Source: Methanofollis ethanolicus (lineage in GTDB: Archaea; Halobacteriota; Methanomicrobia; Methanomicrobiales; Methanofollaceae). Taken from it: a stretch of DNA of 64,000 nt. The notes below the pieces were generated by a model. That model was not told where the DNA came from. It saw nothing but the letters and a program-made list of their open reading frames with translations, and ran no database searches. The translations under genes were made by a program, and so were the position numbers. The stretch spans positions 2,395,470 to 2,459,469 of the forward strand of contig NZ_BCNW01000001.1 of assembly GCF_001571385.1 (NCBI RefSeq), written 5' to 3'. The first letter of the stretch is position 1; every line of letters begins with the position of its first letter. This document shows, piece after piece, positions 1 through 64,000 of this stretch.

Positions 1-450
1 GGAATGATCGGTATTTGATTCTAAAAAAAATCCTGATCTCATGTCTGTTCCGGGGGGTTTCACCCCCCGGTCCCCCCACCATTACGATAGGGGGTGGATG
101 GCAATCTCCCTCCGCAGACCTCTGTTCTCTCTTCCCCGACCCTATCCTCTTTCGGAGGAACAAGCGCCAGCGAGTTCGAGACACAGGAGACCGGAGATCT
201 CCTGAGCAGGCACATCTATGATGTGCCATGAGACGAAGTCTTCGCTGTCCGGGGACAACGAGTGATAGCGAGTTCAAGAAAATCTTTGATTTTCGGCGGC
301 AGTCCCCCGACAGAGAGTTGGGGGAAGGCGGTGGTTTCGCACTGTTCTTTATGGAATTCGGGGAGACATCGATCCAATCCTGAAATTTTCTCCCGTGCCC
401 CACATGCAGAGGTGGGGGAGTGAACAAGAGTTTTGGGATATGCTCGATGA
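1..450. repeat. Dispersed intergenic repeat, copy 1
   Basis: No credible gene is seen before the hepT-like gene at 486. The segment matches, in inverted orientation, 33845-34192: both contain the ggaatgatcggtat end, a ggggggtttcacccccc hairpin, the cttccccgaccctatcct stretch, a gggggaaggcggtggttt stretch and a final ttttgggatatgctc-like block. Between these blocks lie short palindromes such as gcacatc-ta-gatgtgc and gaaaatc-ttt-gattttc. Related copies occur near 22.3, 39.3, 41.7 and 51.1 kb. The repeat is probably non-coding; whether it is a MITE, an IS remnant or transcribed structured RNA cannot be decided here. Confidence 0.75.
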
Positions 451-485
451 CAGGAATTCAGAGAGGCATCAGTAACCTCGAAATA

Positions 486-845
486 TCACTCGTTCTCTGG
501 AGGCTTCAGAGTGCGCCGCATCGTCTCAATCTGATCTCTCAGTTCAGGGAGTTGCCTGGTGATGATGAACCAGACCGTCGCAGGGTCAACACCGAAGTAA
601 TGGTGAATGACAACATTCCTGAGGCCGACAATTTTTCGCCAGGGAATCTGGGCATACTGCTCCCGGAGAGCGTCAGGTATATTGCCGCAGGCCTCACCGA
701 TCACCTCGAGATTCCGGATCACCGCATCAAAGGTCTTTCGATCAGTGGCGAACTCCTCTTCAGAGAGACCGTGGATATATTCTTCAATGGCACCGATGCC
801 TTCCAGAATATCGTCGAGAAAGAAGGTGATTTCACGCTCAGACAT
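486..845 (-). CDS. hepT: HEPN-domain RNase toxin, HepT-like (DUF86)
   Basis: This 119-residue protein has the DUF86/HEPN fold signature: an N-terminal helix with an acidic EEYIHGLSEEEF stretch, a VIRNLEVIGEA helix and the catalytic Rx4HxY motif (RNVVIHHY, about residues 76-83). HepT proteins are RNases or AMPylation targets paired with a MNT nucleotidyltransferase antitoxin. The upstream mntA-like gene overlaps the start by 8 bp, the usual arrangement. Unlike several HEPN genes at the right end of the window, this frame is intact, so it is the best candidate here for a working MntA-HepT pair. The activity is family knowledge, not shown by the sequence. Confidence 0.85.
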   Translation of the reverse strand: MSEREITFFLDDILEGIGAIEEYIHGLSEEEFATDRKTFDAVIRNLEVIGEACGNIPDALREQYAQIPWRKIVGLRNVVIHHYFGVDPATVWFIITRQLPELRDQIETMRRTLKPPENE

Positions 846-1173
846 AGACGAGGTCCCGGGAAATGGATCTCTTCAGATTTTTGCGCCGGTTGATCCCGCC
901 TTTCAGGACGAGGTCGACCCTGAGACCAAGAAGATGTTCCAGGTCATCCCGCAGGTCCACGACATCCCACCCGATAGGATGTGCAAGATCGACCAGGATA
1001 TCCACATCGCTCCCTTCGACCTGTTCATTTCGGGAATAGGATCCAAAGACACCGATCTCCCTGACCCCATATTTCCTCAGGAGATCGGGCTTTGCCTGCC
1101 TGAGAACCTCAAGGATCCGTTGCATCTCCCAGGTTCCAGGAATGGTGTCGACTGTTCCGGCCATGCATTCCAT
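838..1173 (-). CDS. mntA: Minimal nucleotidyltransferase antitoxin, MntA-like
   Basis: This 111-residue protein carries the nucleotidyltransferase core GSYSRNEQ followed by SDVDILVD, the G-S and D-x-D elements of the pol-beta superfamily. A second conserved part, LLGLRVDLVLKGGI, follows. MntA antitoxins of this type AMPylate the partner HepT toxin. The gene overlaps the hepT-like gene downstream by 8 bp, which supports co-translation. The start is uncertain: the first ATG at 1173 gives the longest frame, but a second ATG near 1125 (MQRILEVL), directly preceded by gggag, fits the family length better. Confidence 0.85.
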   Translation of the reverse strand: MECMAGTVDTIPGTWEMQRILEVLRQAKPDLLRKYGVREIGVFGSYSRNEQVEGSDVDILVDLAHPIGWDVVDLRDDLEHLLGLRVDLVLKGGINRRKNLKRSISRDLVYV

Positions 1174-1384
1174 TCTGTTGCTGGAATATTAACGATTCCG
1201 GTCATACTCTGCTGAACTTCCCAAGAACAAAACGGTGTCGATTCATGCGGATCTCCAGGGCCATATCAAATCAAAGTTTGATTGAGAAAGCAGTTCACAG
1301 AGGATCAGAAAATTATCGGGTAAATAAAGATCCCGGGAAAAGAGTAAACTGCCGAAAGATTTTTTGCATCTCTCCTCCGGCAGA

Positions 1385-2860
1385 TCACAACCACCGCGGC
1401 CAGGGCGCGCCGAGCTGCACGACAAGGTCCCGGATCTCGTCGTGGAGGCCGTGGTCTGCCTTCAGGAGGACGAGGCCATAGACGAGGCCGCCGAGGGCGA
1501 CGGCGGCAAGGACGATGAAGACATTTGTGAGGGGAATAGCAAAGCGGTATGCGAGGACGACGAGGGCCATCGCTCCCGCGGCGAGGAGGATGTGAAGGAC
1601 AGGGCCGCGTTCGAGTTTTACCGGGATTTGTTTCGAAAGATAATATCTGGCGATCCCGGCATTGACGAGCATCGTTACGAGGGTGGCAATCGCCGCCCCC
1701 TCGATCCCGAAGAGGGGGATCAGGGCAAGATCGAGGACGATGTTCACGACAGCCGCCGTACCGGTGGCATAGAAAGACTCCCTGGGGCGATCGAGGGCAT
1801 TGAGACACATCGTCTGGAGGTACATGAAGACATTGACCACCTGCACGAGGAGGAGGATTGCGAGGGCCGTCGTGCCCTCGGCAAAGCCCGCACCATAGAA
1901 GAAGTACAGGAGGCGGTCGCCGAGGACCCAGCCCCCGACCGCGACCGGTATCGCGAGGAGGAGGGAGTAGGTGAAGGCGCGCGCGAGGGAGAGGGTGACG
2001 CGGTCGAGGGCACCGTCGGCGTGCCAGCGGCTGATCTTTGGGTACAAGGTTGTATGCAGCGCCATCGTGGTGAAGGTGGCGGCGGCGGTGAACTGGAAGG
2101 CGATCCGATAGACCCCGACGTCTGCTTTAGTCATGAAGTAGCCAACGAGGATGGTGTCGGCGTACGAGAAGACGGTGGCACCGCTGGAGGCGAGGAAGAT
2201 CCAGAAAGAGAAGGAAACAAGGTTTTTGATATGCCCGATGGTGAAGCGGGTGAGATGGAGTTTAAGGAAGAGGAGACAGGTCAGACCGCCGGCAAAGATC
2301 CCGGCGACAAATCCTCCGGCAAGTCCTGCGGCACCGAAGCCGAGGAAGACGGCCAGGATCTGGAATAGAACACGGGTGACATTGTTGACAAGGCTGCTGG
2401 TCTGGCTCACGCCGACCATGCCGGTGCCGTAGACGCCGTTTGCGGCGATCCCCTGGAATACACCGATTACGAGAGCGAGCAGCAGCCAGGATACCATACC
2501 CGACGCTCTGAAGTCATCGAGGAGGGGGAGCACCGCAAACACAACGGCGATCGAAACTGCAAGAAGTAGAACCCGCATGAAGACAAATGCTGAAAAGTAG
2601 CCTTCCGGTTCGGTTCCTTCCGAGATCCTTTTGACTGCCGCACCGCCAAACCCCCCATCCCCGAGAAGAGTGAATATCCCATAAAATGCAATAAAGATAG
2701 AATAAGCACCGTAGGCTGCTTTACCAAGGGCATGGGCGAAGTACATGGTGGCGACAAAGCCGATGACGGTCAGGAGGATGGTAGAGGTGAAGCTGATCAG
2801 GCTCTGACGTCTGATGGGGTCAATACCCATAAGACGGGCGAAACTGCGGGCCGCGAACAC
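1385..2860 (-). CDS. Wzx/MATE-type polysaccharide flippase (copy A)
   Basis: This 491-residue integral membrane protein has about 12-14 hydrophobic segments and the layout of oligosaccharide-lipid flippases (polysaccharide biosynthesis/MurJ-like superfamily). Such proteins move lipid-linked glycans across the cytoplasmic membrane. It is the last gene of the minus-strand glycan cluster, about 80 bp after the asparagine synthase. It is very close in sequence to the flippase at 30480-31958, which lies in the opposite orientation; long stretches such as GGWVLGDRLLYFFYGAGFAE are identical. ATG 2860 gives a short polar N-terminus before MGIDPIRRQ. The substrate is unknown. Confidence 0.88.
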   Translation of the reverse strand: MFAARSFARLMGIDPIRRQSLISFTSTILLTVIGFVATMYFAHALGKAAYGAYSIFIAFYGIFTLLGDGGFGGAAVKRISEGTEPEGYFSAFVFMRVLLLAVSIAVVFAVLPLLDDFRASGMVSWLLLALVIGVFQGIAANGVYGTGMVGVSQTSSLVNNVTRVLFQILAVFLGFGAAGLAGGFVAGIFAGGLTCLLFLKLHLTRFTIGHIKNLVSFSFWIFLASSGATVFSYADTILVGYFMTKADVGVYRIAFQFTAAATFTTMALHTTLYPKISRWHADGALDRVTLSLARAFTYSLLLAIPVAVGGWVLGDRLLYFFYGAGFAEGTTALAILLLVQVVNVFMYLQTMCLNALDRPRESFYATGTAAVVNIVLDLALIPLFGIEGAAIATLVTMLVNAGIARYYLSKQIPVKLERGPVLHILLAAGAMALVVLAYRFAIPLTNVFIVLAAVALGGLVYGLVLLKADHGLHDEIRDLVVQLGAPWPRWL

Positions 2861-2939
2861 AGAATATGATAGGAGAGGAGCATCATTAAACTGTATCCTC
2901 TATTCAAACGGTCCGGTTGGTGACGGTGGAATGTTTTAA

Positions 2940-4766
2940 TCACAAGGTCTGGTGCCGGGGGTCATCTCTCTCATCAAAAAAGATCTGCAACCAGAGTTCT
3001 GCACAGACGACCCGCCAGATCTCAGGAGAGTATGCTGCCTGCCCTTCCACATATGCGAGGTAACTTTGACACACCTGGTCCGCGTCCCAGTACGGCCGGG
3101 CCCGGAACCGTTCAGAGGAGAAAATCTCCTTGATGAGGGGGCTAAGATCCTCCTTCATCCATACCTCTTCGGGCGTCACAAATCCCATCTTGTCCATCCG
3201 ACACCTGATGTTCTCCGGCACCAGACCCTGGATCGCCTGCCTCAGGACATGCTTTGTCACGCCATTCCTGATCTTCTGGTCCAGGGGCAGGGAGGCGAGG
3301 TACTCCGCGACCCGATAGTCAAGGAAGGGGACCCGCGACTCGACCCCGAAGGCCATCGAGTTCCTGTCCTCGTAGTGGAGAAGGGAGGGGAGGTTCGTAA
3401 ACCCGATCTCCCGGTAAAGCACTTCAGGGAGAGTTCCGCCATAGCGGTCGATCGCGGGGAGTTCACCGAGGAGGAGAGACCGGCGCTCGGAACGCGCGGC
3501 GATCTGCTTCCTTGCATCCAGGAAGAAGCCGCGGTGGCGAAGGCCGCCGCACACTCCCTCCCGGAGGAGCGCGAGAGGATGGGCTTTCAGGCTCCTGAGG
3601 TAGGGAACGATGTAGCCGAGGTAGCCTCCGAGCTGCTCGTCAGCCCCCTGTCCGTCCAGGACGACCGTGACATGCTCCCCGGCAAGGGCCATCACGCGGT
3701 ACTGGGCATAGATGGAGAGGGAACCAAAGGGTTCGTCCTGGAGATAGACGAGGCGCTCCAGATCGCGTTTCAACTCCTCAGGGTCAGGGGAGGTGCGGTG
3801 TGCGTCGACCCCGGTCGCCCTGACGACCTCGTCGATGTACCGGCTTTCGTCGAATCTTCCGTCCAGATAGCAGGCCGAAAAGGTCTTCTGCCTCCCGCCG
3901 ACACTCTCAGGGGCTTCCTGCCCGATCAGGTCATTGATCAGGGCGGTGAGGGTCGATGAGTCGATGCCGCCCGAGAGGCAGGTGCCGACCGGCACGTCGC
4001 TCCTGAGGCGGAGGCGGACGGCATCGAGGAGGAGGGCGCGGAGACGGTCGGCGGCAGCCCGGTCATCAGCACCGGTCAGAGCGTCGGAGATCTTAAGATC
4101 CCAGTACGGGGTCGGCCCTTCAGGCACACCTTTCCTGACGACCATCGAGTGGGCGGGAGGGAGCTGGAAGATCCCCTCAAACATCGTTTCAGGTGTGTGG
4201 TCGAGCACGCCCCATGCAAGATAGTCCATCAGGCGTTTTTCATTGGGCTTTTTTCCAACCTCAGGGTGGGCGAGCAAGGCCTTGATCTCTGAGGCGAAGA
4301 GGAAAGTGCCGTCGGCGACCGTGTAATAGAAGGGCTTGATCCCGAACCTGTCCCGGGAACAGAAGAGGGCATCTTCCTTCAGGTCATAGAGGGCGAAGGC
4401 CCACATGCCATTGAACCTTTCAACGCATGCCGACCCCCACTCCTCATAGGCATGGAGGATCACCTCGCTGTCTGTCTGCGAGCGGAAGGTATGGCCGGCG
4501 CGGAGAAGGTCCTCCCTGAGTTCACGGTAGTTATATATCTCTCCGTTGAAGACGAGCCAGAGGGTTTCGTCCTCATTGGCCATGGGCTGGGCGGCCAGAT
4601 CCGAGAGATCGATGATGGAGAGGCGGCGGTGGGCGAGACCGACCGGTCCCTGGAGGTAGGTGCCCTCCCCGTCAGGGCCGCGGTGGGCGAGACGGGAGGA
4701 CATGACCTTGAGGAGGGCCGGATCGGCCTCGCATGTGATTGAATAGATACCTGCTATGCCGCACAT
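2940..4766 (-). CDS. asnB: Asparagine synthase (glutamine-hydrolysing)
   Basis: This 608-residue protein has the complete AsnB architecture. The N-terminus is MCGIAGIY with Cys2 as glutaminase nucleophile, followed by HRGPDGEG (about 28-35) and FNGEIYNY (73-80). The synthetase domain carries the pyrophosphate loop SGGIDSS (265-271). The enzyme transfers glutamine-derived ammonia to an acyl-adenylate, classically aspartate. It sits inside a glycan cluster, between a GT4 glycosyltransferase and a flippase. AsnB homologues in such clusters may amidate sugar acids instead, which is a possibility here and not proven. A leader of about 220 bp separates it from the gene upstream. Confidence 0.9.
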   Translation of the reverse strand: MCGIAGIYSITCEADPALLKVMSSRLAHRGPDGEGTYLQGPVGLAHRRLSIIDLSDLAAQPMANEDETLWLVFNGEIYNYRELREDLLRAGHTFRSQTDSEVILHAYEEWGSACVERFNGMWAFALYDLKEDALFCSRDRFGIKPFYYTVADGTFLFASEIKALLAHPEVGKKPNEKRLMDYLAWGVLDHTPETMFEGIFQLPPAHSMVVRKGVPEGPTPYWDLKISDALTGADDRAAADRLRALLLDAVRLRLRSDVPVGTCLSGGIDSSTLTALINDLIGQEAPESVGGRQKTFSACYLDGRFDESRYIDEVVRATGVDAHRTSPDPEELKRDLERLVYLQDEPFGSLSIYAQYRVMALAGEHVTVVLDGQGADEQLGGYLGYIVPYLRSLKAHPLALLREGVCGGLRHRGFFLDARKQIAARSERRSLLLGELPAIDRYGGTLPEVLYREIGFTNLPSLLHYEDRNSMAFGVESRVPFLDYRVAEYLASLPLDQKIRNGVTKHVLRQAIQGLVPENIRCRMDKMGFVTPEEVWMKEDLSPLIKEIFSSERFRARPYWDADQVCQSYLAYVEGQAAYSPEIWRVVCAELWLQIFFDERDDPRHQTL

Positions 4767-4985
4767 GGGGGGGCCTCAAAGATTATGTATTTTTCATGGA
4801 AATGAAGTTACTGTACATGAATTCTTCTTCTCAAAGAAAATATCTTATTATTCATGTTAATGAGAGAGTTATCATAATCGACGTATAATGGCGCTCCAAA
4901 ATGCCCATGAGGTTGAAGACATCGTCTTGATGAGGAGGTGCATTCCGTTACGAAAGGTGGGCTAAATTATAAAAATCATATCCAT

Positions 4986-6200
4986 CTATGGCAACAAGGT
5001 GAGTTCTTCAATAAAATTCACTTCTTTTTGGATCCTCTGATCCCACGTTTCAAAATGTTCCAAAGCATACATACGCGCATTTTTTCCAAGACGGATGCGG
5101 AGATCTTCATCCTCTAATAATTCAAGCATAATTCGGGGCAACATATGCAACGAAGTTATATCCAATATGAGCCCATTTTTATTATTTTCAATAATGTCTC
5201 CTGTTGCAGCAGTATTTAATGTAACAATGCATCTTCCGCACATCATCGCTTCCAGAAGGGGGTTACCAACATTGGAGATATCATAAAGAGAAACAAAAAT
5301 ATCAGCACTGTTAAGATAATACTTCACCTGGTCATGGGGGATCGTACCAGTGAATGTTACATAATTTCTAACACCCAGATTGTCAACCATGTTTTCAAGA
5401 CTTGTCCTCTCATCGCCATCTCCAACGATCACAAACATAACGTTATTTATCTGCGATACAACGTCAGGAATGACTCTAATTAACCTATCAACACGTTTGA
5501 GTTTGTCTAATCGGCTTATGGCCAGAATAATCTTAGTATCAGGATCTATTCCAATTGAGTTTTTGAATAATTTAGAATTAAAATTATCCAAGTACATTTC
5601 ATCCACACCATTTAACCAATATTTTAACTTTTTTTCTGGAAATCCAAACGCGTTTGCAACTTTGTCCCCCCCAGACCCATCATTGGTAATTATCAAGGCG
5701 TCACACGAGAGTTTAAATGGCATAACCTCATTAAAACGCAATAATAATTGTAAATTATTATCAATAAATGAGTACAAATATACTACCCCAAGAAGTCTCG
5801 TTATATTGGGGATTTTCCATAGTCTCGAGATAATGTACGCCGTTACTGCGCCGCTACCCGCATAACCATAGACGACATCGGGATCAATTTTTCTTGAAAC
5901 CCTTATGGCCCTTATCGTTGCAAAGAGAATCAATGAAAAAAATTTAAACTTTGCATAGAGACCATTCAATATACGATTTTTGATATGTAGGGAGAAAAAC
6001 GGCGCCACATATGAATGAATGTATAATCCGGGAATTATCGAACGTTGCCCCTTTTCATACGGACAGATCATATGTACTTCATGACCAGCGTCGGCAAGTC
6101 CTTTGACCAGATTATATATTGTCGGAGTTCCCCCTTTGTTGTCTAAATAAAATAATCTACTCCAAGGAGACACAATGGCAATTTTTAATTTTGGCTTCAT
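4986..6200 (-). CDS. Glycosyltransferase, GT4 family
   Basis: This 404-residue protein has the GT-B plan of family GT4. The N-terminal acceptor domain contains GGTPTIYNLVKGLADAGHEV, and the C-terminal nucleotide-sugar domain contains the NPLLEAMMCGRCIV element (about 313-326). It should transfer an activated sugar to a lipid-linked or growing glycan on the cytoplasmic face of the membrane. The gene is visibly AT-rich (ATA, TTA and AAT codons) compared with asnB and with the topoisomerase genes, a sign of recent transfer. Gaps of about 160 bp upstream and 220 bp downstream separate it from its neighbours. Donor and acceptor are unknown. Confidence 0.88.
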   Translation of the reverse strand: MKPKLKIAIVSPWSRLFYLDNKGGTPTIYNLVKGLADAGHEVHMICPYEKGQRSIIPGLYIHSYVAPFFSLHIKNRILNGLYAKFKFFSLILFATIRAIRVSRKIDPDVVYGYAGSGAVTAYIISRLWKIPNITRLLGVVYLYSFIDNNLQLLLRFNEVMPFKLSCDALIITNDGSGGDKVANAFGFPEKKLKYWLNGVDEMYLDNFNSKLFKNSIGIDPDTKIILAISRLDKLKRVDRLIRVIPDVVSQINNVMFVIVGDGDERTSLENMVDNLGVRNYVTFTGTIPHDQVKYYLNSADIFVSLYDISNVGNPLLEAMMCGRCIVTLNTAATGDIIENNKNGLILDITSLHMLPRIMLELLEDEDLRIRLGKNARMYALEHFETWDQRIQKEVNFIEELTLLP

Positions 6201-6362
6201 TAGATATCACTTACCTTCACAATCTCTTGGCCATTCAAAGTAATATTCAAATATTTCATATTAACACAGCGAATGGAAATATCAGGGATGAGAAACCTCC
6301 CAAGTATTATCAATTATTCATAATATTTCAAATTATCATCATCAAGAAAAAACGATACAATA

Positions 6363-6792
6363 TTAAAGTATATCCGATTTTATCCTTACAATGTGTGCGG
6401 GCATACCAACAGCGACAGAATCATCAGGAACATTTTCTGTTACAACAGCTCCAGCACCAATAGTTGCATTTTTACCGATTTTGACTCCAGGAAGCACCAC
6501 AACATTTGATCCAATTTCAGCGTCATCCCCGATGTAAACAGGTTTTTTTAATACAATATTATTTTTACTTCCAGTAATAGTTGAAACTGACAGGATTATT
6601 ACCCCATAACCAATTTTAACATTTTTTCCAATAAATACTCCGCCTCCATAATCAATAACGCTGAATGCACCAATCTGAGCAGGTTCACCTACAAGTTTTC
6701 CATCTGGATAATCCGATTTAAAAATAACCAGTGAAGGATCAGGTAATCCCCATCGTCGAGCAAAAAAAACTATGCAATTGCGAATGAATGAT

Positions 6793-6800
<8 letters not shown>
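6363..6800 (-). CDS. Hexapeptide-repeat O-acetyltransferase
   Basis: This 145-residue protein is built from left-handed beta-helix hexapeptide repeats, for example IGKNVKIGYGVII, IGDDAEIGSNVVVLPGVKIGKNATIGAGAVV. It ends in the VGMPAHIVR element typical of serine-acetyltransferase-like sugar O-acetyltransferases. It probably acetylates a sugar or nucleotide sugar made by the cluster. The start overlaps the end of the DegT aminotransferase gene by 8 bp, so the two are probably co-translated; an aminotransferase followed by an acetyltransferase would suit an N-acetylated amino sugar (inference). The gene is AT-rich like the glycosyltransferase downstream. Confidence 0.85.
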
Positions 6801-7932
<1,132 letters not shown>

Positions 7933-7936
7933 ATTT

Positions 7937-8893
7937 TCACCTCGGTTTCGCCCATTCTTCAACCTTGTAATTCCTGTACCATTCAATGAACTTTTCTAGG
8001 CCTTCGTCGATGGAATACTTTGGTTCCCAACCGAGTTTTCTCGCCTTCGATATATCGGCAACAAGGCGCTGGACCTCACCGGGACGCTCCTCGACGTGAA
8101 CAGGAGTGAGATCCTTTCCGCAGAGGTCGATGATCTTATGAGCAAGGTCAATGATCGAGACATCGACACCGGTCCCAAAATTGATAGGTTCTCTCAAGGG
8201 GTTTGGATACTTCAGGATGAGATCATATGCCTCCACGATGTCGTCGACATAGGTGTAGTCCCGCGTCTGCAGACCACTCCCGTAGATCACTGGCGGAAGG
8301 CCACTCATCACTCTCTTGGTGAAGATGGAAAGGGCTCCGCCGTACCCGGAATCCTTCTGCCTCGGGCCATAGAGGTTGAAGGGCCGCATGATGCAGACAT
8401 TCATCCCATAGGTCTCGATATAGGCATAGCACATCCTGTCAGCTGCGATCTTGCTTGCGCCATAGGGATGGGGGGCATTGAGCGGGTGATCCTCATTCAT
8501 CGGGGCATATTGCGCCGAGCCGTACACCTCACTCGTCGAGGCATGAACGACCTTGTCAACGTCATAGACCCTGGCGACCTCAAGGACATTCTGGGTGCCA
8601 AGGACATTCACTTCGTAGGTCAGCCGCGGTTCGATGATGGAGCGGTCCACATGGATCTGGGCGGCAAGGTGGATGACGGCGTCGACATCGCGCATGATCT
8701 TTTCAAGGAGGTCATAGTCCCTGATGTCCCCGTTGATCAGTTTGAAGTTGCGGAATCCGAGGAGATGCCTGACATTGGTCAGACTGCCGTTCATAAAATT
8801 ATCCAGGCAGATGACAGTGTCGCCGTTCTTCACATATCGATCGCAGAGATGAGAACCCACAAAACCGGCGCCGCCGGTGATCAGCAACTTCAT
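7937..8893 (-). CDS. NAD-dependent nucleotide-sugar epimerase/dehydratase
   Basis: This 318-residue extended short-chain dehydrogenase has the Rossmann motif GGAGFVGSH (7-15), the STSEVYG strand (119-125) and the catalytic YxxxK pair Tyr144/Lys148 (PYGASK). The overall pattern resembles UDP-glucose 4-epimerase and dTDP-glucose 4,6-dehydratase relatives. It overlaps the upstream glycosyltransferase by 4 bp and sits 4 bp before the aminotransferase. This suggests that it makes the keto or epimerised sugar that the aminotransferase uses. Exact substrate and reaction cannot be assigned from sequence alone. A second enzyme of this family lies at 42136. Confidence 0.88.
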   Translation of the reverse strand: MKLLITGGAGFVGSHLCDRYVKNGDTVICLDNFMNGSLTNVRHLLGFRNFKLINGDIRDYDLLEKIMRDVDAVIHLAAQIHVDRSIIEPRLTYEVNVLGTQNVLEVARVYDVDKVVHASTSEVYGSAQYAPMNEDHPLNAPHPYGASKIAADRMCYAYIETYGMNVCIMRPFNLYGPRQKDSGYGGALSIFTKRVMSGLPPVIYGSGLQTRDYTYVDDIVEAYDLILKYPNPLREPINFGTGVDVSIIDLAHKIIDLCGKDLTPVHVEERPGEVQRLVADISKARKLGWEPKYSIDEGLEKFIEWYRNYKVEEWAKPR

Positions 8894-10008
8894 ATCTTAT
8901 ACCTCTTAGAGAGGGCATGATAGATTGTGTTCATTTTTTCCATCTCAGAATAATAATTGGCATTCGCTTCAACAATTTTACGGCTCAAATCTCCAAATTT
9001 CTTCCGGACTGAAATGTTTTTCAGGAGATATATTATTTTTTCAGCCAGATAATATGGATTTTTAGGGGGTACAAGAAAACCATTGACACCATCCTCTACC
9101 CACCTGTGATTGTCTCCGACGTTAGTGACAACTGGGGGTAAACCACAAGCCATACCCTCAATATTACTCACGGCAGTCCCACCATCAGAAAGGGACGTAG
9201 AGACATAAATATCAGACGAAGAAAGATAAAGTGGAAGATCCTCATGCTTTATAAGTCCAACAAATTTTATCGAGTCAAAAACATTCAAAGATTTTGCTAA
9301 GTTCATAAGATATGCTTTCTGGTAGTCTTCCCTCGCTATAATAAATCTTACATCCGGGATTTCTGTTTTTATTATAGGTATTGCCCTGATAAGAGATTCA
9401 ACATCATATATTGGTTCTAGCCCACGGTCGCTGATAACAGTTGGGTAGTCCCCACTAAATAAGTCCCAAATGATAGAACGATCCCTTTTTTCTGGACAGA
9501 AGATCGAAACGTCCACTCCGTGATATATGATTTTGATCTTGTCTTCTTTTATTCCCAGTTTTACCATTGCAGACTTTGAATTATAACCATCGCTTGTTAT
9601 CATATCAGCGTGCTTCAATGCAAAACAAACCATCTGCTTATACAGGATCGAATCAAAAGGATCGATTAAAACATCACTACCCCATGCACTTACAACAAGT
9701 GGATGGAAGCCAGAAAATGCGCCACAAAAACCATAATGTGTCACATAATGAGCATGAACAATATCAGGTTTTATCTCCGAGATTAGTTTTCTGATTCTAA
9801 ATGGGGCCAGCAGAATATCTGGGATCTTTTTCGACACCTTGTGAAGACGAACATTTGGCATTTTTTCATACACTTCCTCCCCAATAGTCGTTCTTTCGGG
9901 AACGGTGTAACTTAAAGTAATCAGATCTACTTCATGCTTCTCGGAGAAATACTCCACCCATCTTTTGATATGGGTCGTTCTTGCATCGGCCAGTATACAG
10001 ATCTTCAT
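8890..10008 (-). CDS. Glycosyltransferase, GT4 family
   Basis: This 372-residue GT-B protein starts with MKICILADARTTHIKRWVEY, close to the N-terminus of many WbuB/Pel-like GT4 enzymes. Its C-terminal donor domain has SLSDGGTAVSNIEGMACGLPPVV, the E-x7-E-like region of GT4. It should add a sugar to a lipid-linked glycan at the inner membrane face. The gene is AT-rich and lies in the AT-rich block that runs to about 12.5 kb. It follows the ATP-grasp gene by 13 bp and overlaps the epimerase gene by 4 bp, so it is part of one transcription unit. The sugar specificity is not known. Confidence 0.88.
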   Translation of the reverse strand: MKICILADARTTHIKRWVEYFSEKHEVDLITLSYTVPERTTIGEEVYEKMPNVRLHKVSKKIPDILLAPFRIRKLISEIKPDIVHAHYVTHYGFCGAFSGFHPLVVSAWGSDVLIDPFDSILYKQMVCFALKHADMITSDGYNSKSAMVKLGIKEDKIKIIYHGVDVSIFCPEKRDRSIIWDLFSGDYPTVISDRGLEPIYDVESLIRAIPIIKTEIPDVRFIIAREDYQKAYLMNLAKSLNVFDSIKFVGLIKHEDLPLYLSSSDIYVSTSLSDGGTAVSNIEGMACGLPPVVTNVGDNHRWVEDGVNGFLVPPKNPYYLAEKIIYLLKNISVRKKFGDLSRKIVEANANYYSEMEKMNTIYHALSKRYKI

Positions 10009-10021
10009 ATGAACCCAGCAA

Positions 10022-11185
10022 CTAAATTAGTTTCAAAAATCGGCCCACATAATATTCAATCGGGTGAAAGATGTCCTTAAAAAACGGAGCAATAGTATCT
10101 CTCCGTAACCATACATCTTTGAAAGTGACTGGACTTAAAACATCCTCGGTTTTGTAGAGTTGAAATCTACCACCCCAGAATATCATCATCGCAGCTCCAT
10201 AGAGATATCCCACCACCCAATAATATCCGACGTTTTTACTGTTTTCTTTTGCGTGTGTCTGGGATCCTGTAGCCATACAGTATAAGAGATAAGGGAAATC
10301 AACCCCGTTATCTAAAGATAACTGCAAAGGTCCCCAGAACCGTGGATTTAATTCTATGCCATAATATTTGTTTTTACATAGTTTAAATTCAACCATAATA
10401 ACGCCCGTCCAAAAGAGATCCTTCATCATCTGATCAGTTTTTTGGATAACACTAGCGGGAAAATCAAAAGGACAAGCCTTAATTACAGACTTTCCACATG
10501 GTTGTTGATGGATATTGATCTGACCAAAGTTTGCAACACGATTGCCCCGATTATAGAGAGCGCAGTAATAAACACTGGGACCATCGATATATTCCTGAAA
10601 AAATACGTTCTCATACCCTTTGGCCAGGAATTTGCAGTAATCACGTTCGGATAAAATTAATTCGGGAAATTCGACCGACTTTTTAGAATTTTTGGCGCTT
10701 TTCGGTTTTAAAACAAAAGGGATATCAGACATTTTTGGATCTGTTAGAATCTTTGGAACGTCTAATCCATATTCTGAGATTAAGTTCTGAAATGAGTATT
10801 TATTAGAGACTTTAACGTACGCGTCATATTCAGGGCATGGAAGAATATAATCATAACCTGCTAACATATCGCGGAATTTTAAGATGCATCGGATATGATC
10901 CTCGCCTAATGGGAATATAATAATGCCCGGATACGAAGACAATACCTTCTGCAAACTAGATATAAAGAGTTCAGAATTCTTGGGATCGTCATACCAAAAC
11001 CCATCTAGGATATATTTTCTATACACCGAGTGTTCGAAGTAATTAAAATGACTTATTCGGCCATTAGCGCGCCTTTTACGTAATAAAAGAACACTCACCC
11101 CTCTTGCACAGAGAGATCTGACACACGCTATTGTAGCTCGCTCATTCGCCTCCAAAAATAACAGAACTGCTCTTTCACTCTCCAT
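10022..11185 (-). CDS. ATP-grasp domain protein of a glycan cluster
   Basis: This 387-residue protein looks like a carbamoyl-phosphate-synthase-type ATP-grasp enzyme. Visible elements are an ATP-binding stretch DIPFVLKPKSAKNSKKS near the middle and a metal-binding end part VMVEFKLCKNKYYGIELNPRFWG. Such enzymes ligate a carboxylate to an amine through an acyl-phosphate. In glycan clusters they may add amino acids to sugars, which is only a suggestion here. It is AT-rich and flanked at 13-15 bp by the glycosyltransferase and the methyltransferase. A second, clearly different ATP-grasp protein occurs in the right-hand glycan cluster at 46845. Confidence 0.75.
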   Translation of the reverse strand: MESERAVLLFLEANERATIACVRSLCARGVSVLLLRKRRANGRISHFNYFEHSVYRKYILDGFWYDDPKNSELFISSLQKVLSSYPGIIIFPLGEDHIRCILKFRDMLAGYDYILPCPEYDAYVKVSNKYSFQNLISEYGLDVPKILTDPKMSDIPFVLKPKSAKNSKKSVEFPELILSERDYCKFLAKGYENVFFQEYIDGPSVYYCALYNRGNRVANFGQINIHQQPCGKSVIKACPFDFPASVIQKTDQMMKDLFWTGVIMVEFKLCKNKYYGIELNPRFWGPLQLSLDNGVDFPYLLYCMATGSQTHAKENSKNVGYYWVVGYLYGAAMMIFWGGRFQLYKTEDVLSPVTFKDVWLRRDTIAPFFKDIFHPIEYYVGRFLKLI

Positions 11186-11200
11186 ATAACTATACCCTCT

Positions 11201-12049
11201 TTATTCAGACTTGCAGATGAAGATTGGCCTTTGCGCAAATGTGTACGAGACATATGGTTTATGGGTAATTTTCGATAAAATGACATCAAAGATATACCGC
11301 AGTGGTAATCTGTTTCGCATTATTGGAGGGAAACGATTTTTGGTTATGTTAATGGTTCCATAATTTATTCTTTCGTTTCTCAACGGGATGTCATTAAGTA
11401 CCCCACAGAACTCTGGATGCCATCCTGAATCTCTCAACAAAGATACAGTATAATTAATAATATCAGATTCTTTGCAGATGTCCCCGTCAAAACCCCACAA
11501 TTGATACCCCATCTGAAAGATCATATAGTCACTCCGGGATCTCAGTTTATGAAGGAAATGCACTGAGTAATCCCTCCAATCCCTCAAAGATGATATTGAT
11601 GCATTTTCATAGTCATAACCAGCATGCTGAATCACGTTTAAGTTAAGAATAATATCAACCTGAGGAAGAGAATCAATAGTGTCTAAAGTGATCGAAGTAT
11701 TGTGTGCCGATATCCTATCTTCGAGATTACTCAATCGGATAATAGTACTCAAGACATCAAACAAATGTGGATCAGGTTCATATGCAAAAACAGAACTATT
11801 ACAACCATAAGCAAACCTAGAACAGAAGTACCCAATATTTGCCCCTATTTCTAGAATACTCTTGTTTTTACAATCAAGATAGGATGTAATCCAGTCATAT
11901 CGTTCTTCATCAAGGCGTGTATCCCATCTTTCAGGAAACGCATCTCTTATCTCCTTTGGCAATGTCGGCGGTAACTTTTGGTACAGGCCATGCCGTCCAT
12001 GATACGATAGGAGTTCCTTTAGGTGATCAATTTCATTATGCATCATCAA
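11201..12049 (-). CDS. SAM-dependent methyltransferase-like protein
   Basis: This 282-residue protein has a class I methyltransferase motif I, SILEIGANIGYFCSRFAYG (about residues 64-82), followed by the acidic motif II segment VFAYEPDPHLFDVL. It is probably a small-molecule or sugar methyltransferase of the FkbM-like kind, although the C-terminal part is not diagnostic. It overlaps the deacetylase-like gene upstream by 14 bp and is followed by the ATP-grasp gene after 15 bp. It is AT-rich like the rest of the 8.9-12.5 kb block. Substrate unknown. Confidence 0.72.
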   Translation of the reverse strand: MMMHNEIDHLKELLSYHGRHGLYQKLPPTLPKEIRDAFPERWDTRLDEERYDWITSYLDCKNKSILEIGANIGYFCSRFAYGCNSSVFAYEPDPHLFDVLSTIIRLSNLEDRISAHNTSITLDTIDSLPQVDIILNLNVIQHAGYDYENASISSLRDWRDYSVHFLHKLRSRSDYMIFQMGYQLWGFDGDICKESDIINYTVSLLRDSGWHPEFCGVLNDIPLRNERINYGTINITKNRFPPIMRNRLPLRYIFDVILSKITHKPYVSYTFAQRPIFICKSE

Positions 12050-13466
12050 AGTTTGCCTCTATCAAATGTTTTTCGCACGGGATATCAAGATAATCATGAT
12101 TTATATAGTGATCAGAACACGGATATTTGATGTTTTTTGGGCCTGCAAACACCCGTATCATCAAACGAGGGAGAATGGTGTTTACCACATCCCCTGCTAG
12201 TTCTATAATTATCGTATGATCATCTTTTTTAGGGATGTAGATACGGATATTCCTTCTCATGCAGTACCAATCACATGCCAGATGTGCAGGAACTACCCAA
12301 GCTTTTCCTCTGAGAGTTATCTCAATCAGGGTATAATAAAAAACATCCCATCGATGGGGAGGAGATAAACTTTCATGGTGCCAGAGCAGTGTCACAACAC
12401 CCCCATACTGTTGAGCATACTGAAATATCTCAGCACACCGTTTCTTTGCCTCGTCTTCGGAGAGGTGCAGACAGGGTACCCGATCCCAACCTGCGTCATG
12501 AGGGAGCCAACAGAATGTCCCAAAAAGACCCAGATCCTGAATGTTTAAAGGTACTTCCAGCAAACGCTCGCACCCGCGCGGCCGGTAAGGCTGCATTGTC
12601 CCGGCCCTGAAGCCCACGTCGTCGTTGTACCCGAAGGTCGAGTCATAGGAGTACCCGGCCTCGTCGAGTATCTTCCAGGAGTCCCTATCGAAGAGCAGCC
12701 AGTGGACGCGCGTTCCCGCCTCATTACCCGTGAGGTCGGTCACGCGCCGCAACTCCTCCCGCGCTGCACCGACGTCCCGCCAGTTGTCGAGACCATGCAC
12801 CCCGACCTCCCAGCCGCCGTCGATCAGTGTCCTGATCAACTCAGGGTCGAGGTCGTAATACCCCGCCCGGATCGCGGGCGCACCCTCCCCTGCCTTTCCC
12901 TTCTCGGGCAGGAAGAACCAGGTCGAGCGCACGCCGAGTTCCTCCTCAAGGCGCATCCACTCCTCGAAGCAGTTCCAGGGGTCCTTCCCGACCCCGCACT
13001 TCGCACCGAGGATCCGCACGGCGTCCTTCACCATGCCCTTCCGCAGACACTGGTACACCGCATACCCGACCGAGACCCAGCGCCTCTCCCGCACCGAGGT
13101 GATGTCCACGTCATGGGTGAGTGCGACGATGTACGAGTAGCCCCAGGGCACTGGCGGGATCTCCACGAGGAGGGTGTGCTCCTTCAGTATCTGGCGCAGT
13201 TCATCGATGAGGACCTCGACCACAGGTTCGTGGCAGTGGGGGAGGCCCTCGTTCAAGATCCGCGCTATCTCGGCAAAATAGTCCTTCTCTGAGAGGTCGA
13301 CGAGATAGGCACCGGCCAGGTCGACCTCCCCTCTGCGGGCGATGACCACGTCATAGGTGTGCGACGGGTCGTACCACTCCCACGGGATCTTGAAGAGCTG
13401 GAAGGTCTCCTCGACGGCATAGGTGTCGTCATACTTCACCCCGATCAGCGCCCGCTGCTCAGCCAA
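12036..13466 (-). CDS. Polysaccharide-deacetylase-like protein
   Basis: This 476-residue protein has NodB-fold features: the metal-binding THDVD (117-121), the FFLP strand near 184-188 and VGVHGLDNW (221-229) with His224, followed by a SYDSTFGYND stretch. It resembles the WbmS-like deacetylase relatives of polysaccharide clusters. It begins 3 bp after top6A ends, which ties the glycan cluster to the topoisomerase operon. The gene is a compositional mosaic: from the start to about residue 309 (position about 12,540) it is GC-rich like top6A, and the remainder is AT-rich like the methyltransferase. This suggests a recombination junction inside the frame. The role of the C-terminal part is unknown. 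Confidence 0.78.
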   Translation of the reverse strand: MAEQRALIGVKYDDTYAVEETFQLFKIPWEWYDPSHTYDVVIARRGEVDLAGAYLVDLSEKDYFAEIARILNEGLPHCHEPVVEVLIDELRQILKEHTLLVEIPPVPWGYSYIVALTHDVDITSVRERRWVSVGYAVYQCLRKGMVKDAVRILGAKCGVGKDPWNCFEEWMRLEEELGVRSTWFFLPEKGKAGEGAPAIRAGYYDLDPELIRTLIDGGWEVGVHGLDNWRDVGAAREELRRVTDLTGNEAGTRVHWLLFDRDSWKILDEAGYSYDSTFGYNDDVGFRAGTMQPYRPRGCERLLEVPLNIQDLGLFGTFCWLPHDAGWDRVPCLHLSEDEAKKRCAEIFQYAQQYGGVVTLLWHHESLSPPHRWDVFYYTLIEITLRGKAWVVPAHLACDWYCMRRNIRIYIPKKDDHTIIIELAGDVVNTILPRLMIRVFAGPKNIKYPCSDHYINHDYLDIPCEKHLIEANFDDA

Positions 13467-13468
13467 CC

Positions 13469-14560
13469 CTACAGCACCCCCATCTCACTCAACCTCGCCG
13501 GCAAATACTCCTTCGTCACGAAGTCGAGCCCCTGGCTTGCAAACGCCTGCTGCTCGGCCTTCAGCCCCATCTCGAGCTGCAACCCGATCTGCTCCCGCCA
13601 GTACTCCGTCGCGAAGCGCGGGTCAGTCAACTCCGCCTTCAGCGCCGCCACGTCCTGCTCAGAAAGATGATCGGCCGGCAAATCATAATCGCGAATATCC
13701 GAAGGCTGCACCCCGATGAACTGCGCCTGCGGCGTCGCCAGAAGTTCGGACATGTGCGCCGCCTTGATCGAGCCGTACGCCACCGAGGCGTAGATGCGGT
13801 ACGACCAGGGGTCGCCGTCGGTGAAGACGACGATCGGGAGCTTGAACTCCTCGTTGATCCGCTTGAGGAGCCGCCGGGTGGAACGCGCGGGCTGGCCCTT
13901 CAGGTGGACGAGGGCCGCGCCGTACTCGTCGTCGAAACCGTTCTCGATGAGGCGGGCGTACATACCGCCCGTCTCCAGCGCGATGACGAACTTGGCGTCA
14001 TGGTCCAGGAAGTCGAGGGCGTCGACATTGTTCGGGATCTGGTACCCTGTCTCTCCGACATCGTCCTGGCAGTGGATCTCCCGCGCACCCCGCCGCGTCT
14101 TCTCCCGGATCCGGATCGGCCCGAAGATCGAGGCCCCGTCCTCCTCGGGGCGGAGGTGGTAGACCTCGCGCTGGACGTCGGTGAGGATCTCCAGGTCCTC
14201 GACAAGCCTGTTGGACTCGTCCTGCGCCCCGAACTTCGCCTGCTTCCAGCCCTCGGAGATGTAGTACATCTCTCTTAAGGTCGAGGACCTGTTCTCGGCC
14301 AGCTGCTGCTTCAGGAAACCGATCACGTACGCCATCTTCAGGAGGTGGACCGCCCCCTTCGCGGTGGCGGCCGAGCGCATGCTCTCCTTGTCGCCGTACT
14401 TCCAGACCTCGCTCTCCTCGTCGTACGCGATGTTCTGTTTGGTCCGCGTCGGCAGGGCGATCGAGGGGATCCGGCCGTCCGAGAGTTGGTCGTACCAGCG
14501 CTCCGCGATACCCTTCAGCTTTTCAAGGCCGAGGGCCTCCATCTCTTCTTTTGAGGTCAC
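13469..14560 (-). CDS. top6A: DNA topoisomerase VI subunit A
   Basis: This 363-residue protein is the Spo11-related catalytic subunit of archaeal type IIB topoisomerase. The tandem tyrosines in [13 protein letters not shown] (Tyr99/Tyr100) include the DNA-attacking residue. The Toprim part shows Glu196 in [11 protein letters not shown] and the DGD pair at 248-250 in [12 protein letters not shown]. With subunit B it makes an A2B2 enzyme that relaxes and decatenates DNA. The start overlaps the top6B stop by 4 bp, so the two subunits are translationally coupled. Length is normal for the family. Confidence 0.96.
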
Positions 14561-16356
14561 AGGTACACCACCACTTTCTTCCCGTCCTCGACGCCGCGCA
14601 CGTCCAGCATGCCGCCGCCCTTCCCGGTGTAGACGACATGCCAGCCCTCGCCGGGAGCGAGGGCGCAGTTCCAGACACGCGTGTACTCGCCGTCGAGGTC
14701 GCTTGCAAATGCAGGCGCAGGCTCTGCGTCCTCCGCGGCGTCCGCCGAGATGTCGTAGACAGCCAGGGCGAGGTCGTCGGCCGTGTGGTTCCGCACCTCG
14801 ATGAGCACCCGGCCGTCATAGGACCGCTTCCGCGCCACAAGCCTCCTCATGATCCGCCCCTCGATCGCCGAGATGTCGGGCACCGGCCTCTCCGTGATCT
14901 CGGCCACCTTCTCGGCGATCGCGGGCATCACCGCGCAGACGGCCCGCGCACGGTCATCCTTCTGCTTGTTCCTCTCCCGGCGGGCGAGGTACGCCTTCAA
15001 CTCCCGCCCCAGGTCCTGGAGGGCGAGGGTGACCTCCTTCTCGATCTCCGGGATCGAGGCGACCGCGTCCTTGCTCTCCGAGGTGAAGGGGACGTTCGTG
15101 GAGGCGACGTGGACGAGGATGAGCACTGGCCCTGTCGGGAGGCCGGACTGGGAGAGCCCGTAGTTCTTCCAGTTCACCCCGGCGACCTGCGCCGTGATCG
15201 CGCAGGCCCCCTGCTGGTACAGCAGGGGGACGCGGTTTGCAAAGCGCATCAACTGTGCCGTCCCCTCGGCGTCGAGTTTCCCGCCATAGCCGATCGCCGC
15301 CTCCACGACAAAGGGGTGGCCTGAGAAGACGGAGGCCGGACGGGTCCGGGCCTTCACGAAGTCAGGCTGGAACTCCTTCTCCAGACCCTGGACGATGAGG
15401 TCCTCCCCGATCGGGGAGAGGCACTGGTTCGTCGGCGGCGCCGGCACATGCACGGACTGCATCGCCGCAAGAAGGGTCTTCAGGGCGTCGGGGGCGATTG
15501 CACCCATCTTCGCCCCGACAGGGAGGCCAGCGGCCGCCGCGATCTCCTCCGCGGTCTTCTTCCCCACCCGGCAGAAACTCCCGACGAGAAAATCGTCAAG
15601 GGTGGCGTCGGCCTTCGCGGCCGTCATCCTCTTCAGGGTGCCGAGTTCGATCCCGTGCGGGTGGGGCTGGATCGCCTGCGGCGGCACGATCGGTTCTGCC
15701 GAGACCCGCTCGAAGGTCGTCGCCTCGCCGTCGATCTCGATGCTGATCCGCGCGTGCGGGTTCACGACCGAGGTGGAGCGGAGGTACTCGATGAGGCGCT
15801 TTCGCGCCGCAAGAGTGCTCGTGAACTCCAGTTCGATCCTAGTGCCGTGCGTCCTGTCCCAGGCGACCTCCTCGTGGCCGAGCACCTCGGGCTCGTTCGT
15901 CTCGGTCCTGATCATCAGGGAGAAGCGGTGGGCAGGCACCTTCGCGGAGGTGCGGGAGACGACAACGGCAGGCGTGCCCGTGGTCAGTTGCGCATAGAGG
16001 ACCGCGGCGGAGATGCCGATCCCCTGCTGACCGCGGCTCTGCCGGATCTGGTGGAAGCGGGAGCCGTACAGGAGTTTGCCGAAGACATACGGCACCTGTT
16101 CGGGGACGATGCCCGGGCCGTTGTCCTCGACGGCCACCCGATATGCGTCGGAGGAGGCCTTCCTGATGGAGACGAAGATGTCCGGGAGGACACCCGCCTC
16201 CTCGCAGGCGTCCAGGGAGTTGTCGACCGCCTCCTTGATGGTGGTGATGATCCCCCGCGTCGGGGAGTCGAAGCCGAGGAGGTGCTTGTTCTTCTCGAAG
16301 AACTCGGCGACGCTGATGCTCTTCTGCTGTTTCGCAAGGTCTTCAGCAAGCACCAA
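14557..16356 (-). CDS. top6B: DNA topoisomerase VI subunit B
   Basis: This 599-residue protein is the GHKL ATPase subunit of topoisomerase VI. The ATP site is visible as [16 protein letters not shown] (Glu42, Asn46), VEDNGPGI (about 76-83) and the lid [12 protein letters not shown] (107-118). A transducer domain and a C-terminal beta-rich extension ([17 protein letters not shown]) follow. ATP binding drives dimer closure and DNA-gate opening in subunit A. It overlaps hisS by 14 bp upstream and top6A by 4 bp downstream, an unusually tight hisS-top6B-top6A order. Confidence 0.96.
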
Positions 16357-17575
16357 CGCCCTTCACCTCGACGATCGCCTCGTCAGGCTTCATCTCCCGC
16401 TGCTCGCCGGAATGAAGGTCCTTGAGGGTGACCGTCCCTGCCTCTGCCTCCCGTTGCCCGATGATGCAGGCATAGTCCGCGGCCTTCGCGGCATGCGCAA
16501 GCTGCGCCCCCATGCCGCGGCCGAGCAGGTTCACCTCGGCCCTGATGCCGGCGGCGCGCAGGGTCCGGGCGACCCCGAAGGCCGCCGCTTCGAGGCCGGG
16601 CTGGGAGAGGACGGCGACGACCGGATCTTTCTTCAGGGGGTAGTCGCCGAGGGAGACCATCACCCTGTCGAAACCGATCGCAAACCCGCAACTCGGGGCG
16701 TCGTCCCCGCCGAAGAGCTGGGCAAGGCGGTAGTTGCCGCCGCCGAGCACCTGGTTCTCGGCGCCCAGGTTGTGGGCAAAGCCCTCGAAGACCATGCCCG
16801 TGTAGTAGTCCAGGCCACGGGCGATCCCGAAGTTCACCGTGTAGTCGATCTCCTCGCCGTCCAGGACCCGGAAGATCCCCTCGACCCGTTCCTTCTCCGG
16901 GATATCGCCGCAGATCTCGAAGGCCTCCGCGGGGCCCCGGCAGGAGACGAGGCCGGTGAGGGAGTCCTCCAGGTCGACCTGCCCGCAGGTCTCCAGGCAG
17001 CCCTTCAGGCCGTCCATGTCGCGCTTGTCGAGGTACGCCATCACCTGTCTCTGGAGCGAGGGTTCCACGCCGGAGAGGAGGTGCTTCATCGGCGCCAGGA
17101 ACCCGACCTTCAGGTCGTAGTCCAGGCCGACAGAACGGAGGAGGTCGTCGGCGACCATGATCACCTCGGCGTCGGCCGCCGCGGAGTCCGCGCCGATCAG
17201 TTCGACGCCGAACTGCCAGAACTGGCGGTACCGGCCCTTCTGGGGCCTCTCGTACCGGAAACAGTCGGCCACATAGTACCAGCGGATGGGCTTTGCGATC
17301 GATCGCCCCTCGTTCACGTACATCCGCGAGACCGAGGCCGTCACCTCGGGCCGCAGGGTCATCTGCCGCCCGCTCTTGTCCTCGAAGACGTACATCTCCT
17401 GCTTGATGTTCTCGCCCGAACGCATGGTGAAGAGTTCGAGGTGCTCGAAGGTCGGGGTGCAGACCTCGCCGTAACCCCACCGCCCGACGGCCTCGCGCAT
17501 CGTCGCTTCCGCGGTGCGCCGCTGCGCCATCTCGTCGGGCAGAAAGTCCCTGGTTCCGCGTGGTTTCTGTAGCAT
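16343..17575 (-). CDS. hisS: Histidyl-tRNA synthetase
   Basis: This 410-residue class II synthetase charges tRNA-His. It starts [16 protein letters not shown], with the family's RGTRDF element. Motif 2 appears in [21 protein letters not shown], the histidine signature in [12 protein letters not shown] and motif 3 in [13 protein letters not shown]. The C-terminal anticodon-binding domain carries [20 protein letters not shown]. It is the first recognisable gene of the long minus-strand run, so hisS, top6BA and probably the glycan genes may be transcribed from a promoter just upstream. Confidence 0.96.
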
Positions 17576-17617
17576 CAGATCGACTCCTGCCGTAAAATTT
17601 GCGTTTCAGACCTTATC

Positions 17618-17926
17618 TTACCTGCGGGGAACATTCCCGAAAAAGCGCGTGGCGGCGCTCTCCCCGCCCGTCCAGACCTTCTCCCGCGACACGCGCCCCT
17701 GGAGGTACAGGGCGAGGAGGACAGCGCCGAGAGCGAGGAACTCGAGGTCCGGGTTTGTGAGGGCCATAAGGAAGCCGAAGAGGGCGAGGGCCGAGTAGAG
17801 CACGCCCCTGTACGCCGCCTGCCTGTAGCCGGGGAGGGCGGTCCGATAAAAGATCCGGGCGTCCCGCAGCCAGAGGAAGAACGTCGCCGCAGTGCCGAAG
17901 GCGGCCACGTAGACAAGATAGGTCAT
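17618..17926 (-). CDS. Small membrane protein, function unknown
   Basis: This 102-residue protein starts MTYLVYVAAFGTAATFFLWL, a hydrophobic helix, followed by a charged loop RDARIFYRTALPGYRQAAYR and two more hydrophobic segments (GVLYSALALFGFLMAL, FLALGAVLLALYLQG), with a polar tail. Three membrane helices are likely. ATG 17926 is preferred because a longer frame through 18.7 kb merely reads antisense to larB. It lies 43 bp before hisS and is divergent from larB across a 48-bp spacer. No function is recognised. Confidence 0.72.
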   Translation of the reverse strand: MTYLVYVAAFGTAATFFLWLRDARIFYRTALPGYRQAAYRGVLYSALALFGFLMALTNPDLEFLALGAVLLALYLQGRVSREKVWTGGESAATRFFGNVPRR

Positions 17927-17974
17927 TACCGTGGGTGATTTATTATCCCCGCACCCATATTTTACTATTGGACC

Positions 17975-18751
17975 ATGACTGCGGACACTATCCTGAGAGA
18001 GGTGCTTGCCGCGTACGCCGCCGGCAGGATCTCCCTCGACGATACCATTGACAGGATATCGGGGCTGAGGGTCGAGAAGGTGGGGGAACTCGCCAGGATC
18101 GACCTCGGGCGGGAGGTGCGGTGCGGCATCCCCGAGGCGGTGCTCGCGGAGGGAAAGGAGACGGCCGACCTGGTGGCGATCATGCTCAAACATGCCGGGG
18201 CCGCCGGGCGGTGCCTGGCGACGCGGGTCTCCCCTGAACAGGCGGAGGCGGTGCGGGCCGCGGCTGAGACGGCAGGCCTCGCGTTCAGGCACGAGGAGCG
18301 GGCGCAGGCGGTCGTCCTCTCGAAGGGAGGACAGCCCGAGAAGAACGGCGGGATCGTCGCCATCCTCACCGCGGGGACGGCCGACATAACGGTGGCCGAG
18401 GAGGCGCGTGTCGTCGCCGAGGAGATGGGCTGCGAGGTGCGGACCGCCTACGACGTCGGCGCGGCCGGGGTCCACCGCCTCTTCCCGGCACTGAAAGATC
18501 TGAACGGGGCGCACGTCTATGTCGTCGCCGCCGGGCGGGAGGGGACTCTCCCCGCCGTCGTCGCAGGGCTCGTGGACAGGCCGGTGATCGGCGTCCCTGT
18601 CTCGACAGGCTACGGTTTCATGGGCCAGGGTCAGGCGGCACTCGCGAGCATGCTCCAGTCCTGCTCCGTGCTGACCGTCGTGAACATCGACGCGGGCTTC
18701 GTGGCCGGGGCGCACGCCGCGCTCATCGCCTCCCTTGCGGGGCGGCCATGA
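17975..18751 (+). CDS. larB: LarB, pyridinium-3,5-biscarboxylate synthesis
   Basis: This 258-residue protein has a C-terminal PurE/AIR-carboxylase-like domain, seen as [28 protein letters not shown] and [18 protein letters not shown], preceded by an N-terminal [14 protein letters not shown] part. LarB carboxylates and hydrolyses nicotinic acid adenine dinucleotide, the first step to the nickel-pincer nucleotide cofactor. It overlaps nadM by 4 bp, a notable coupling because NadM-type enzymes can make that dinucleotide. No larC or larE is present in the window. A tttattatcc stretch at about 17938-17947 may be the TATA region, which would give a short leader. Confidence 0.93.
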
Positions 18752-19254
18752 CGCGTGCCTTCTACATCGGGCGGTTCCAGCCGTACCACAACGGCCACCA
18801 CTCGGTGATATCGAGGATCGCCCCCATGGTCGACGAGATCGTCATCGGCGTCGGGAGCGCCCAGCTCTCCCACGAGGTCGAGAACCCCTTCACCGCGGGC
18901 GAGAGGGTGATGATGATCGCGGCGGCCCTGGAGGAGATCGGCATCCCCTTCTATGCGATCCCGATCGAGGACCTCCGCAGGAACGCCCTCTGGGTCTCGC
19001 ACGTCTACTCGATGACGCCGTACTTCGACGTCGTCTACTCGAACAACCCCCTGGTGATCAGGCTCTTCTCCGAGGGCGGCATGAAGGTGCAGACCCTGCC
19101 GATGTACATGCGCGACACCCTCTCGGGCACCGAGATCAGGCGGCGGATGGCGGCGGACGAGGACTGGCGCAGTCTCGTGCCGGAGAGTGTCGCCGACGTC
19201 ATCGACCAGATCCACGGGGTCGACCGGATCAAGCAGATCGCCTGCTCGGACTGA
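18748..19254 (+). CDS. nadM: Nicotinamide-nucleotide adenylyltransferase (archaeal NadM type)
   Basis: This 168-residue nucleotidyl transferase has the [14 protein letters not shown] signature (about 8-21) of the HxGH superfamily, the [17 protein letters not shown] segment and [10 protein letters not shown] (about 129-138), all standard for archaeal NadM. It joins ATP with NMN or nicotinate mononucleotide to make NAD or its deamido form. The 4-bp overlap with larB implies co-translation. Length is normal for the family (about 170 residues). Confidence 0.95.
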
Positions 19255-19267
19255 GTGCCTGAAACCC

Positions 19268-19282
19268 TTTATAGCGGGCCAC
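19268..19282 (+). promoter_or_regulatory. Probable TATA region of the coiled-coil gene
   Basis: The spacer between nadM and the next gene contains accctttatagcgg, with the TATA core about 22 bases before ATG 19296. At the usual archaeal TATA-to-start distance the transcript would begin at or next to the start codon, so the mRNA may be leaderless. No ribosome-binding sequence is seen before the ATG. Confidence 0.45.
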
Positions 19283-19295
19283 CGATAGATCGGTG

Positions 19296-20567
19296 ATGTT
19301 CCGCTTTCTCAAGGGTCTTTTTTCAAAGAAAGAGGTAGAGGAGAGTCTCACGCTCACCGTCGACAGGGCGGGGGCGTGGCTGGACGCACGGGATGAGGAG
19401 GTCGAGGCCGGTCTGGAGGAGGCGACAGGGAGGTGCAGGACGGCTATCTCGGCCTCGCTGGAGGACCTCGACCGTCTCCTCGCAACGCTGAAGGACGCCG
19501 AAGGGCGGGAGGACGTCCACCCGAAACTGAAAAGCGTGACAGACCGCTCTCTCCCGGCCTTCATCGCTGCGATGGAGCAGCAGGCCGCCCATCCCCTCCC
19601 TGACGATGCGGACGGGTTCTATGCGGCGGCCGCCGAACTCCTCACCGGTCTCCTGAAGGCCCAGAAGGGGCAGGGGAGATACCTCGCCGCCGTATTCCCG
19701 GAGGAGATGAAGGAGGTCAGGGGGGTCACCCGGGATATCGGCCGGGAGATCAACGCCCTCACCGGCCTGGTGAAGGAGGCACAGGCGACGACGGCGCGGA
19801 TCGGCGCCGCCCGCGCGGGCCTTGCCGCGGTCACGGGGGCGGGGGTCGAGACCGAGAAGCTCGACGCGGAGATCAGGGCGCTCAGGAAAAGGCTGGAGGC
19901 GGCCGACCCGGCGATCGCCAGGGACAGGGAGAGGCTCCGGGCGCTCACGGCAGGCCAGGACTATGCCGCCTGCATGACCGAGCAGGAGAGGCTTGCCGGA
20001 CTGAAAAAGGAGGAGGACGGGGCCGTACAGGACCTCACGAACACGGCGGCCCAGGCGGCGCGGGTGATGAGGAAGGCGGCGCGGGTCGCGGGGCGTGCCC
20101 GTGCACAGCAGGACCTCCGCACCCTCGAAGCCTGCACCGCACTCCTGGACCGGCCGCTTGACGCGTGCCGCGAGGAGATTCTCCCCCTCGTCGAGGCCGC
20201 GGCAGGGGTCGTGCAGACGCAGATCGCGGGGGGCGACCTGGTCCTGAAAGGAAAGGACGACCTGGCACTCTTCGCGGACGCGGGGGCAGCCGCGAAGGAG
20301 ATGGACGCGCGGATCGCCGCCCTCGACGGGGTGCGGGAGAGGGTCGCCGCCGCGGAGGAGAGGGTGCGGGCCTGCACCGCCCTCGGCGAGGCGCAGAGAC
20401 TCGAAGAAGCGATCGCGAGCGCGGAGGCAGAGAAGGAGAGAGACAGGCAGGCGCTCGCAAGCGCGGAGGCGCGGAAGAGGACACTTGCAGACGGGGAGGC
20501 AGACCGCCTGCACCGCCTGGAGGAGGCCCTCGCCGCGGTGGCGGGCCGGCCTGTCACTCTAGCCTGA
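19296..20567 (+). CDS. Long coiled-coil protein, function unknown
   Basis: This protein of about 423 residues begins MFRFLKGLFSKKEVEES, an amphipathic hydrophobic-basic end that could contact the membrane. The rest is almost entirely helical and rich in Ala, Glu, Arg and Leu, for example LDAEIRALRKRLEAADPAIARDRERLRAL and EEAIASAEAEKERDRQALASAEARKR. These are heptad-like coiled coils, with no catalytic motif or Cys pair of note. ATG 19296 or GTG 19293 starts the frame. It overlaps tail to tail, by 14 bp, with the phosphatase gene. It may be a structural or scaffolding protein; no family is recognised with confidence. Confidence 0.75.
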   Translation: MFRFLKGLFSKKEVEESLTLTVDRAGAWLDARDEEVEAGLEEATGRCRTAISASLEDLDRLLATLKDAEGREDVHPKLKSVTDRSLPAFIAAMEQQAAHPLPDDADGFYAAAAELLTGLLKAQKGQGRYLAAVFPEEMKEVRGVTRDIGREINALTGLVKEAQATTARIGAARAGLAAVTGAGVETEKLDAEIRALRKRLEAADPAIARDRERLRALTAGQDYAACMTEQERLAGLKKEEDGAVQDLTNTAAQAARVMRKAARVAGRARAQQDLRTLEACTALLDRPLDACREEILPLVEAAAGVVQTQIAGGDLVLKGKDDLALFADAGAAAKEMDARIAALDGVRERVAAAEERVRACTALGEAQRLEEAIASAEAEKERDRQALASAEARKRTLADGEADRLHRLEEALAAVAGRPVTLA

Positions 20568-21288
20568 GATACCAGAAGCGGAGAAAGTCGGTGACGGCAA
20601 ACTCCGGGTTCTCTCCGGTGCAGGCACCGAGCCGCGTGATGGTCGGCACGGAGAGGTCGATACGGGCCCCCGCGACAGGCAGGCCGGAGAGGGTTTCGGG
20701 CTTCAGGGGGACGGAGACGATACGGCCGTCCTTCTTCTGGCAGCAGAGGGGGACGTGCTGGTGGCCGCAGCAGAGGTGGGAGAGGCCCCGGCGTTCCAGT
20801 TCGGCGAAGGCCATCTGCGGCGTGTAGTGGTAGCCCGCATAACTCGGGCCTGGCACGCGGGAGAGGCGCTGCCAGAAGGGCTGCTCGGTGAGGACGTCAC
20901 CGAGGCGGAGGGGGCCGCCGTGGACGAAGAGGGTGGCGTCGAGCACTGCCTCGACAGGGAGGCGGGAGAGGGCGTCGAGGTGGGGAGACCCGTTCAGGCG
21001 GCGGTGGGCCGCCTCGCTCCTCGCGTCGCTGCCGCTCACCGATATGCCGTGGATACAGGCATGGTCGTGGTTGCCGAGGAGGGAGACGAGGGTGACGTCC
21101 CCGGCGAGGCGCTCCACCAGGCGCAGGGTCTCGACCGGGGCGTAGCCGCGGCCGAGGAGGTCGCCGAGGTTCACGACGGTGTCGACCCGGCCGAAGAGCC
21201 GCGTGAATGCCGGTTCCTCCCGCAGGGCGAGGACGCGGGAGAGGGCCTCCGCGTCGGCATGGACATCGGAAAAGACAAGGACCGCCAC
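20554..21288 (-). CDS. Calcineurin-like metallophosphoesterase
   Basis: This protein of about 244 residues has the metal-ligand blocks of the calcineurin fold: VLVFSDVHAD, VVNLGDLLGRG, LLGNHDHAC, VHGGPL and CCGHQH. It is related to the small archaeal phosphodiesterases/phosphatases of the diadenosine-tetraphosphatase type. GTG 21288 is preferred because it places the first metal motif near the N-terminus, follows a ggagat sequence and lies a plausible distance from the TATA-like atttaaaag; ATG 21330 would add 14 residues. The substrate is unknown. Confidence 0.88.
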   Translation of the reverse strand: MAVLVFSDVHADAEALSRVLALREEPAFTRLFGRVDTVVNLGDLLGRGYAPVETLRLVERLAGDVTLVSLLGNHDHACIHGISVSGSDARSEAAHRRLNGSPHLDALSRLPVEAVLDATLFVHGGPLRLGDVLTEQPFWQRLSRVPGPSYAGYHYTPQMAFAELERRGLSHLCCGHQHVPLCCQKKDGRIVSVPLKPETLSGLPVAGARIDLSVPTITRLGACTGENPEFAVTDFLRFWYLRLE

Positions 21289-21307
21289 ACTATTGATCTC
21301 CGCCACC

Positions 21308-21322
21308 TCCCTTTTAAATGTG
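21308..21322. promoter_or_regulatory. Possible shared TATA element for divergent genes
   Basis: The sequence tcccttttaaatgtg lies about 22-26 bases from GTG 21288 on the minus strand and about 18-26 bases from ATG 21338 on the plus strand. The near-palindromic ttttaaa core could act as a TATA box in either direction. The spacing suggests very short or no leaders for both transcripts. Confidence 0.4.
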
Positions 21323-21337
21323 CGGCGCATAGATCAG

Positions 21338-21679
21338 ATGGGATATATGTCGTGGCATGGGTTTGACAGCAGGGCATGGCTTGCCGTGCCTCTGGTTTCG
21401 TTCGGCGGGATTCTGGTATCGACTCTCGCCATCGTCGCCGCGGGCGACCAGATGCTCGTCACCCACCCCTTCTGGACGGTCGGGCGGGTGGCGTGCATCA
21501 TCGCCGCATTCATCCTCGGGGCGATCGCCTACTCCACCGAGAAAAAAGACCTTGTATCCCTGATGGCGCCGGTTTTTGCGGTGATCATCTTTGTTATCGG
21601 CGACTTTTCCACCGGGCCGGTGATGCAGGTGCTCTTCGCCGCCACCATCACCTTCCTCGCGGTGAGGGTCAGGAAATAA
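21338..21679 (+). CDS. Small multi-spanning membrane protein, unknown
   Basis: This 113-residue protein has four hydrophobic segments: WLAVPLVSFGGILVSTLAIVA, VGRVACIIAAFILGAIAY, LMAPVFAVIIFVIGDF and VMQVLFAATITFLAV. There are few charged residues outside the ends. The start is ATG 21338 or ATG 21347; upstream reading is antisense to the phosphatase. It precedes the gene at 21708 by 28 bp and may be co-transcribed with it. No function is recognised. Confidence 0.7.
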   Translation: MGYMSWHGFDSRAWLAVPLVSFGGILVSTLAIVAAGDQMLVTHPFWTVGRVACIIAAFILGAIAYSTEKKDLVSLMAPVFAVIIFVIGDFSTGPVMQVLFAATITFLAVRVRK

Positions 21680-21707
21680 ATATCAATGCAGAAAGGAGGA
21701 GATGGAT

Positions 21708-22187
21708 ATGGGACGGGCAGAAAGGTACCTGGAGGCATATATCGAGAGAGTCGGGCCGCGGCTCGCGGGCCTGGACGGGACGACCGGACACGCCATCGCC
21801 TCGGCCCTCCTCAGTTTCAAGGTCGGGCTGTACGGGATCGCGGTGACGCGGACCGATACGGCACTGCAGAGGCTTGCGAAGAGGGAGGCCCCCGCGGCCG
21901 TCGCCACGGCGCTCGAAATCCTGAAGAAGCGTGCCTCCGACCTGCAGGCCTCGGTCGTCGTCTCGGAGGGGATGCCGGCATTCTCCGGGGACGACATGTC
22001 ACTCCTCGCGATGGACCTCCCGGCCGATCAGGTCGAGGACGCGGTATCGTACACCCTGGACAATGCCTTCCTTCTCCTCTATGCGGCCGGACTCGTCTCG
22101 TCGCCCGACGACGAGCAGGCGCTCGACGAGCACCGGGGTTTTCCCCTCCAGGTCCTCGCCTCCTATGCGAAGCAGTTGAATTTATGA
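21708..22187 (+). CDS. Conserved helical protein, function unknown
   Basis: This soluble protein of about 159 residues begins MGRAERYLEAYIERVGPRL and is predicted mostly helical (ASALLSFKVGLYGIAV, AAVATALEILKKRASDL). ATG 21708 is chosen because aggagg lies eight bases upstream; ATG 21702 would leave only two. No signal peptide, membrane helix or catalytic motif is visible. The preceding gene, a small membrane protein, is 28 bp away. I do not recognise the family. Confidence 0.72.
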   Translation: MGRAERYLEAYIERVGPRLAGLDGTTGHAIASALLSFKVGLYGIAVTRTDTALQRLAKREAPAAVATALEILKKRASDLQASVVVSEGMPAFSGDDMSLLAMDLPADQVEDAVSYTLDNAFLLLYAAGLVSSPDDEQALDEHRGFPLQVLASYAKQLNL

Positions 22188-22279
22188 GCTGCTGAAGGCG
22201 CTTCTTTTTCGTGGGGTCGCTGTGCGGTCCCGGATCGATCCTCCGGATTGTCCGGGTATTACTTAATATCACCGATTTA

Positions 22280-22570
22280 AATGGCAGGACGCGGGGATCC
22301 CCTAAATTATGATAGGGGGTAGAGGGCAGTCTCACTCGTCAGGATCTCTGCTCTGTCTTCCCAGGGCCTATCCTATTTCCGGGGGTCTGGGGGCAACGAG
22401 AAGGTCGAAGACCTTCGAGGCAGTCCCCCGGCACAGATTGAGGGGAAGGCGGTGGCTCCACACTACTCGTCATGGAATCGAGAGAGGCATCGACCCGATC
22501 ATGATATTTTCTCCAGAGTTCCACATGCGGGAGAGGAGAAGAAAAGGAGAGTTTCGGCATATGTTTCTCT
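22280..22570. repeat. Dispersed intergenic repeat, copy 2
   Basis: The stretch has the same order of blocks as the repeat at 1-450: a gatagggggtagagggcag element, cctatcctatttccgggggtctggggg, a short gaaggtcgaagaccttc palindrome, cagtcccccggcacagattgaggggaaggcggtgg, then cgacccgatcatgatattttctcc. It is shorter and more diverged, and lies directly behind the 3' end of the minus-strand gene at 22570. Confidence 0.65.
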
Positions 22571-22890
22571 CAGAACGAGTCGATGGAGACGCCGGTGAAA
22601 GACTCCGCGATCTCCCTGACCTCCTTCACGCCGAAGGCCGTCTGGACGGAGACGAGATCGATCTCGCTCGCGCACGAGCACATGTAGTCGAGGACGTCCA
22701 CCGAGAGTTCGCGGTGCTGCTGGCTCTTCTTCAACTGGTCCATGAGGCGCGCCATCGTCTCCGGCGTCTCCATCCGCAGCTTCGCCAGGGAGACGACGCA
22801 CATGAATATCCGGGAGAGGTTCCTGTCAGGTCCGGTGATGGTGTCGAAAAAGTTCCGCAACACCTGCGCCTGGTAGACCTCGCCGCCCAT
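22570..22890 (-). CDS. Small conserved protein, function unknown
   Basis: This protein of about 106 residues begins MGGEVYQAQVLRNFFDTITG, and a ggggga element lies about 12 bases before ATG 22890; an upstream ATG at 22917 lacks such a site. It contains SLAKLRMETPETMARLMDQLKKSQQHRELSVDVL split over two helices, then ASEIDLVSVQTAFGVKEVREI. The protein seems soluble and helical. It is separated by 72 bp from the YchF-type GTPase gene, which is transcribed in the same direction upstream. The family is not recognised. Confidence 0.62.
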   Translation of the reverse strand: MGGEVYQAQVLRNFFDTITGPDRNLSRIFMCVVSLAKLRMETPETMARLMDQLKKSQQHRELSVDVLDYMCSCASEIDLVSVQTAFGVKEVREIAESFTGVSIDSF

Positions 22891-22962
22891 AGGTGAAAGT
22901 TCCCCCTTGCATATCAAAAAGGTATCTGTTTTGTTCCGGGGAAGAGGGGAGGGGGAGGCCCC

Positions 22963-24135
22963 TCACTTCCTGGTGCTCACGATCTTGATGATGTCGCCGT
23001 CCTTCAGTTCGGTGCTCTCCTTGATCCGCATGCCCGTCCGTGCGTCGACGGCATACAGGAAGCCCTCGCCGATCTCGGTGTGGACGCGGAAGGCGAGGTC
23101 CTTCGGGGTCGAGCCCTTCTTCATCAGGAAGGCGTCGGGGAGGACGCGGCCCTGCTTGTCGGTGAAGCGGTGCTCGTCCTCCACCGGGTAGACGACGATC
23201 TGGTCGAGGAGGTCGAAGACCGCCCTGTTGAGTGCTTGCTGGACGCCGGTGCCTTCGTACTTCTCCACGAGTCCCTGCAGCTTTTCGAGGGCCGCCCTCT
23301 GCGGGGCGCTGAGCTTCGCGTCGGGCTTGATGGCGAAGGAGGTGTCGCCGGGCAGATAGGTGATGAAGCCGCCATCTGCCGCCATCCGCAGGGCGAGTTC
23401 GGCCGCCGCGCTCGTCGGGATGCCGCCCATCTCCTTCATCTCGTCGATGAGCGCGTCCGGGGCCATGTCCATCTTGTTCGCGACAAAGATGACAGGCTTG
23501 GTCATCTCAAGCAGGCGCTCGCAGAGAGGGACGAGGTCCTCCTCGCTCGCCCGGCGCAGGTCGAGGTCGAGTTCGGCGGCGACCTCCTTGACCTCCTCGT
23601 AGGTGATGCCGAGGCCCGCGAGCACGCCGGCGACCCCCTCGTAGGCGTCGAAGGTCTTCTGCTGCGCCTGCCTCTGGAGGCGGGCCCAGTGTTTGGCCAG
23701 GATGCCGTGGACCCACATCGTCATCTCGAACTTCAGGAAGGTGACGTCACCCCGTGGATCGTGGCTGCCGGGCTCGACAGGGTTGCCCTCGGCGTCGGTG
23801 GCGCCGCTCGCGTCCACCACATGGAGGATGGCGTCGGCCTCCCTGAGGTTGTCCAGGAACTGGTTGCCAAGGCCCCTGCCCTTGTGGGCGTCGGGGACGA
23901 GCCCGGCGACGTCGACGAAGGCGACAGGCACGAAGCGCACGCCGTCGTGGCACTGGGTGCAGCCCTCGATGCCGAGCGTCTTGCACGGGCAGGTGGTGCG
24001 CACATAGGCGACGCCGTGGTTTGCGTCGATGGTGGTGAAGGGATAGTTGGCGATCTCGACCTGCGCCATGGTTGTGGCCTTAAAAAATGTGGATTTGCCG
24101 CAGTTTGGTTTTCCGGCCAATGCTAGCGTAATCAT
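22963..24135 (-). CDS. YchF/Obg-related GTPase with TGS domain
   Basis: This 390-residue P-loop protein has G1 GKPNCGKST (8-16), the G3 region FVDVAGLVPDAHKGRGLGNQFL, and G4 FVANKMD (about 190-196). A Cys-containing insert TCPCKTLGIEGCTQC sits just before G3. The C-terminal TGS domain ends ELKDGDIIKIVS. It matches the archaeal branch of the YchF/Obg family. Unlike bacterial YchF, whose G4 is altered toward ATP, the NKMD here looks compatible with GTP. These proteins associate with ribosomes or translation. Divergent from the gene at 24178 across a 42-bp promoter spacer. Confidence 0.9.
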   Translation of the reverse strand: MITLALAGKPNCGKSTFFKATTMAQVEIANYPFTTIDANHGVAYVRTTCPCKTLGIEGCTQCHDGVRFVPVAFVDVAGLVPDAHKGRGLGNQFLDNLREADAILHVVDASGATDAEGNPVEPGSHDPRGDVTFLKFEMTMWVHGILAKHWARLQRQAQQKTFDAYEGVAGVLAGLGITYEEVKEVAAELDLDLRRASEEDLVPLCERLLEMTKPVIFVANKMDMAPDALIDEMKEMGGIPTSAAAELALRMAADGGFITYLPGDTSFAIKPDAKLSAPQRAALEKLQGLVEKYEGTGVQQALNRAVFDLLDQIVVYPVEDEHRFTDKQGRVLPDAFLMKKGSTPKDLAFRVHTEIGEGFLYAVDARTGMRIKESTELKDGDIIKIVSTRK

Positions 24136-24177
24136 AACAATTCTCTTTTACGTTTGCACTCTTATTAATCTGGTACC

Positions 24178-24768
24178 ATGGGATACAGCACGAGGAATAC
24201 CTATTATTTCGACGCACCGGGCGCGGCGAACACGGAGGACGCCGCCCGCTTCGCGGTTGAGCGCGCACGCGAGGAGGGGATCGGCACCGTCGTCGTGGCG
24301 AGTTGCACCGGAAAGACGGCCCTCGCCTTCCTCCAGGCGATGAAGGGGACCGACCTTCGCCTGGTGGTGGTGACCCACGCCGTCGGCTTCTCCGCACCGG
24401 GCGTCTGGGAGTTCGACCAGGCGGCCGCGGAGACCCTCAGGGCGGCAGGGGCCGCGATCGTCACCGGGACGCACGTCCTCTCCGGTCTTGAGCGCGCGAT
24501 CTCGCGGTCGCCGAAGCTCGGGGGCGCGTCGCGGACCGAGGCGATCGCCGAGTCCCTCCGCCGGACCGTCGCCGTCGGCCTGAAAGTGGCCGTCGAGTGC
24601 TGCCTCATCGCCGCGGACCAGGGCGCGGTCAGGGTGGACGAGGAGGTTGTGGCAGTCGGCGGGACGGCGACGGGCGCGGACACGGTCTGCGTGATCAGGC
24701 CGGCCCACACCGCGGCCTTCTTCGACCTCCAGGTGCGCGAGATCGTCGCCATGCCCAGGAACCGGTGA
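24178..24768 (+). CDS. Pyruvate kinase alpha/beta (C-terminal) domain protein
   Basis: This 196-residue stand-alone protein resembles the C-terminal allosteric domain of pyruvate kinase without the catalytic barrel. Visible parts are EDAARFAVERAREEGIGTVVVAS, TGKTALAFLQ, VVVTHAVGFSAPGVWEF and GTHVLSGLERAISR. Such stand-alone domains are common in methanogens; their role is unknown but a metabolite sensor is plausible. The gene starts close behind the divergent YchF-type promoter region and is followed after 4 bp by the membrane protein gene, suggesting an operon. Confidence 0.82.
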   Translation: MGYSTRNTYYFDAPGAANTEDAARFAVERAREEGIGTVVVASCTGKTALAFLQAMKGTDLRLVVVTHAVGFSAPGVWEFDQAAAETLRAAGAAIVTGTHVLSGLERAISRSPKLGGASRTEAIAESLRRTVAVGLKVAVECCLIAADQGAVRVDEEVVAVGGTATGADTVCVIRPAHTAAFFDLQVREIVAMPRNR

Positions 24769-24772
24769 TCGG

Positions 24773-25621
24773 GTGTTCGGGTCATTGCAGGAGGCGTTCA
24801 GCCTCCTTATCAGGGTCCCCCTGGTCTGGACGACCGGGATCATCATGGGCGCGGCCTTCGGTATCGACCTCGTGCTGGAGTTCTCGGGGGAGACGTTCTT
24901 TGCCGGGAAGGTCCTCCTCTTCGGCCTCCTCGTCCTCCCCTTCTTTGTCGCGGGGGCCCTCGGGGCGATGCACAGGAAGGACGGGAGCCTCGCCGCCTTC
25001 CTCGAGGAAGGGAAGAAGGGCTACTTCAGGGTCCTCCTCCCGGCCATCGTCCTCGCCTTTGCGGCCGCCGTGACCCTCCTCCTCCTCGCCGCTCCGGTCG
25101 CCCTCTTCACCGGCGAGAGCGCAGGCGGGGCGATCACTTCAGCGGTCATGGGAGTGGTTCTCTCCTTTGCCTTTTTCGCGTACTTCTACGACGCCGCGGC
25201 GGTGACGGAAGAACTCGGCATCTTCGCCTCCATCCAGAGGAGCGCGGCCCTGGTCTTCACCGACCTCTGGAACGTGCTCCTCTTCTATGCGGCGAACATC
25301 GCGGCATTCATCGGCATGGGCTTTGCAGCGCTCTTCCTCCTGACAGCCCTGCTCTACGATAAACTCGCCCCGATCGTCGAGAGCGGCGAGACCTTCGCCT
25401 TCGACGCCGTCAATGCCACAGCGACCCAGGCAGAGTTCGCCGCCATCCTCGGGCCCGACGGGATCTGGGCGACCGCCCTCGTCTACGCCCTCTTCATCGC
25501 CGTCTTCGTCCCCTTCGCCCTCGCCTTCAAGGCCGCCTTCTATGCCCGGCACATCAGGGAGGCCGAGGAGGAGAAGGTCGTGGGCGAGTACGACGAGAAG
25601 GGCCGATGGTACAGGTACTGA
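24773..25621 (+). CDS. Multi-spanning membrane protein, function unknown
   Basis: This 282-residue protein has about six hydrophobic segments, including VPLVWTTGIIMGAAFGIDLVL, VLLFGLLVLPFFVAGALGAM, LLPAIVLAFAAAVTLLLLAA, LFYAANIAAFIGMGFAALFLL and ALVYALFIAVFVPFALAFKA. It ends in a charged cytoplasmic-type tail EEEKVVGEYDEKGRWYRY. The start is a GTG at 24773, 4 bp after the stop of the previous gene. It resembles the many glycerophosphoryl-type or DUF-annotated archaeal membrane proteins, but I cannot name a family securely. Confidence 0.75.
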   Translation: MFGSLQEAFSLLIRVPLVWTTGIIMGAAFGIDLVLEFSGETFFAGKVLLFGLLVLPFFVAGALGAMHRKDGSLAAFLEEGKKGYFRVLLPAIVLAFAAAVTLLLLAAPVALFTGESAGGAITSAVMGVVLSFAFFAYFYDAAAVTEELGIFASIQRSAALVFTDLWNVLLFYAANIAAFIGMGFAALFLLTALLYDKLAPIVESGETFAFDAVNATATQAEFAAILGPDGIWATALVYALFIAVFVPFALAFKAAFYARHIREAEEEKVVGEYDEKGRWYRY

Positions 25622-25826
25622 ATAGAGAGTCACTCTTTTTTTCGGGGCGGGTGAGACTGCCGCTCATCTGAGAGGAGAGACGCACCTGGAGGATCACAAC
25701 TCACTTCCTACGACGGAGTACCTGAGAGGATCATATCGAGGGGTGCACGCCGGATACAGTGCCGCCCGCACCCCCGGTCATATTTATGATTGTATACATC
25801 CCATGCACTATCAGGAGGGACCGTAC

Positions 25827-26051
25827 ATGCTGGTAAAATTCGATATCTACCATGATGGTGAGTTCTGGTGTGCCCGCGGCATGGGAGTGGACATCTTCAC
25901 GCAGGGTAAAACGCTTGACGAACTCATGAATACTATCAAAGAGGCCGTCGAACTGCACTTCGAAGAGAATATCGATGCCGGAGAGCAGATCACGATAATA
26001 TCCCTGACTGAACTTCAGGTTGGTCCAATTGCCAAAATCTCCGGTTGTTAG
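25827..26051 (+). CDS. hicB: HicB-family antitoxin
   Basis: This 74-residue protein begins MLVKFDIYHDGEFWCARGMG and has the HicB partial RNase H-like fold with GKTLDELMNTIKEAVELHFEE. ATG 25827 has aggaggg seven to eight bases upstream, while the longer frame has no such site. HicB antitoxins bind HicA mRNA interferases and repress their own operon. The hicA-like frame begins inside its 3' end, with overlap of 23-32 bp. The partner toxin is frameshifted, so the antitoxin may now serve only as a regulator or be in decay. Confidence 0.82.
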   Translation: MLVKFDIYHDGEFWCARGMGVDIFTQGKTLDELMNTIKEAVELHFEENIDAGEQITIISLTELQVGPIAKISGC

Positions 26052-26276
26052 TGGCTTTCTTCTGGTGAAAGCACTCGGCTCGCTTGGTTATACCATCCTG
26101 CGACAGCGTGGCAGCCATGTTCAGTTGAGCAAGAACACACCTGCCGGAGAACACCGGATCACGATCCCCCTCCATGACGAGATCGCAAAAGGTACACTGA
26201 ACTGAACGATATCGTCACAAAGGTTTCGCAGTGGAATTGTATCACAAAAGAAGACTTTTTTGATCTGCTGCGATAA
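26029..26276 (+). pseudogene. hicA: HicA toxin gene, frameshifted by a 5-bp duplication
   Basis: The frame starts at TTG 26029 (or TTG 26020) and encodes PKSPVVSGFLLVKALGSLGY then RQRGSHVQLSKNTPAGEH and the end of the core, TIPLHDEIAKGTLN, where it stops at 26203-26205. The catalytic His of GSH is present. At 26197-26206 the pentamer ctgaa is repeated in tandem. Removing one copy restores the frame, which then continues NDIVTKVSQWNCITKEDFFD to a stop at 26274-26276, the expected HicA C-terminus. The lesion is therefore a recent small duplication. The truncated 61-residue product keeps the main dsRBD-like core, so some activity cannot be excluded. Confidence 0.82.
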
Positions 26277-26421
26277 TGCGTCTTTCCTGCAGTCCCCTGG
26301 TGAAGCAGACTCCATCAGTCCCTCCTGGGCGAGATCTCCTCCCCCTTTTCCAGGGAGAACCAGAGTGACTCCAGACCAATTGCAATTGCCTCGTCGATCG
26401 TCTGTCGTATGAGCCTTCTCC

Positions 26422-27621
26422 CTAGACCACCATCAACGCGAGCAAAAATGCCGCCACGCCGCCTGCCAGGGTGGCGGCGAGGTTCGTGCCCGCATTCCCG
26501 AAGACCCCTCTGTTCTCCAGGGTCGCCCCGACGACGCTGTCCACGTTCGTGCCGATGAAACCGGCGACGATCCCGACGGCGGCGATGGGGAGGGAGGCGA
26601 CGCCGAGGAGGAGGGCGGCGAGGGAGACGACGACAGCCGCACCGGTGGCCACGACCTCGCCGAGGACGGTCACTCCGCCGTTCGTGCCCGGCGGGACACG
26701 TTCGAGGGTGGTGATCAGGTACGGGTCGCCGCCCATCACCCCGATCTCCGAGGCGACGGTGTCAGCCGCCGCGGAGGCGACGCTCCCCAGGAAGAGGGCG
26801 ATGAAGGCCTCGTGCCCGGTGATACCGAAGAGCACCGCCCCGGCCGTGGCGACGAGACCGTTCGCAAAGACATTGAAGTAACCGCGCACCCCGCCATGGG
26901 ACTGCGCCACGCCCAGGGCGTCCTTCTCGCGGTACCTGAACTTCGTCGCCGCTGAGCCCAGGATGAAGAAGACGAGCATGATGAAGAACCAGCGGACGTC
27001 GGCAAAGACGATGAGGAGGAGGCCGATGATCGCACCTGAAAAGAGGCCGGAAAGGTCGGCGGTCTTCAGGCGGTAGGCGAAGTACCCGAAGGTCAGGCCG
27101 ATGAGCGCCGCCACCGCGAGCACCCACAGGTCCACGATATAGCCGATCTCGTAGAAGAGTTGCTGCGCCATCGCCACACCCAGGGCCTCGATCATCAGGG
27201 CGTCCTCCCTGCCGGTGAGGGCGGCGCGGAGGAGCACGGCGACAAGGACGCCGATGAGAACGGTCAGCGGGGAGAAGACCCCCACATAATACATGGCCAG
27301 GAGACCTCCCGCGCACCCGGTCAGGAAATACGGGATATAGGAGCGCGGCCCTCCCCCGGTGACCCGGAAGGCGTACTCGCCGGGGACGACGATCGCCAGC
27401 GTCGCGGCAAAGACCGCAAGGGAAAGGAGGCCGAGGCCATAGAGCACCGCGGTGACGATGATCGAGACGGCGACAAACTTCGTCCCGCGGATCAGGAGGA
27501 GCACCCCGGAAACCAGGACGACGATCAGAGAGAGGAGCCACGCGGGCTGGATATGCGGGGCTACCAGAATTCCGAGTACGGCAAGGACCGCAGCGAGAGC
27601 AGGCCCAGTCTCCTGATGCAT
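26422..27621 (-). CDS. DUF92/VTE6-type membrane protein
   Basis: This 399-residue multi-spanning protein has about 12 hydrophobic segments. The C-terminal half carries the DUF92 signature: GSAATKFRYREKDALGVAQ, GGVRGYFNVFANG, SVASAAADTVASEIG and LERVPPGTNGGVTVLGEVVATG, ending TLENRGVFGNAGTN. DUF92 includes plant VTE6, a phytyl-phosphate kinase, and the CTP-dependent polyprenol kinase relatives, so a role in isoprenoid phosphate metabolism of archaeal lipids is a reasonable inference. The gene is divergent from valS, with the promoters sharing a spacer of about 116 bp. Confidence 0.85.
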   Translation of the reverse strand: MHQETGPALAAVLAVLGILVAPHIQPAWLLSLIVVLVSGVLLLIRGTKFVAVSIIVTAVLYGLGLLSLAVFAATLAIVVPGEYAFRVTGGGPRSYIPYFLTGCAGGLLAMYYVGVFSPLTVLIGVLVAVLLRAALTGREDALMIEALGVAMAQQLFYEIGYIVDLWVLAVAALIGLTFGYFAYRLKTADLSGLFSGAIIGLLLIVFADVRWFFIMLVFFILGSAATKFRYREKDALGVAQSHGGVRGYFNVFANGLVATAGAVLFGITGHEAFIALFLGSVASAAADTVASEIGVMGGDPYLITTLERVPPGTNGGVTVLGEVVATGAAVVVSLAALLLGVASLPIAAVGIVAGFIGTNVDSVVGATLENRGVFGNAGTNLAATLAGGVAAFLLALMVV

Positions 27622-27699
27622 TCAGTTTTTTATTGGAACCGGGAAGAGATGAACTTTCCAGTCAGGGGCGGGCGTGCCGACTCTATTCGGCGACCCATA

Positions 27700-27716
27700 T
27701 ATTGATTTAAAAACTT
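27700..27716 (+). promoter_or_regulatory. Probable TATA region upstream of valS
   Basis: The spacer contains atattgatttaaaaact about 22-38 bases before ATG 27738, a good archaeal TATA candidate. A short aaggga sequence four bases before the ATG could act as ribosome-binding site, so the leader would be short. Confidence 0.4.
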
Positions 27717-27737
27717 GGAAACCAATAGTAAGGGAAG

Positions 27738-30329
27738 ATGTCATCCTCGCATACGATCCCAAAGACCTATGATTTCCGGGAAGTGGAGGAACGGTGGCAG
27801 CGCACCTGGCGCGACGAGGACAACTACTTTGACCGCACCTCGACAAAGCCGCGGTTCATCATCGACACGCCCCCACCCTACCCGACAGGCAACTTCCACA
27901 TAGGAAACGCCCTCAACTGGTGCTATATCGACTTCATTGCACGGTACAAGCGTATGCGGGGCTACAACGTCATGTTCCCGCAGGGCTGGGACTGCCACGG
28001 CCTGCCCACCGAGGTCAAGGTCGAGGAGATCCACGGCATCACCAAAAACGACGTCTCCAGGGAGGAGTTCCGCCGGATGTGCCGGGACCTCACCATCAGC
28101 AACATCGAGAAGATGCGCGCCACCCTGCGGCGCTGCGGGTTCTCGACCGACTGGAGCAACGAGTACATCACGATGCTCCCGAAATATTTCGGGAAGACGC
28201 AGCTCTCCTTCCTGCGGATGCTGAAGGCGGGCTACATCTACCAGAGCGAGCACCCGGTAAACTTCTGCACGCGGTGCGAGACGGCGATCGCCTTTGCCGA
28301 GGTCTCATACGAAGAGCGTGAGACAAAACTCAACTACTTCGACTTCGACGGCCTGGAGATCGCAACGACCAGGCCCGAACTCCTTGCGGCCTGCGTCGCC
28401 GTCGCCGTCCACCCCGACGACGAGCGCTACACGGCCCTCGCAGGAAAGCACCTGACGGTCCCCCTCTTCGGCCACGACGTGCCGGTGATCAGGGACGAGG
28501 CCGTCGACCCGTCCTTCGGCTCGGGCGCGGTGATGATCTGTACCTTCGGCGACAAGCAGGATGTCCACTGGTGGAAGCAGTACGACCTCCCCCTGAGGAA
28601 GGCCATCGACCGGAAGGGCCGCATGACCGCGATCTGCGGCCCGTACGAGGGCATGAACACGAAGGAGTGCCGCGAGGCAGTCCTCGCCGAAATGGAGAAG
28701 CAGGGTATCCTCAAAAAGCAGGAGACGATCGAGCAGAGGGTCGGCACCTGCTGGAGGTGCAAGACCCCGATCGAGATCCTCTCGGAGAGGCAGTGGTTCA
28801 TCAGGATCAAGCCCGAGGAGATCATGAAGGCCGCACAAGAGGTGACATGGTACCCCGGGCACATGTTCACCCGCCTGGAGAACTGGGTCGAGTCGATGGA
28901 CTGGGACTGGTGCATCTCCAGGCAGCGGATCTTCGCCACCCCGATCCCGGTCTGGTCCTGCGCGAAGTGCGGCGAGATCGTTCTCCCCGACGAGGCTGAC
29001 CTGCCCATCGACCCGACGGTGGACAGGCCGAAGCACCCCTGCCCGAAGTGCGGGTCGGAGGAGTTCGTCGGCGAGCACGACGTCCTGGACACCTGGATGG
29101 ACTCCTCGATCTCGGTACTGAATGTCACCGGCTGGGACGGGAGCGGCACGCCCGCACTCTTCCCGGCGCAGATCCGCCCGCAGGGCCACGACATCATCAG
29201 GACCTGGGCCTTCTACACGATCCTGAGGGCGGTCGCCCTCACCGGCCAGAGGCCCTGGGACCAGATCCTGGTGAACGGCATGGTCCTCGGCGAAGACGGT
29301 TTCAAGATGTCCAAGAGCCGGAACAACATCATCCCGCCCGAGGACATCCTCAAGGAGTACGGCGCCGACGCTTTCCGCCAGTGGGGCGCGATGGGCGGGG
29401 CCACCGGCCAGGACATCATGTTCAACTGGAACGATGTCGTCGCCGCGTCCCGTTTCCAGACGAAGATGTGGAATATCGTCCGCTTCGTGCTCACCCAGCT
29501 CGAACGCGAGGGCGTCCCCGACGACACACCGGTGACAGAACTCCTGGACCGCTGGCTCCTGGCAAAACTGACGGAGACGGTTGCCGAGGTGACTGACGCC
29601 CTGGAGACCTGCCAGTTCGACCAGGGCCTCAAGGCGATCCGGGACTTCACGAAGAACATCCTGGCAGACGACTATATCGAACTCGTGAAAGGGCGGCTCT
29701 ACTCCGACGCCCCCGAGCGTGCGAGCGCCTGCCGCGCCCTTGCGATCACGATGGACGCCCTCTGCAGGATGCTCGCCCCCTACACCCCGCACTTCGCCGA
29801 GGAGTGCTGGGCCCAGTTCAGGGAGGGCTCTGTCCTGAAACAGCCGTGGGTCGACCTCGCTTTCGCGGACGCGGAGGCAGAGGGGCTCGGCGACCACGTG
29901 GTCGCGCTGACGGCCGAACTCAGGCGGTACAAGCACGACCTGGGCCTTGCCCTGAACGCCCCCTTCGGCAGGATGAATATCTATGCCCCGGAGTCCATCG
30001 ACGACTGCGGCGACGTGGCGCGCGCCCTGAATGCGACGGTCGCCTGGAAGACGGGCGAGCCGAAGCTGGAGAAGGCGGTGGCCGGCGTCGAGTTCAACAA
30101 GGCAGTGATCGGCCCGGCCCTCCGCAAGCAGGCGAAGGCCTTCATGGCTGCGGTCGAGGCCCTGCCGCCGGAACAGATCGTCACCCCCCCGGCGACCGTC
30201 GTCATCGACGGCGAGGAGGTGGCTGTCCCTGAGAACGCCTTCACCCCGACCTTCACCTACCAGGTGGAGGGCGAGGCCGTGGACGTCCTCACTCTCGGCG
30301 AGGTCACCGTCACGCTGCGGCGTGACTGA
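27738..30329 (+). CDS. valS: Valyl-tRNA synthetase
   Basis: This 863-residue class I synthetase charges tRNA-Val. The HIGH box is PTGNFHIGN (about 49-57) and the KMSKS box is KMSKSRNN (about 523-530). Cys pairs CWRC (about 338), CAKC and CPKC (about 413-435) form the zinc knuckles seen in archaeal ValS. The editing domain lies between, with [24 protein letters not shown]. The C-terminal anticodon-binding helices and a short tail are complete. The flippase copy B lies downstream in the same direction. Confidence 0.96.
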
Positions 30330-30479
30330 GCCCTCACTTTTTTGTGCTGTTGATCCGTGATGGACGCGGGTCAGGAGAATTGCTCTTCCCGTGTCGGATC
30401 AGATCTCAGACCCGGGAGTCTTTTGATCACGCTCCTCAGAGCCGAAGTATTATTGAGACACTCCCCATACTATCAAACT

Positions 30480-31958
30480 GTGGTTTCTCAAGCCCGCTCC
30501 CTCTCCCGCATCATGGGCATCGACCCGGTCCGCCGGCAGAGTCTGATCAGTCTCGCCTCCACGGTCGGCCTCACCATGGCCGGTTTTGTTGCCACGATGT
30601 ACTTTACCCATGTGCTCGGAAAGGCCGCATATGGCCCTTACGCTCTCTTTCTCGCGTACTATGGGATCTTCAATCTCATCGGCGACGGAGGGTTTGGCGG
30701 CGCGGCGGTCAAACGGATCTCAGCCGGGAGCGAACGGAACGAATACTTTACGGCCTTTCTCGTACTGAGAGTTCTTCTCCTTGCGCTCTCGATGACCGCA
30801 CTCCTTGCCATCCGGCCGTTCATCGACGCCCTCCAGGGCGAAGGGATAGTATTCTGGCTGGTGCTTGCGCTGGTTATCGGGGTCTTCACCGGCGTCACGG
30901 GAAATGGTATCTACGGAGAAGGGAAGGTCGGCGTGAACCAGAGCGGAGGCCTCCTGAACAGTCTGGTAAAAATTCTTCTCCAGGTGGTCGCCGTCTTCTT
31001 CGGGTATGGTGTCGCCGGACTTGTCGGCGGGTTCGTCGCCGGTCTTTTCGTTGGTGGCCTTTTCAACCTCAGGTTCCTCTCTCTCAGACCGGCATGGTTC
31101 ACAAGGCGCCACCTCAGAAACCTCAGCACCTTCTCATTCTGGATCTTCCTCGCGTCGAGCGGCGTGATCATCTTCTCGTACGCCGACACGATCCTGGTCG
31201 GCTACTTCATGACCGATGCCGACGTCAGTGTCTACCAGATCGCCTTCCAGTTCACCGCCGCCGCGGCCTTCACCACCACGGCGCTCCGCACGACCCTCTA
31301 CCCGAAGATCAGCCGCTGGCACGCCGACCGGCACCCGGCCTGGATCGCCAATTCCCTCTCCCGCGCCTTCACCTACTCCCTCCTCCTCGCGGTCCCGGTC
31401 GCGGTCGGCGGCTGGGTCCTCGGCGACCGCCTCCTCTACTTCTTCTATGGCGCGGGTTTTGCCGAGGGGGCAGCGGTGCTCAGTATCCTCCTCCTCGTGC
31501 AGGTGGTCAATGTCTTCATGTACCTCCAGACGATGACGCTCAGTGCCATCGACCGACCCAGGGAGTCATTCTATGCCACCGGGACGGCGGCGGTCGTGAA
31601 CGTCGTCCTCGACCTCGCCCTCATCCCCATCCTCGGGATCGAGGGAGCGGCGGTCGCCACCCTCGTGACGATGGTCGTCAACGCCACCATCGCTCGTCAC
31701 TATCTTTCAAAACAGATCACGGTGCGTCTCGAACGCGGCCCGGTCCTCCACATACTCCTCGCCGCGGGAGCGATGGCCCTCGTGCTCATCCTGTACCGGA
31801 CTGTCATTCCCCTCACAAACGTCTTCATCGCTCTCGCCGCCATCGCCCTCGGCGGGGTTGTGTATGGACTTGTGCTCATGAAGGCCGATCGTAGCATCCA
31901 CGACGAACTCCGCGACCTCGTCGTGCAACTCGGGGTACCCTTGCCGCGGTGGCTGTGA
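30480..31958 (+). CDS. Wzx/MATE-type polysaccharide flippase (copy B)
   Basis: This protein of about 492 residues is a close paralogue of the flippase at 1385-2860, in opposite orientation. The match includes GFVATMYF, GDGGFGGAAVKRIS, FSFWIFLASSG, FSYADTILVGYFMT and the terminal DLVVQLG-PRWL, and it extends to the DNA, as in 31340-31480. GTG 30480 or ATG 30513 (MGIDPVRRQ) is the likely start; comparison with copy A favours a start just before MGID. It should export lipid-linked glycans, but it stands alone here, away from a glycan cluster, so it may be a duplicate left by rearrangement. Confidence 0.85.
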   Translation: MVSQARSLSRIMGIDPVRRQSLISLASTVGLTMAGFVATMYFTHVLGKAAYGPYALFLAYYGIFNLIGDGGFGGAAVKRISAGSERNEYFTAFLVLRVLLLALSMTALLAIRPFIDALQGEGIVFWLVLALVIGVFTGVTGNGIYGEGKVGVNQSGGLLNSLVKILLQVVAVFFGYGVAGLVGGFVAGLFVGGLFNLRFLSLRPAWFTRRHLRNLSTFSFWIFLASSGVIIFSYADTILVGYFMTDADVSVYQIAFQFTAAAAFTTTALRTTLYPKISRWHADRHPAWIANSLSRAFTYSLLLAVPVAVGGWVLGDRLLYFFYGAGFAEGAAVLSILLLVQVVNVFMYLQTMTLSAIDRPRESFYATGTAAVVNVVLDLALIPILGIEGAAVATLVTMVVNATIARHYLSKQITVRLERGPVLHILLAAGAMALVLILYRTVIPLTNVFIALAAIALGGVVYGLVLMKADRSIHDELRDLVVQLGVPLPRWL

Positions 31959-32009
31959 ATATCGGGGGAGTGCGTGAAAAGGCGTGAGGATCGGATTTGC
32001 CGCCCCAGA

Positions 32010-32259
32010 TCAGAAAATGTTTCCCGTAATCTTTGCGCCGGGGGTTTCACATCTCGGAGATCCACAAGAATGTTCACTCGCGTATGTTTGGGCCAGGTTT
32101 TCATGCTGTGCAACGAGACGACGGCCTCCACTTTTCCTGCTGGCGTCTCTTTTGAGAGACGTACATGACTCCCGGCCTGGCCGCTTACGGTGAAACCATA
32201 CTCTTTTGAGAAGATTTTATCACTGTCTCGCCGGAGACCGGCTTACGCCCCGGCACCAC
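32010..32259 (-). pseudogene. Decayed HicA toxin
   Basis: On the minus strand, GTG at about 32259 opens VPGRKPVSGETVIKSSQKS and then stops. In another frame the same DNA continues YGFTVSGQAGSHVRLSKETP then AGKVEAVVSLHSMK, which carries the HicA GSHxxL core with its catalytic His. A frameshift of one or two bases therefore separates the N-terminus from the body. The part after the core, WPKHTRVNILVDLRD, no longer fits the family. The right-hand limit is approximate. It overlaps the decayed hicB upstream, as expected for a hicBA operon. Confidence 0.6.
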
Positions 32260-32502
32260 CGGCCACCTCAAATATCGTGATGATGGGCCTTCTTCTCTCT
32301 TCTAACGGAAAATCTGTGCACCTGTCACCGAGTGCACGAGCCTCACGCCAGAGGTGTGAGGCTTCGGCAAGATACAACTCCGTGGCTTCCTTGAGGTTTG
32401 CTACCGACTCTTCCCCCGTCTCTCCCTGACCGACGGTGCCCACTTCCGGGCATCCGGGTACATGTCATCTTCTCCAGAGAGCACAGCCGTGAAGGTCTTC
32501 AT
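32243..32502 (-). pseudogene. Decayed HicB antitoxin
   Basis: ATG 32502 opens MKTFTAVLSGEDDMYPDARK, then the frame runs off. One frame over, the sequence reads CPEVGTVGQGETGEESVANL then KEATELYLAEASHLW, and ends PLEERRRPIITIFEVAGG, all characteristic of HicB. A small indel near 32455 thus separates start and body. Together with the decayed hicA it forms a dead hicBA module, 0.5 kb past the flippase copy B. Confidence 0.65.
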
Positions 32503-32711
32503 GATCTCATCACCGGGGTATCATCGCCCTTCAGAGAGATACTGCTGAAAAAGATAGCATGAGGGGCATCCCGTCCACCAGGCGCGAGGGAGGTGAGGGA
32601 CCGAGATGCTGTCTCTGGTCCCCCACCCTCTGCCCCCGACTCCCCGCAAACTCGCACCCGGAGGAGAGAACCAGGTGCTATTATCACGCCCTTCCATCGA
32701 TTGATCATACC

Positions 32712-33551
32712 ATGCCAGTCGATCAGATCCCGATCGGGACATTCTCGCACCTGACCAGGCTGTCGAAGAAAGCGCTGCATTGTTATGACCAGAAGGGCCT
32801 CCTCGTGCCGGCGACAAAGGATCTCTGCTCGGGATACCGGTACTATGCGATCGCACAGATCGACCGGGCCGTCAGGATCCGCGCCCTTACCGGCCTCGGC
32901 TTCTCCCTGGACGAGGTGGCGGTCGTCCTCGACGCCCGGGACCGCGGGGAGAGGGAGGTCATCGCCGGGTTGATGCAGGCGCGGCGCCGTGCCGTGAGGG
33001 AGGAGATCGGTCGTCTGCGCAGGGTGGAGCGGGTGCTGTCGTCGGCAGACCCGCTGAAGGAGTTGTTTAAAATGTCACTCACAGAGTGGACAATCAAGGA
33101 GATCGCGCCCCTGCGCGTGATCTCGACGCGGGAGAAGGGAGCATATGGAGAGGTCACCGGCCAGATGATCGAGAGACTCTGTCAGGAGGTCGCATCCCCG
33201 GAGAACACGAACGCGAGGGTGAAGGTCTCGGGTACTGTCGTCTCGATCTGCTATGCCGGCGACAATGAGGGAAACGACTGCGACGTCGAAACGGCCCTCC
33301 CGATCACCGGGGCGGTGACGGTCAGGGATCCGACTATCGAGGTGCGCGTGCTGCCCGGGTGCCGCGCCCTCTCGGTGCTGCACCGGGGACCGTACGAGAA
33401 TCTCCCCCTCGCCCACCGGGAGGTCAGGGAGTATCTCGACGCACATGACCTCAGCCAGAACGGCCCCGAGCGCGAGGTCTACCTCAACGACCCGGCAGAG
33501 GTCGCGGCAGAGGACCTCGTGACCGAGATCCAGTATCCTGTCCGGGACTGA
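32712..33551 (+). CDS. MerR-type regulator with GyrI-like effector domain
   Basis: This 279-residue protein has an N-terminal MerR winged helix-turn-helix, visible as IPIGTFSHLTRLSKKALHCYDQKGLL and SGYRYY, then IRALTGLGFSLDEVAVVLD. A short coiled linker (EEIGRLRRVERVL) follows. The C-terminal GyrI-like (AraC-type effector) domain begins near APLRVISTREKGAYGE and includes the VLPGCRALSVLHRGPYENL strand. Such proteins sense small hydrophobic compounds, as BmrR/BltR relatives do. ATG 32712 is chosen because it fits the HTH start; longer frames add a Pro/Cys-rich part without homology. The target genes are not evident. Confidence 0.87.
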   Translation: MPVDQIPIGTFSHLTRLSKKALHCYDQKGLLVPATKDLCSGYRYYAIAQIDRAVRIRALTGLGFSLDEVAVVLDARDRGEREVIAGLMQARRRAVREEIGRLRRVERVLSSADPLKELFKMSLTEWTIKEIAPLRVISTREKGAYGEVTGQMIERLCQEVASPENTNARVKVSGTVVSICYAGDNEGNDCDVETALPITGAVTVRDPTIEVRVLPGCRALSVLHRGPYENLPLAHREVREYLDAHDLSQNGPEREVYLNDPAEVAAEDLVTEIQYPVRD

Positions 33552-33649
33552 TCCGGGCCCCTGCATTTTTTCTGGATGCCCACCCGCAACCTCTATCATC
33601 CCGGGAAGGGACGATCCTGTATGTACAGACACACGACAGAGGAGACGTA

Positions 33650-33841
33650 ATGCCGCGTGAAGCGCTCTATGTGGGGCTTGCCTGCCTCGTCGCGGCCGCG
33701 GCCCTCTGGTTTCTCACGGCCAACCTCGTGGTGAGCGGCCTCCTCGCCCTTATCGGCATCGTCCTCGTCCTCCTCGGAATGCAGACATCGGAATATACAG
33801 AGGAACCGGAGGACGACGAGGGGATCGAACAGGAGGAATAA
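33650..33841 (+). CDS. Small membrane protein, two helices
   Basis: This 63-residue protein has two hydrophobic segments, VGLACLVAAAALWFLTA and VVSGLLALIGIVLVLLG, followed by a very acidic tail (EYTEEPEDDEGIEQEE). An aggaga sequence lies four bases before ATG 33650. The size, the site and the clean two-helix pattern support a real gene. Function unknown. Confidence 0.65.
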   Translation: MPREALYVGLACLVAAAALWFLTANLVVSGLLALIGIVLVLLGMQTSEYTEEPEDDEGIEQEE

Positions 33842-33844
33842 TCT

Positions 33845-34192
33845 CCTCCGACCCTGCGGGTGATGCGCAGAGAGAGAGCATATCCCAGAACTCTCGTTCA
33901 CTCTCCCCATCTCTGCATGGGGGCTCGGGAGAAAACTTCATGATCGGGTCGATGTCTTCCCGAATTCCCTGAAGAATCATGCGAAACCACCGCCTTCCCC
34001 CACCTCTCTGCCGGGGGACCGACGCCCCCGGACCCCCGAAACAGGATAGGGTCGGGGAAGAGAGACCAGAGATCCTGATGAAGGAGATTGCCCTCCGCCC
34101 CCTCTCGCAATGAGGGGGGGGACCGGGGGGTGAAACCCCCCGGACAGACACGAGAACAGGATTTTTCAGAACCACATACCGATCATTCCATC
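33845..34192. repeat. Dispersed intergenic repeat, copy 3 (inverted to 1-450)
   Basis: Read on the minus strand, this segment reproduces the blocks of 1-450 in the same order, from ggaatgatcggtat at 34192 down to the final ggatatgctc near 33865. Identity is high at both ends; the middle is shorter because the copy at 1-450 has an insertion of several palindromes (about 150-300). It abuts the IS5 transposase fragment at 34211. Confidence 0.75.
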
Positions 34193-34210
34193 GACAGGAC
34201 AGACAGTAGA

Positions 34211-34576
34211 TCAGTTTTGGGATGACCTCGCCATCAAATCCGATGATACCCCTTTTTTTGCGGGAATAGACTTCGTATCTATCGAACAGTGCGAAAGATC
34301 AACGATTTTGAGATCGTATCCTCGCCGAAGAAGATCAAAAAATAGACCCTGATATCCTCTGTTCTCGCATAGATATTGATGAAATCGATGTACCGTCGAT
34401 TTTGTTCCATATTTTTCGGGTACATCGCTCCATGTACATCCTGTAGTAAGAACAAAGAGAATTCCATTCATTAAAAGACGAAGATCAGAACGCGGTCGTC
34501 CTGTGCGAGGTTTCTGAGGAGGGAGGTAATCGCTGATGATTAACCAGAGGTCATCATCGATCTCGCTGAATGCCAC
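34211..34576 (-). pseudogene. IS5-family transposase fragment
   Basis: The frame encodes 121 residues starting MAFSEIDDDLWLIISDYLPP, with GRPRSDLRLLMNGILFVLTTG and TGCTWSDVPEKYG, typical of the DUF4096 N-terminal part of IS5-type transposases, then IDTKSIPAKKG. After that, one frame over, IIGFDGEVIPK resembles the next family segment, and the sequence then enters the repeat at 34192. The DDE catalytic part is missing, so this is a dead fragment. The short direct repeats gatca-g/c-ttttggga occur at both edges (34209 and 34630), which may mark the insertion. Confidence 0.75.
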
Positions 34577-34702
34577 GATATAAGGTTTTAATCGTATGTG
34601 ATTTATAATTCGGCAATGTGGCTACGGGATCACTTTTGGGATATGCTCATGGAAAAGGACATCCCCTTCCTCAAAAAAAGGGTCGACGAGATCTTCGAAG
34701 GG

Positions 34703-35299
34703 CTATCTCCCTGACCCGGCCCGCCGTCTGATCTCGGCGGCGACAAAGTCCAGCACCGCCTCTTTTTCGAGCATCGCATCGACGAGGACGAAGCGTTCGG
34801 GCTCGGCCTCCGCAAACCGGAGATAGTTTGCCTGGACGGCGGCGAGGACCGCAGCCTCCTCGAAGTGCTCCTTGTGCTCCTTGAGCCGCGTGACCGCCGC
34901 CTCCACCGGGAGGATAAAGAGGAAGGTGAGATCGGGGACGACGGTGAAGGGGGCGTGGACGGCCCGCAGCCATCCTTCGGGGTCGGGCATCGTCCCCTGC
35001 AGGGTCACCGCCTGGTACGCGTACCGGGAGTCCGAGTACCTGTCGGAGATGACGATCTTCCCCGCCGCCAGGGCCGGTCTCACGACATGGGTGAGGTGGG
35101 CGGCATGGTCGGCGACAAAGAGGAGGCACTCGGTGATGGGGTCGCGGTTCTCGGCGATCGCACGCCGAACCGCCTCGCCCACCCAGGTGGCCCCGGGCTC
35201 GCGGGTGACCACCGGGCCGAGGTCGGCAAGGGCGCCGGCAAGGCCGGCGACGAGCGTGCTCTTCCCGCTCCCGTCGATCCCCTCGACGGTCACGAGCAT
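34703..35299 (-). CDS. tmk: Thymidylate kinase
   Basis: This 198-residue P-loop kinase phosphorylates dTMP to dTDP. Walker A is EGIDGSGKST (7-16), followed by the DR-type signature SDRYSDSRYAYQ (about 95-106) and the TREPG motif (33-37). The C-terminal part EPERFVLVDAMLEKEAVL is normal. ATG 35299 is set by the P-loop position, and the gene overlaps the HisA/HisF-like gene upstream by 10 bp, so they are probably co-transcribed. Confidence 0.92.
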   Translation of the reverse strand: MLVTVEGIDGSGKSTLVAGLAGALADLGPVVTREPGATWVGEAVRRAIAENRDPITECLLFVADHAAHLTHVVRPALAAGKIVISDRYSDSRYAYQAVTLQGTMPDPEGWLRAVHAPFTVVPDLTFLFILPVEAAVTRLKEHKEHFEEAAVLAAVQANYLRFAEAEPERFVLVDAMLEKEAVLDFVAAEIRRRAGSGR

Positions 35300-35955
35300 G
35301 TCCGCCCCTCCTCCACCCACGCGAGGGGGATCGTCCCCCTGTGCACGCCCGTTGCCACGATGGCGCCGTCGAAACCCGCACCCTCCAGGACGTCGAGGTC
35401 GCGCACCCCGGCGACGCCCCCGCCCCAGAGGAGGCGGCCCGGATAGGCGGCCCGGATCTCTTCGAGGTCGGCAGGCAGGCCGCAACCCGTGCCGACGCCC
35501 CCGATATTCAGGAGGATGCACCCGGCAAAGGGGAGGCCTGCCGCCCTCTTCAGCACGGCGACCGGGGCCTCTCCCGACGGGATCACCAGCCCGCCCTTCA
35601 CGTCGACAGAGAGGAAAGAGCCAGGATAACGTGCGAGGTCCTCCCCTGCAGTCTCTGTCCCGACGACATTGACGACGCCGCCCATCAGGTCGGCCGGGCC
35701 GCGGCACCCCCTGTCGACATAGCACCGATCCACCATATCGGCAAGACGCCGGATCACATTTTCGTGATCGCCAACGCCCTCGATACGGTCAAGGTCCGCG
35801 ATATAGAGGTACTTCGGTGCGAGGTCCTCGCAGTAGGCGACAGGCTCGACCGAGCGCGCCAGACCCCATGTGAGAGGGGCATAGGTCTCCCGCTCCCCCT
35901 TCGCCCCATGGACGACAGAACCGCCTTTCAGGTCCATTGCAAGAATACATTCCAT
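35290..35955 (-). CDS. HisA/HisF-like TIM-barrel protein
   Basis: This protein of about 221 residues resembles HisA: it starts MECILAMDLKGGSVVHGAKG and includes KYLYIADLDRIEG, LSVDVKGGLVIPSG, ILLNIGGVGTGCG, LLWGGGVAGVRDLDVL and ends GAIVATGVHRGTI. Archaeal relatives (hisA/hisF-related family) have an unproven role. It is divergent from mfnB across a spacer of about 45 bp, so a link with methanofuran or related cofactor synthesis is a possibility. The start at 35955 follows the HisA N-terminus; an in-frame ATG at 35991 exists. Confidence 0.82.
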   Translation of the reverse strand: MECILAMDLKGGSVVHGAKGERETYAPLTWGLARSVEPVAYCEDLAPKYLYIADLDRIEGVGDHENVIRRLADMVDRCYVDRGCRGPADLMGGVVNVVGTETAGEDLARYPGSFLSVDVKGGLVIPSGEAPVAVLKRAAGLPFAGCILLNIGGVGTGCGLPADLEEIRAAYPGRLLWGGGVAGVRDLDVLEGAGFDGAIVATGVHRGTIPLAWVEEGRTCS

Positions 35956-35999
35956 GACTTCAACGCAATCACTATTAGGATTAAAGATCATTAATTCCT

Positions 36000-36686
36000 A
36001 TGCGATTATTGGTCAGCCCTAGCAGTATTGAGGAGGCCCAATCCGCACTCGCAGCCGACATCATCGACGTGAAAAAACCGTCCGAAGGATCGCTCGGCGC
36101 CAACTTCCCCTGGGTGATCCGGGGGATCAAGGAGATGGCGGAAAAACCGGTCAGTGCTGCCATAGGCGATTTTGATTACAAACCTGGAGGCGCAGCCCTT
36201 GCAGCATACGGGGCTGCGTGCGCTGGTGCTGACTATATCAAGGTCGGGCTCATGTTCGACGGCAGAGATAAAGCCTACGAACTGAGCAGGGCCGTTGTGA
36301 AAGCAGTTAAGGACGAATTCCCGGAGAAAACCGTCGTTATCGCCGCATATTCCGATTACGAGAGGCTCGGCACGATCTCTCCCTTCGTCGCCGCCGAAGC
36401 GGCAGCCGAAGCAGGCGCCGACGTCGCCATGATCGACACCGGCAGGAAAGACGGAAAGAGCACCTTCTCGTTCATGGATGCGGACGCCCTTGCCACCTTT
36501 ACCGAACAGAACCGCAGCCTCGGGGTGGCGACGGCCCTTGCAGGTTCGCTGAAATTTGAAGACCTCACCACCCTCAAGACCATCGACCCCGAGATCATCG
36601 GGGTGCGCGGCATGGTCTGCGGCGGTGACCGGACCGATGCCATCCGCCCTGAACTGGTGGAAAAGGCACTTGCCATGATCAGGTGA
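36000..36686 (+). CDS. mfnB: MfnB, (5-formylfuran-3-yl)methyl phosphate synthase
   Basis: This 228-residue protein has the MfnB/DUF556 signature DVKKPSEGSLGANFPWVI (23-40), with the catalytic-type Lys pair, then AAIGDFDYKPGG, KVGLMFDGRDKAYEL, DTGRKDGKSTFSFM and GVRGMVCGGDRTD. It condenses glyceraldehyde-3-phosphate to the furan building block of methanofuran, so it points to a methanogen. The stop overlaps the start region of guaB, suggesting an operon. Length is normal. Confidence 0.93.
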   Translation: MRLLVSPSSIEEAQSALAADIIDVKKPSEGSLGANFPWVIRGIKEMAEKPVSAAIGDFDYKPGGAALAAYGAACAGADYIKVGLMFDGRDKAYELSRAVVKAVKDEFPEKTVVIAAYSDYERLGTISPFVAAEAAAEAGADVAMIDTGRKDGKSTFSFMDADALATFTEQNRSLGVATALAGSLKFEDLTTLKTIDPEIIGVRGMVCGGDRTDAIRPELVEKALAMIR

Positions 36687-36691
36687 GCATG

Positions 36692-38158
36692 ATGTATGCC
36701 GAAAAACTGAACGTGCCCACGGCCCTCACCTTCGACGACGTCCTCCTTGTCCCGGCGGCGTCCCTTGTCGAACCGAGCGAGGCCGATGTCCACGCAATCT
36801 TCTCGAAGAACATTCCCCTGAATATCCCGATCGTCTCGTCCGCGATGGACACGGTGACCGAGTCGGAGATGGCCATCGCCCTTGCCCGCCTCGGCGGCAT
36901 CGGCGTGATCCACCGGAACATGAAGCCTGAGCGGGAAGTGGAGATGGTCAGCCGGGTGAAGCGTGCGGAAGACCTGATCGAGCGCGAGGTGCTCTCTGTC
37001 GGGCCTGACGCCACCCTCTCCGAGGTGGAGGAACTGATGAACAAGCACGGCATCGGCGGGGTGCCGGTCATCGAGAAGAACCATCTTGTCGGGATCATCT
37101 CGCGCCGCGACATCAGGGCGATCGTCCACCGCCGGGGCAAAGAGGCGGTCCGCTCGATCATGACGACGGCGCCGATCACGGCCCGCGAGGACGTCACCGC
37201 CGAAACGGCGCTGGAGACGATGTACTCGAGCAAGGTCGAGCGCCTGCCGGTCACCAACGGCGACGGGAGACTGCTCGGCATCATCACGATGCAGGACATC
37301 CTGGAGAAGCGCGCCTATCCCCTGGCAAACAGGGACGCGGACGGGAGCCTCCGGGTCGCCGCGGCTGTCGGCCCCTTCGACTTCGAGAGGGCGATGATGC
37401 TCGACGAGGCCGGGGTGGACGCGATCGTGGTGGACTGCGCCCACGGCCATAACCTCCATGTGGTGAAGGCGGTGCGCGAGATCAAGGCGAGCGCAAAGGC
37501 CGACATCGTCGCGGGGAACATCGCCACCGCAGCGGCGGCTTCCGAACTCTCCGACACGGTCGACGGCCTGAAGGTCGGGATCGGGCCGGGCTCGATCTGC
37601 ACGACCAGGATCGTGGCAGGCGTCGGTGTCCCGCAGGTCTCGGCGATCAGTAGCGTCGCCGACGTGGCAGGGCCTCTCGGCATCCCGGTCATCGCGGACG
37701 GCGGCGTCCGGTACTCGGGCGACATCGCCAAGGCGATCGCCGCGGGCGCAAACTGCGTGATGATGGGCAGTCTCCTTGCCGGGACAGACGAGGCGCCTGG
37801 TCGTGTGATCGCGATGCAGGGCCGGAAGTACAAGCAGTACCGCGGTATGGGGTCACTCGGCGTCATGAGCGGCGGCGAGTCCTCGGACCGCTACTTCCAG
37901 AAGAAGGGGATCGGCAGGACCAAGTACGTCCCCGAGGGCGTGGAAGGGGCGATCCCCTATGTCGGGAATGTCTCCGATGTCGTGTACCAGCTCGTCGGCG
38001 GCCTCAAGTCGGCGATGGGCTACACGGGGTCGGCGACGATCGAGGACCTCAGGACGAAGGGGATGTTCGTCAGGATCACCGCGGCCGGGATGGGCGAGTC
38101 CCACCCGCACAACATTCTCATCACCGACGAGGCCCCGAACTACCGGTTGATGAGCTGA
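36692..38158 (+). CDS. guaB: IMP dehydrogenase
   Basis: This protein of about 488 residues oxidises IMP to XMP in guanine nucleotide synthesis. The catalytic loop is GPGSICTTR (Cys near residue 300), followed by VPVIADGGVRYSGDIAKAIAAG. Two CBS domains occupy about 95-205, with LMNKHGIGGVPVIEK and VERLPVTNGDGRLLGI. The flap region has YRGMGSLGVMSGG. ATG 36692 is preferred because aggtga lies five bases before; GTG 36683 and ATG 36689 are alternatives. The gene follows mfnB almost without gap. Confidence 0.95.
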   Translation: MYAEKLNVPTALTFDDVLLVPAASLVEPSEADVHAIFSKNIPLNIPIVSSAMDTVTESEMAIALARLGGIGVIHRNMKPEREVEMVSRVKRAEDLIEREVLSVGPDATLSEVEELMNKHGIGGVPVIEKNHLVGIISRRDIRAIVHRRGKEAVRSIMTTAPITAREDVTAETALETMYSSKVERLPVTNGDGRLLGIITMQDILEKRAYPLANRDADGSLRVAAAVGPFDFERAMMLDEAGVDAIVVDCAHGHNLHVVKAVREIKASAKADIVAGNIATAAAASELSDTVDGLKVGIGPGSICTTRIVAGVGVPQVSAISSVADVAGPLGIPVIADGGVRYSGDIAKAIAAGANCVMMGSLLAGTDEAPGRVIAMQGRKYKQYRGMGSLGVMSGGESSDRYFQKKGIGRTKYVPEGVEGAIPYVGNVSDVVYQLVGGLKSAMGYTGSATIEDLRTKGMFVRITAAGMGESHPHNILITDEAPNYRLMS

Positions 38159-38202
38159 TATCATCCCCATTTATATTTTATGAACACTAACATCTGGTAA
38201 GG

Positions 38203-38835
38203 ATGCTCGATAACGGTGAAGTCTCCCGCCTCCTTGATATCCTCGGGAACAGGAACAGGAGGCGGATCATCGATCTTCTCAGGCTGAAGCCCTGCTTTGT
38301 CACCGAGATCTCGGACAAACTGATGATCTCGCCGAAGGCGGTGATCGAACATCTGCAGATGATGGAACAGGAGGAGATCCTCTCTTCGTTCCACGACGAC
38401 CGCCGGCGGAAGTATTATTGTCTGGTACGTGAGATCAGGGTCGATGTGAGGCTTGAGGGGAACGAGACGGCTCCCTTCCCCAGGCCGGGAGAGAGCAGAG
38501 GGGCGAAATATCTCACCGCGCTCTTCATGCTCACCAGGATGCTCCGCACGCGGGACAGTCTCATCGCAAACCTCGAAGAGATCGAGCGGGAGATCGAGGT
38601 CAAGATGAATGATGTGGTGAAGTACAGCAGGGAGATCCTCTCGAACGAGACCGAGATGGATCTGGTGCTGGCCCTTGCCCACTGTACCCTCACCCTGCAG
38701 GACCTCGAAGAGTACACCGGTCTCGAAGCCGAACCGGTGGAAGCGATGCTCGAAGATCTTATCGGAAAAGGGATCGTGGAACAGAACGGGAAAGAGTATA
38801 TGCTGCGTGTTTCCTATGCCGAACAACCCTTATGA
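38203..38835 (+). CDS. ArsR-type winged-helix regulator
   Basis: This 210-residue protein has an N-terminal winged helix: LLDILGNRNRRRIIDLLRLK, VTEISDKLMISPKAVIEHLQ, then DDRRRKYYCL as the wing. A helical region LEEIEREIEVKMNDVV and a second helix-turn-helix-like end (LTLQDLEEYTGLEAEPVEAMLEDLIGKGI) follow, giving a likely two-domain dimer. It overlaps the Hsp20-like gene by 20 bp, so it probably regulates that operon. The inducer is unknown; heat or protein stress would fit the partner gene (inference). Confidence 0.85.
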   Translation: MLDNGEVSRLLDILGNRNRRRIIDLLRLKPCFVTEISDKLMISPKAVIEHLQMMEQEEILSSFHDDRRRKYYCLVREIRVDVRLEGNETAPFPRPGESRGAKYLTALFMLTRMLRTRDSLIANLEEIEREIEVKMNDVVKYSREILSNETEMDLVLALAHCTLTLQDLEEYTGLEAEPVEAMLEDLIGKGIVEQNGKEYMLRVSYAEQPL

Positions 38836-39205
38836 CGAAATTTTCAAGAGCCTGGCAAAGATCCTCGGCGAGATGACGGCCGAAGGCGGCGAACCGCCGC
38901 GGATCATCGGGTGCACGATCATCGCCGGCGGCGGGGTGCCGCACCGGGAGGAGGAGATGCCCGAGGACGACGACGGCATCGACTACGAGGTGGTCGAGGG
39001 CGAGGACTGCGTCTATGTCACGGCAGAGGTCCCGCCGGAGGCAGAGGTCGCGGCCGAGTTCGGGCCCCGCGAGGTGACGTTGACGGTCGGCGATGCGACG
39101 GAGACGATCGACCTGGAGGCCGACATCGACGGGGAAGGGAGTTCGTACTCGGTCAACAACGGCATCTTCGACGTCGTCTGCAGGAAGGCCGGGAAAACGG
39201 CCTGA
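38816..39205 (+). CDS. Hsp20/CS-domain-like small acidic protein
   Basis: This 129-residue acidic protein begins MPNNPYDEIFKSLAKILGEM and contains the strand pattern of alpha-crystallin/CS folds: CVYVTAEVPPEAEVAAEFGP then REVTLTVGDATETIDLEAD, and ends GIFDVVCRKAG. A region with IIGCTIIAGGGVPHREEEMP precedes it. Similar proteins next to ArsR-type genes are known in methanogens. The IxI tail of classic Hsp20 is absent, so chaperone activity is uncertain. Confidence 0.65.
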   Translation: MPNNPYDEIFKSLAKILGEMTAEGGEPPRIIGCTIIAGGGVPHREEEMPEDDDGIDYEVVEGEDCVYVTAEVPPEAEVAAEFGPREVTLTVGDATETIDLEADIDGEGSSYSVNNGIFDVVCRKAGKTA

Positions 39206-39225
39206 AACTTTTTTTATTTTTATTT

Positions 39226-39292
39226 CTGGAGAACCGCTCATGAAACGAAGTTTCAAGCGGTTCTTTGAAAACCACTGAGGTGGTTTTCATGG
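39226..39292. terminator. Two adjacent hairpins behind the Hsp20-like gene
   Basis: The DNA forms agaaccgct-ca-tgaaac-gaa-gtttca-agcggttct, an outer stem with an inner stem, and then gaaaaccac-tgag-gtggttttc. The first follows a run of T at 39207-39226. They may end transcription of the regulator-Hsp20 operon, but the same gaa-centred hairpin style recurs in the dispersed repeats, so they may belong to the repeat copy beginning about 39310. Confidence 0.5.
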
Positions 39293-39309
39293 TACATCTC
39301 CATACGCCG

Positions 39310-39800
39310 GCGTGAGATGCTCTTCTGGTTCAACGCGGCGAACCCCGGGTACATCGCCTTCCCCTCAAACACAGACCGGGGGTTTCACCCCCGGACCCCC
39401 GAAACAGGATTGGTTCCGGGAAGATAGGGCAGGGATCCCGAATAGGGTGATTGAAATGCCTCCGCCTATCCTGAGTGAGGGTCCGGAGGAACGAGTGAAG
39501 GGAGCATGAGAAAACGGAAAATCGAAGATTTTCTCGTTCAGGCACATCTTTGATGTGCACTGAGACGGAGTCTTCGAGGTAGTCCCCCGGCGCGAGATGC
39601 TGATCACCTGCCTTCCCCATACTGTTCGCCGGGGGACTGCTCGAAAATCTACGATTTTCTCATGCTCACTTCTTTCGCACAGCGAAATCTTCGGTTTCTT
39701 GACCTCACTTCGTTCGTTCCTCGAAAACCTACGGCCAGTAGCAAATCTCAGATATACCATTGACTAGAGTTCTTCGAGTGGTAGTCCCCCGGAGAACCGG
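39310..39800. repeat. Dispersed intergenic repeat, copy 4
   Basis: No gene is seen between 39206 and 39807. The segment contains cgggggtttcacccccggacccccgaaacagg, cctatcctgagtgagggtccggaggaac, aaaatcgaagattttc, gcacatctttgatgtgc, gagacggagtcttcg and two cagt/ggt-agtcccccgg blocks, the building blocks of the repeat at 1-450 in another order. It is the longest mosaic of the family here. Confidence 0.6.
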
Positions 39801-39807
39801 TAGCCTG

Positions 39808-40032
39808 TTACAGAAGAGATAAAAATTCGTCGAGAGAGATCCCGGCCTGAAAGAGAATTGTCTGAAGTGTCTTTGGAGCAAGCGTCTTTCCGGAGTGGAC
39901 GGGAACAGTGACGATGACGCCGCGCTCTGGATGGTGGAGGTATTGGTGGCTGCCTCGCATGCCGACCTCCTCAAAGCCTGCTCGCTTCAAGGCCCGGATC
40001 ACTTTCTCCCCTGTGGTTCTCGGGAGTTTCAT
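39808..40032 (-). CDS. hicA: HicA-family toxin, frame intact
   Basis: This 74-residue protein is a complete HicA mRNA interferase: MKLPRTTGEKVIRALKRAGF, MRGSHQYLHH with the catalytic His, GVIVTVPVHSGKTLAPKTLQ, then ILFQAGISLDEFLSLL. The ATG overlaps the stop of the hicB remnant (ATGA), which fixes the start. The gene lies just beyond an inserted tnpB element that has split hicB, so the toxin is left without an intact antitoxin in cis. It may be unexpressed, or neutralised by another HicB. Confidence 0.85.
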   Translation of the reverse strand: MKLPRTTGEKVIRALKRAGFEEVGMRGSHQYLHHPERGVIVTVPVHSGKTLAPKTLQTILFQAGISLDEFLSLL

Positions 40033-40082
40033 GCTGCGTTGCTCGTATTCAGGGGTACGGACACCTCAACAGGAATAGGCTT
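40029..40082 (-). pseudogene. C-terminal piece of the split hicB
   Basis: On the minus strand the 54 bases encode KPIPVEVSVPLNTSNAA and a stop that overlaps the hicA ATG. This is the family's usual HicB C-terminus. The N-terminal piece ends at 41315 with VAKKLG. Joining the two gives VAKKLG-KPIPVEV without loss or gain of a codon, so the sequence between is a clean insertion. Confidence 0.8.
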
Positions 40083-41314
40083 CCGTGACTGCTCCCCCTC
40101 CTCTCGTCGGGGGCATCCTGGGGTGTCACCCCTGAGATTGCAGCCCCAATCTCAGAATATTGATCGCCGCGTTCTGGTCGCGGTCCATCACCAACCCACA
40201 ATGCGGGCAGGAGTGCACCCGATCAGATAACGTCTTTGCGACGATCATTCCACATCTGGAGCACTGCTGAGATGTATTTCTGGGGTTCACAAGGATCACG
40301 CGTGAGCCAGCCTCTTCCGCTTTGCTCTCTGTGATCGAGATGAACATAGTCCAGGCAACATCGGCAATGCTTTTTGCCAAATGGTGGTTCTTTTCCATAT
40401 TCTTGACATTCAGATCCTCGAATACAATCGTACCGAACCAGTCCACCAATTGACGGGAGGTCTGGTGAGCAAAATTGAGCCGTCTGTTGGCGATCCGTTC
40501 ATGGATGTGTGCGACGATCTTCCGGGCTTTCTTCCGTTCAGGGGTTCCTGTCTCTACTTTCGAGAGTTTCCTCTGCGCTTTTGCAAGGGCCTTCTCGTCG
40601 GTACGGAAGAACCGGGGATTCTCGATCTTCTCTCCGTTCGAGAGGGTGGCGAAGGACTCCAGCCCAACATCGATCCCGACCGTTATCTCCTTCTGTGGGA
40701 GAGGGGAGGGATAGTACTCAACCGAGAAGCAGGCATACCACTTCCCGGTCGATGACCGTCGGATCGCGAGAGTTTTGATCGTCCCTTCAACCGGACGGTG
40801 AAGGACGATCCTCACGTCTCCGATCTTTGAGAGGTGGAGACGGTCTCCATCGAGTTTGAATCCATACTGTGGATACGTGAAACTGTCATACCGTCCTTTT
40901 CCCTTAAAACGTGGATAGCCGGAGTTTTCCCTGGCCTTTACGCGCCGGAAGAATGCTTTGAAAGCAAGATCCACACGCATGGATACATCTTGCAAAACCT
41001 GAGAATAGACAGTAGAAAGTTCTGGATGCTCCTTTTTCCAGAGAGGGATCTGACGTTTTGATTCGTAATAGGAGATAGAACGTTGTTCCTGTTCCCACGC
41101 GTTCTTTCGCAATACAAGCGTCTCGTTATAGACCCACCGGCAGACCTCCAGCGTCTGCTCCAGTCGAGAGACCTGAGATCTTGTTGGGTAGAGTCGGTAA
41201 CGATACCCTTTAGGCACAATGCCATTATGGAAGAGAATGAGTTATAAATAATTAGTATCGGTGGACGGGCTCTGTATCCCACCATTGAAATGGCGAGGAT
41301 TAGCCCGGTCTTGA
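40083..41314 (-). mobile_element. IS1341-type (IS200/IS605 group) element carrying only tnpB
   Basis: The ends are set by the two halves of the interrupted hicB: one flank is gttagga (minus strand, up to 41315), the other aagcctattcctg (from 40082). The element is 1232 bp, with no target duplication, as known for IS200/IS605. The end after tnpB has hairpin-forming sequence (aggggtgacacccc and gcccccgacgagaggaggggg). There is no tnpA, so movement would need a transposase in trans. Confidence 0.8.
40126..41217 (-). CDS. tnpB: TnpB, RNA-guided nuclease of an IS1341-type element
   Basis: This 363-residue protein has the OrfB helix-turn-helix N-terminus (YRYRLYPTRSQVSRLEQTLE) and a RuvC-like domain with Asp183 in VGIDVGLESFATL, Glu267 in IVFEDLNVKNM and Asp347 in MDRDQNAAINI. 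The zinc ribbon is CSRCG (319-323) and CPHCG (337-341). All catalytic residues are present, so the nuclease is likely functional. The guide RNA of TnpB normally comes from the 3' end of the gene and the adjacent element end, with the guide from flanking host DNA, here hicB. Length is slightly shorter than ISDra2 TnpB but usual for archaeal IS1341. Confidence 0.92.
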   Translation of the reverse strand: MPKGYRYRLYPTRSQVSRLEQTLEVCRWVYNETLVLRKNAWEQEQRSISYYESKRQIPLWKKEHPELSTVYSQVLQDVSMRVDLAFKAFFRRVKARENSGYPRFKGKGRYDSFTYPQYGFKLDGDRLHLSKIGDVRIVLHRPVEGTIKTLAIRRSSTGKWYACFSVEYYPSPLPQKEITVGIDVGLESFATLSNGEKIENPRFFRTDEKALAKAQRKLSKVETGTPERKKARKIVAHIHERIANRRLNFAHQTSRQLVDWFGTIVFEDLNVKNMEKNHHLAKSIADVAWTMFISITESKAEEAGSRVILVNPRNTSQQCSRCGMIVAKTLSDRVHSCPHCGLVMDRDQNAAINILRLGLQSQG

Positions 41315-41491
41315 TCCTAACTTTTTGGCGACCTCGATATACCCCGAGATTGCTTCTTCAATATGTGCCAGCGCCTCTTCCCAGGTAGACCCCTCGCTGA
41401 TGCAACCCGGGAGGGAGGGAACCGTTACGGTGTACCCTCCGTCTTCATTCTGCTCCATAAGAACGGTGTAGCGGAGACGAATATCAGACAA
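41300..41491 (-). pseudogene. hicB: N-terminal piece of the split hicB
   Basis: The frame starts at TTG 41491, with gaaggga about six bases upstream, and encodes MSDIRLRYTVLMEQNEDGGY, then TVPSLPGCISEGSTWEEALA and HIEEAISGYIEVAKKLG. After position 41315 it reads a few codons of the inserted element (SRPG) and stops. The HicB core is complete; about 17 C-terminal residues are lost. The truncated product might still fold, so partial function cannot be ruled out. Confidence 0.82.
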
Positions 41492-41516
41492 TCGATCCCT
41501 TCACAGGTGAATAGTA

Positions 41517-41720
41517 TCTGGCACTATATAGGAGTTCTGCAAAAGAGTGTCGCCCCGGAAACCCTGCCGGCAAAGGCAGCGAAGGCGAAAAAAGCCCAAT
41601 ATCTGGGTTTCAGGGGGTGAAAGGGGATCCGCACTTCTCCCTGTGGAATCAGGAGTAGCACCCGACAAAAGTACAGGATTTTTCCAAAACTTTTTATCAA
41701 AGAGGTCATCCCAAAAATGA
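41517..41720. other. Possible remnant of an IS end, unassigned
   Basis: No gene is supported. The stretch has an imperfect inverted pair, ccggaaaccctgccgg and ctgggtttcaggggg, and ends in aagaggtcatcccaaaa. The last 15 bases (gaggtcatcccaaaa) also occur at the inner edge of the IS5 fragment (34215-34229, minus strand). Both lie next to a copy of the dispersed repeat. This hints at a shared ancestral insertion, but it is weak. Confidence 0.3.
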
Positions 41721-41724
41721 CCGG

Positions 41725-42060
41725 AAACCTTACCATTACGATAGGAGAGTGGATGGCAGACTCCTCTTCAGAATATCGTGTTTACTCCTCCCTGGTCCAA
41801 TCATGAGCGGGGTGCGAGCGACAGCGAGCATGAGAACACAGAGAATCAAAGATTCTCTGAGCAGGCAAATGTTTCATTTGCTATGAACGGAAAATCGAAG
41901 ATTTTCCTGTGCGTGCATATCTTCGATGTGCCACGGACCGAAGGTTTTCGATTGCCCGGGAGAACGACCGAAGGGAGTCGATAAGACCAAAGATTTTCTC
42001 AAGCTCGCACCCCCCTCGGGATTGGCCCCGGAACGTTAGAGCAGAAGATCATCCCATCCC
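41725..42060. repeat. Dispersed intergenic repeat, copy 5
   Basis: The segment starts cattacgataggagagtggatggcag, which matches the repeat at 1-450, and then has gaa/aaa-centred palindromes: agaatc-aaa-gattct, caaatg-ttt-catttg, ggaaaatc-gaa-gattttcc and gcgagcgacagcgagc. Together with the sequence before 41720, no gene lies between 41492 and 42135. Confidence 0.6.
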
Positions 42061-42135
42061 TATCCTGACGCTCCGGAGAGAACGGCGGCACACCAACCGT
42101 CACCTCTATGTCGTCAGGCGCCCCATCACCTCCCG

Positions 42136-43056
42136 ATGAAATATATCGTCACTGGCGGCGCAGGATTTATCGGCTCCCATATCGCCGAGGCGCTCAGAGA
42201 TGAGCACGAGGTCGTCGTCATCGACGACTTCTCGACAGGTCACCCTGAGAACCTCCGGGGTTTCGACGTCACACTCGTCGAGGGAAACGTGGCCGACCTC
42301 CCCCTGCTGAAGAGGATCTTCGCCGGCGCCGACGGCGTCTTCCACCAGGCGGCGATCGCCTCGGTGCCGAAGTCGGTCGCCGACCCCCTCGCCACCCACC
42401 AGGCAAACCTCACCGGCACCCTGAACGTCCTCCTCGCCGCACGGGACGCGGGCGTGCGGAAGGTGGTCCTCGCCTCCTCCTCGGCCGTCTACGGCGAGAG
42501 CCCCGAACTCCCGAAGAGGGAGGGGATGCTCCCCGAACCCCTCTCGCCATACGCCGTCTCCAAACTCGCGGGCGAGCACTATGCCGCCTCCTTCTCGCGG
42601 CTGTACGGCCTGCAGGCCGTCTGCCTGCGGTACTTCAACGTCTTCGGCCCGCGGCAGGATCCCTCGTCCCCGTACTCGGGAGTGATCTCGATCTTTGCCG
42701 ACCGTATCCTCGCGGGCAGACCGATCACCATCTATGGCGACGGCGAGCAGACGCGGGACTTCGTCTATGTCGCCGACGTCGTCAGGGCCAACCTCCGTGC
42801 GATGGAGGGCGGCGCCGAAGGAGTCTTCAACATCGCCCGCGGCCGCACGACCACCCTGAACGCCCTTGCAGAGACGATGATGCGGGCCGCGGGCCGGACC
42901 GTGGAAGTCGGGCACGCGGAGGCGCGGGCAGGCGACATCAGGCACTCGTGTGCCGACATCACGCGGGCGCAGGAAACCCTCGGGTGGGCGCCCGAGTGGG
43001 GGCTTGAGGACGGCCTTGCCTGGACAATCCGGGCGGCAGGCCCTCAGCGGGTGTGA
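42136..43056 (+). CDS. NAD-dependent nucleotide-sugar epimerase
   Basis: This 306-residue extended SDR protein has GGAGFIGSH (7-15), the SSSAVYG strand (114-120) and the catalytic Tyr139/Lys143 in PYAVSK. It resembles UDP-glucose/UDP-GlcNAc 4-epimerases (GalE/WbpP type). It begins the second glycan cluster and is GC-rich throughout. It overlaps tail to tail, by 13 bp, with the CapA-like gene. The start at 42136 matches the Rossmann N-terminus MKYIVTGG. Substrate uncertain. Confidence 0.9.
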   Translation: MKYIVTGGAGFIGSHIAEALRDEHEVVVIDDFSTGHPENLRGFDVTLVEGNVADLPLLKRIFAGADGVFHQAAIASVPKSVADPLATHQANLTGTLNVLLAARDAGVRKVVLASSSAVYGESPELPKREGMLPEPLSPYAVSKLAGEHYAASFSRLYGLQAVCLRYFNVFGPRQDPSSPYSGVISIFADRILAGRPITIYGDGEQTRDFVYVADVVRANLRAMEGGAEGVFNIARGRTTTLNALAETMMRAAGRTVEVGHAEARAGDIRHSCADITRAQETLGWAPEWGLEDGLAWTIRAAGPQRV

Positions 43057-44225
43057 CCAGCCTTCTCCCTGATGAGGTGCCTGATCGCGCCGAAAAAGAA
43101 GGGCCGCAGGCTTTCGTGCCTCAGGTCAGACACCACCGTCTTGATCGCCGCCGCAGGCACGCTGCCCATCCCCCTCTCCCGCATCTTCCTGAAGACCGCA
43201 CCTTTTTCGATCGAATGCCCGTTCCCGTCCGTCTGCCCTGCGGCAGCAGGGGACCGCGAGACATTCGGGAAGCGGTTCGTGCAGTAGACCCTGAACGCGT
43301 CCTTATACCACGCCTGCCTGTACTGCTCCTCCGAGTCGAAGACCTGCAGGCGCCGCCGGAAACACTCCTGCCTCTCTTTGTCGTTCGCCAGGACGACCAT
43401 CCTCTTCTCCAGGTCGATATGATAGTAATACCGGGTGAGGGCGACCTCGCCGCCGTCCCCGATCTCCACCCCGAGACAGTACGAGTCGCAGGTGTACGAG
43501 ACATTGTGGTGGGTCGGGACGTCGAAACAGAAGTTCCCGAGACCATAGACGATAGTCCGACCGTCGACTGTCTCGATGCCCTGTGGGGCATGGGCATGGT
43601 GACCGATGACCAGGTCGGCCCCGGCACGGGCGATCTCATGGAAAAAGGCCCGCCTCTTTGGTTCGGGGACGATATTGTACTCGGTCCCGCCATGGTAGGT
43701 GTAGATGACCGCGTCGGGGTCTTCGGTCTCCCTGACTTCCCTGATCAGGGCACGGATCTTTTTGAGGTCAAAATAGTACGGTGCCGGCGTCCTCCCGTCC
43801 CACATCGGGCCCTCCCGGTGGCAGGAGGCGATGAGGGCGACCTTCGTCCCGCCATGACCGACCATGAGGTATTCGGGATAACCGCCGACGCCGTAGTGCC
43901 TGATACCGCTCTCCTCCAGGCGCCTGACCGTCTCCTCCACACCGCTAAGGCCGCTGTCCATGATATGGTTGTTCGCGAGAGTGCAGATGCCGACATGCCT
44001 CTCCTTCAGGTACCCGGCCGTATTCAGGGGGGCCTTCAGGTTGGCACCGCCGCTCTCCTTCTGCCTGGGCGGGGCATCGGTGATGGGGTTTTCGAGGTTG
44101 ATGTGGCAGACATCCGCGTCACGGAAAAGGGCCCTGATCTGCTCGTCGAAGATCTCCTCCCCTGCCTGTACCTGGTCAAAAAAAACGCCGCTTGCCGAGA
44201 AATCCCCCGTACATACGATCCTCAT
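43044..44225 (-). CDS. CapA/PgsA-type metallophosphatase-like protein
   Basis: This protein of about 393 residues begins MRIVCTGDFSASGVFFDQ and contains VCHINLENPITD, TLANNHIMDSG, KVALIASCHREGP, YTYHGGTEYN and VIGHHAHAPQGIE, the metal-binding motifs of the CapA family (poly-gamma-glutamate synthesis). The family lies in capsule and glycan clusters, but its reaction is not settled. ATG 44225 is preferred over GTG 44234 because ggggggtgat precedes it. The gene follows the flippase gene after 13 bp. Confidence 0.85.
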   Translation of the reverse strand: MRIVCTGDFSASGVFFDQVQAGEEIFDEQIRALFRDADVCHINLENPITDAPPRQKESGGANLKAPLNTAGYLKERHVGICTLANNHIMDSGLSGVEETVRRLEESGIRHYGVGGYPEYLMVGHGGTKVALIASCHREGPMWDGRTPAPYYFDLKKIRALIREVRETEDPDAVIYTYHGGTEYNIVPEPKRRAFFHEIARAGADLVIGHHAHAPQGIETVDGRTIVYGLGNFCFDVPTHHNVSYTCDSYCLGVEIGDGGEVALTRYYYHIDLEKRMVVLANDKERQECFRRRLQVFDSEEQYRQAWYKDAFRVYCTNRFPNVSRSPAAAGQTDGNGHSIEKGAVFRKMRERGMGSVPAAAIKTVVSDLRHESLRPFFFGAIRHLIREKAGHTR

Positions 44226-44238
44226 GGATATCACCCCC

Positions 44239-45708
44239 CTATCGTGACGACTGGTTAATGAATCTTTTTATCTCCTGATAATATCCGGCAACCCACCCTT
44301 TCAAAAACGGATCCCGGACAACGACCCGTGCATAATAGACGAGGCTCACGACAAAGGCAACGGCAAGGAGGGCCAGGGCAGGCAGAGAAAGGAGTTTGGC
44401 TGCGATCAGGGGCGCCGCAACCAGGAGGCCGACCGCAAGGTCGGCGCACCAGAGGTAGCACTCCCTGAGATAGTCCAGGCCCGCGAGTTTCAGGAGCCAG
44501 AGATTCATAAAGGCGCAGAAGAGCGCACCTGTCAGGGAGAAGAGGAGTATCGCGATGACCGGGTCCCCGGTCATGCCGCCGATCGTGAGGGAGACCACGC
44601 GGGACGTCAGGAGGGCCAGGTCGAAGACAAGGCCAGCCCCCTGCTTCTCAAGCACGCTGAAGATGGTCGTCAGCGGCGACGAGACGAACATGAAAAAGAT
44701 CCAGGGGACGAGGAGTTTGACATAGAAACCGGCCTCGTACCACTGGGGGCCGAGGAAGAAGACGAACATTTCCTCGCCGATGAGGAGGAGGAGGAGCATG
44801 GGAAAGATGCTGATCGCGACAAGACGCCTGTGGACCTCCTGCACGATAGGGCCGATGTCCCCGGTCTTTTTCTGTTCCTCGCTCGCCCTCTGGAAGAAGA
44901 CCTGCGAGACCGCGGTGCCGACGAGACCGAGGGGGAGGCTCACCGCCTGGTATGCGAGGGAGTACAGCCCGACGATGGCCGGGGTGAAGAAGAAGGCGAG
45001 GAATATGGGGGAGACCTGCCGGGAGACCTCGTTGGCAGCGGTCGACCAGGAGGTGAAGATCGGGAACTTCCTGTACCTGATGGCGAGTGCCCTGACCTTC
45101 GCCAGGGTGACAGACGAAAGGAGGTGCCGGTCCTTCCTGACCTCGCGGAGCATCAGGATATCGGCGGCGCCGTACCCGGCTACGGCCCCACCAATGAGGC
45201 CGAGTGGCGAGGCAACACCGATGCCGGCCCCGATCTGCACACCCTTGTTCACGAGGGAGTTCGCCACCCTGCCCCCTGCCACGGTGCCGAACTTCTCCCG
45301 CCTGGAGAGCCAGTAGTTCAGGACGAAGAAGAGGCCGTTCAAGAGGACAAGGACCGGGATGAGACCGATATACCCGGCAAGGGCGGGGAAGTTCAGGGCG
45401 GCCGCGATATTTTCGGCGAAGATGATGAGGACCGCACCGCTGACGGCCGAGGTCGCCACCACCAGGACGGCGCTGAGGACCGCGAGGTTTGCAGCGTCTT
45501 CGTCCTCCCCCGGGAGCATGATGGCAAGGTGATAGGAGAAGCAGGAGATGATCGCGAGGATCCCGGCGATCGAGAGGAAGACCTGGAAGACCCCGAAGTC
45601 GTCCGGGGAGTACAGGCGGGCGATGACCGGGATGAGAAGGACGCCCGCCGCCTGGGCGATGACGCTGCCTGAGACAAGTTTCAGGACATTGGTGACAAAA
45701 CGCGACAT
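44239..45708 (-). CDS. Wzx-type oligosaccharide flippase
   Basis: This 489-residue protein has about 12 membrane segments and the N-terminus MSRFVTNVLKLVSGSVIAQA typical of Wzx/RfbX exporters, with ARLYSPDDFGVF. It belongs to a different subgroup from the two flippases at 1385 and 30480. It should translocate the lipid-linked repeat unit of the second cluster. It precedes the CapA-like gene and follows the acetyltransferase gene with a 100-bp gap. Function is inferred from family. Confidence 0.88.
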   Translation of the reverse strand: MSRFVTNVLKLVSGSVIAQAAGVLLIPVIARLYSPDDFGVFQVFLSIAGILAIISCFSYHLAIMLPGEDEDAANLAVLSAVLVVATSAVSGAVLIIFAENIAAALNFPALAGYIGLIPVLVLLNGLFFVLNYWLSRREKFGTVAGGRVANSLVNKGVQIGAGIGVASPLGLIGGAVAGYGAADILMLREVRKDRHLLSSVTLAKVRALAIRYRKFPIFTSWSTAANEVSRQVSPIFLAFFFTPAIVGLYSLAYQAVSLPLGLVGTAVSQVFFQRASEEQKKTGDIGPIVQEVHRRLVAISIFPMLLLLLIGEEMFVFFLGPQWYEAGFYVKLLVPWIFFMFVSSPLTTIFSVLEKQGAGLVFDLALLTSRVVSLTIGGMTGDPVIAILLFSLTGALFCAFMNLWLLKLAGLDYLRECYLWCADLAVGLLVAAPLIAAKLLSLPALALLAVAFVVSLVYYARVVVRDPFLKGWVAGYYQEIKRFINQSSR

Positions 45709-45808
45709 GGGGTATGGAGCATAGATTCAACTTGCTCTATATTATCCTTTGGATGGCCCTGCCCCCTGTACGGTGGCATTCGGAAAATGAAAACCTGACA
45801 TGGGGGTG

Positions 45809-46462
45809 TCAGAGAGTCTGGCCCCTGAGGGCCTCGGTGCCCCGGACGATATAGGGAAGAGACCCCGTGTCAGAGACCTTCCTCGCGGGGACACCGGCGA
45901 TGGAGATATTCGGTTCCAGAAAAGACCTGTTCACGACGCTGTTGGCGCCGATGGCGATGCCGTCCGCGATCCTGATGTCGCCAAAGATCTTCGCGCCCGG
46001 ACCAATATAGACATTGTTCCCGATCTTCGGGGCTGTCTCGTCATGGGACCCGATATTGGCGCCCGGGTGGATCCTGCAGTTTTCCCCGATCTCGGCGGCG
46101 CTGTTGACGACGAGCTGGCCATAGTGGGCGATGGAGAGGCCGGGCCCGAAGACGTTCAGGGGGATGGTGAAGCCGAGGCGCACCGACATCTGGTGGTACC
46201 TGTACTGGAGCGTATAATAGAACAGGGCATGGGCAGGACTGATATTTTTCAGGCAGTTGTTCCAGTACTCGCACTTCCTCATCAGCAACTGGAATTTCCA
46301 CAGATCGTCCCCTATCAACGGCCTGGGTCTTGCCCGACCAATTCCTGACGAAATAGTGTCTGCTTTCATGTAGAATAAGTAGTCATCTTTCGAACGGATC
46401 ATCCGGCTCCTGAGAGGATCGCATAGCACATAGAATTTTCGCTTGAAAAGAATTTCATCCAC
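45809..46462 (-). CDS. Serine-acetyltransferase-like hexapeptide transferase
   Basis: This 217-residue protein has a helical N-terminal half (KDDYLFYMKADTISSG to YHQMSVRLGF) and a C-terminal beta-helix with GLSIAHYGQLVVNSAAEIGENC, HPGANIGSHDE and IGPGAKIFGDIRIADGIAIG, ending SIAGVPARKV. This is the CysE/LpxA-type layout, which in glycan clusters O-acetylates sugars. The His-Tyr-Gly HYG segment is at about 133-135. The start at 46462 is the first ATG; the upstream 380 bp have no gene. Confidence 0.85.
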   Translation of the reverse strand: MDEILFKRKFYVLCDPLRSRMIRSKDDYLFYMKADTISSGIGRARPRPLIGDDLWKFQLLMRKCEYWNNCLKNISPAHALFYYTLQYRYHQMSVRLGFTIPLNVFGPGLSIAHYGQLVVNSAAEIGENCRIHPGANIGSHDETAPKIGNNVYIGPGAKIFGDIRIADGIAIGANSVVNRSFLEPNISIAGVPARKVSDTGSLPYIVRGTEALRGQTL

Positions 46463-46844
46463 ACACCATAAAAATCAATAATATGAGATAATAATCAAAA
46501 TATAGAGAAATCACCCGGTCTCAGACCCTGCCGCACCGGCCCGGATCCCGGTGCGGGCAGGCACCCGGAGGAGAGGTGTTTGTATTCGGTCGGTGAGATC
46601 CAAATATTGATATAAAATGTCGCCAGAGACAGGTCTATTCCGGTCCACCCGCATGTACCTGTCACGAGAGGGAAAGCGGGCGTGGACGCCCGGTCCTGCG
46701 GGTCCCCTCCCCTGCGGTCAGACACGCCAGATAAAGGAGCCTGCCCCGCCATACAACCCGAAAAATGCCTGTGAGGGGTACTATGGACGATCAGAATGGC
46801 GGCGATGACGGGCGTCCAGGCGGCGCAGAGAGGGAAGGGGCGCG
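46463..46844. other. Intergenic region between divergent glycan genes
   Basis: No gene is supported in these 382 bases. The left part (46465-46505) is AT-rich (cataaaaatcaataatatgagataataatc) and should contain the promoter of the acetyltransferase gene on the minus strand. A second TATA-like sequence, gatataaaatg, lies at about 46609-46619 and could drive a long leader for the ATP-grasp gene at 46845. Nothing else stands out. Confidence 0.4.
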
Positions 46845-48017
46845 ATGAAGAAGGAGCGCTGCGCCCTGGTGATGGGGGGGTACGTGAACGGCTACTCCAT
46901 CATCCAGGAACTGTACGACCGGGGCGTGCGCGATATCGTCCTCCTCGACCACGACAGAAAACCCGGGGCATACAGCAACAAGATCACGCGGTTCATCTGC
47001 GCCAGGGCCACTGAGGAGAGCGTCCACGCCGAACTGACAGAACTCGGCAAAGAGTACGGGCAGGTCGTCGTCTATCCCACAGACGACGTCCACCTGGAGG
47101 TCCTGGATGCCCTTGCCGGGAAAGTCGGGTCGTTCTGTTTCCTCCCGATCAACCCGGCCAATCTGGGCCTCTGCCTGAACAAGTACCACCAGTACAGGTG
47201 CTGCGAGGCGCTGGGAGTCCCGTACCCGAAGACGGTTCCTATCGAGCGGGTCGAGGACGCCGGCCGGATCCTTTCTGTCCCCTTCCCTGTCATCGTCAAG
47301 CCCGACAAAAGGGAGGACCTGAAATCCGATGTCTTCAGGAACATCGTCATCTCCGACAGGGGCGACTACGACACACAACTCCCCAGGATCATCGCCGCCC
47401 TCGAACAGGGCGTCCCCCTCCTCGCCTCCGAGGTCGTCCCGGGCGACGGCTCGAACATCTATGCGTACGTCGGCTACCGGAGCAGGGACGGCAGGATCCT
47501 CAACGAATGGACAGGGAAAAAACTCTCCCAGTACCCGGACAACTTCGGGATCTTTGCGAGCGCTTCCAACCAGGCGCCGCCCGAGGTCCTGGAGCAGGGG
47601 AGGCGCCTCCTCGACGGGATGGACATCGTCGGCATCGCGGAGCCCGAGTTCAAGTACGATGCCAGAGACGGAAGGTACAAACTGATGGAGATCAACCTCC
47701 GCTCCATGATGTGGCACCGGGTCGGCAACATCTCGGGCGTGAACGTCCAGTACGCCCAGTACCTCGACGCCGCCGGCCTCGATGTTCCCGTTCAGGTCCA
47801 GGAGAAAGAGAGGGAGATCCACCTCGTGTACCTGAAGCACGAGATCATCAACCTCCTCACAAGACCGGGCTATCACCGCACCTTCTTCCGCAACCTCTCA
47901 GGCCCGGTCTCCCTGGCCTTCTTCGACAGGCACGACCTCCGGCCTTTTCTCGTCGACGGCGCGGACACCGTCTACGAGGTGGGCGTGGCCTGCCTGAAGA
48001 AACTGGGCCTCCTCTGA
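46845..48017 (+). CDS. ATP-grasp domain protein (carbamoyl-phosphate-synthase type)
   Basis: This 390-residue protein has an N-terminal Rossmann-like part (CALVMGGYVNGYSIIQELYDRG) and an ATP-grasp body with FPVIVKPDKREDLKSDVF, EVVPGDGSNIYAYVGY and the metal-ligand end GIAEPEFKYDARDGRYKLMEINLRSMMW. It should ligate a carboxylate and an amine, perhaps an amino acid to a sugar acid. Its 3' end overlaps the convergent asparagine-synthase-like gene by 120 bp, unusually long. The substrate is unknown. Confidence 0.82.
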   Translation: MKKERCALVMGGYVNGYSIIQELYDRGVRDIVLLDHDRKPGAYSNKITRFICARATEESVHAELTELGKEYGQVVVYPTDDVHLEVLDALAGKVGSFCFLPINPANLGLCLNKYHQYRCCEALGVPYPKTVPIERVEDAGRILSVPFPVIVKPDKREDLKSDVFRNIVISDRGDYDTQLPRIIAALEQGVPLLASEVVPGDGSNIYAYVGYRSRDGRILNEWTGKKLSQYPDNFGIFASASNQAPPEVLEQGRRLLDGMDIVGIAEPEFKYDARDGRYKLMEINLRSMMWHRVGNISGVNVQYAQYLDAAGLDVPVQVQEKEREIHLVYLKHEIINLLTRPGYHRTFFRNLSGPVSLAFFDRHDLRPFLVDGADTVYEVGVACLKKLGLL

Positions 48018-49664
48018 TGCCTGCAAAGAGAGGTACCTGAGGGCCTGGTAGCCGAGGAGAGAGACATAGGGGCGACGGGCATTCGCAATGTTCACGACCA
48101 CCCGGCGCGGCAGGCCGTCAAGTCCCCCGGCATCCCGCATCCTCAGGAGAGAGAACCTGGAGAGATGGGGGAAGGCGAAGTACCTCCCCCACCTGACGTC
48201 GAAGAGGCGCTGGTGCATGGCACGGATCCGTGTGGCGACGGAGGGGCCGGGCATGACGCTGCTGATACGGGTCGTGCACTCGATCCCGCCGAGCGCGGCG
48301 AGGTCGCCGGTGAAGAGGGAGCAGGCCGTGTATTCCTTGTACAGCGCCTGACCGAGCCTGAGGGAGAGGGGCACGCGCTGGAAGAATGTCATCAGTTCGC
48401 GGTCCCAGAGGGGCACGCGCCAGCCGTACCCGAAGTACTCGTACACCCTGACAGAGTTGATGATGTACTTCGCCTGTCTCTCCTTGAAGTCGAAGTACTC
48501 GATGGCGTCGGCGCAGGACTCGGCGTCATGGACATCGGGACACCCGGCACTCGTCAGGGACCGCTCCGCGTAGAGGGCACGCAAGGGGGGGTCGTCCCAG
48601 GCCCAGAGAGAGTAGTGCGCCGCCAGGTTGTCGGCAAGGAATTTCTGGAGGGTGTATGCCTGCGGCCGGCCGTACTCCCGCGGGATGTGGCTGCCGGCCA
48701 GCATGTCCCCGCTGTGTCCGGGCACAAAAACGGCATCAGGCGGCACCGCACCCTCATCCTTCATCTCGCAGACGGCCAGATAGTCCTGGGTGTGGGGGAG
48801 GGAGGAGAGGTTGCCGCCATAGCGGAGGTACTCTGTAAGGGCATCCCCCCCATAGCAGGCCTGCACCTTCTCCTTCGTGTACTCCACGCAGTGCCAGTCG
48901 TAGTCAAGGGCCCGGGCGACCTCACGGCTGATCCGGACCTCGCGGTTCTCTTTCACGCCATAGGTGAAGCAGGTCACGTCCTCTGCACCCAGGCGCCTGA
49001 GCATGGCGACGATGATCCGGGAGTCGAGGCCGCCGCTCAGGGGGACGACGATCCGCTTCCCTTCGCACGAGGCGAGGAGGCGGCGAAAGACCCGGACGAG
49101 AACGTTGTCGAGGCCCCGGGTGAGGTCGCCGACGAGGTCGTCGCCGGCAAAATAGTCGCCGTGCCTGAACTGTGCATAGCTGACGGTCCGAGCGGTACCG
49201 GACCGCCCGGGGAAGATGAGGCACTCACCGGCCTGGAGTTGCCTGACCCCCCGGTACAGGGTCCAGGGGCCGGTGACAAAGCCGGTGGCAAGGAACTCGG
49301 CTGCGGATTCCTCGTTCAGAGGCGAGGAGACGCGTTCCACAAGGAAGTGGGGGTCGTCGGCGATGACCATCTCCTCTCCCCTGCCGGCAAAGAAGAGAGG
49401 GATGCTCCGCAGGCGGTCGACGGCGGCGGCGATGGTATCGGGTGTCTCGACGACAAAGGCGTACTCGCCGTTCAGGGACTCGAGGAGGGCCCTGACGGCG
49501 TTCAGGTCGTCCCAGGGGGCGGAGAGGAGGAGGGCGGCGGCCTCCCTGCCGTCAAGGAGGACACCGCCGGCAAAGACGGTCCCCTTGTACCAGCAGCGAA
49601 TCTCTCCGTTTTCGGAGAATTGCCAGGGGTAATGGGGGTTGTTCAGGCAGACATGACCGGTCAT
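47898..49664 (-). CDS. Asparagine-synthase-like protein lacking the glutaminase Cys
   Basis: This 588-residue protein has the two-domain AsnB plan with the pyrophosphate loop VVPLSGGLDSRIIVA (207-221), and an N-terminal glutaminase-like domain including LNGEYAFVV. The N-terminus is MTGHVCLNN, so the Cys2 nucleophile is missing and free ammonia or another amine is probably used. It may amidate a sugar acid, like asparagine-synthase relatives in O-antigen loci. The end is uncertain: the last 40 residues overlap the ATP-grasp gene by 120 bp on the other strand. It is divergent from the mannose-1-phosphate gene. Confidence 0.8.
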   Translation of the reverse strand: MTGHVCLNNPHYPWQFSENGEIRCWYKGTVFAGGVLLDGREAAALLLSAPWDDLNAVRALLESLNGEYAFVVETPDTIAAAVDRLRSIPLFFAGRGEEMVIADDPHFLVERVSSPLNEESAAEFLATGFVTGPWTLYRGVRQLQAGECLIFPGRSGTARTVSYAQFRHGDYFAGDDLVGDLTRGLDNVLVRVFRRLLASCEGKRIVVPLSGGLDSRIIVAMLRRLGAEDVTCFTYGVKENREVRISREVARALDYDWHCVEYTKEKVQACYGGDALTEYLRYGGNLSSLPHTQDYLAVCEMKDEGAVPPDAVFVPGHSGDMLAGSHIPREYGRPQAYTLQKFLADNLAAHYSLWAWDDPPLRALYAERSLTSAGCPDVHDAESCADAIEYFDFKERQAKYIINSVRVYEYFGYGWRVPLWDRELMTFFQRVPLSLRLGQALYKEYTACSLFTGDLAALGGIECTTRISSVMPGPSVATRIRAMHQRLFDVRWGRYFAFPHLSRFSLLRMRDAGGLDGLPRRVVVNIANARRPYVSLLGYQALRYLSLQASEEAQFLQAGHAHLVDGVRAVDEKRPEVVPVEEGQGDRA

Positions 49665-49707
49665 GTTCCGTCCTGCCGGGGGATGCGGCGATCACTTCTG
49701 ATCCCGC

Positions 49708-49724
49708 AGGATATATATATAAGC
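49708..49724 (+). promoter_or_regulatory. TATA box upstream of the mannose-1-phosphate gene
   Basis: The sequence aggatatatatataag lies about 61-77 bases before ATG 49785. It is an excellent archaeal TATA box and would give a leader of about 35-45 bases. The divergent asparagine-synthase-like gene starts at 49664, so this 120-bp spacer may serve both directions. Confidence 0.55.
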
Positions 49725-49784
49725 ATTGGAACCGGTGCGACTGATCGCAACCCTCATCCCCATACTCGCCTATACCCGGCGTCC

Positions 49785-51137
49785 ATGCAGACCCTCATCC
49801 TTGCCGGCGGTTCAGGCACCAGGCTCTTTCCCCTGAGCCGGACCTGCTACCCGAAACAGTTCATCCCCCTCTTCGAGAACGAGTCGCTCTTCCAGAAGGC
49901 GGTGAAACGGGCCCTCTTCTTCTCCGGGCCCGGGAAGATCTCCATCATCACCAATGAAGCCCACCGCTTCCTGGTCGCCGACCAGCTCGCGGCCGTCGGC
50001 GCCGACTGCCCTGTCCTTGTCGAGCCCAGCGGGAAGAACACCCTGCCCGCGATCGTCTACGGCATGACCGAGGTCCTGAAAGAGGGGGAGGACGCGACCG
50101 TGGCAGTCCTCCCCTCGGACCAGCTGATCCTCCCCGGCGAGGAGTACAGGAAGGCTTTCCGTGCAGCCGAGGCGCTCGCACAGGACCATCTCGTCACCTT
50201 CGGGATCGCCCCGACCTCGCCCCACACGGGCTATGGCTATATCCGCCCTGGCCGGGCCCTCGCCGGCGGCTATGCCGTCGACGCCTTCGTCGAAAAGCCC
50301 GACCTGGAGACGGCGAAGACATATGTGCGGGACGGGTATCTCTGGAACTCGGGGATGTTCGTCTTCCCTGCCGCCCTCTTCATGGACGAGTGCAGGCGCC
50401 TGGCGCCGGCTGTGGCAGAGGCCTTCACCCGCTCCCCGGCGGAGGCCTATGCCTGCACCCCGAAGATCTCGGTCGACTTCGGGCTCATGGAGAAGACGGA
50501 CCGCGCGGCGGTCGTGCCCCTGGCCACGGCCTGGAGCGATGTCGGGAGCTTCGACGCCCTGTACCAGGTGAGCGACAAGGACGGGCAGGGCAACGCGGTG
50601 AAGGGCGAGTACCTGGGCATCCACAGCGGGAACAACCTGGTCATCTCCGACCGCCTGGTGGCAACGATCGGCCTCTCCGACCTTGCGATCGTCGACACGG
50701 CCGACGCCCTCCTGGTCTGCCCGAAGGCTGAGTCCCAGTATGTCGGCGAGATCACGACTCTCCTGAAGGAGAGGGGCGACGGGCGCTGTGACCTCCACAC
50801 CACTGTCCACCGTCCCTGGGGCAGGTACACCGTCCTCCTGCAGGGCGACTCCTTCCAGATCAAGCGCCTCACCGTCCTGCCGGGCCGCCGTATCTCTGCA
50901 CAACTCCACCACCACAGGAGCGAGCACTGGGTGGTCGTCCGCGGCATGGCCGAGGTCTCCAATGACGGCCGCACTTTCTTTGTCAGGCCAGGGGAGAGCA
51001 CATTTGTCCCGGCAGGTGTGAAGCACCGCCTGGGAAACCCGGGGCTGATCCCCCTGGAGGTGATCGAGGTGCAGAACGGCGACTACATCACCGAGGACGA
51101 TATCATCCGCTTCGACGACGACTTCAAGAGGGAGTGA
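49785..51137 (+). CDS. Mannose-1-phosphate guanylyltransferase / mannose-6-phosphate isomerase
   Basis: This 450-residue bifunctional-type protein has the pyrophosphorylase signature LAGGSGTRLFPLSR (6-19), YPKQF (22-26) and FVEKP, and a C-terminal cupin with HRPWGRYTVLLQGDSFQIKR, then QLHHHRSEHWVVV and PAGVKHRLGN. It makes GDP-mannose, and may also interconvert mannose-6-phosphate and fructose-6-phosphate. GDP-mannose would supply the second glycan cluster and N-glycosylation. ATG 49785 begins at the nucleotide-binding loop; the longer upstream frame is antisense to the asparagine-synthase-like gene. Confidence 0.93.
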   Translation: MQTLILAGGSGTRLFPLSRTCYPKQFIPLFENESLFQKAVKRALFFSGPGKISIITNEAHRFLVADQLAAVGADCPVLVEPSGKNTLPAIVYGMTEVLKEGEDATVAVLPSDQLILPGEEYRKAFRAAEALAQDHLVTFGIAPTSPHTGYGYIRPGRALAGGYAVDAFVEKPDLETAKTYVRDGYLWNSGMFVFPAALFMDECRRLAPAVAEAFTRSPAEAYACTPKISVDFGLMEKTDRAAVVPLATAWSDVGSFDALYQVSDKDGQGNAVKGEYLGIHSGNNLVISDRLVATIGLSDLAIVDTADALLVCPKAESQYVGEITTLLKERGDGRCDLHTTVHRPWGRYTVLLQGDSFQIKRLTVLPGRRISAQLHHHRSEHWVVVRGMAEVSNDGRTFFVRPGESTFVPAGVKHRLGNPGLIPLEVIEVQNGDYITEDDIIRFDDDFKRE

Positions 51138-51139
51138 CA

Positions 51140-51535
51140 GCGGGGGGACGGCAACCTCCCTTCGGTCTCCGTTCTGTCTTCCCGGGGCCAATCTGAAGTG
51201 GGGAACGGGGTATAGCACGTTCGAGAAAGCCAGAGATTTTCGCTGTCCGGGGGTGAAACTCCGGCACGATTGATGTGGAAAAGGCAGGGGATCGGGACCC
51301 CTCGCCGGGGGACTACGTCCCTGGACAGCGGAGGTCTTCGACCAGCGGCAGATCGAAGATGTGCGCGAAGAGGATATCTCCGATATCCTGTGTTCTCATG
51401 CTCGCTATCGCTCGCGCCCCACATTAGGATAGGAGGGGACGGCAGTCTCCTCTGCACTCTTCTCGTTTCCTATCCCGGGTCAGGGATCCAGGGGCGGAGT
51501 CCCCCGGATCAGACAGGGGTCGGGGCATCACAATG
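51140..51535. repeat. Dispersed intergenic repeat, copy 6
   Basis: Between the mannose and radical SAM genes there is no coding region. The sequence has ctgtcttcccggggcc, ccgggggtgaaactccgg, gggactacgtccctgg, gcgaagaggatatctccgatatcctgtg and taggataggaggggacggcagtctcc, related to the blocks of the repeat at 1-450 but more diverged. It ends at the stop of the convergent radical SAM gene. Confidence 0.5.
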
Positions 51536-51540
51536 ACTAT

Positions 51541-52677
51541 TCAGTTTATCCGTGCCAGTCGCCCCTTCACCCGCCACTTCAGTTCATGGCAGAGGGAGGG
51601 GAGGTGGTACAGGAGGTTTGTCGAGTAGTTGCAGCTGCAGCCTGGACACTGTTTCAGGAACATCTCCTTGAGCCTCTGCCTGTACGCATCCGAGGAGACG
51701 ATCTCGGGGAGGGGCGTCTCCCTGACCGTGCCCATGGGGGGCAGGGCCCAGCACCCCGAGTAGACCTCGCCGTGCGGGCCGACGTAGACCTTCTCGTACC
51801 CGAGGTGGCAGGGGATGTCCTCCCTCCTGGGGTTCTGGAAATACTCTTTCATGTATTCAAGAGAGGAGTAACTCTTGCTGATCAGGCCGGGGTGCGTGGA
51901 CTTGATCCGGTGGAGCTCGGCGACCAGGTCGTCGAGCCTGTCCCTCTCGTCCTCCGGGATCCAGAGTTCTGAGGTGTCGACGTCCCTGAAGAAATAGAGT
52001 GAGGTATTGAGGAGGTTGAAGCCGCAGGTGATGCCGAGTTCTCTGGCCAGGTCGACCATCTTCGGGATCTCCGGGAAGGTGGGCTTCATCACGGTCGTCC
52101 CTATGGTGATGGCAAGGGCAGGGTACCGGGAGTCCCGAAGCCCGATCAGTGTCCTGAGGGCGCCGGTGCTCCGTTCAAACCCGCCTTTCACCCCTCTGAC
52201 GGTGTCGTGGACCGCGGCCGTGCCGTCGATGGAGATGGAAAAGCCGTCGAGGCCGTTCTCGATGAGAGAGACGGCCCTCTCTTCGGTCAGCAGAAGCCCG
52301 TTCGTGGTGATGGAGATGTCGGCAAAGCCGAGGTCGTCCGCGACTTTTACGATCGCAGGCAGGTCTTTTCGCAACAGGGGTTCGCCCCCGGCGAACTCGA
52401 TATTCCGGATCCCGAGCGTCTTTGCCTGGGCAAGGACCTCGCCCGCCTCCGCCGTGTCCATTTCGCCGACAGAGGCATGCCGCCACTGCCGGCAGGTGAT
52501 GCACCGACTGTTGCAGTTGTCGGTGATGTTGAAGACGAGGGTCGTCGGGCGATAGGGTATCCTGGAAAGAAATGACGTATTCAGCCTGGACGCCTCGGAG
52601 TAGAAAATCCTGGAAGACTCCCTCATCCCCTCCCTGATATATGAAGACAGTGATTCGGCCATGGTTGACTCATCCAT
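51541..52677 (-). CDS. Radical SAM/SPASM domain protein
   Basis: This protein of about 378 residues binds a 4Fe-4S cluster through the radical SAM motif CNSRCITC (Cx3Cx2C), followed by IEFAGGEPLL. The C-terminal SPASM-like part has CHLGYEKVYVGPHGEVYSGC and CPGCSCNYS, which can hold auxiliary clusters. Such enzymes modify peptides, tRNA or sugars; in glycan clusters they often act on the sugar or an attached peptide. ATG 52677 (MDESTMAESLSSY) is preferred to the longer frame. The gene is isolated by the repeat copy 6 on one side and a decayed toxin-antitoxin locus on the other. Confidence 0.88.
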   Translation of the reverse strand: MDESTMAESLSSYIREGMRESSRIFYSEASRLNTSFLSRIPYRPTTLVFNITDNCNSRCITCRQWRHASVGEMDTAEAGEVLAQAKTLGIRNIEFAGGEPLLRKDLPAIVKVADDLGFADISITTNGLLLTEERAVSLIENGLDGFSISIDGTAAVHDTVRGVKGGFERSTGALRTLIGLRDSRYPALAITIGTTVMKPTFPEIPKMVDLARELGITCGFNLLNTSLYFFRDVDTSELWIPEDERDRLDDLVAELHRIKSTHPGLISKSYSSLEYMKEYFQNPRREDIPCHLGYEKVYVGPHGEVYSGCWALPPMGTVRETPLPEIVSSDAYRQRLKEMFLKQCPGCSCNYSTNLLYHLPSLCHELKWRVKGRLARIN

Positions 52678-52889
52678 GCAGTCCGGAAATATATTTCTTC
52701 CCCCATGGACCCGGGGAGACACCGATGTCTGTCTCCCTCGCCGCGGGACAGACCCGGGCCGATGTGTCCGTGCAAAGAGACAGACCCCTCATTCCGGCAG
52801 AGTGCACCAATCCGTGACCAAAAAGAGAGGCTTCCTGCCGCCAGAAGAGGTATGAGGGGGAAGACCCACCCTCTTACCGTGCAGCCGGG

Positions 52890-53300
52890 GAGAATACAGT
52901 AGAAGACATGATCGAAAGGCTTCGAAGGGTTTGAGAGGGGCCGCTTCGTCATCCTCTACGGTTCCGTCTCCCGGGGAGAGGAAGAACCCGGATGTCGACC
53001 TCTGCGTCTTCTTCGACGGGGACCGCATGGAGGCGCGCGGTTCAGGTTTCGTGCCCTGTCAGAACTCTTCAGAGACTGCTACGACCTCCAGATATTCCAG
53101 CAGTTCCCGCTCTATGAGGGAGGAGTCCGTGCGTGGCCTCGTGCTCTCCTGCCCTGACGAGCGGATCCTGTGCGATCGCTCTGTCGAGGCCACCAGGGAA
53201 TTCAATGCAGTCAAGCACCGGCCCGATTCGGCCGATGTGTTCACCCGGCTCAGGGCTAAAGGGTCGAGTATGCGATAGATTTTGCGCAACCGGGGTGCTG
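52890..53300 (+). pseudogene. Decayed MNT nucleotidyltransferase plus HEPN remnant
   Basis: Combining frames, the strand reads MIERLRR, GFERGRFVILYGSVSRGEE, PDVDLCVFFDGDRMEA and FRALSELFRDCYDLQIFQQF, a copy of the MNT gene at 63761, with at least three frameshifts. The end CPDERILCDRSVEATREFNA resembles the C-terminus of such antitoxins. Then PDSADVFTRLRAKG and EYAIDFAQPG match the HEPN gene at 61368. The upstream sequence also resembles that of the 63761 gene. The whole is a dead MNT-HEPN pair with an internal deletion. Confidence 0.7.
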
Positions 53301-53324
53301 AGGCAGTCATCCCTGACTGAAAAA

Positions 53325-55001
53325 TCAGGGGTCCAAAGATGGGGAGTCTGTTCTTCGAGGCTGTCCGATATCTTCTGCAAGGCTGAGGTATGCCGCCGCC
53401 AGGACCTCCACTTCCTCCCTCTCAGGGGGGGCCGGGGCGTAGGCAAGGCGGTCTGCAGTTGCAAAGAACCAGGCAAGGCCTCCCCTCTGGTCCGGGCAGG
53501 CGTCCAGGGCGTCGGCGGTGAGGAGGACGCTGGCCCCTGTACGCTCCTCGATCAGGGCGGCCATCTGCCGCGAGAGGAGAACGGCCGCCTCCCGCGTCTT
53601 ACCTTCATCCAGGCAGACCTTCCAGGGAGGTGCCTCCTCCGCGACCGCCTGCGGGGCGGCCTCGGCACCCGCATCTGTCCTTTCCTGTTCAGGGGGCGAC
53701 GCCTCTTCCGCGCGAGGGGGTGCCTGCCGCCGCCTGCGCAGGTAGCCTGCACCGAGGGCGACGCTCCCAACAAGGAGGCCAGCAAGGAGGAGGGGCAGCA
53801 TGGAACGTCCTTCAGGGCCGGGGTGTGTGGCCACCGGGTTGTCAGTCGTCGGGGCGGCCGCAGTCGGGATCGCGGTTGTCTGTGTCACTGTCTCTGTGGT
53901 CCCGGGGACCCCGGGCGTCTGTACCGGGGTCTCCGCGACCGTCGGGACGGTCGTTGTCGACGTCACGGTCGCAATGCCGATCACCTGGCGGGAGGAGGAG
54001 GCGACGCCAGCGCTGCCGTCGGCGGTGAGGGCGACATGGCCGACCCAGCCGTCGAGGGCGTACGTCTCAAGCACCTGCCCGTCGCCGTCGAAGAGGTAGG
54101 CTTCTTTGTCCATGGACCCGGCAAGGACGCGGGAACCGTTCTTCGAGACGGCGACGTCCCGTATCCAGCCTCCGGCGGTGAAGGTCCAGAGTGTCTCGCC
54201 CTCCCTGTCAAAGCAGGTGAGGGTGTTGTCCTGCGCACCGGCGAGGACGCGGGACCCGTCTTCAGAGACCGCGAGGGCGGTGATCGGGCGGCGTGAGGGG
54301 TGCGTCCAGAGAAGGGTGCCCGTGCGGTTCAGGAGGCGGACGCCGGCGTCGGAGGCAACGGCGACCGCGTCCCCGGTCCCGGAGACGGCGACCGCGGTGC
54401 CTCCCTCCAGCATGCCCTCATGCGCCCAGAGTTTTCGCCCGGCGCCCGTATAATAGAAGAGGCCGCGGCTGGAGGCGACCGCGGCGTACGCGCCCTTTTC
54501 CGAGAGGGCAAGATCGCGTATCCTGGACTGGACCTCGTCCTCTTTATCCTTCGGGTCGCCCCTGGTGTCGGCGGTGGCCCTGAGGGTGCCGTCAGCGTCA
54601 TAGAAGTGCACCTCGCCGACGAGGTCCGCGACCGCAAGCCTCTTCCCGTCGGAGGAGAGGGCGAGGGCCACACAGTCAGAGTCCAGGTTCTGCCTCCAGA
54701 GCAGGGCGGCGTCCCCGGCATAGAGGGCGAGCTGCAGGCCGCCGGCGCCGGCGCCGGCGATCGTCCGGCCGTCCGCGGACGAGGCGGTCATCTCCGCCGA
54801 CCACTGCTCCCAGAGGGGGGTGCCGTTGCCGGCCAGGAGGCAGAGCCTCTCCCCGCCGACAAGGACGTGCGAGCCGTCGGGGGTCAGGGCGAGGCCGGCG
54901 ACCTCCGCGGGTGCGGAGTATGTCCAGAGAGGGTTCCCGGCAAGGGCGCCGACAGGGAGGACGGCAAGGAAGAGGCAGAGGACGATTATCGCGCACCGCA
55001 T
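53325..55001 (-). CDS. Exported beta-propeller protein with membrane anchor and cytoplasmic domain
   Basis: This 558-residue protein has a signal peptide (MRCAIIVLCLFLAVLPVGAL), then WD40/PQQ-like propeller repeats of about 40 residues, for example AVSEDGSRVLAGAQDNTLTC and AVSKNGSRVLAGSMDKEAYL. A Thr/Pro-rich stalk of about 54 residues (345-398) and one membrane helix (LLLAGLLVGSVALGAGYL, about 403-420) follow, then a cytoplasmic part of about 137 residues with a helical end (KTREAAVLLSRQMAALIEER). It is a bitopic surface protein that could sense outside and pass the signal inside. Function and ligand are unknown. Confidence 0.8.
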   Translation of the reverse strand: MRCAIIVLCLFLAVLPVGALAGNPLWTYSAPAEVAGLALTPDGSHVLVGGERLCLLAGNGTPLWEQWSAEMTASSADGRTIAGAGAGGLQLALYAGDAALLWRQNLDSDCVALALSSDGKRLAVADLVGEVHFYDADGTLRATADTRGDPKDKEDEVQSRIRDLALSEKGAYAAVASSRGLFYYTGAGRKLWAHEGMLEGGTAVAVSGTGDAVAVASDAGVRLLNRTGTLLWTHPSRRPITALAVSEDGSRVLAGAQDNTLTCFDREGETLWTFTAGGWIRDVAVSKNGSRVLAGSMDKEAYLFDGDGQVLETYALDGWVGHVALTADGSAGVASSSRQVIGIATVTSTTTVPTVAETPVQTPGVPGTTETVTQTTAIPTAAAPTTDNPVATHPGPEGRSMLPLLLAGLLVGSVALGAGYLRRRRQAPPRAEEASPPEQERTDAGAEAAPQAVAEEAPPWKVCLDEGKTREAAVLLSRQMAALIEERTGASVLLTADALDACPDQRGGLAWFFATADRLAYAPAPPEREEVEVLAAAYLSLAEDIGQPRRTDSPSLDP

Positions 55002-55217
55002 GTCTCCAGACTAGTGTCAGGAGAGACCCCATAAAGATTCTGTTCTGGATGTTACGCCGGGCACGGATCAGGTCCATCCCTGTCGTGCAGGAGGGGGGGT
55101 GCGTCGCTCGTGGATGAGGCGTGGACGTCTTCATGTGGCAACGACGCACCCTCCGGGCAGGAGACCAGGCGAAGGAGGGCGCCATGTCCACAGTGGCACA
55201 TGGGATGACGCCCTTCC

Positions 55218-55556
55218 TCAGACAGAATCAAGCATCTCCCTGACCGCAGCCTGCAGGTCCGGGATTTTATTCCGGACGACATCCTACACGATCTCGGTAT
55301 GGACTCCGAAATAGGCGTGAATGAGGATGTCCCGCATGCCTGCAATCTTTCTCCAGGGAATATCGGCATGCTCCGCTTTGAGCGGCTCAGGAATGAGTTT
55401 GACCGCCTCGCCGATGACCATGAGGTTCCGGATCACCCCATCCTGCACAAGATCGCTCTGCACGAACTCCTCGTAATCCATTCCCTGCGTATATCGTTGA
55501 ATCCTCTCGATATCTTCAACACTATCCCGGAGATAGAGGTTATATTCCCGGGACAT
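55218..55556 (-). pseudogene. HepT-like HEPN gene, copy 1, with an amber codon
   Basis: ATG 55556 opens MSREYNLYLRDSVEDIERIQ and includes RNLMVIGEAVKLIPEPL and the catalytic RDILIHAYFG. At 55284-55286 the codon TAG stands where the paralogue at 57230 has TGG (Trp), after GVHTEIV. Beyond it the frame continues DVVRNKIPDLQAAVREMLD to a stop at 55218. The truncated product lacks the last 21 residues, but keeps the catalytic motif. The gene overlaps mntA copy 1 by 17 bp. Confidence 0.85.
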
Positions 55557-55842
55557 ATCGCACGCTCTGGAGGATGTGGGGTGCGAGGCCGGGTTTGAGG
55601 GTGTCCTGATCGACAAGGTCGACGTGCCTTCCGAAGAGATCTTCGAGAAAAAACGTGAGGTCCATATAGGTGTCGAAGGAGCGCCTCCCCTCTTCGAACT
55701 CGATCAGAATATCGATATCGCTATCTTCGCGTTCTTCGCCCCGAACGAAGGACCCGAAGATCCCGATCCGCCGGACGCCGAGGCTCCGGATCCGGGCCCG
55801 GTGATCTGCCAGCGCACCCATGATGCCCTCAGCCGTCAGCAT
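55540..55842 (-). CDS. mntA: MntA-like nucleotidyltransferase antitoxin, copy 1
   Basis: This 100-residue protein reads MLTAEGIMGALADHRARIRS, then GIFGSFVRGEEREDSDIDIL with the catalytic GS and DxD, then EFEEGRRSFDTYMDL and LFGRHVDLVDQDTLKPGLAP. It differs from copy 2 (57552) at only a few positions. Its HEPN partner carries an amber codon, so this antitoxin may have lost its target. It is the upstream half of a duplicated module. Confidence 0.88.
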   Translation of the reverse strand: MLTAEGIMGALADHRARIRSLGVRRIGIFGSFVRGEEREDSDIDILIEFEEGRRSFDTYMDLTFFLEDLFGRHVDLVDQDTLKPGLAPHILQSVRYVPGI

Positions 55843-55960
55843 ACTATACCTCTGGTACGCACTGATCAGGATAAGGTTTTCCTCCCGCGGTCTGGCGTGA
55901 GGTCGTGGACGAGGGGGGAAGCCGCCCGGGAAGAGGCGAGGTCAGGAGGGCTGGCTCTCT

Positions 55961-56220
55961 ATGGTCGAACCCGGGAATACCGCTCTGGTGTACCTGCTCG
56001 AACATGACCTGCACCCGGGTGAGGCGGAGAGTATTGCCCTTGCCCTGGAGACGAGGCCGGATAGTTCGACGAGACCGAAGCCCGCCGCATCGCGGGACTC
56101 TCCGATCTTCCGGTCACCGGGATTATCGGCCTTTTGATGCAGGCGAAGGCTGAAGGCCGGGTTGTTTCGATGCGCGAGGAGATGGACGGACTCGGTGCGG
56201 CGAACCGCCTCCCGATATGA
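55961..56220 (+). pseudogene. DUF3368/PIN-like toxin remnant, frameshifted
   Basis: The first frame reads MVEPGNTALVYLLEHDLHPG then EAESIALALETRP. One frame over, the strand goes on DETEARRIAGLSDLPVTGII, then GLLMQAKAEGRVVSMREEMD and GLGAANRLPI with a stop at 56218. This is the C-terminal half of a DUF3368 protein, a PIN-domain-like nuclease of toxin-antitoxin systems. The frameshift lies near 56060, and the N-terminal part is missing. Confidence 0.68.
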
Positions 56221-56292
56221 TACATCTGATACACTTTGTACATTGCGGCACATATGCACAGATATAAATATCGTACACATCAATATCCCTGT

Positions 56293-56526
56293 ATGGCCTC
56301 CAGCACAGGTGATACCGGCGGCAGTCAGATCAAGCGCATTCCCGTGAAAGAGTACACCTGGAAGAGTCTCCACGACCTGAAAGAAGCCGGACAGAGTTAT
56401 GACGACCTGCTCTCCAGGATGATCCGGCGCGAGCGGGACTATCGGGACTGGCAGATGATCGTTGATATCGACAGGGAGGGCGAGTTCGTCGCCTTTGACC
56501 CGGAAGAGATCATGAAGGACGATTGA
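56293..56526 (+). CDS. Putative antitoxin of a RelE-type pair
   Basis: This 77-residue protein reads MASSTGDTGGSQIKRIPVKE, then YTWKSLHDLKEAGQSYDDLL, SRMIRRERDYRDWQMIVDID and an acidic end EFVAFDPEEIMKDD. It has the layout of small archaeal antitoxins with a ribbon-helix-helix-like N-terminus (VKEYTWKSLHDLK) and a toxin-binding acidic C-terminus. It overlaps the RelE-like gene or ends just before it, giving translational coupling. The frame appears intact. Assignment rests mainly on context. Confidence 0.72.
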   Translation: MASSTGDTGGSQIKRIPVKEYTWKSLHDLKEAGQSYDDLLSRMIRRERDYRDWQMIVDIDREGEFVAFDPEEIMKDD

Positions 56527-56540
56527 GGCGTGGGAGCAGC

Positions 56541-56828
56541 GTGTTCACTCTTGTTATCGAAAGGAAAGCGGAAGAATTTTTAAAGAAGCTGCCCGGGAAA
56601 AGCCGGCGCATCGTCATAGAAAAGATCCTGGACCTGAGAGATGATCCCTATCCCGGGGGAAACAAGGAAAAACTCGATTACCCCCATCCTCCTGCGGTGT
56701 ACCGCCTTCATGTAAGCAGGTCTTTCACCGTGTTCTATATCATCGAGGACAATGAGCAGATCGTGAAAATCGAGAAGATCACAACGATCGAGCGTGCTCA
56801 TAAAGAGTATTCACGCAGATCAGGTTGA
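56541..56828 (+). CDS. relE: RelE/ParE-family toxin
   Basis: This protein of about 95 residues begins MFTLVIERKAEEFLKKLPGK and continues IEKILDLRDDPYPGGNKEKL, then YRLHVSRSFTVFYIIEDNEQ, the core of RelE ribosome-dependent mRNA interferases. GTG 56541 is preferred because gggag lies four bases upstream and the family starts this way; TTG 56523 would overlap the antitoxin stop. Both partners of this pair look intact, unlike most toxin genes nearby. Confidence 0.85.
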   Translation: MFTLVIERKAEEFLKKLPGKSRRIVIEKILDLRDDPYPGGNKEKLDYPHPPAVYRLHVSRSFTVFYIIEDNEQIVKIEKITTIERAHKEYSRRSG

Positions 56829-57229
56829 GACGCCCGGGCCTTCGTGCACCCACAGGACCCGGATCGGCCGTCTTTTTTCTTTCCTCTCCCCGCATTCACA
56901 CAAGGGGTGAGCCCCACAAATAACCAGAAAGTCGGCGAAATTGCCTTGATTCAGAGGATTTCCGCCTGCATTCCTTTTCCCTCCCCGGCCTCATGCGAGG
57001 GGCTGAAGGCCTTCGTATTACTGCCAATCATACTGGCCACCCCCGGGGCAGGAGAGGGGGCGGTATTTCCCGGGTTTCTCCGATGCCGTCCGCAGGGGCT
57101 GGATCTCTGGATATCGGCGGTATGGGCCGGGCGATCTCCGTATCTGGGCCTGGTATGGGCGTATTCTGACGATGGTGGAGGGGGGCCAAGGGAGTGTTCC
57201 CCATCGCCATTCTGAAGCGGAAAAAATCA
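56829..57229. other. Intergenic stretch without recognisable gene
   Basis: These 401 bases between the RelE-like gene and hepT copy 2 have open frames on both strands, but none shows a known motif, a ribosome site or a family resemblance. A short inverted stretch, ggccgggcgatctcc, is the only structure noticed. It may be sequence left by earlier insertions. Confidence 0.4.
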
Positions 57230-57568
57230 TCAGGCGAGATCAAGCATCTCCCTGACCGCAGCCTGCAGATCAGGAATTTTGTTCCGGACGACATCCCACA
57301 CGATCTCATCATGCACCCCGAAGTAAGCGTGAATGAAGATGTCCCGCATGCCTGCAACCTTTCTCCAGGGAACACCGGGATGCCCGGACGTGAGCGGTTC
57401 GGGAATGAGTTTGACGGCTTCGCCGATCACCATGAGGTTCCGGACCACCCCATCCTGCACAAGATCGTTCTTTATGAACGCCTCGTAGTCCATTCCCCGG
57501 GTATATCTTTGAATTCTCTCGATTGCCTCAAGAATGTCTCTTAAATAGAGATTATATTCCCTGGACAT
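57230..57568 (-). CDS. hepT: HepT-like HEPN toxin, copy 2, intact
   Basis: This 112-residue protein reads MSREYNLYLRDILEAIERIQ, with GMDYEAFIKNDLVQDGVVRN, LMVIGEAVKLIPEPL and the catalytic RDIFIHAYFG, then EIVWDVVRNKIPDLQAAVRE. At the place of the amber in copy 1 it has TGG. The start overlaps mntA copy 2 by 17 bp. The family is an RNase toxin paired with MntA; this copy is likely active and held by copy 2 (or copy 1) of the antitoxin. Confidence 0.88.
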   Translation of the reverse strand: MSREYNLYLRDILEAIERIQRYTRGMDYEAFIKNDLVQDGVVRNLMVIGEAVKLIPEPLTSGHPGVPWRKVAGMRDIFIHAYFGVHDEIVWDVVRNKIPDLQAAVREMLDLA

Positions 57569-57854
57569 ACCTGACGCTCCGGAGGATGTGGGGTGCGAGA
57601 CCGGGTTTGAGGGTGTCCTGATCGACAAGGTCGACGTGCCTTCCGAAGAGATCTTCGAGAAAAAACGTGAGGTCCATATAGGTGTCGAAGGAGCGCCTCC
57701 CCTCTTCGAACTCGATCAGAATATCGATATCGCTATCTTCGCGTTCTTCGCCCCGAACGAAGGACCCGAAGATCCCGATCCGCCGGACGCCGAGGCTCCG
57801 GATCCGGGCCCGGTGATCTGCCAGCGCACCCATGATGCCCTCAGCCGTCAGCAT
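57552..57854 (-). CDS. mntA: MntA-like nucleotidyltransferase antitoxin, copy 2
   Basis: This 100-residue protein is almost identical to copy 1 at 55540, with GIFGSFVRGEEREDSDIDIL and LFGRHVDLVDQDTLKPGLAP. ATG 57854 is set by comparison with copy 1; upstream in-frame sequence adds 48 residues without homology. The overlapping hepT downstream is intact. Either antitoxin copy could act on the single intact toxin. Confidence 0.9.
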   Translation of the reverse strand: MLTAEGIMGALADHRARIRSLGVRRIGIFGSFVRGEEREDSDIDILIEFEEGRRSFDTYMDLTFFLEDLFGRHVDLVDQDTLKPGLAPHILRSVRYVQGI

Positions 57855-58001
57855 GCTATACCTCTGGTACGCACTGATCAGGATAAGGGTTTCCTCCCGC
57901 AGTCTGGCGCGAGGTCGTGGATGAGAGGGGGGCCACGGAAGGTCTCTGGAAAAAAGCGCAGAGCACGATCTCGTCCATCGGGCCGGGGCATGAAGCACCG
58001 G

Positions 58002-58364
58002 TCAGGGATCGCGGGGTTCGAAGAGAGATTCATCCCTCGCGTCCTCTGCCATCAGGTCGTCGCGAAGGCTCAGGACCGCAGATCTGAGTGAGGGAATATC
58101 ATTCTGGACCGTCGTCCAGATGATCGCCCTGTTGATCCCGAAATAGGCATGGATCAGTTTGTCACGCATACCGGCCATTTCTGTCCAGGGAAGAGCAGTA
58201 TATTTTTCCCTGACCTCTCGGGGGATGCACTTGGTCGCCTCACCGATCACCTCCAGCGCTCGCGTGACCGCATAGACGGTCTTGTCGTCCCCGCAAAACT
58301 GCTCATACGGCATACCCTCCGTGAAGATCTCGATCTTGTCAACGGCGTCGAGGATATCGTCCAC
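58002..58364 (-). CDS. HepT-like HEPN toxin, copy 3, possible N-terminal frameshift
   Basis: The open frame from GTG 58364 reads MDDILDAVDKIEIFTEGMPY, with ALEVIGEATKCIPREV and catalytic RDKLIHAYFG, and ends in a charged tail. A typical start, ATG 58395 (MTARRKSP), lies just upstream, but a single-base difference in a run of four C (near 58378) puts it out of frame; one C fewer gives MTARRKS-LDYVDDILDAV. Thus the gene either starts at the weak GTG or is frameshifted. The mntA copy 3 stop overlaps ATG 58395. Confidence 0.7.
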   Translation of the reverse strand: MDDILDAVDKIEIFTEGMPYEQFCGDDKTVYAVTRALEVIGEATKCIPREVREKYTALPWTEMAGMRDKLIHAYFGINRAIIWTTVQNDIPSLRSAVLSLRDDLMAEDARDESLFEPRDP

Positions 58365-58391
58365 ATAATCGAGGGGACTTGCGCCGCGCGG

Positions 58392-58709
58392 TCATATATA
58401 CAGAACCTCTTCCCGGACACGGCGGCCGATACGGGGTTTGAGTGCGCTCTCTTCGACCAGGTCCACCTTTCTTCCGAGGATCTCGGAGAGATAATGTTCG
58501 AGCCTGAGAAAACCGAAGATCCCCGGCACCTCGGAGAACTCGACCAGGATGTCCACGTCGCTCCCTTCGTGCTCCTCCCCCCGCCGGCACGACCCGAAGA
58601 GGCCGATGGACCGGACATGGTATGTCTCCTCCAGGTACGCTTTTTTTGCCCGGAGAATGCCGACGATCCTCGCGCATTCCCCGCCACACTGCAGAGTGGC
58701 CGTGTCCAT
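58392..58709 (-). CDS. mntA: MntA-like nucleotidyltransferase antitoxin, copy 3
   Basis: This 105-residue protein reads MDTATLQCGGECARIVGILR, then SIGLFGSCRRGEEHEGSDVD with the catalytic core, EFSEVPGIFGFLRLEHYLS and ILGRKVDLVEESALKPRIG. ATG 58709 is preferred; the longer frame has no homology upstream. It is only distantly related to copies 1 and 2, so it came from another lineage. It probably pairs with the HEPN frame immediately downstream. Confidence 0.85.
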   Translation of the reverse strand: MDTATLQCGGECARIVGILRAKKAYLEETYHVRSIGLFGSCRRGEEHEGSDVDILVEFSEVPGIFGFLRLEHYLSEILGRKVDLVEESALKPRIGRRVREEVLYI

Positions 58710-58880
58710 TCCTGATCGGGATATGCGCCTTTCTCTCTCGTATACGTATCCCCCGAGGCCCTCCCCCTCAGAGGGTCCATCTCCTCCAGGACCGCCCGCG
58801 GTTAAGGCAGACATATATTACTCCAGGTCATAGGGAGATGTGCCTGTGACATCCCGGGAGTCCTGGCAGGAGACACGACA

Positions 58881-59384
58881 ATGGCAGACTTTACCCTGTC
58901 TACCACGAACAAGACGGCGGTGCGGAAGCTCTCCGCACCGATCGCCGATGCCGCCACCTTCAGCGGCATCATCGAGAACATCCTGACGAACAACCCCTGG
59001 GGCTGCACGTCCTGGGAGGCGGGCGGCGTCGCCCACGACCCTGTCGAGAAGGCCTCCGAGGCCTACACGGCGCGGGTCGTCTACGAGGACGCCCTCGGCA
59101 GGGCCGCCGGCACTGCTTCGGCACGTGCACCGACTCTCGCCGGCTTCACCGCCGCGAAGACCGAGATCCTTGGGAACGCGGCGCTTGCGTCTGCCCTCGG
59201 CGGCACCGCGGTCGCCGACCCGGACCGCGAGGCGTACGCCTGCCGCCTCCGCTGCCACGACCCTGACGGCGAGGTCTACTCCGTCGCCTTCACCCGCACC
59301 TCGGTGCGGGTCTCGGGCTACGAGGACGACGCCCTCCTCGCCGTGATCGAGACCTGGGCGGACGGCGTCCCGGCCCTCGCCTGA
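58881..59384 (+). CDS. Conserved small protein, function unknown
   Basis: This 167-residue protein reads MADFTLSTTNKTAVRKLSAP, then NNPWGCTSWEAGGVAHDPVE, AYTARVVYEDALGRAAGTAS, ADPDREAYACRLRCHDPDGE and VYSVAFTRTSVRVSGYEDDA. A ggagacacgaca sequence precedes the ATG. It seems soluble, of mixed alpha/beta type. I do not recognise the family. A decayed piece of a related gene (GDVYSITRTSVRVSSYG) occurs at 61316, which shows that the family has moved or been duplicated within this region. Confidence 0.75.
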   Translation: MADFTLSTTNKTAVRKLSAPIADAATFSGIIENILTNNPWGCTSWEAGGVAHDPVEKASEAYTARVVYEDALGRAAGTASARAPTLAGFTAAKTEILGNAALASALGGTAVADPDREAYACRLRCHDPDGEVYSVAFTRTSVRVSGYEDDALLAVIETWADGVPALA

Positions 59385-59607
59385 GAGGGGGAGACCCCCC
59401 TCTTTTTCCGGCCCCGGACTTTCACCTCCTTTATCCTCGTCCGGCTACGGAGAGGGACCGACACTCGTCTATGGTGCAGGGGTACCTCCACAGGATTGGC
59501 CTCAGGCGTGCCGTACTCTCGTGTTCGGTTGGTACTTATAGGGCGTCAGGCTATTGATACATCATGAGCAGACGTCAGTCTGCATGATCCGCGGGGTGTG
59601 GAAGGAG

Positions 59608-59841
59608 ATGAAATACCTGAAGTACCGCGTCCTCCTCCGGAGAGAACCGGAGGGAGGGTATACCGTGACAGTGCCTTTGCTTCCCGGTTGCGTCACCTAC
59701 GGGGAGACGATCGACGAGGCGATAGCGATGGCGCGGGAAGCCATAGGACTCTATATCGAGGACCTCCGGGAGAAGGGCGAGGAGATCCCGACCGAGGAGG
59801 GACTGCTGGAGTACACCCTCACCGTCGAAGCCCATGCCTGA
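59608..59841 (+). CDS. hicB: HicB-family antitoxin
   Basis: This 77-residue protein reads MKYLKYRVLLRREPEGGYTV, TVPLLPGCVTYGETIDEAIA and MAREAIGLYIEDLREKGEEI, ending in an acidic tail. Fold and the G-G-Y-x-V and PGC elements match HicB. ATG 59608 directly follows aaggag, closer than usual, so ATG 59584 is a possible alternative. A tacttatag TATA-like sequence lies about 50-75 bases upstream. It overlaps hicA by 8 bp; that toxin gene is badly frameshifted. Confidence 0.85.
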   Translation: MKYLKYRVLLRREPEGGYTVTVPLLPGCVTYGETIDEAIAMAREAIGLYIEDLREKGEEIPTEEGLLEYTLTVEAHA

Positions 59842-60049
59842 GATTCCCGCACTCACGCCCCAGAAGGTCATCAGGGTCCTGGAGAAGAAGGGGTTGCCGG
59901 GTCAGGGGGAGCCATCACCTCTTCTACCATCCTGAGACAAAGCGTCGGATTGTCGTCCTGTCCATGGACGGGACCTGCCGGCAGGTACGCTTCTTGAGAT
60001 CCTCAGGCAGGCCGGGATGGAGCGGGAGGAGGTCCAGGACCTCCTGTAA
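59834..60049 (+). pseudogene. HicA toxin gene with several frameshifts
   Basis: The first frame reads MPEIPALTPQKVIRVLEKKG, the second RGSHHLFYHPETKRRIVVL with the GSH catalytic core, and a third AGTLLEILRQAGMEREEVQD with a stop at 60047. In order, they make a full HicA of about 72 residues. At least two frameshifts, one near 59897 and one near 59975, break it. The antitoxin upstream is intact. Confidence 0.8.
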
Positions 60050-60223
60050 GGTACGGCCTCCGGCAGGTTGCCCAGAATTTCTTCATCCCTCTGGCAGAAT
60101 GGAGAAAGATCGTGTCTTGCCGCACATGATCGAGTCGCAGATCTCCTGAAGCCCTGAGAACGGCATACACACCGCCCTGGACAGCTGTAACCTTTTTCTA
60201 CCATTGGTTCAAATACGTTCCAT

Positions 60224-60769
60224 GTGGAACAAAATATAACCATTCAGATCATTGCTCACCTGCTCCAGGGCGACGCACACCCCCGCAAACTCGCAAAAGA
60301 TCTGGGTATCTCGCACACGACCATACTGCGGAAACTCAGGAGTCTTTTAGACGGTAATGTCGTCGACTTCAGGACTGAAGGGAAAAATAGGGTATATTTC
60401 CTGAAAAAAACTCTCGAAGCACGGGTGTATATCTTCATGACAGAGTGGTACGCGCTCGGAACAGTGATCGAAGAGGCCCCCCACCTCCGGTCTGTCGTCA
60501 GGACACTTCAGGAGAGACAGGACATCTCCCTTGCCGTGCTCTTCGGGAGCTATGCGAAGGGGACCGCGGACCAGAAGAGCGACATCGACGTCTATATCGA
60601 GACTGACGATCGAGAGGTGAAGCGGGAGCTGGAAAGGTGTCACTCGCGGCTCAGTATAAAGATCGGGCCCTGGGAACCGGAAAATTTACTGATCCAGGAG
60701 ATCGTAAAGAATCATGTCATCGTGAAAGGAGTCGAACGATATTATGAAAACACAAAATTTTTTGCATAA
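60224..60769 (+). CDS. HTH-nucleotidyltransferase fusion, MNT type
   Basis: This 181-residue protein has an N-terminal winged helix (IIAHLLQGDAHPRKLAKDLG, then SHTTILRKLRSLLDGNVVDF) and a C-terminal nucleotidyltransferase domain with VLFGSYAKGTADQKSDIDVY. It starts at GTG 60224 inside the ccatgtgg sequence. Such fusions act as antitoxin and transcription regulator together. It overlaps the HEPN frame at 60744 by 26 bp. The frame is intact. Confidence 0.85.
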   Translation: MEQNITIQIIAHLLQGDAHPRKLAKDLGISHTTILRKLRSLLDGNVVDFRTEGKNRVYFLKKTLEARVYIFMTEWYALGTVIEEAPHLRSVVRTLQERQDISLAVLFGSYAKGTADQKSDIDVYIETDDREVKRELERCHSRLSIKIGPWEPENLLIQEIVKNHVIVKGVERYYENTKFFA

Positions 60770-61229
60770 ACTCTTCAGAGAAGGAAAGATCCGGGTCGTC
60801 GAACCCAGTGTTCAGGTCCAGGAGGCATACCGGAAAAAATCTGAGAGTTATCTCATCTCCGCAAAGATCCTGCTGGAGAACGGGCGGCTCGAAGAAACCG
60901 TATCGATGGCATAGTACAGCATGTACTACATGGTGCTGGCCCTCCTTTTCCAGACAGGCATAAAATGCGAGAACCACACCGGTGCGATGATCCTCCTGGA
61001 GAGTCTGTATGGCATTGACAGTTCCCGCATCGCCGCCGCCAAAAGGGATCGCATCGACAAACAGTACTACGTAGACTTTGCAATCACGGCAGAGGACGTC
61101 AAAGATTCCATAGAAGAGGCTGAAGCTTTCTGTGCAGACCTTCTTGATTTCATGGAGAAATTGCATCAGGGAGAGATCTCACGCTTCAGGGAAGACGCAG
61201 TGCGTCTCCTGGAAGGACCGGACGAGTGA
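60744..61229 (+). pseudogene. HEPN-domain protein with an internal amber codon
   Basis: ATG 60744 opens MKTQNFLHKLFREGKIRVVE and EAYRKKSESYLISAKILLEN, then ETVSMA and TAG at 60912-60914, where the family normally has Tyr (AYYSMY). Reading resumes YSMYYMVLALLFQTGIKCEN and continues to a stop at 61229. The C-terminal part includes DRIDKQYYVDFAITAEDVKD. This is the HEPN partner of the HTH-MNT gene just upstream. A TAT/TAC-to-TAG change alone would explain the break. Confidence 0.8.
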
Positions 61230-61315
61230 ACCACCCCGGCGATTGACCATTCTAACCCCTCTTTTCAGGACGGCGTCCCATCTTCCCGATCAGGAGTCCA
61301 GGTCGCTTCTCTCCC

Positions 61316-61369
61316 CCCGCCGGCGATGTCTACTCCATCACCCGCACGTCGGTGCGGGTCTCCTCCTAT
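61316..61369 (+). pseudogene. Short remnant of a gene related to 58881-59384
   Basis: The 54 bases encode AGDVYSITRTSVRVSSYG. The intact gene has GEVYSVAFTRTSVRVSGYED at the corresponding place. Two codons are missing and the frame ends in the start of the HEPN frame at 61368. Only this piece remains, so it is a relic of a duplication or an insertion. Confidence 0.6.
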
Positions 61370-61762
61370 GGATGACCGAGAGCATCGGCATGATCAAGGC
61401 CTGCCCGATTCGGCCGATGCATTCACCCGCCTCGGGATCGTCAGAGACGGCATCTCCAAGAGAATGGAATATGCGGTCGAGAATGTCTTCGAGATCTGTG
61501 CGATGCTTGAACATCTCGGCGTGCCCGGCACGGACGAGGATGTCGTCGACCACCTGACGGTGTGCTCAGCAGGGAGATGCTCACGGACGACCTCAAGGCG
61601 ATGAAAGGCTTCCGGAACATTGTCGTCCACCGCTACGGAGCGATCGACGATGCCCTCACCTTTGCCCTCCTGCAGGAGCATATCGGGGACTTCGCCCGTT
61701 TCAGGCAGGAGGTCGAGACCTTTTTGCGCAGCCGGGATGTTGCGGCTGACGACCAGCCCTGA
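61368..61762 (+). pseudogene. HepT-like HEPN gene, frameshifted
   Basis: ATG 61368 opens MDDREHRHDQGLPDSADAFT, then RLGIVRDGISKRMEYAVENV, FEICAMLEHLGVPGTDEDVV and continues one frame over from about 61562, LSREMLTDDLKAMKGFRNIV then VHRYGAIDDALTFALLQEHI. The catalytic motif RNIVVHRY is in the second frame. This is a DUF86/HepT protein with about 15 N-terminal residues lost or altered and a frameshift near 61,560. No MNT partner remains next to it. Confidence 0.8.
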
Positions 61763-62169
61763 GTGTCAGTGTATTCATTTTTTTCTGAAAGAAAAGCGAG
61801 GATATCTCACCGACACGGGACGCCCCTTGCGGCAGGTCGAGTTCACAGGATGACCGGGCATACACTCTGAAGGAGTGTTCAGATCGGGTTCCTCCCACAA
61901 CCCTGAAAGAGTACACTTCGTAGTATAATACTGATGAGTGTCTTCCCTGGCAGGGGCAGGGAACTCTCCCGTCTCCTGGCGCACTGACTGGAGGAGGGAG
62001 CATTTCTGCATCGTTGCACGGTCGTTCTCACACAGGGCCGATTGCACCTGTTTCGATCTTGAGGGCCTTGCGGCGCTCGTCCAGAGAGAGGGATTGGGGC
62101 CGTCAGCTTGATTCTGATCCAGACGGTACATGGCGCTGTATTCAAGAGGTTTGTGCACCATGAACACCA

Positions 62170-62274
62170 GGACATGTGCCTCGACAGAGAACTGTCCCGT
62201 CCTCCCCGGGTGCAGGACTCGATCCTGTCGGTGCATTCGAGGATATGGATGAGGTACGGCCGGTCGTCTTTCAC
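62170..62274 (-). pseudogene. N-terminal relic of a HEPN (DUF86) gene
   Basis: GTG 62274 opens MKDDRPYLIHILECTDRIES and CTRGGRDSSLSRHM, which match the start of DUF86 proteins. The rest has no family resemblance in any frame. Its start overlaps the stop of the MNT remnant upstream, so this was another mntA-hepT pair. Confidence 0.55.
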
Positions 62275-62510
62275 AGGGCGACGGCCTCCTGGACGCGGTC
62301 CCTGATATACCAGTGCAGTCCTCCCCCGGTCACCACGTCGACCTTGCGGCCGAACAGGTCCTGGGCATGGTCGAGGAGATTTCGTCCCGGTTCGAATTCG
62401 ACGAGCAGATCGATGTCGCTCTCCGGGGTCTCCTCACCCCTGACGGCCTGACAGTACGGGCGCCGTGACCTGTTGCGATCCGCAGGATCTCAGCCACAAT
62501 TGCATCGGCC
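62271..62510 (-). pseudogene. Relic of a MNT nucleotidyltransferase antitoxin
   Basis: In one frame the strand reads RADAIVAEILRIATGHGART. After a break it continues AVRGEETPESDIDLLVEFEP and GRNLLDHAQDLFGRKVDVVT to a stop at 62271. The GS part of the catalytic core is missing, as if a small deletion had joined the halves out of frame. Both partners of this pair are dead. Confidence 0.65.
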
Positions 62511-62623
62511 CGCAGGAGAAATGAAGGCCAGACGTATCACTAACCGATGGGAGAACATACCCTGAGTCATACCTCCAGAGAGAATGTTTTCATATCTGCG
62601 AGAAACAAAACAGGTTGGGAAGC

Positions 62624-62938
62624 ATGCACTTCGATAGAGAAAGGATCATCGGATTCCTGGATCAGGACGCGGTCATCATTTCGCATCACGCCCGGGTCAG
62701 GATGTTTGAGCGCAACGTCTCCACCGATGATCTCCTTCTCGTGATCAGGACCGGCGAGATGATCGAATCATATCCTGATGATGAGCCCTGCCCCTCCCTG
62801 CTCATGCTTGGTTTTATACATGACAATGCCTATCATGTAGTACTGGGGATCTGCCAGGACCATCTCCGGGTGATCACCACCTATATGCCTGATGAACAAC
62901 ACTGGACCGATACACGAACGAGGAGGAGAGAAGAATGA
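62624..62938 (+). CDS. DUF4258-domain toxin-like protein
   Basis: This 104-residue protein reads MHFDRERIIGFLDQDAVIIS, HHARVRMFERNVSTDDLLLV, IRTGEMIESYPDDEPCPSLL and VVLGICQDHLRVITTYMPDE, the HxxxRMxxRxI pattern and strands of DUF4258 (RelE/MqsR-like fold). The last codons overlap the YgiT-type zinc protein by 4 bp, typical for a toxin-antitoxin pair where the antitoxin is second. ATG 62624 is preferred over the frame's earlier start at 62615. Both frames are intact. Confidence 0.82.
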   Translation: MHFDRERIIGFLDQDAVIISHHARVRMFERNVSTDDLLLVIRTGEMIESYPDDEPCPSLLMLGFIHDNAYHVVLGICQDHLRVITTYMPDEQHWTDTRTRRREE

Positions 62939-63180
62939 TTCCAGAGAGGTGCACGTTCTGTAAAGGAACACTACATGAAGGAAAAACTGAGTTCATCGCA
63001 CGGGTGAAGGACGAGATCATCGTCATCACAGATGTCCCGGCTTTCATCTGCGATCGTTGCGGCGAGGCATATTATAGCGTGGAGGTCTCCCGGAAGATCG
63101 ATGCCGTGATGCAGGATGTCCACAACGGCAGGATCTGCTGCCGTCCCCTCGCGGCAGGCGAGGTCGAGCTCACCGGATAG
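62935..63180 (+). CDS. YgiT-type zinc-finger antitoxin-like protein
   Basis: This 81-residue protein has Cys pairs MIPERCTFCKGTLHEGKTEF and PAFICDRCGEAYYSVEVSRK, which form a YgiT/MqsA-type zinc ribbon, then the short tail RICCRPLAAGEVELTG. It lacks the C-terminal DNA-binding helix-turn-helix of MqsA. It follows the DUF4258 gene with a 4-bp overlap. Function as antitoxin is inferred from this pairing. Confidence 0.85.
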   Translation: MIPERCTFCKGTLHEGKTEFIARVKDEIIVITDVPAFICDRCGEAYYSVEVSRKIDAVMQDVHNGRICCRPLAAGEVELTG

Positions 63181-63340
63181 AGATTGGCTGTGTTCCCGGA
63201 CCACGGACATTTTTCAAAAAAGCAGGTCTTCGATCGTTTCCGGTCAGGGGGCGGACAGAGACTCATCCTCCGTCTGCACTGCGTTCAGGTCGCCGCAGAC
63301 CCAGGCGGAGGACGGGCATTCTCTCTCGGTTGACAGAGGT

Positions 63341-63380
63341 ATGTTCGCATATACGAACATATGTTCGACTATACGAACAC
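63341..63380. promoter_or_regulatory. Tandem 20-bp palindromes at a regulator start
   Basis: Two adjacent 20-base units, atgttcgcatatacgaacat and atgttcgactatacgaacac, each are near-perfect inverted repeats around a TATA-like centre (TGTTCG-N6-CGAACA). Each unit also starts with ATG and encodes MFAYTNI or MFDYTNT, so the palindrome is the start of the HTH frame itself. It looks like an operator for the winged helix encoded at the same place, copied in tandem. Confidence 0.55.
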
Positions 63381-63603
63381 ACCCTCCAGGACTTCATTTC
63401 TGCTCCTCCGATTTCTGGGACGGAATTACCGCGAAGAGTATTATGTCCGCGAGATCGCCCGGGTGCTCCACCTGGGAGCGGGATCTTCAAGTGAAACCCT
63501 TGCTCGCCTTTCAGAGGCCGGCCTTCTCCACCACCAGGAGAGAGGACGTCTTGTGAGACCTTTTTTGAGTCAGCCTCCGCGTGTTCCGCTCCGATGCCGG
63601 TGA
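63341..63603 (+). pseudogene. Winged-helix regulator, truncated
   Basis: From ATG 63361 the frame reads MFDYTNTPSRTSFLLLRFLG, RNYREEYYVREIARVLHLGA, GSSSETLARLSEAGLLHHQE and RGRLVRPFLSQ, a winged helix of the kind fused to MNT domains in archaea. After RGRLV the reading is unlike the family and stops at 63603. The expected nucleotidyltransferase half is absent. Translation may start at 63361 rather than 63341, since 63341 is in another frame. Confidence 0.65.
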
Positions 63604-63760
63604 AGCACCAGAGGGTTCGTTCTCGGCCCTCGCCTGAGGGATACCCACCTCTTTTATCCCGTCTTCATCGGGGATGTCGTCCACTGTCTGTACAGGCGGC
63701 CGGTCCTGCCGCCAGAAGAGCGATGAGAAGAAAGACCTATCCTCTTATTACGTGCACCAG

Positions 63761-64000
63761 ATGTCTGCAGTGGAAGAGATCATCGAGAGGCTTCGTACGG
63801 TCGAGGGGTTCGAGAAGGTCCGTTTTGTCATTCTCTATGGATCGGTCGCCCGGGGCGATGCGAGAGAGGGGTCGGATATCGATCTCTGCGTCTTCTTCGA
63901 CGGCGATCCCGCGGAGGCGTCGAGGTTCAGGTTTCACGCCCTGTCAGAGCTCTTCAGCGACCGGTACGACCTCCAGATCTTCCAGCAGCTCCCCCTCTCT
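63761..64000 (+). CDS. MNT nucleotidyltransferase, runs off the window
   Basis: From ATG 63761 the 80 visible residues read MSAVEEIIERLRTVEGFEKV, RFVILYGSVARGDAREGSDI, DLCVFFDGDPAEASRFRFHA and LSELFSDRYDLQIFQQLPLS, a MNT domain with GS and DxD. It is intact as far as seen and is the paralogue of the decayed gene at 52890. The C-terminus and a possible HEPN partner lie beyond position 64000. Confidence 0.85.
   Translation, partial: MSAVEEIIERLRTVEGFEKVRFVILYGSVARGDAREGSDIDLCVFFDGDPAEASRFRFHALSELFSDRYDLQIFQQLPLS

What the first reader, a model, noticed from the sequence alone, without database searches (positions are those of the whole stretch)
39808..41491. hicB split precisely by a tnpB element, leaving an intact hicA
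The N-terminal piece ends ...VAKKLG at 41315 and the C-terminal piece resumes KPIPVEV at 40082; joined, they make a normal HicB. Between them lies a 1232-bp IS1341-type element with a catalytically complete TnpB and no target duplication. TnpB guides are normally read from host DNA next to the element's right end. Here that guide would start aagcctattcctgttg, and the target-adjacent motif would lie within aaagttagga at the left flank. If TnpB works, it would cut the empty hicB allele and so stabilise the disrupted state of an antitoxin gene, with a potentially free HicA toxin downstream.
Basis: partly seen in the sequence, partly recalled or inferred. Interest (0 to 1): 0.75.

Follow-up and report, generated by a model that had tools for sequence, protein, structure and literature searches.

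The report
TnpB insertion element inside antitoxin gene
A transposon-like element carrying an intact RNA-guided DNA-cutting enzyme (TnpB) has jumped cleanly into the antitoxin gene of a toxin-antitoxin pair in a methane-producing archaeon; the insertion is real, but it is an ordinary member of a known kind, and nothing shows that it frees the toxin or that the cutter is guarding the broken gene.

Summary
The insertion is real. hicB of a class 2 hicBA pair in a Methanofollis-group archaeon is interrupted by a 1232-bp IS200/IS605-group element with one intact tnpB; hicA is intact. Two same-genus genomes carry the uninterrupted orthologue (AAAGTTAG|GGAAGCCC), one shown syntenic. A second copy with its own empty site gives the same ends. 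Most left ends follow TTTAG; intact right ends finish GCAGTCAC, with a covarying RNA structure typical of a TnpB guide-RNA scaffold.

The stabilisation idea is standard TnpB biology and only weakly supported here. The genome has no Y1 transposase, so excision, the usual source of empty sites, is not expected. The closest known empty alleles mismatch the guide at position 8.

A free toxin is not supported. The 63-aa truncated HicB keeps the confidently predicted core and lies at the lower size limit for class 2 HicB. hicA has lost its overlap with a translated hicB and has no nearby ribosome-binding motif. The locus decays in several relatives, usually through hicA. Verdict: ordinary IS insertion, mildly interesting context.

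The parts
41525..41530 (-). TATA-box-like TATATA upstream of hicB (inferred promoter)
   Evidence: Read directly; the surrounding CTATATA stretch is kept in most same-genus orthologues. Not tested experimentally.
41300..41491 (-). Truncated hicB reading frame, 63 aa: HicB residues up to ...VAKKLG, then element-encoded SRPG and a stop
   Evidence: Pfam HicB_lk_antitox E 5.9e-13 for the N-part.
41317..41321 (-). GTTAG, target/TAM-like motif directly 5' of the element's left end
   Evidence: TTTAG at 11 of 16 distinct left ends of this subfamily; GTTAG, CTTAG, TTCAG, TCCAG and TTTGA once each.
40085..41316 (-). Complete element, 1232 bp (GATCAAG...GCAGTCAC)
   Evidence: Uninterrupted hicB in G008 and G010; ends shared with other copies; a second copy with its empty site gives the same ends.
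41253..41316 (-). Left end with hairpin (CGCCATTTCAATGG(C/T)GGGA region)
   Evidence: First 64 bases conserved in several same-genus and Methanoculleus-type copies.
40126..41217 (-). tnpB, 363 aa, intact; D...E...D motifs and CxxC...CxxC zinc ribbon present
40085..40145 (-). Predicted guide-RNA scaffold: nested helices, the outermost pairing GGCTGC... with ...GCAGTC at the right end
   Evidence: 35-copy alignment: 97.6% of cells paired; 17 cells with changes on both sides against 3.0 expected from shuffles.
40069..40084 (-). Predicted 16-nt guide, ggaagcctattcctgt, read from hicB
   Evidence: Position set by the right end GTCAC; length by analogy with PMC8612924. Not shown to be transcribed.
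40029..40084 (-). hicB C-terminal remnant (last 17 codons and stop, ...KPIPVEVSVPLNTSNAA*)
   Evidence: matches intact orthologues.
39808..40032 (-). hicA, 74 aa, intact; its ATG overlaps the hicB stop (ATGA)
   Evidence: Pfam HicA_toxin E 4e-20; 93-95% identical to HicA of G008 and G010.

Best explanation
A tnpB-bearing, tnpA-less element of the IS200/IS605 group inserted once, without target duplication, 3' of a GTTAG motif inside hicB of a small (class 2) hicBA toxin-antitoxin pair. SHOWN by sequence comparison: the element's exact limits, the uninterrupted orthologues, an intact TnpB with its catalytic positions, a conserved and covarying right-end RNA structure, and the absence of a Y1 transposase from the genome. 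INFERRED: insertion was made by a TnpA acting in trans or by an ancestral copy with tnpA; TnpB may bind an RNA whose guide starts ggaagcctattcctgt and could cut an uninterrupted hicB entering on foreign DNA, but without TnpA the element should not leave empty sites of its own. INFERRED for the toxin: the insertion was tolerated because hicA is poorly expressed (it lost its overlap with a translated hicB and has no nearby ribosome-binding motif), or because the 63-aa HicB still works, at a locus that is eroding in the genus.
For: Uninterrupted orthologue in G008 and G010, syntenic in G010. Same ends in other copies and a second empty site in G004. Domains and catalytic motifs. Right-end covariation. 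TnpB tree places this copy with TTTAG-type elements, among them copies with tnpA. No PF01797 in own genome while 6 of 12 genus genomes have it. Decay of the same hicBA in G001, G002, G009 and G011. A Sulfolobus TnpB tolerates any base at TAM position -5 and does not cut its own TTCAC-flanked locus (PMC11043419).
Against: No RNA or protein data. TnpB activity, guide transcription and hicA expression are all untested. Only one genome per species was searched, so strain-level polymorphism of the insertion is unknown. The transposase could lie in the small unsampled part of the genome (99.7% complete). The covariation counts come from related copies, part of the aligned region is tnpB coding sequence, and slid-by-3 alignment also gives some double changes.
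Confidence: 0.8

Rival explanations
1. Active guarding: TnpB with a hicB guide cuts every uninterrupted hicB allele it meets, so the broken antitoxin gene is maintained and HicA acts as a free toxin.
For: TnpB is intact; the right-end RNA structure is conserved; the nearest empty alleles carry GTTAG, and a change at -5 is neutral for one archaeal TnpB. Retention and gene drive by TnpB are described for other elements (PMC11870625).
Against: No transposase in the genome, so no excised copies to repair. Nearest empty alleles mismatch the guide at position 8; more distant ones lack both motif and match. No empty target exists in the own genome. Free HicA activity is not indicated.
Confidence: 0.1
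2. The truncated 63-aa HicB remains a working antitoxin, so the insertion is nearly neutral.
For: The predicted fold of the G010 HicB is confident only for the core (three strands and helix 37-58); residues 66-76 are under pLDDT 50, and the insertion removes the residues after 59. Class 2 HicB is reported at 63-103 codons (PMC10865869). Solved HicB proteins match mainly the core.
Against: The tail (PIPVEVSV) is conserved in the close orthologues, and most HicB paralogues also end in a strand-like stretch. From general knowledge, HicB domains have a last strand after the helix. The truncated frame ends in four foreign residues.
Confidence: 0.3
3. Dead fossil: neither TnpB nor hicA is expressed, and the region is simply decaying.
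For: No transposase; the only other near-complete copy in the genome has a frameshifted tnpB; the hicBA pair is broken in several relatives.
Against: tnpB, its catalytic motifs and both element ends are intact, and hicA is intact with mostly synonymous differences from its orthologues.
Confidence: 0.35
4. A paralogous HicB neutralises HicA in trans.
For: A second hicB lies in the same window at 59611-59841, about 53% identical, next to a frameshifted hicA.
Against: Only about half the residues match; cross-neutralisation between such distant pairs was not tested.
Confidence: 0.08

Closest known systems
IS200/IS605-family elements with TnpB (ISDra2; Sulfolobus islandicus TnpB elements)
   Same: TnpB with OrfB_IS605 and TNB domains; insertion 3' of a short T-rich motif; no target duplication; structured right end followed by the guide; right end finishing in TCAC as in the Sulfolobus elements.
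   Different: No tnpA in this element and no Y1 transposase in the genome; preferred motif TTTAG rather than TTGAT or TTTAA; activity not tested.
tnpB-only (IS1341-type) elements
   Same: Single tnpB between element ends.
   Different: Its TnpB clade and left end are shared with elements that carry tnpA, so it looks like a tnpA-less derivative of an IS605-type element.
Class 2 hicBA toxin-antitoxin modules (PMC10865869)
   Same: hicB before hicA, small HicB without a DNA-binding domain, overlapping genes.
   Different: hicB is interrupted after residue 59; class 2 pairs are stated there to be experimentally unanalysed.
TnpB-driven retention and gene drive (PMC11870625)
   Same: Guide derived from the insertion site, so uninterrupted alleles are potential targets.
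   Different: Without TnpA no excision is expected here; nearest alleles carry a guide mismatch; not demonstrated.

Membership tests
IS200/IS605 group with TnpB | TnpB with RuvC-type catalytic residues and zinc ribbon | tested here: met
   OrfB_IS605, TNB domain, D...E...D motifs, CxxC pairs.
IS200/IS605 group with TnpB | Insertion at a fixed 3' side of a short motif without target duplication | tested here: met
   Uninterrupted sites at two loci; motif at other left ends.
IS200/IS605 group with TnpB | Structured right end joined to a flank-derived guide | tested here: met
   Structure by covariation and a fixed right end with differing flanks. The RNA itself was not observed; no Rfam family matched.
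Autonomous IS605 (tnpA + tnpB) | Own Y1 transposase | tested here: not met
   No tnpA between left end and tnpB; no PF01797 match in the genome.
Active TnpB homing or gene-drive element | RNA-guided cleavage of the uninterrupted site followed by repair from the element-bearing copy | not testable with these tools
   Needs RNA sequencing and cleavage assays.
Class 2 hicBA | hicB (63-103 codons, no DNA-binding domain) upstream of hicA | tested here: met
   Orthologues encode 76-aa HicB followed by 74-aa HicA; definition from PMC10865869.
Functional toxin with inactivated antitoxin | HicA expressed and active while HicB is inactive | not testable with these tools
   hicA is intact by sequence; expression and HicB function unknown.

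The most novel reading that the evidence does not exclude
A TnpB element that keeps an antitoxin gene broken by cutting incoming intact alleles, leaving the toxin gene available for a new role or a new antitoxin (such as the 63-aa remnant or the paralogous HicB at 59611-59841).
Probability: 0.06. Interest if true: 0.6.

Novelty: new member of a known kind. Interest (0 to 1): 0.25.

Why it matters
It gives a base-exact, naturally empty-site-verified example of a TTTAG-type archaeal TnpB element in methanogens, with a defined motif, right end and predicted guide that can be tested directly. If TnpB proved active, it would be a case where a selfish nuclease biases the fate of a toxin-antitoxin pair. 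As it stands, the case is one of many IS insertions in an eroding locus.

Tried and rejected
Rfam search of the region gave only chance matches. A search of the family returned only the same 12 genomes as the genus, so motif statistics outside the genus rest on genome-contig loci. Y1 transposase loci in relatives were checked for this element's ends; only the G009 C83 remnant carries the left end. The own genome was searched for another target of the guide; only the element's own right flank was found, preceded by TCAC. Literature searches found no reported HicB disruption by a TnpB element in the held library; the main paper on TnpB retention was not held. PADLOC hits of TnpB to Cas12f models reflect shared ancestry and were not taken as a CRISPR system. 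An assembly artefact was considered unlikely: the locus is inside a 2.7-Mb contig and the next most similar copy is only 84% identical.

Full report
1. What is there. On the minus strand the window holds, in order, the start of hicB (TTG at 41491), an insertion, the end of hicB, and hicA (40032-39808). Pfam names the three proteins HicB-like antitoxin, IS605 OrfB/TnpB with a Cas12f-like TNB domain, and HicA toxin. TnpB is 363 aa and keeps the catalytic motifs GIDVGL, FEDLN and DRDQNAA and two CxxC pairs. hicA encodes 74 aa without interruption.

2. Exact limits. In same-genus genomes G008 and G010 hicB is uninterrupted and 97% identical in protein. Their DNA reads AAAGTTAG|GGAAGCCCATTCC. In the window AAAGTTAG is followed by GATCAAG, and GCAGTCAC is followed by GGAAGCCTATTCC. 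The element is therefore 41316-40085, 1232 bp, without target duplication. In G010 one contig carries the flanking genes and both hicB parts adjoining, without the element. A second copy, in G011 (L038), sits after TTTAG and ends GCAGTCAC; G004 carries its empty site, which aligns without a gap across the joint.

3. The element family. The left end GATCAAG follows TTTAG at 11 of 16 distinct insertions; GTTAG (here), CTTAG, TTCAG, TCCAG and TTTGA occur once each. Intact right ends finish GCAGTCAC (two copies differ inside the motif, GGGGTCAC and GCGGTCAC), with different DNA after it each time. A sister group of solitary tnpB copies has a different left end after TTTAC, among them the second copy in this genome, whose tnpB is frameshifted. 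In a tree of TnpB proteins the window copy falls with the TTTAG-type copies. Some of these carry tnpA sequence directly upstream of tnpB (L146, L129, L144; read), so this element is best seen as a tnpA-less member of an IS605-type lineage. No Y1 transposase (PF01797) is found in this genome, while six of twelve genus genomes have one.

4. The guide RNA. An alignment of 35 right ends folds into nested helices that join the right-end GCAGTC to an upstream G(A/G)CTGC. For the named structure 97.6% of cells are paired; 17 cells carry changes on both sides against a shuffled mean of 3.0, and sliding the partners lowers pairing to about half. The control is not a probability, since the copies are related. 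A guide read from the flank would start ggaagcctattcctgt, by analogy with ISDra2 (PMC8612924) and with a Sulfolobus TnpB whose guide follows UUCAC (PMC11043419). No RNA was observed.

5. Could it cut an intact hicB? The nearest empty alleles have GTTAG and match the guide except at position 8 (T against C). For the Sulfolobus TnpB the -5 base does not matter; a single guide mismatch strongly reduces editing next to a weak motif but is tolerated next to a strong one. So cleavage is possible but uncertain. The other four intact hicB alleles in the genus lack both motif and match. In this genome the only site similar to the guide is the element's own flank, preceded by TCAC instead of TTAG. Because no TnpA is present, excision and thus the retention cycle described for TnpB (PMC11870625) should not operate; only incoming DNA could be a target.

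6. Is the toxin free? The truncated frame makes 63 aa. A model of the intact orthologue is confident for three strands and one helix ending at residue 58, and not for residues 66-76 (mean pLDDT 72); its best structural matches are HicB proteins. Class 2 HicB proteins of 63-103 codons are described, and the class is stated to be experimentally unanalysed (PMC10865869). On the other hand the PIPVEVSV tail is conserved in the close orthologues, and from general knowledge HicB domains end in a strand, so loss of function is also possible. hicA starts within the hicB stop (ATGA), a coupled arrangement. In the window the ribosomes on hicB stop inside the element, those on tnpB stop 94 nt before hicA, and no ribosome-binding motif lies near the hicA ATG. 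Low hicA translation is therefore plausible (inference).

7. State of the locus in relatives. The pair is intact in G004, G008 and G010; hicA has a premature stop in G002, is split by an insert in G011 and is missing in G009; both genes are frameshifted in G001. Elsewhere mostly the toxin is lost; the window is the only one of these genomes with the antitoxin split and the toxin intact. The hicB N-part is 99% identical to G008/G010, but the hicB C-part plus hicA only 91-92%, a mosaic that I cannot explain.

8. Verdict. An ordinary, well-delimited IS605-group insertion with a possibly active TnpB. The interpretation that TnpB stabilises antitoxin loss and frees HicA is possible in part but not supported by the evidence at hand.

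Noticed in passing
window 59611-60047 (+): A second hicBA pair has an intact hicB and a hicA broken by apparent frameshifts: the reverse of the locus studied.
   Followed up: partly
L002 (own genome C1:538977-540115): The other near-complete copy of this tnpB family has a TTTAC-type left end and a frameshifted tnpB.
   Followed up: partly
L014, L038, L102, L146 against L002, L039, L048, L103-L106: Two left-end/motif classes of one TnpB family, TTTAG|GATCAAG and TTTAC|GAAGAAAACAGG, track the TnpB tree: a natural set for studying how the motif preference changes.
   Followed up: partly
L013:1725-2186: hicA of G011 is split by an insert of about 240 bp with inverted-repeat-like ends and a GCTCC direct repeat.
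   Followed up: partly
window 41317-41491 against 39808-40084: hicB N-part is about 99% identical to G008/G010 with almost no synonymous change, while hicB C-part and hicA are 91-92% identical: possible recombination tract.
   Followed up: partly
window 39486-39722 and 41791-42031: Spacer repeats (GAAAATCGAAGATTTTC, GAGCATGAGAAAA and relatives); stretches of both spacers match many places in G008 and G010.
   Followed up: no
L101 / G009 contig C83: An element with the TTTAG-type left end, a tnpA remnant and tnpB: an intermediate between tnpA+tnpB and tnpB-only forms.
   Followed up: partly
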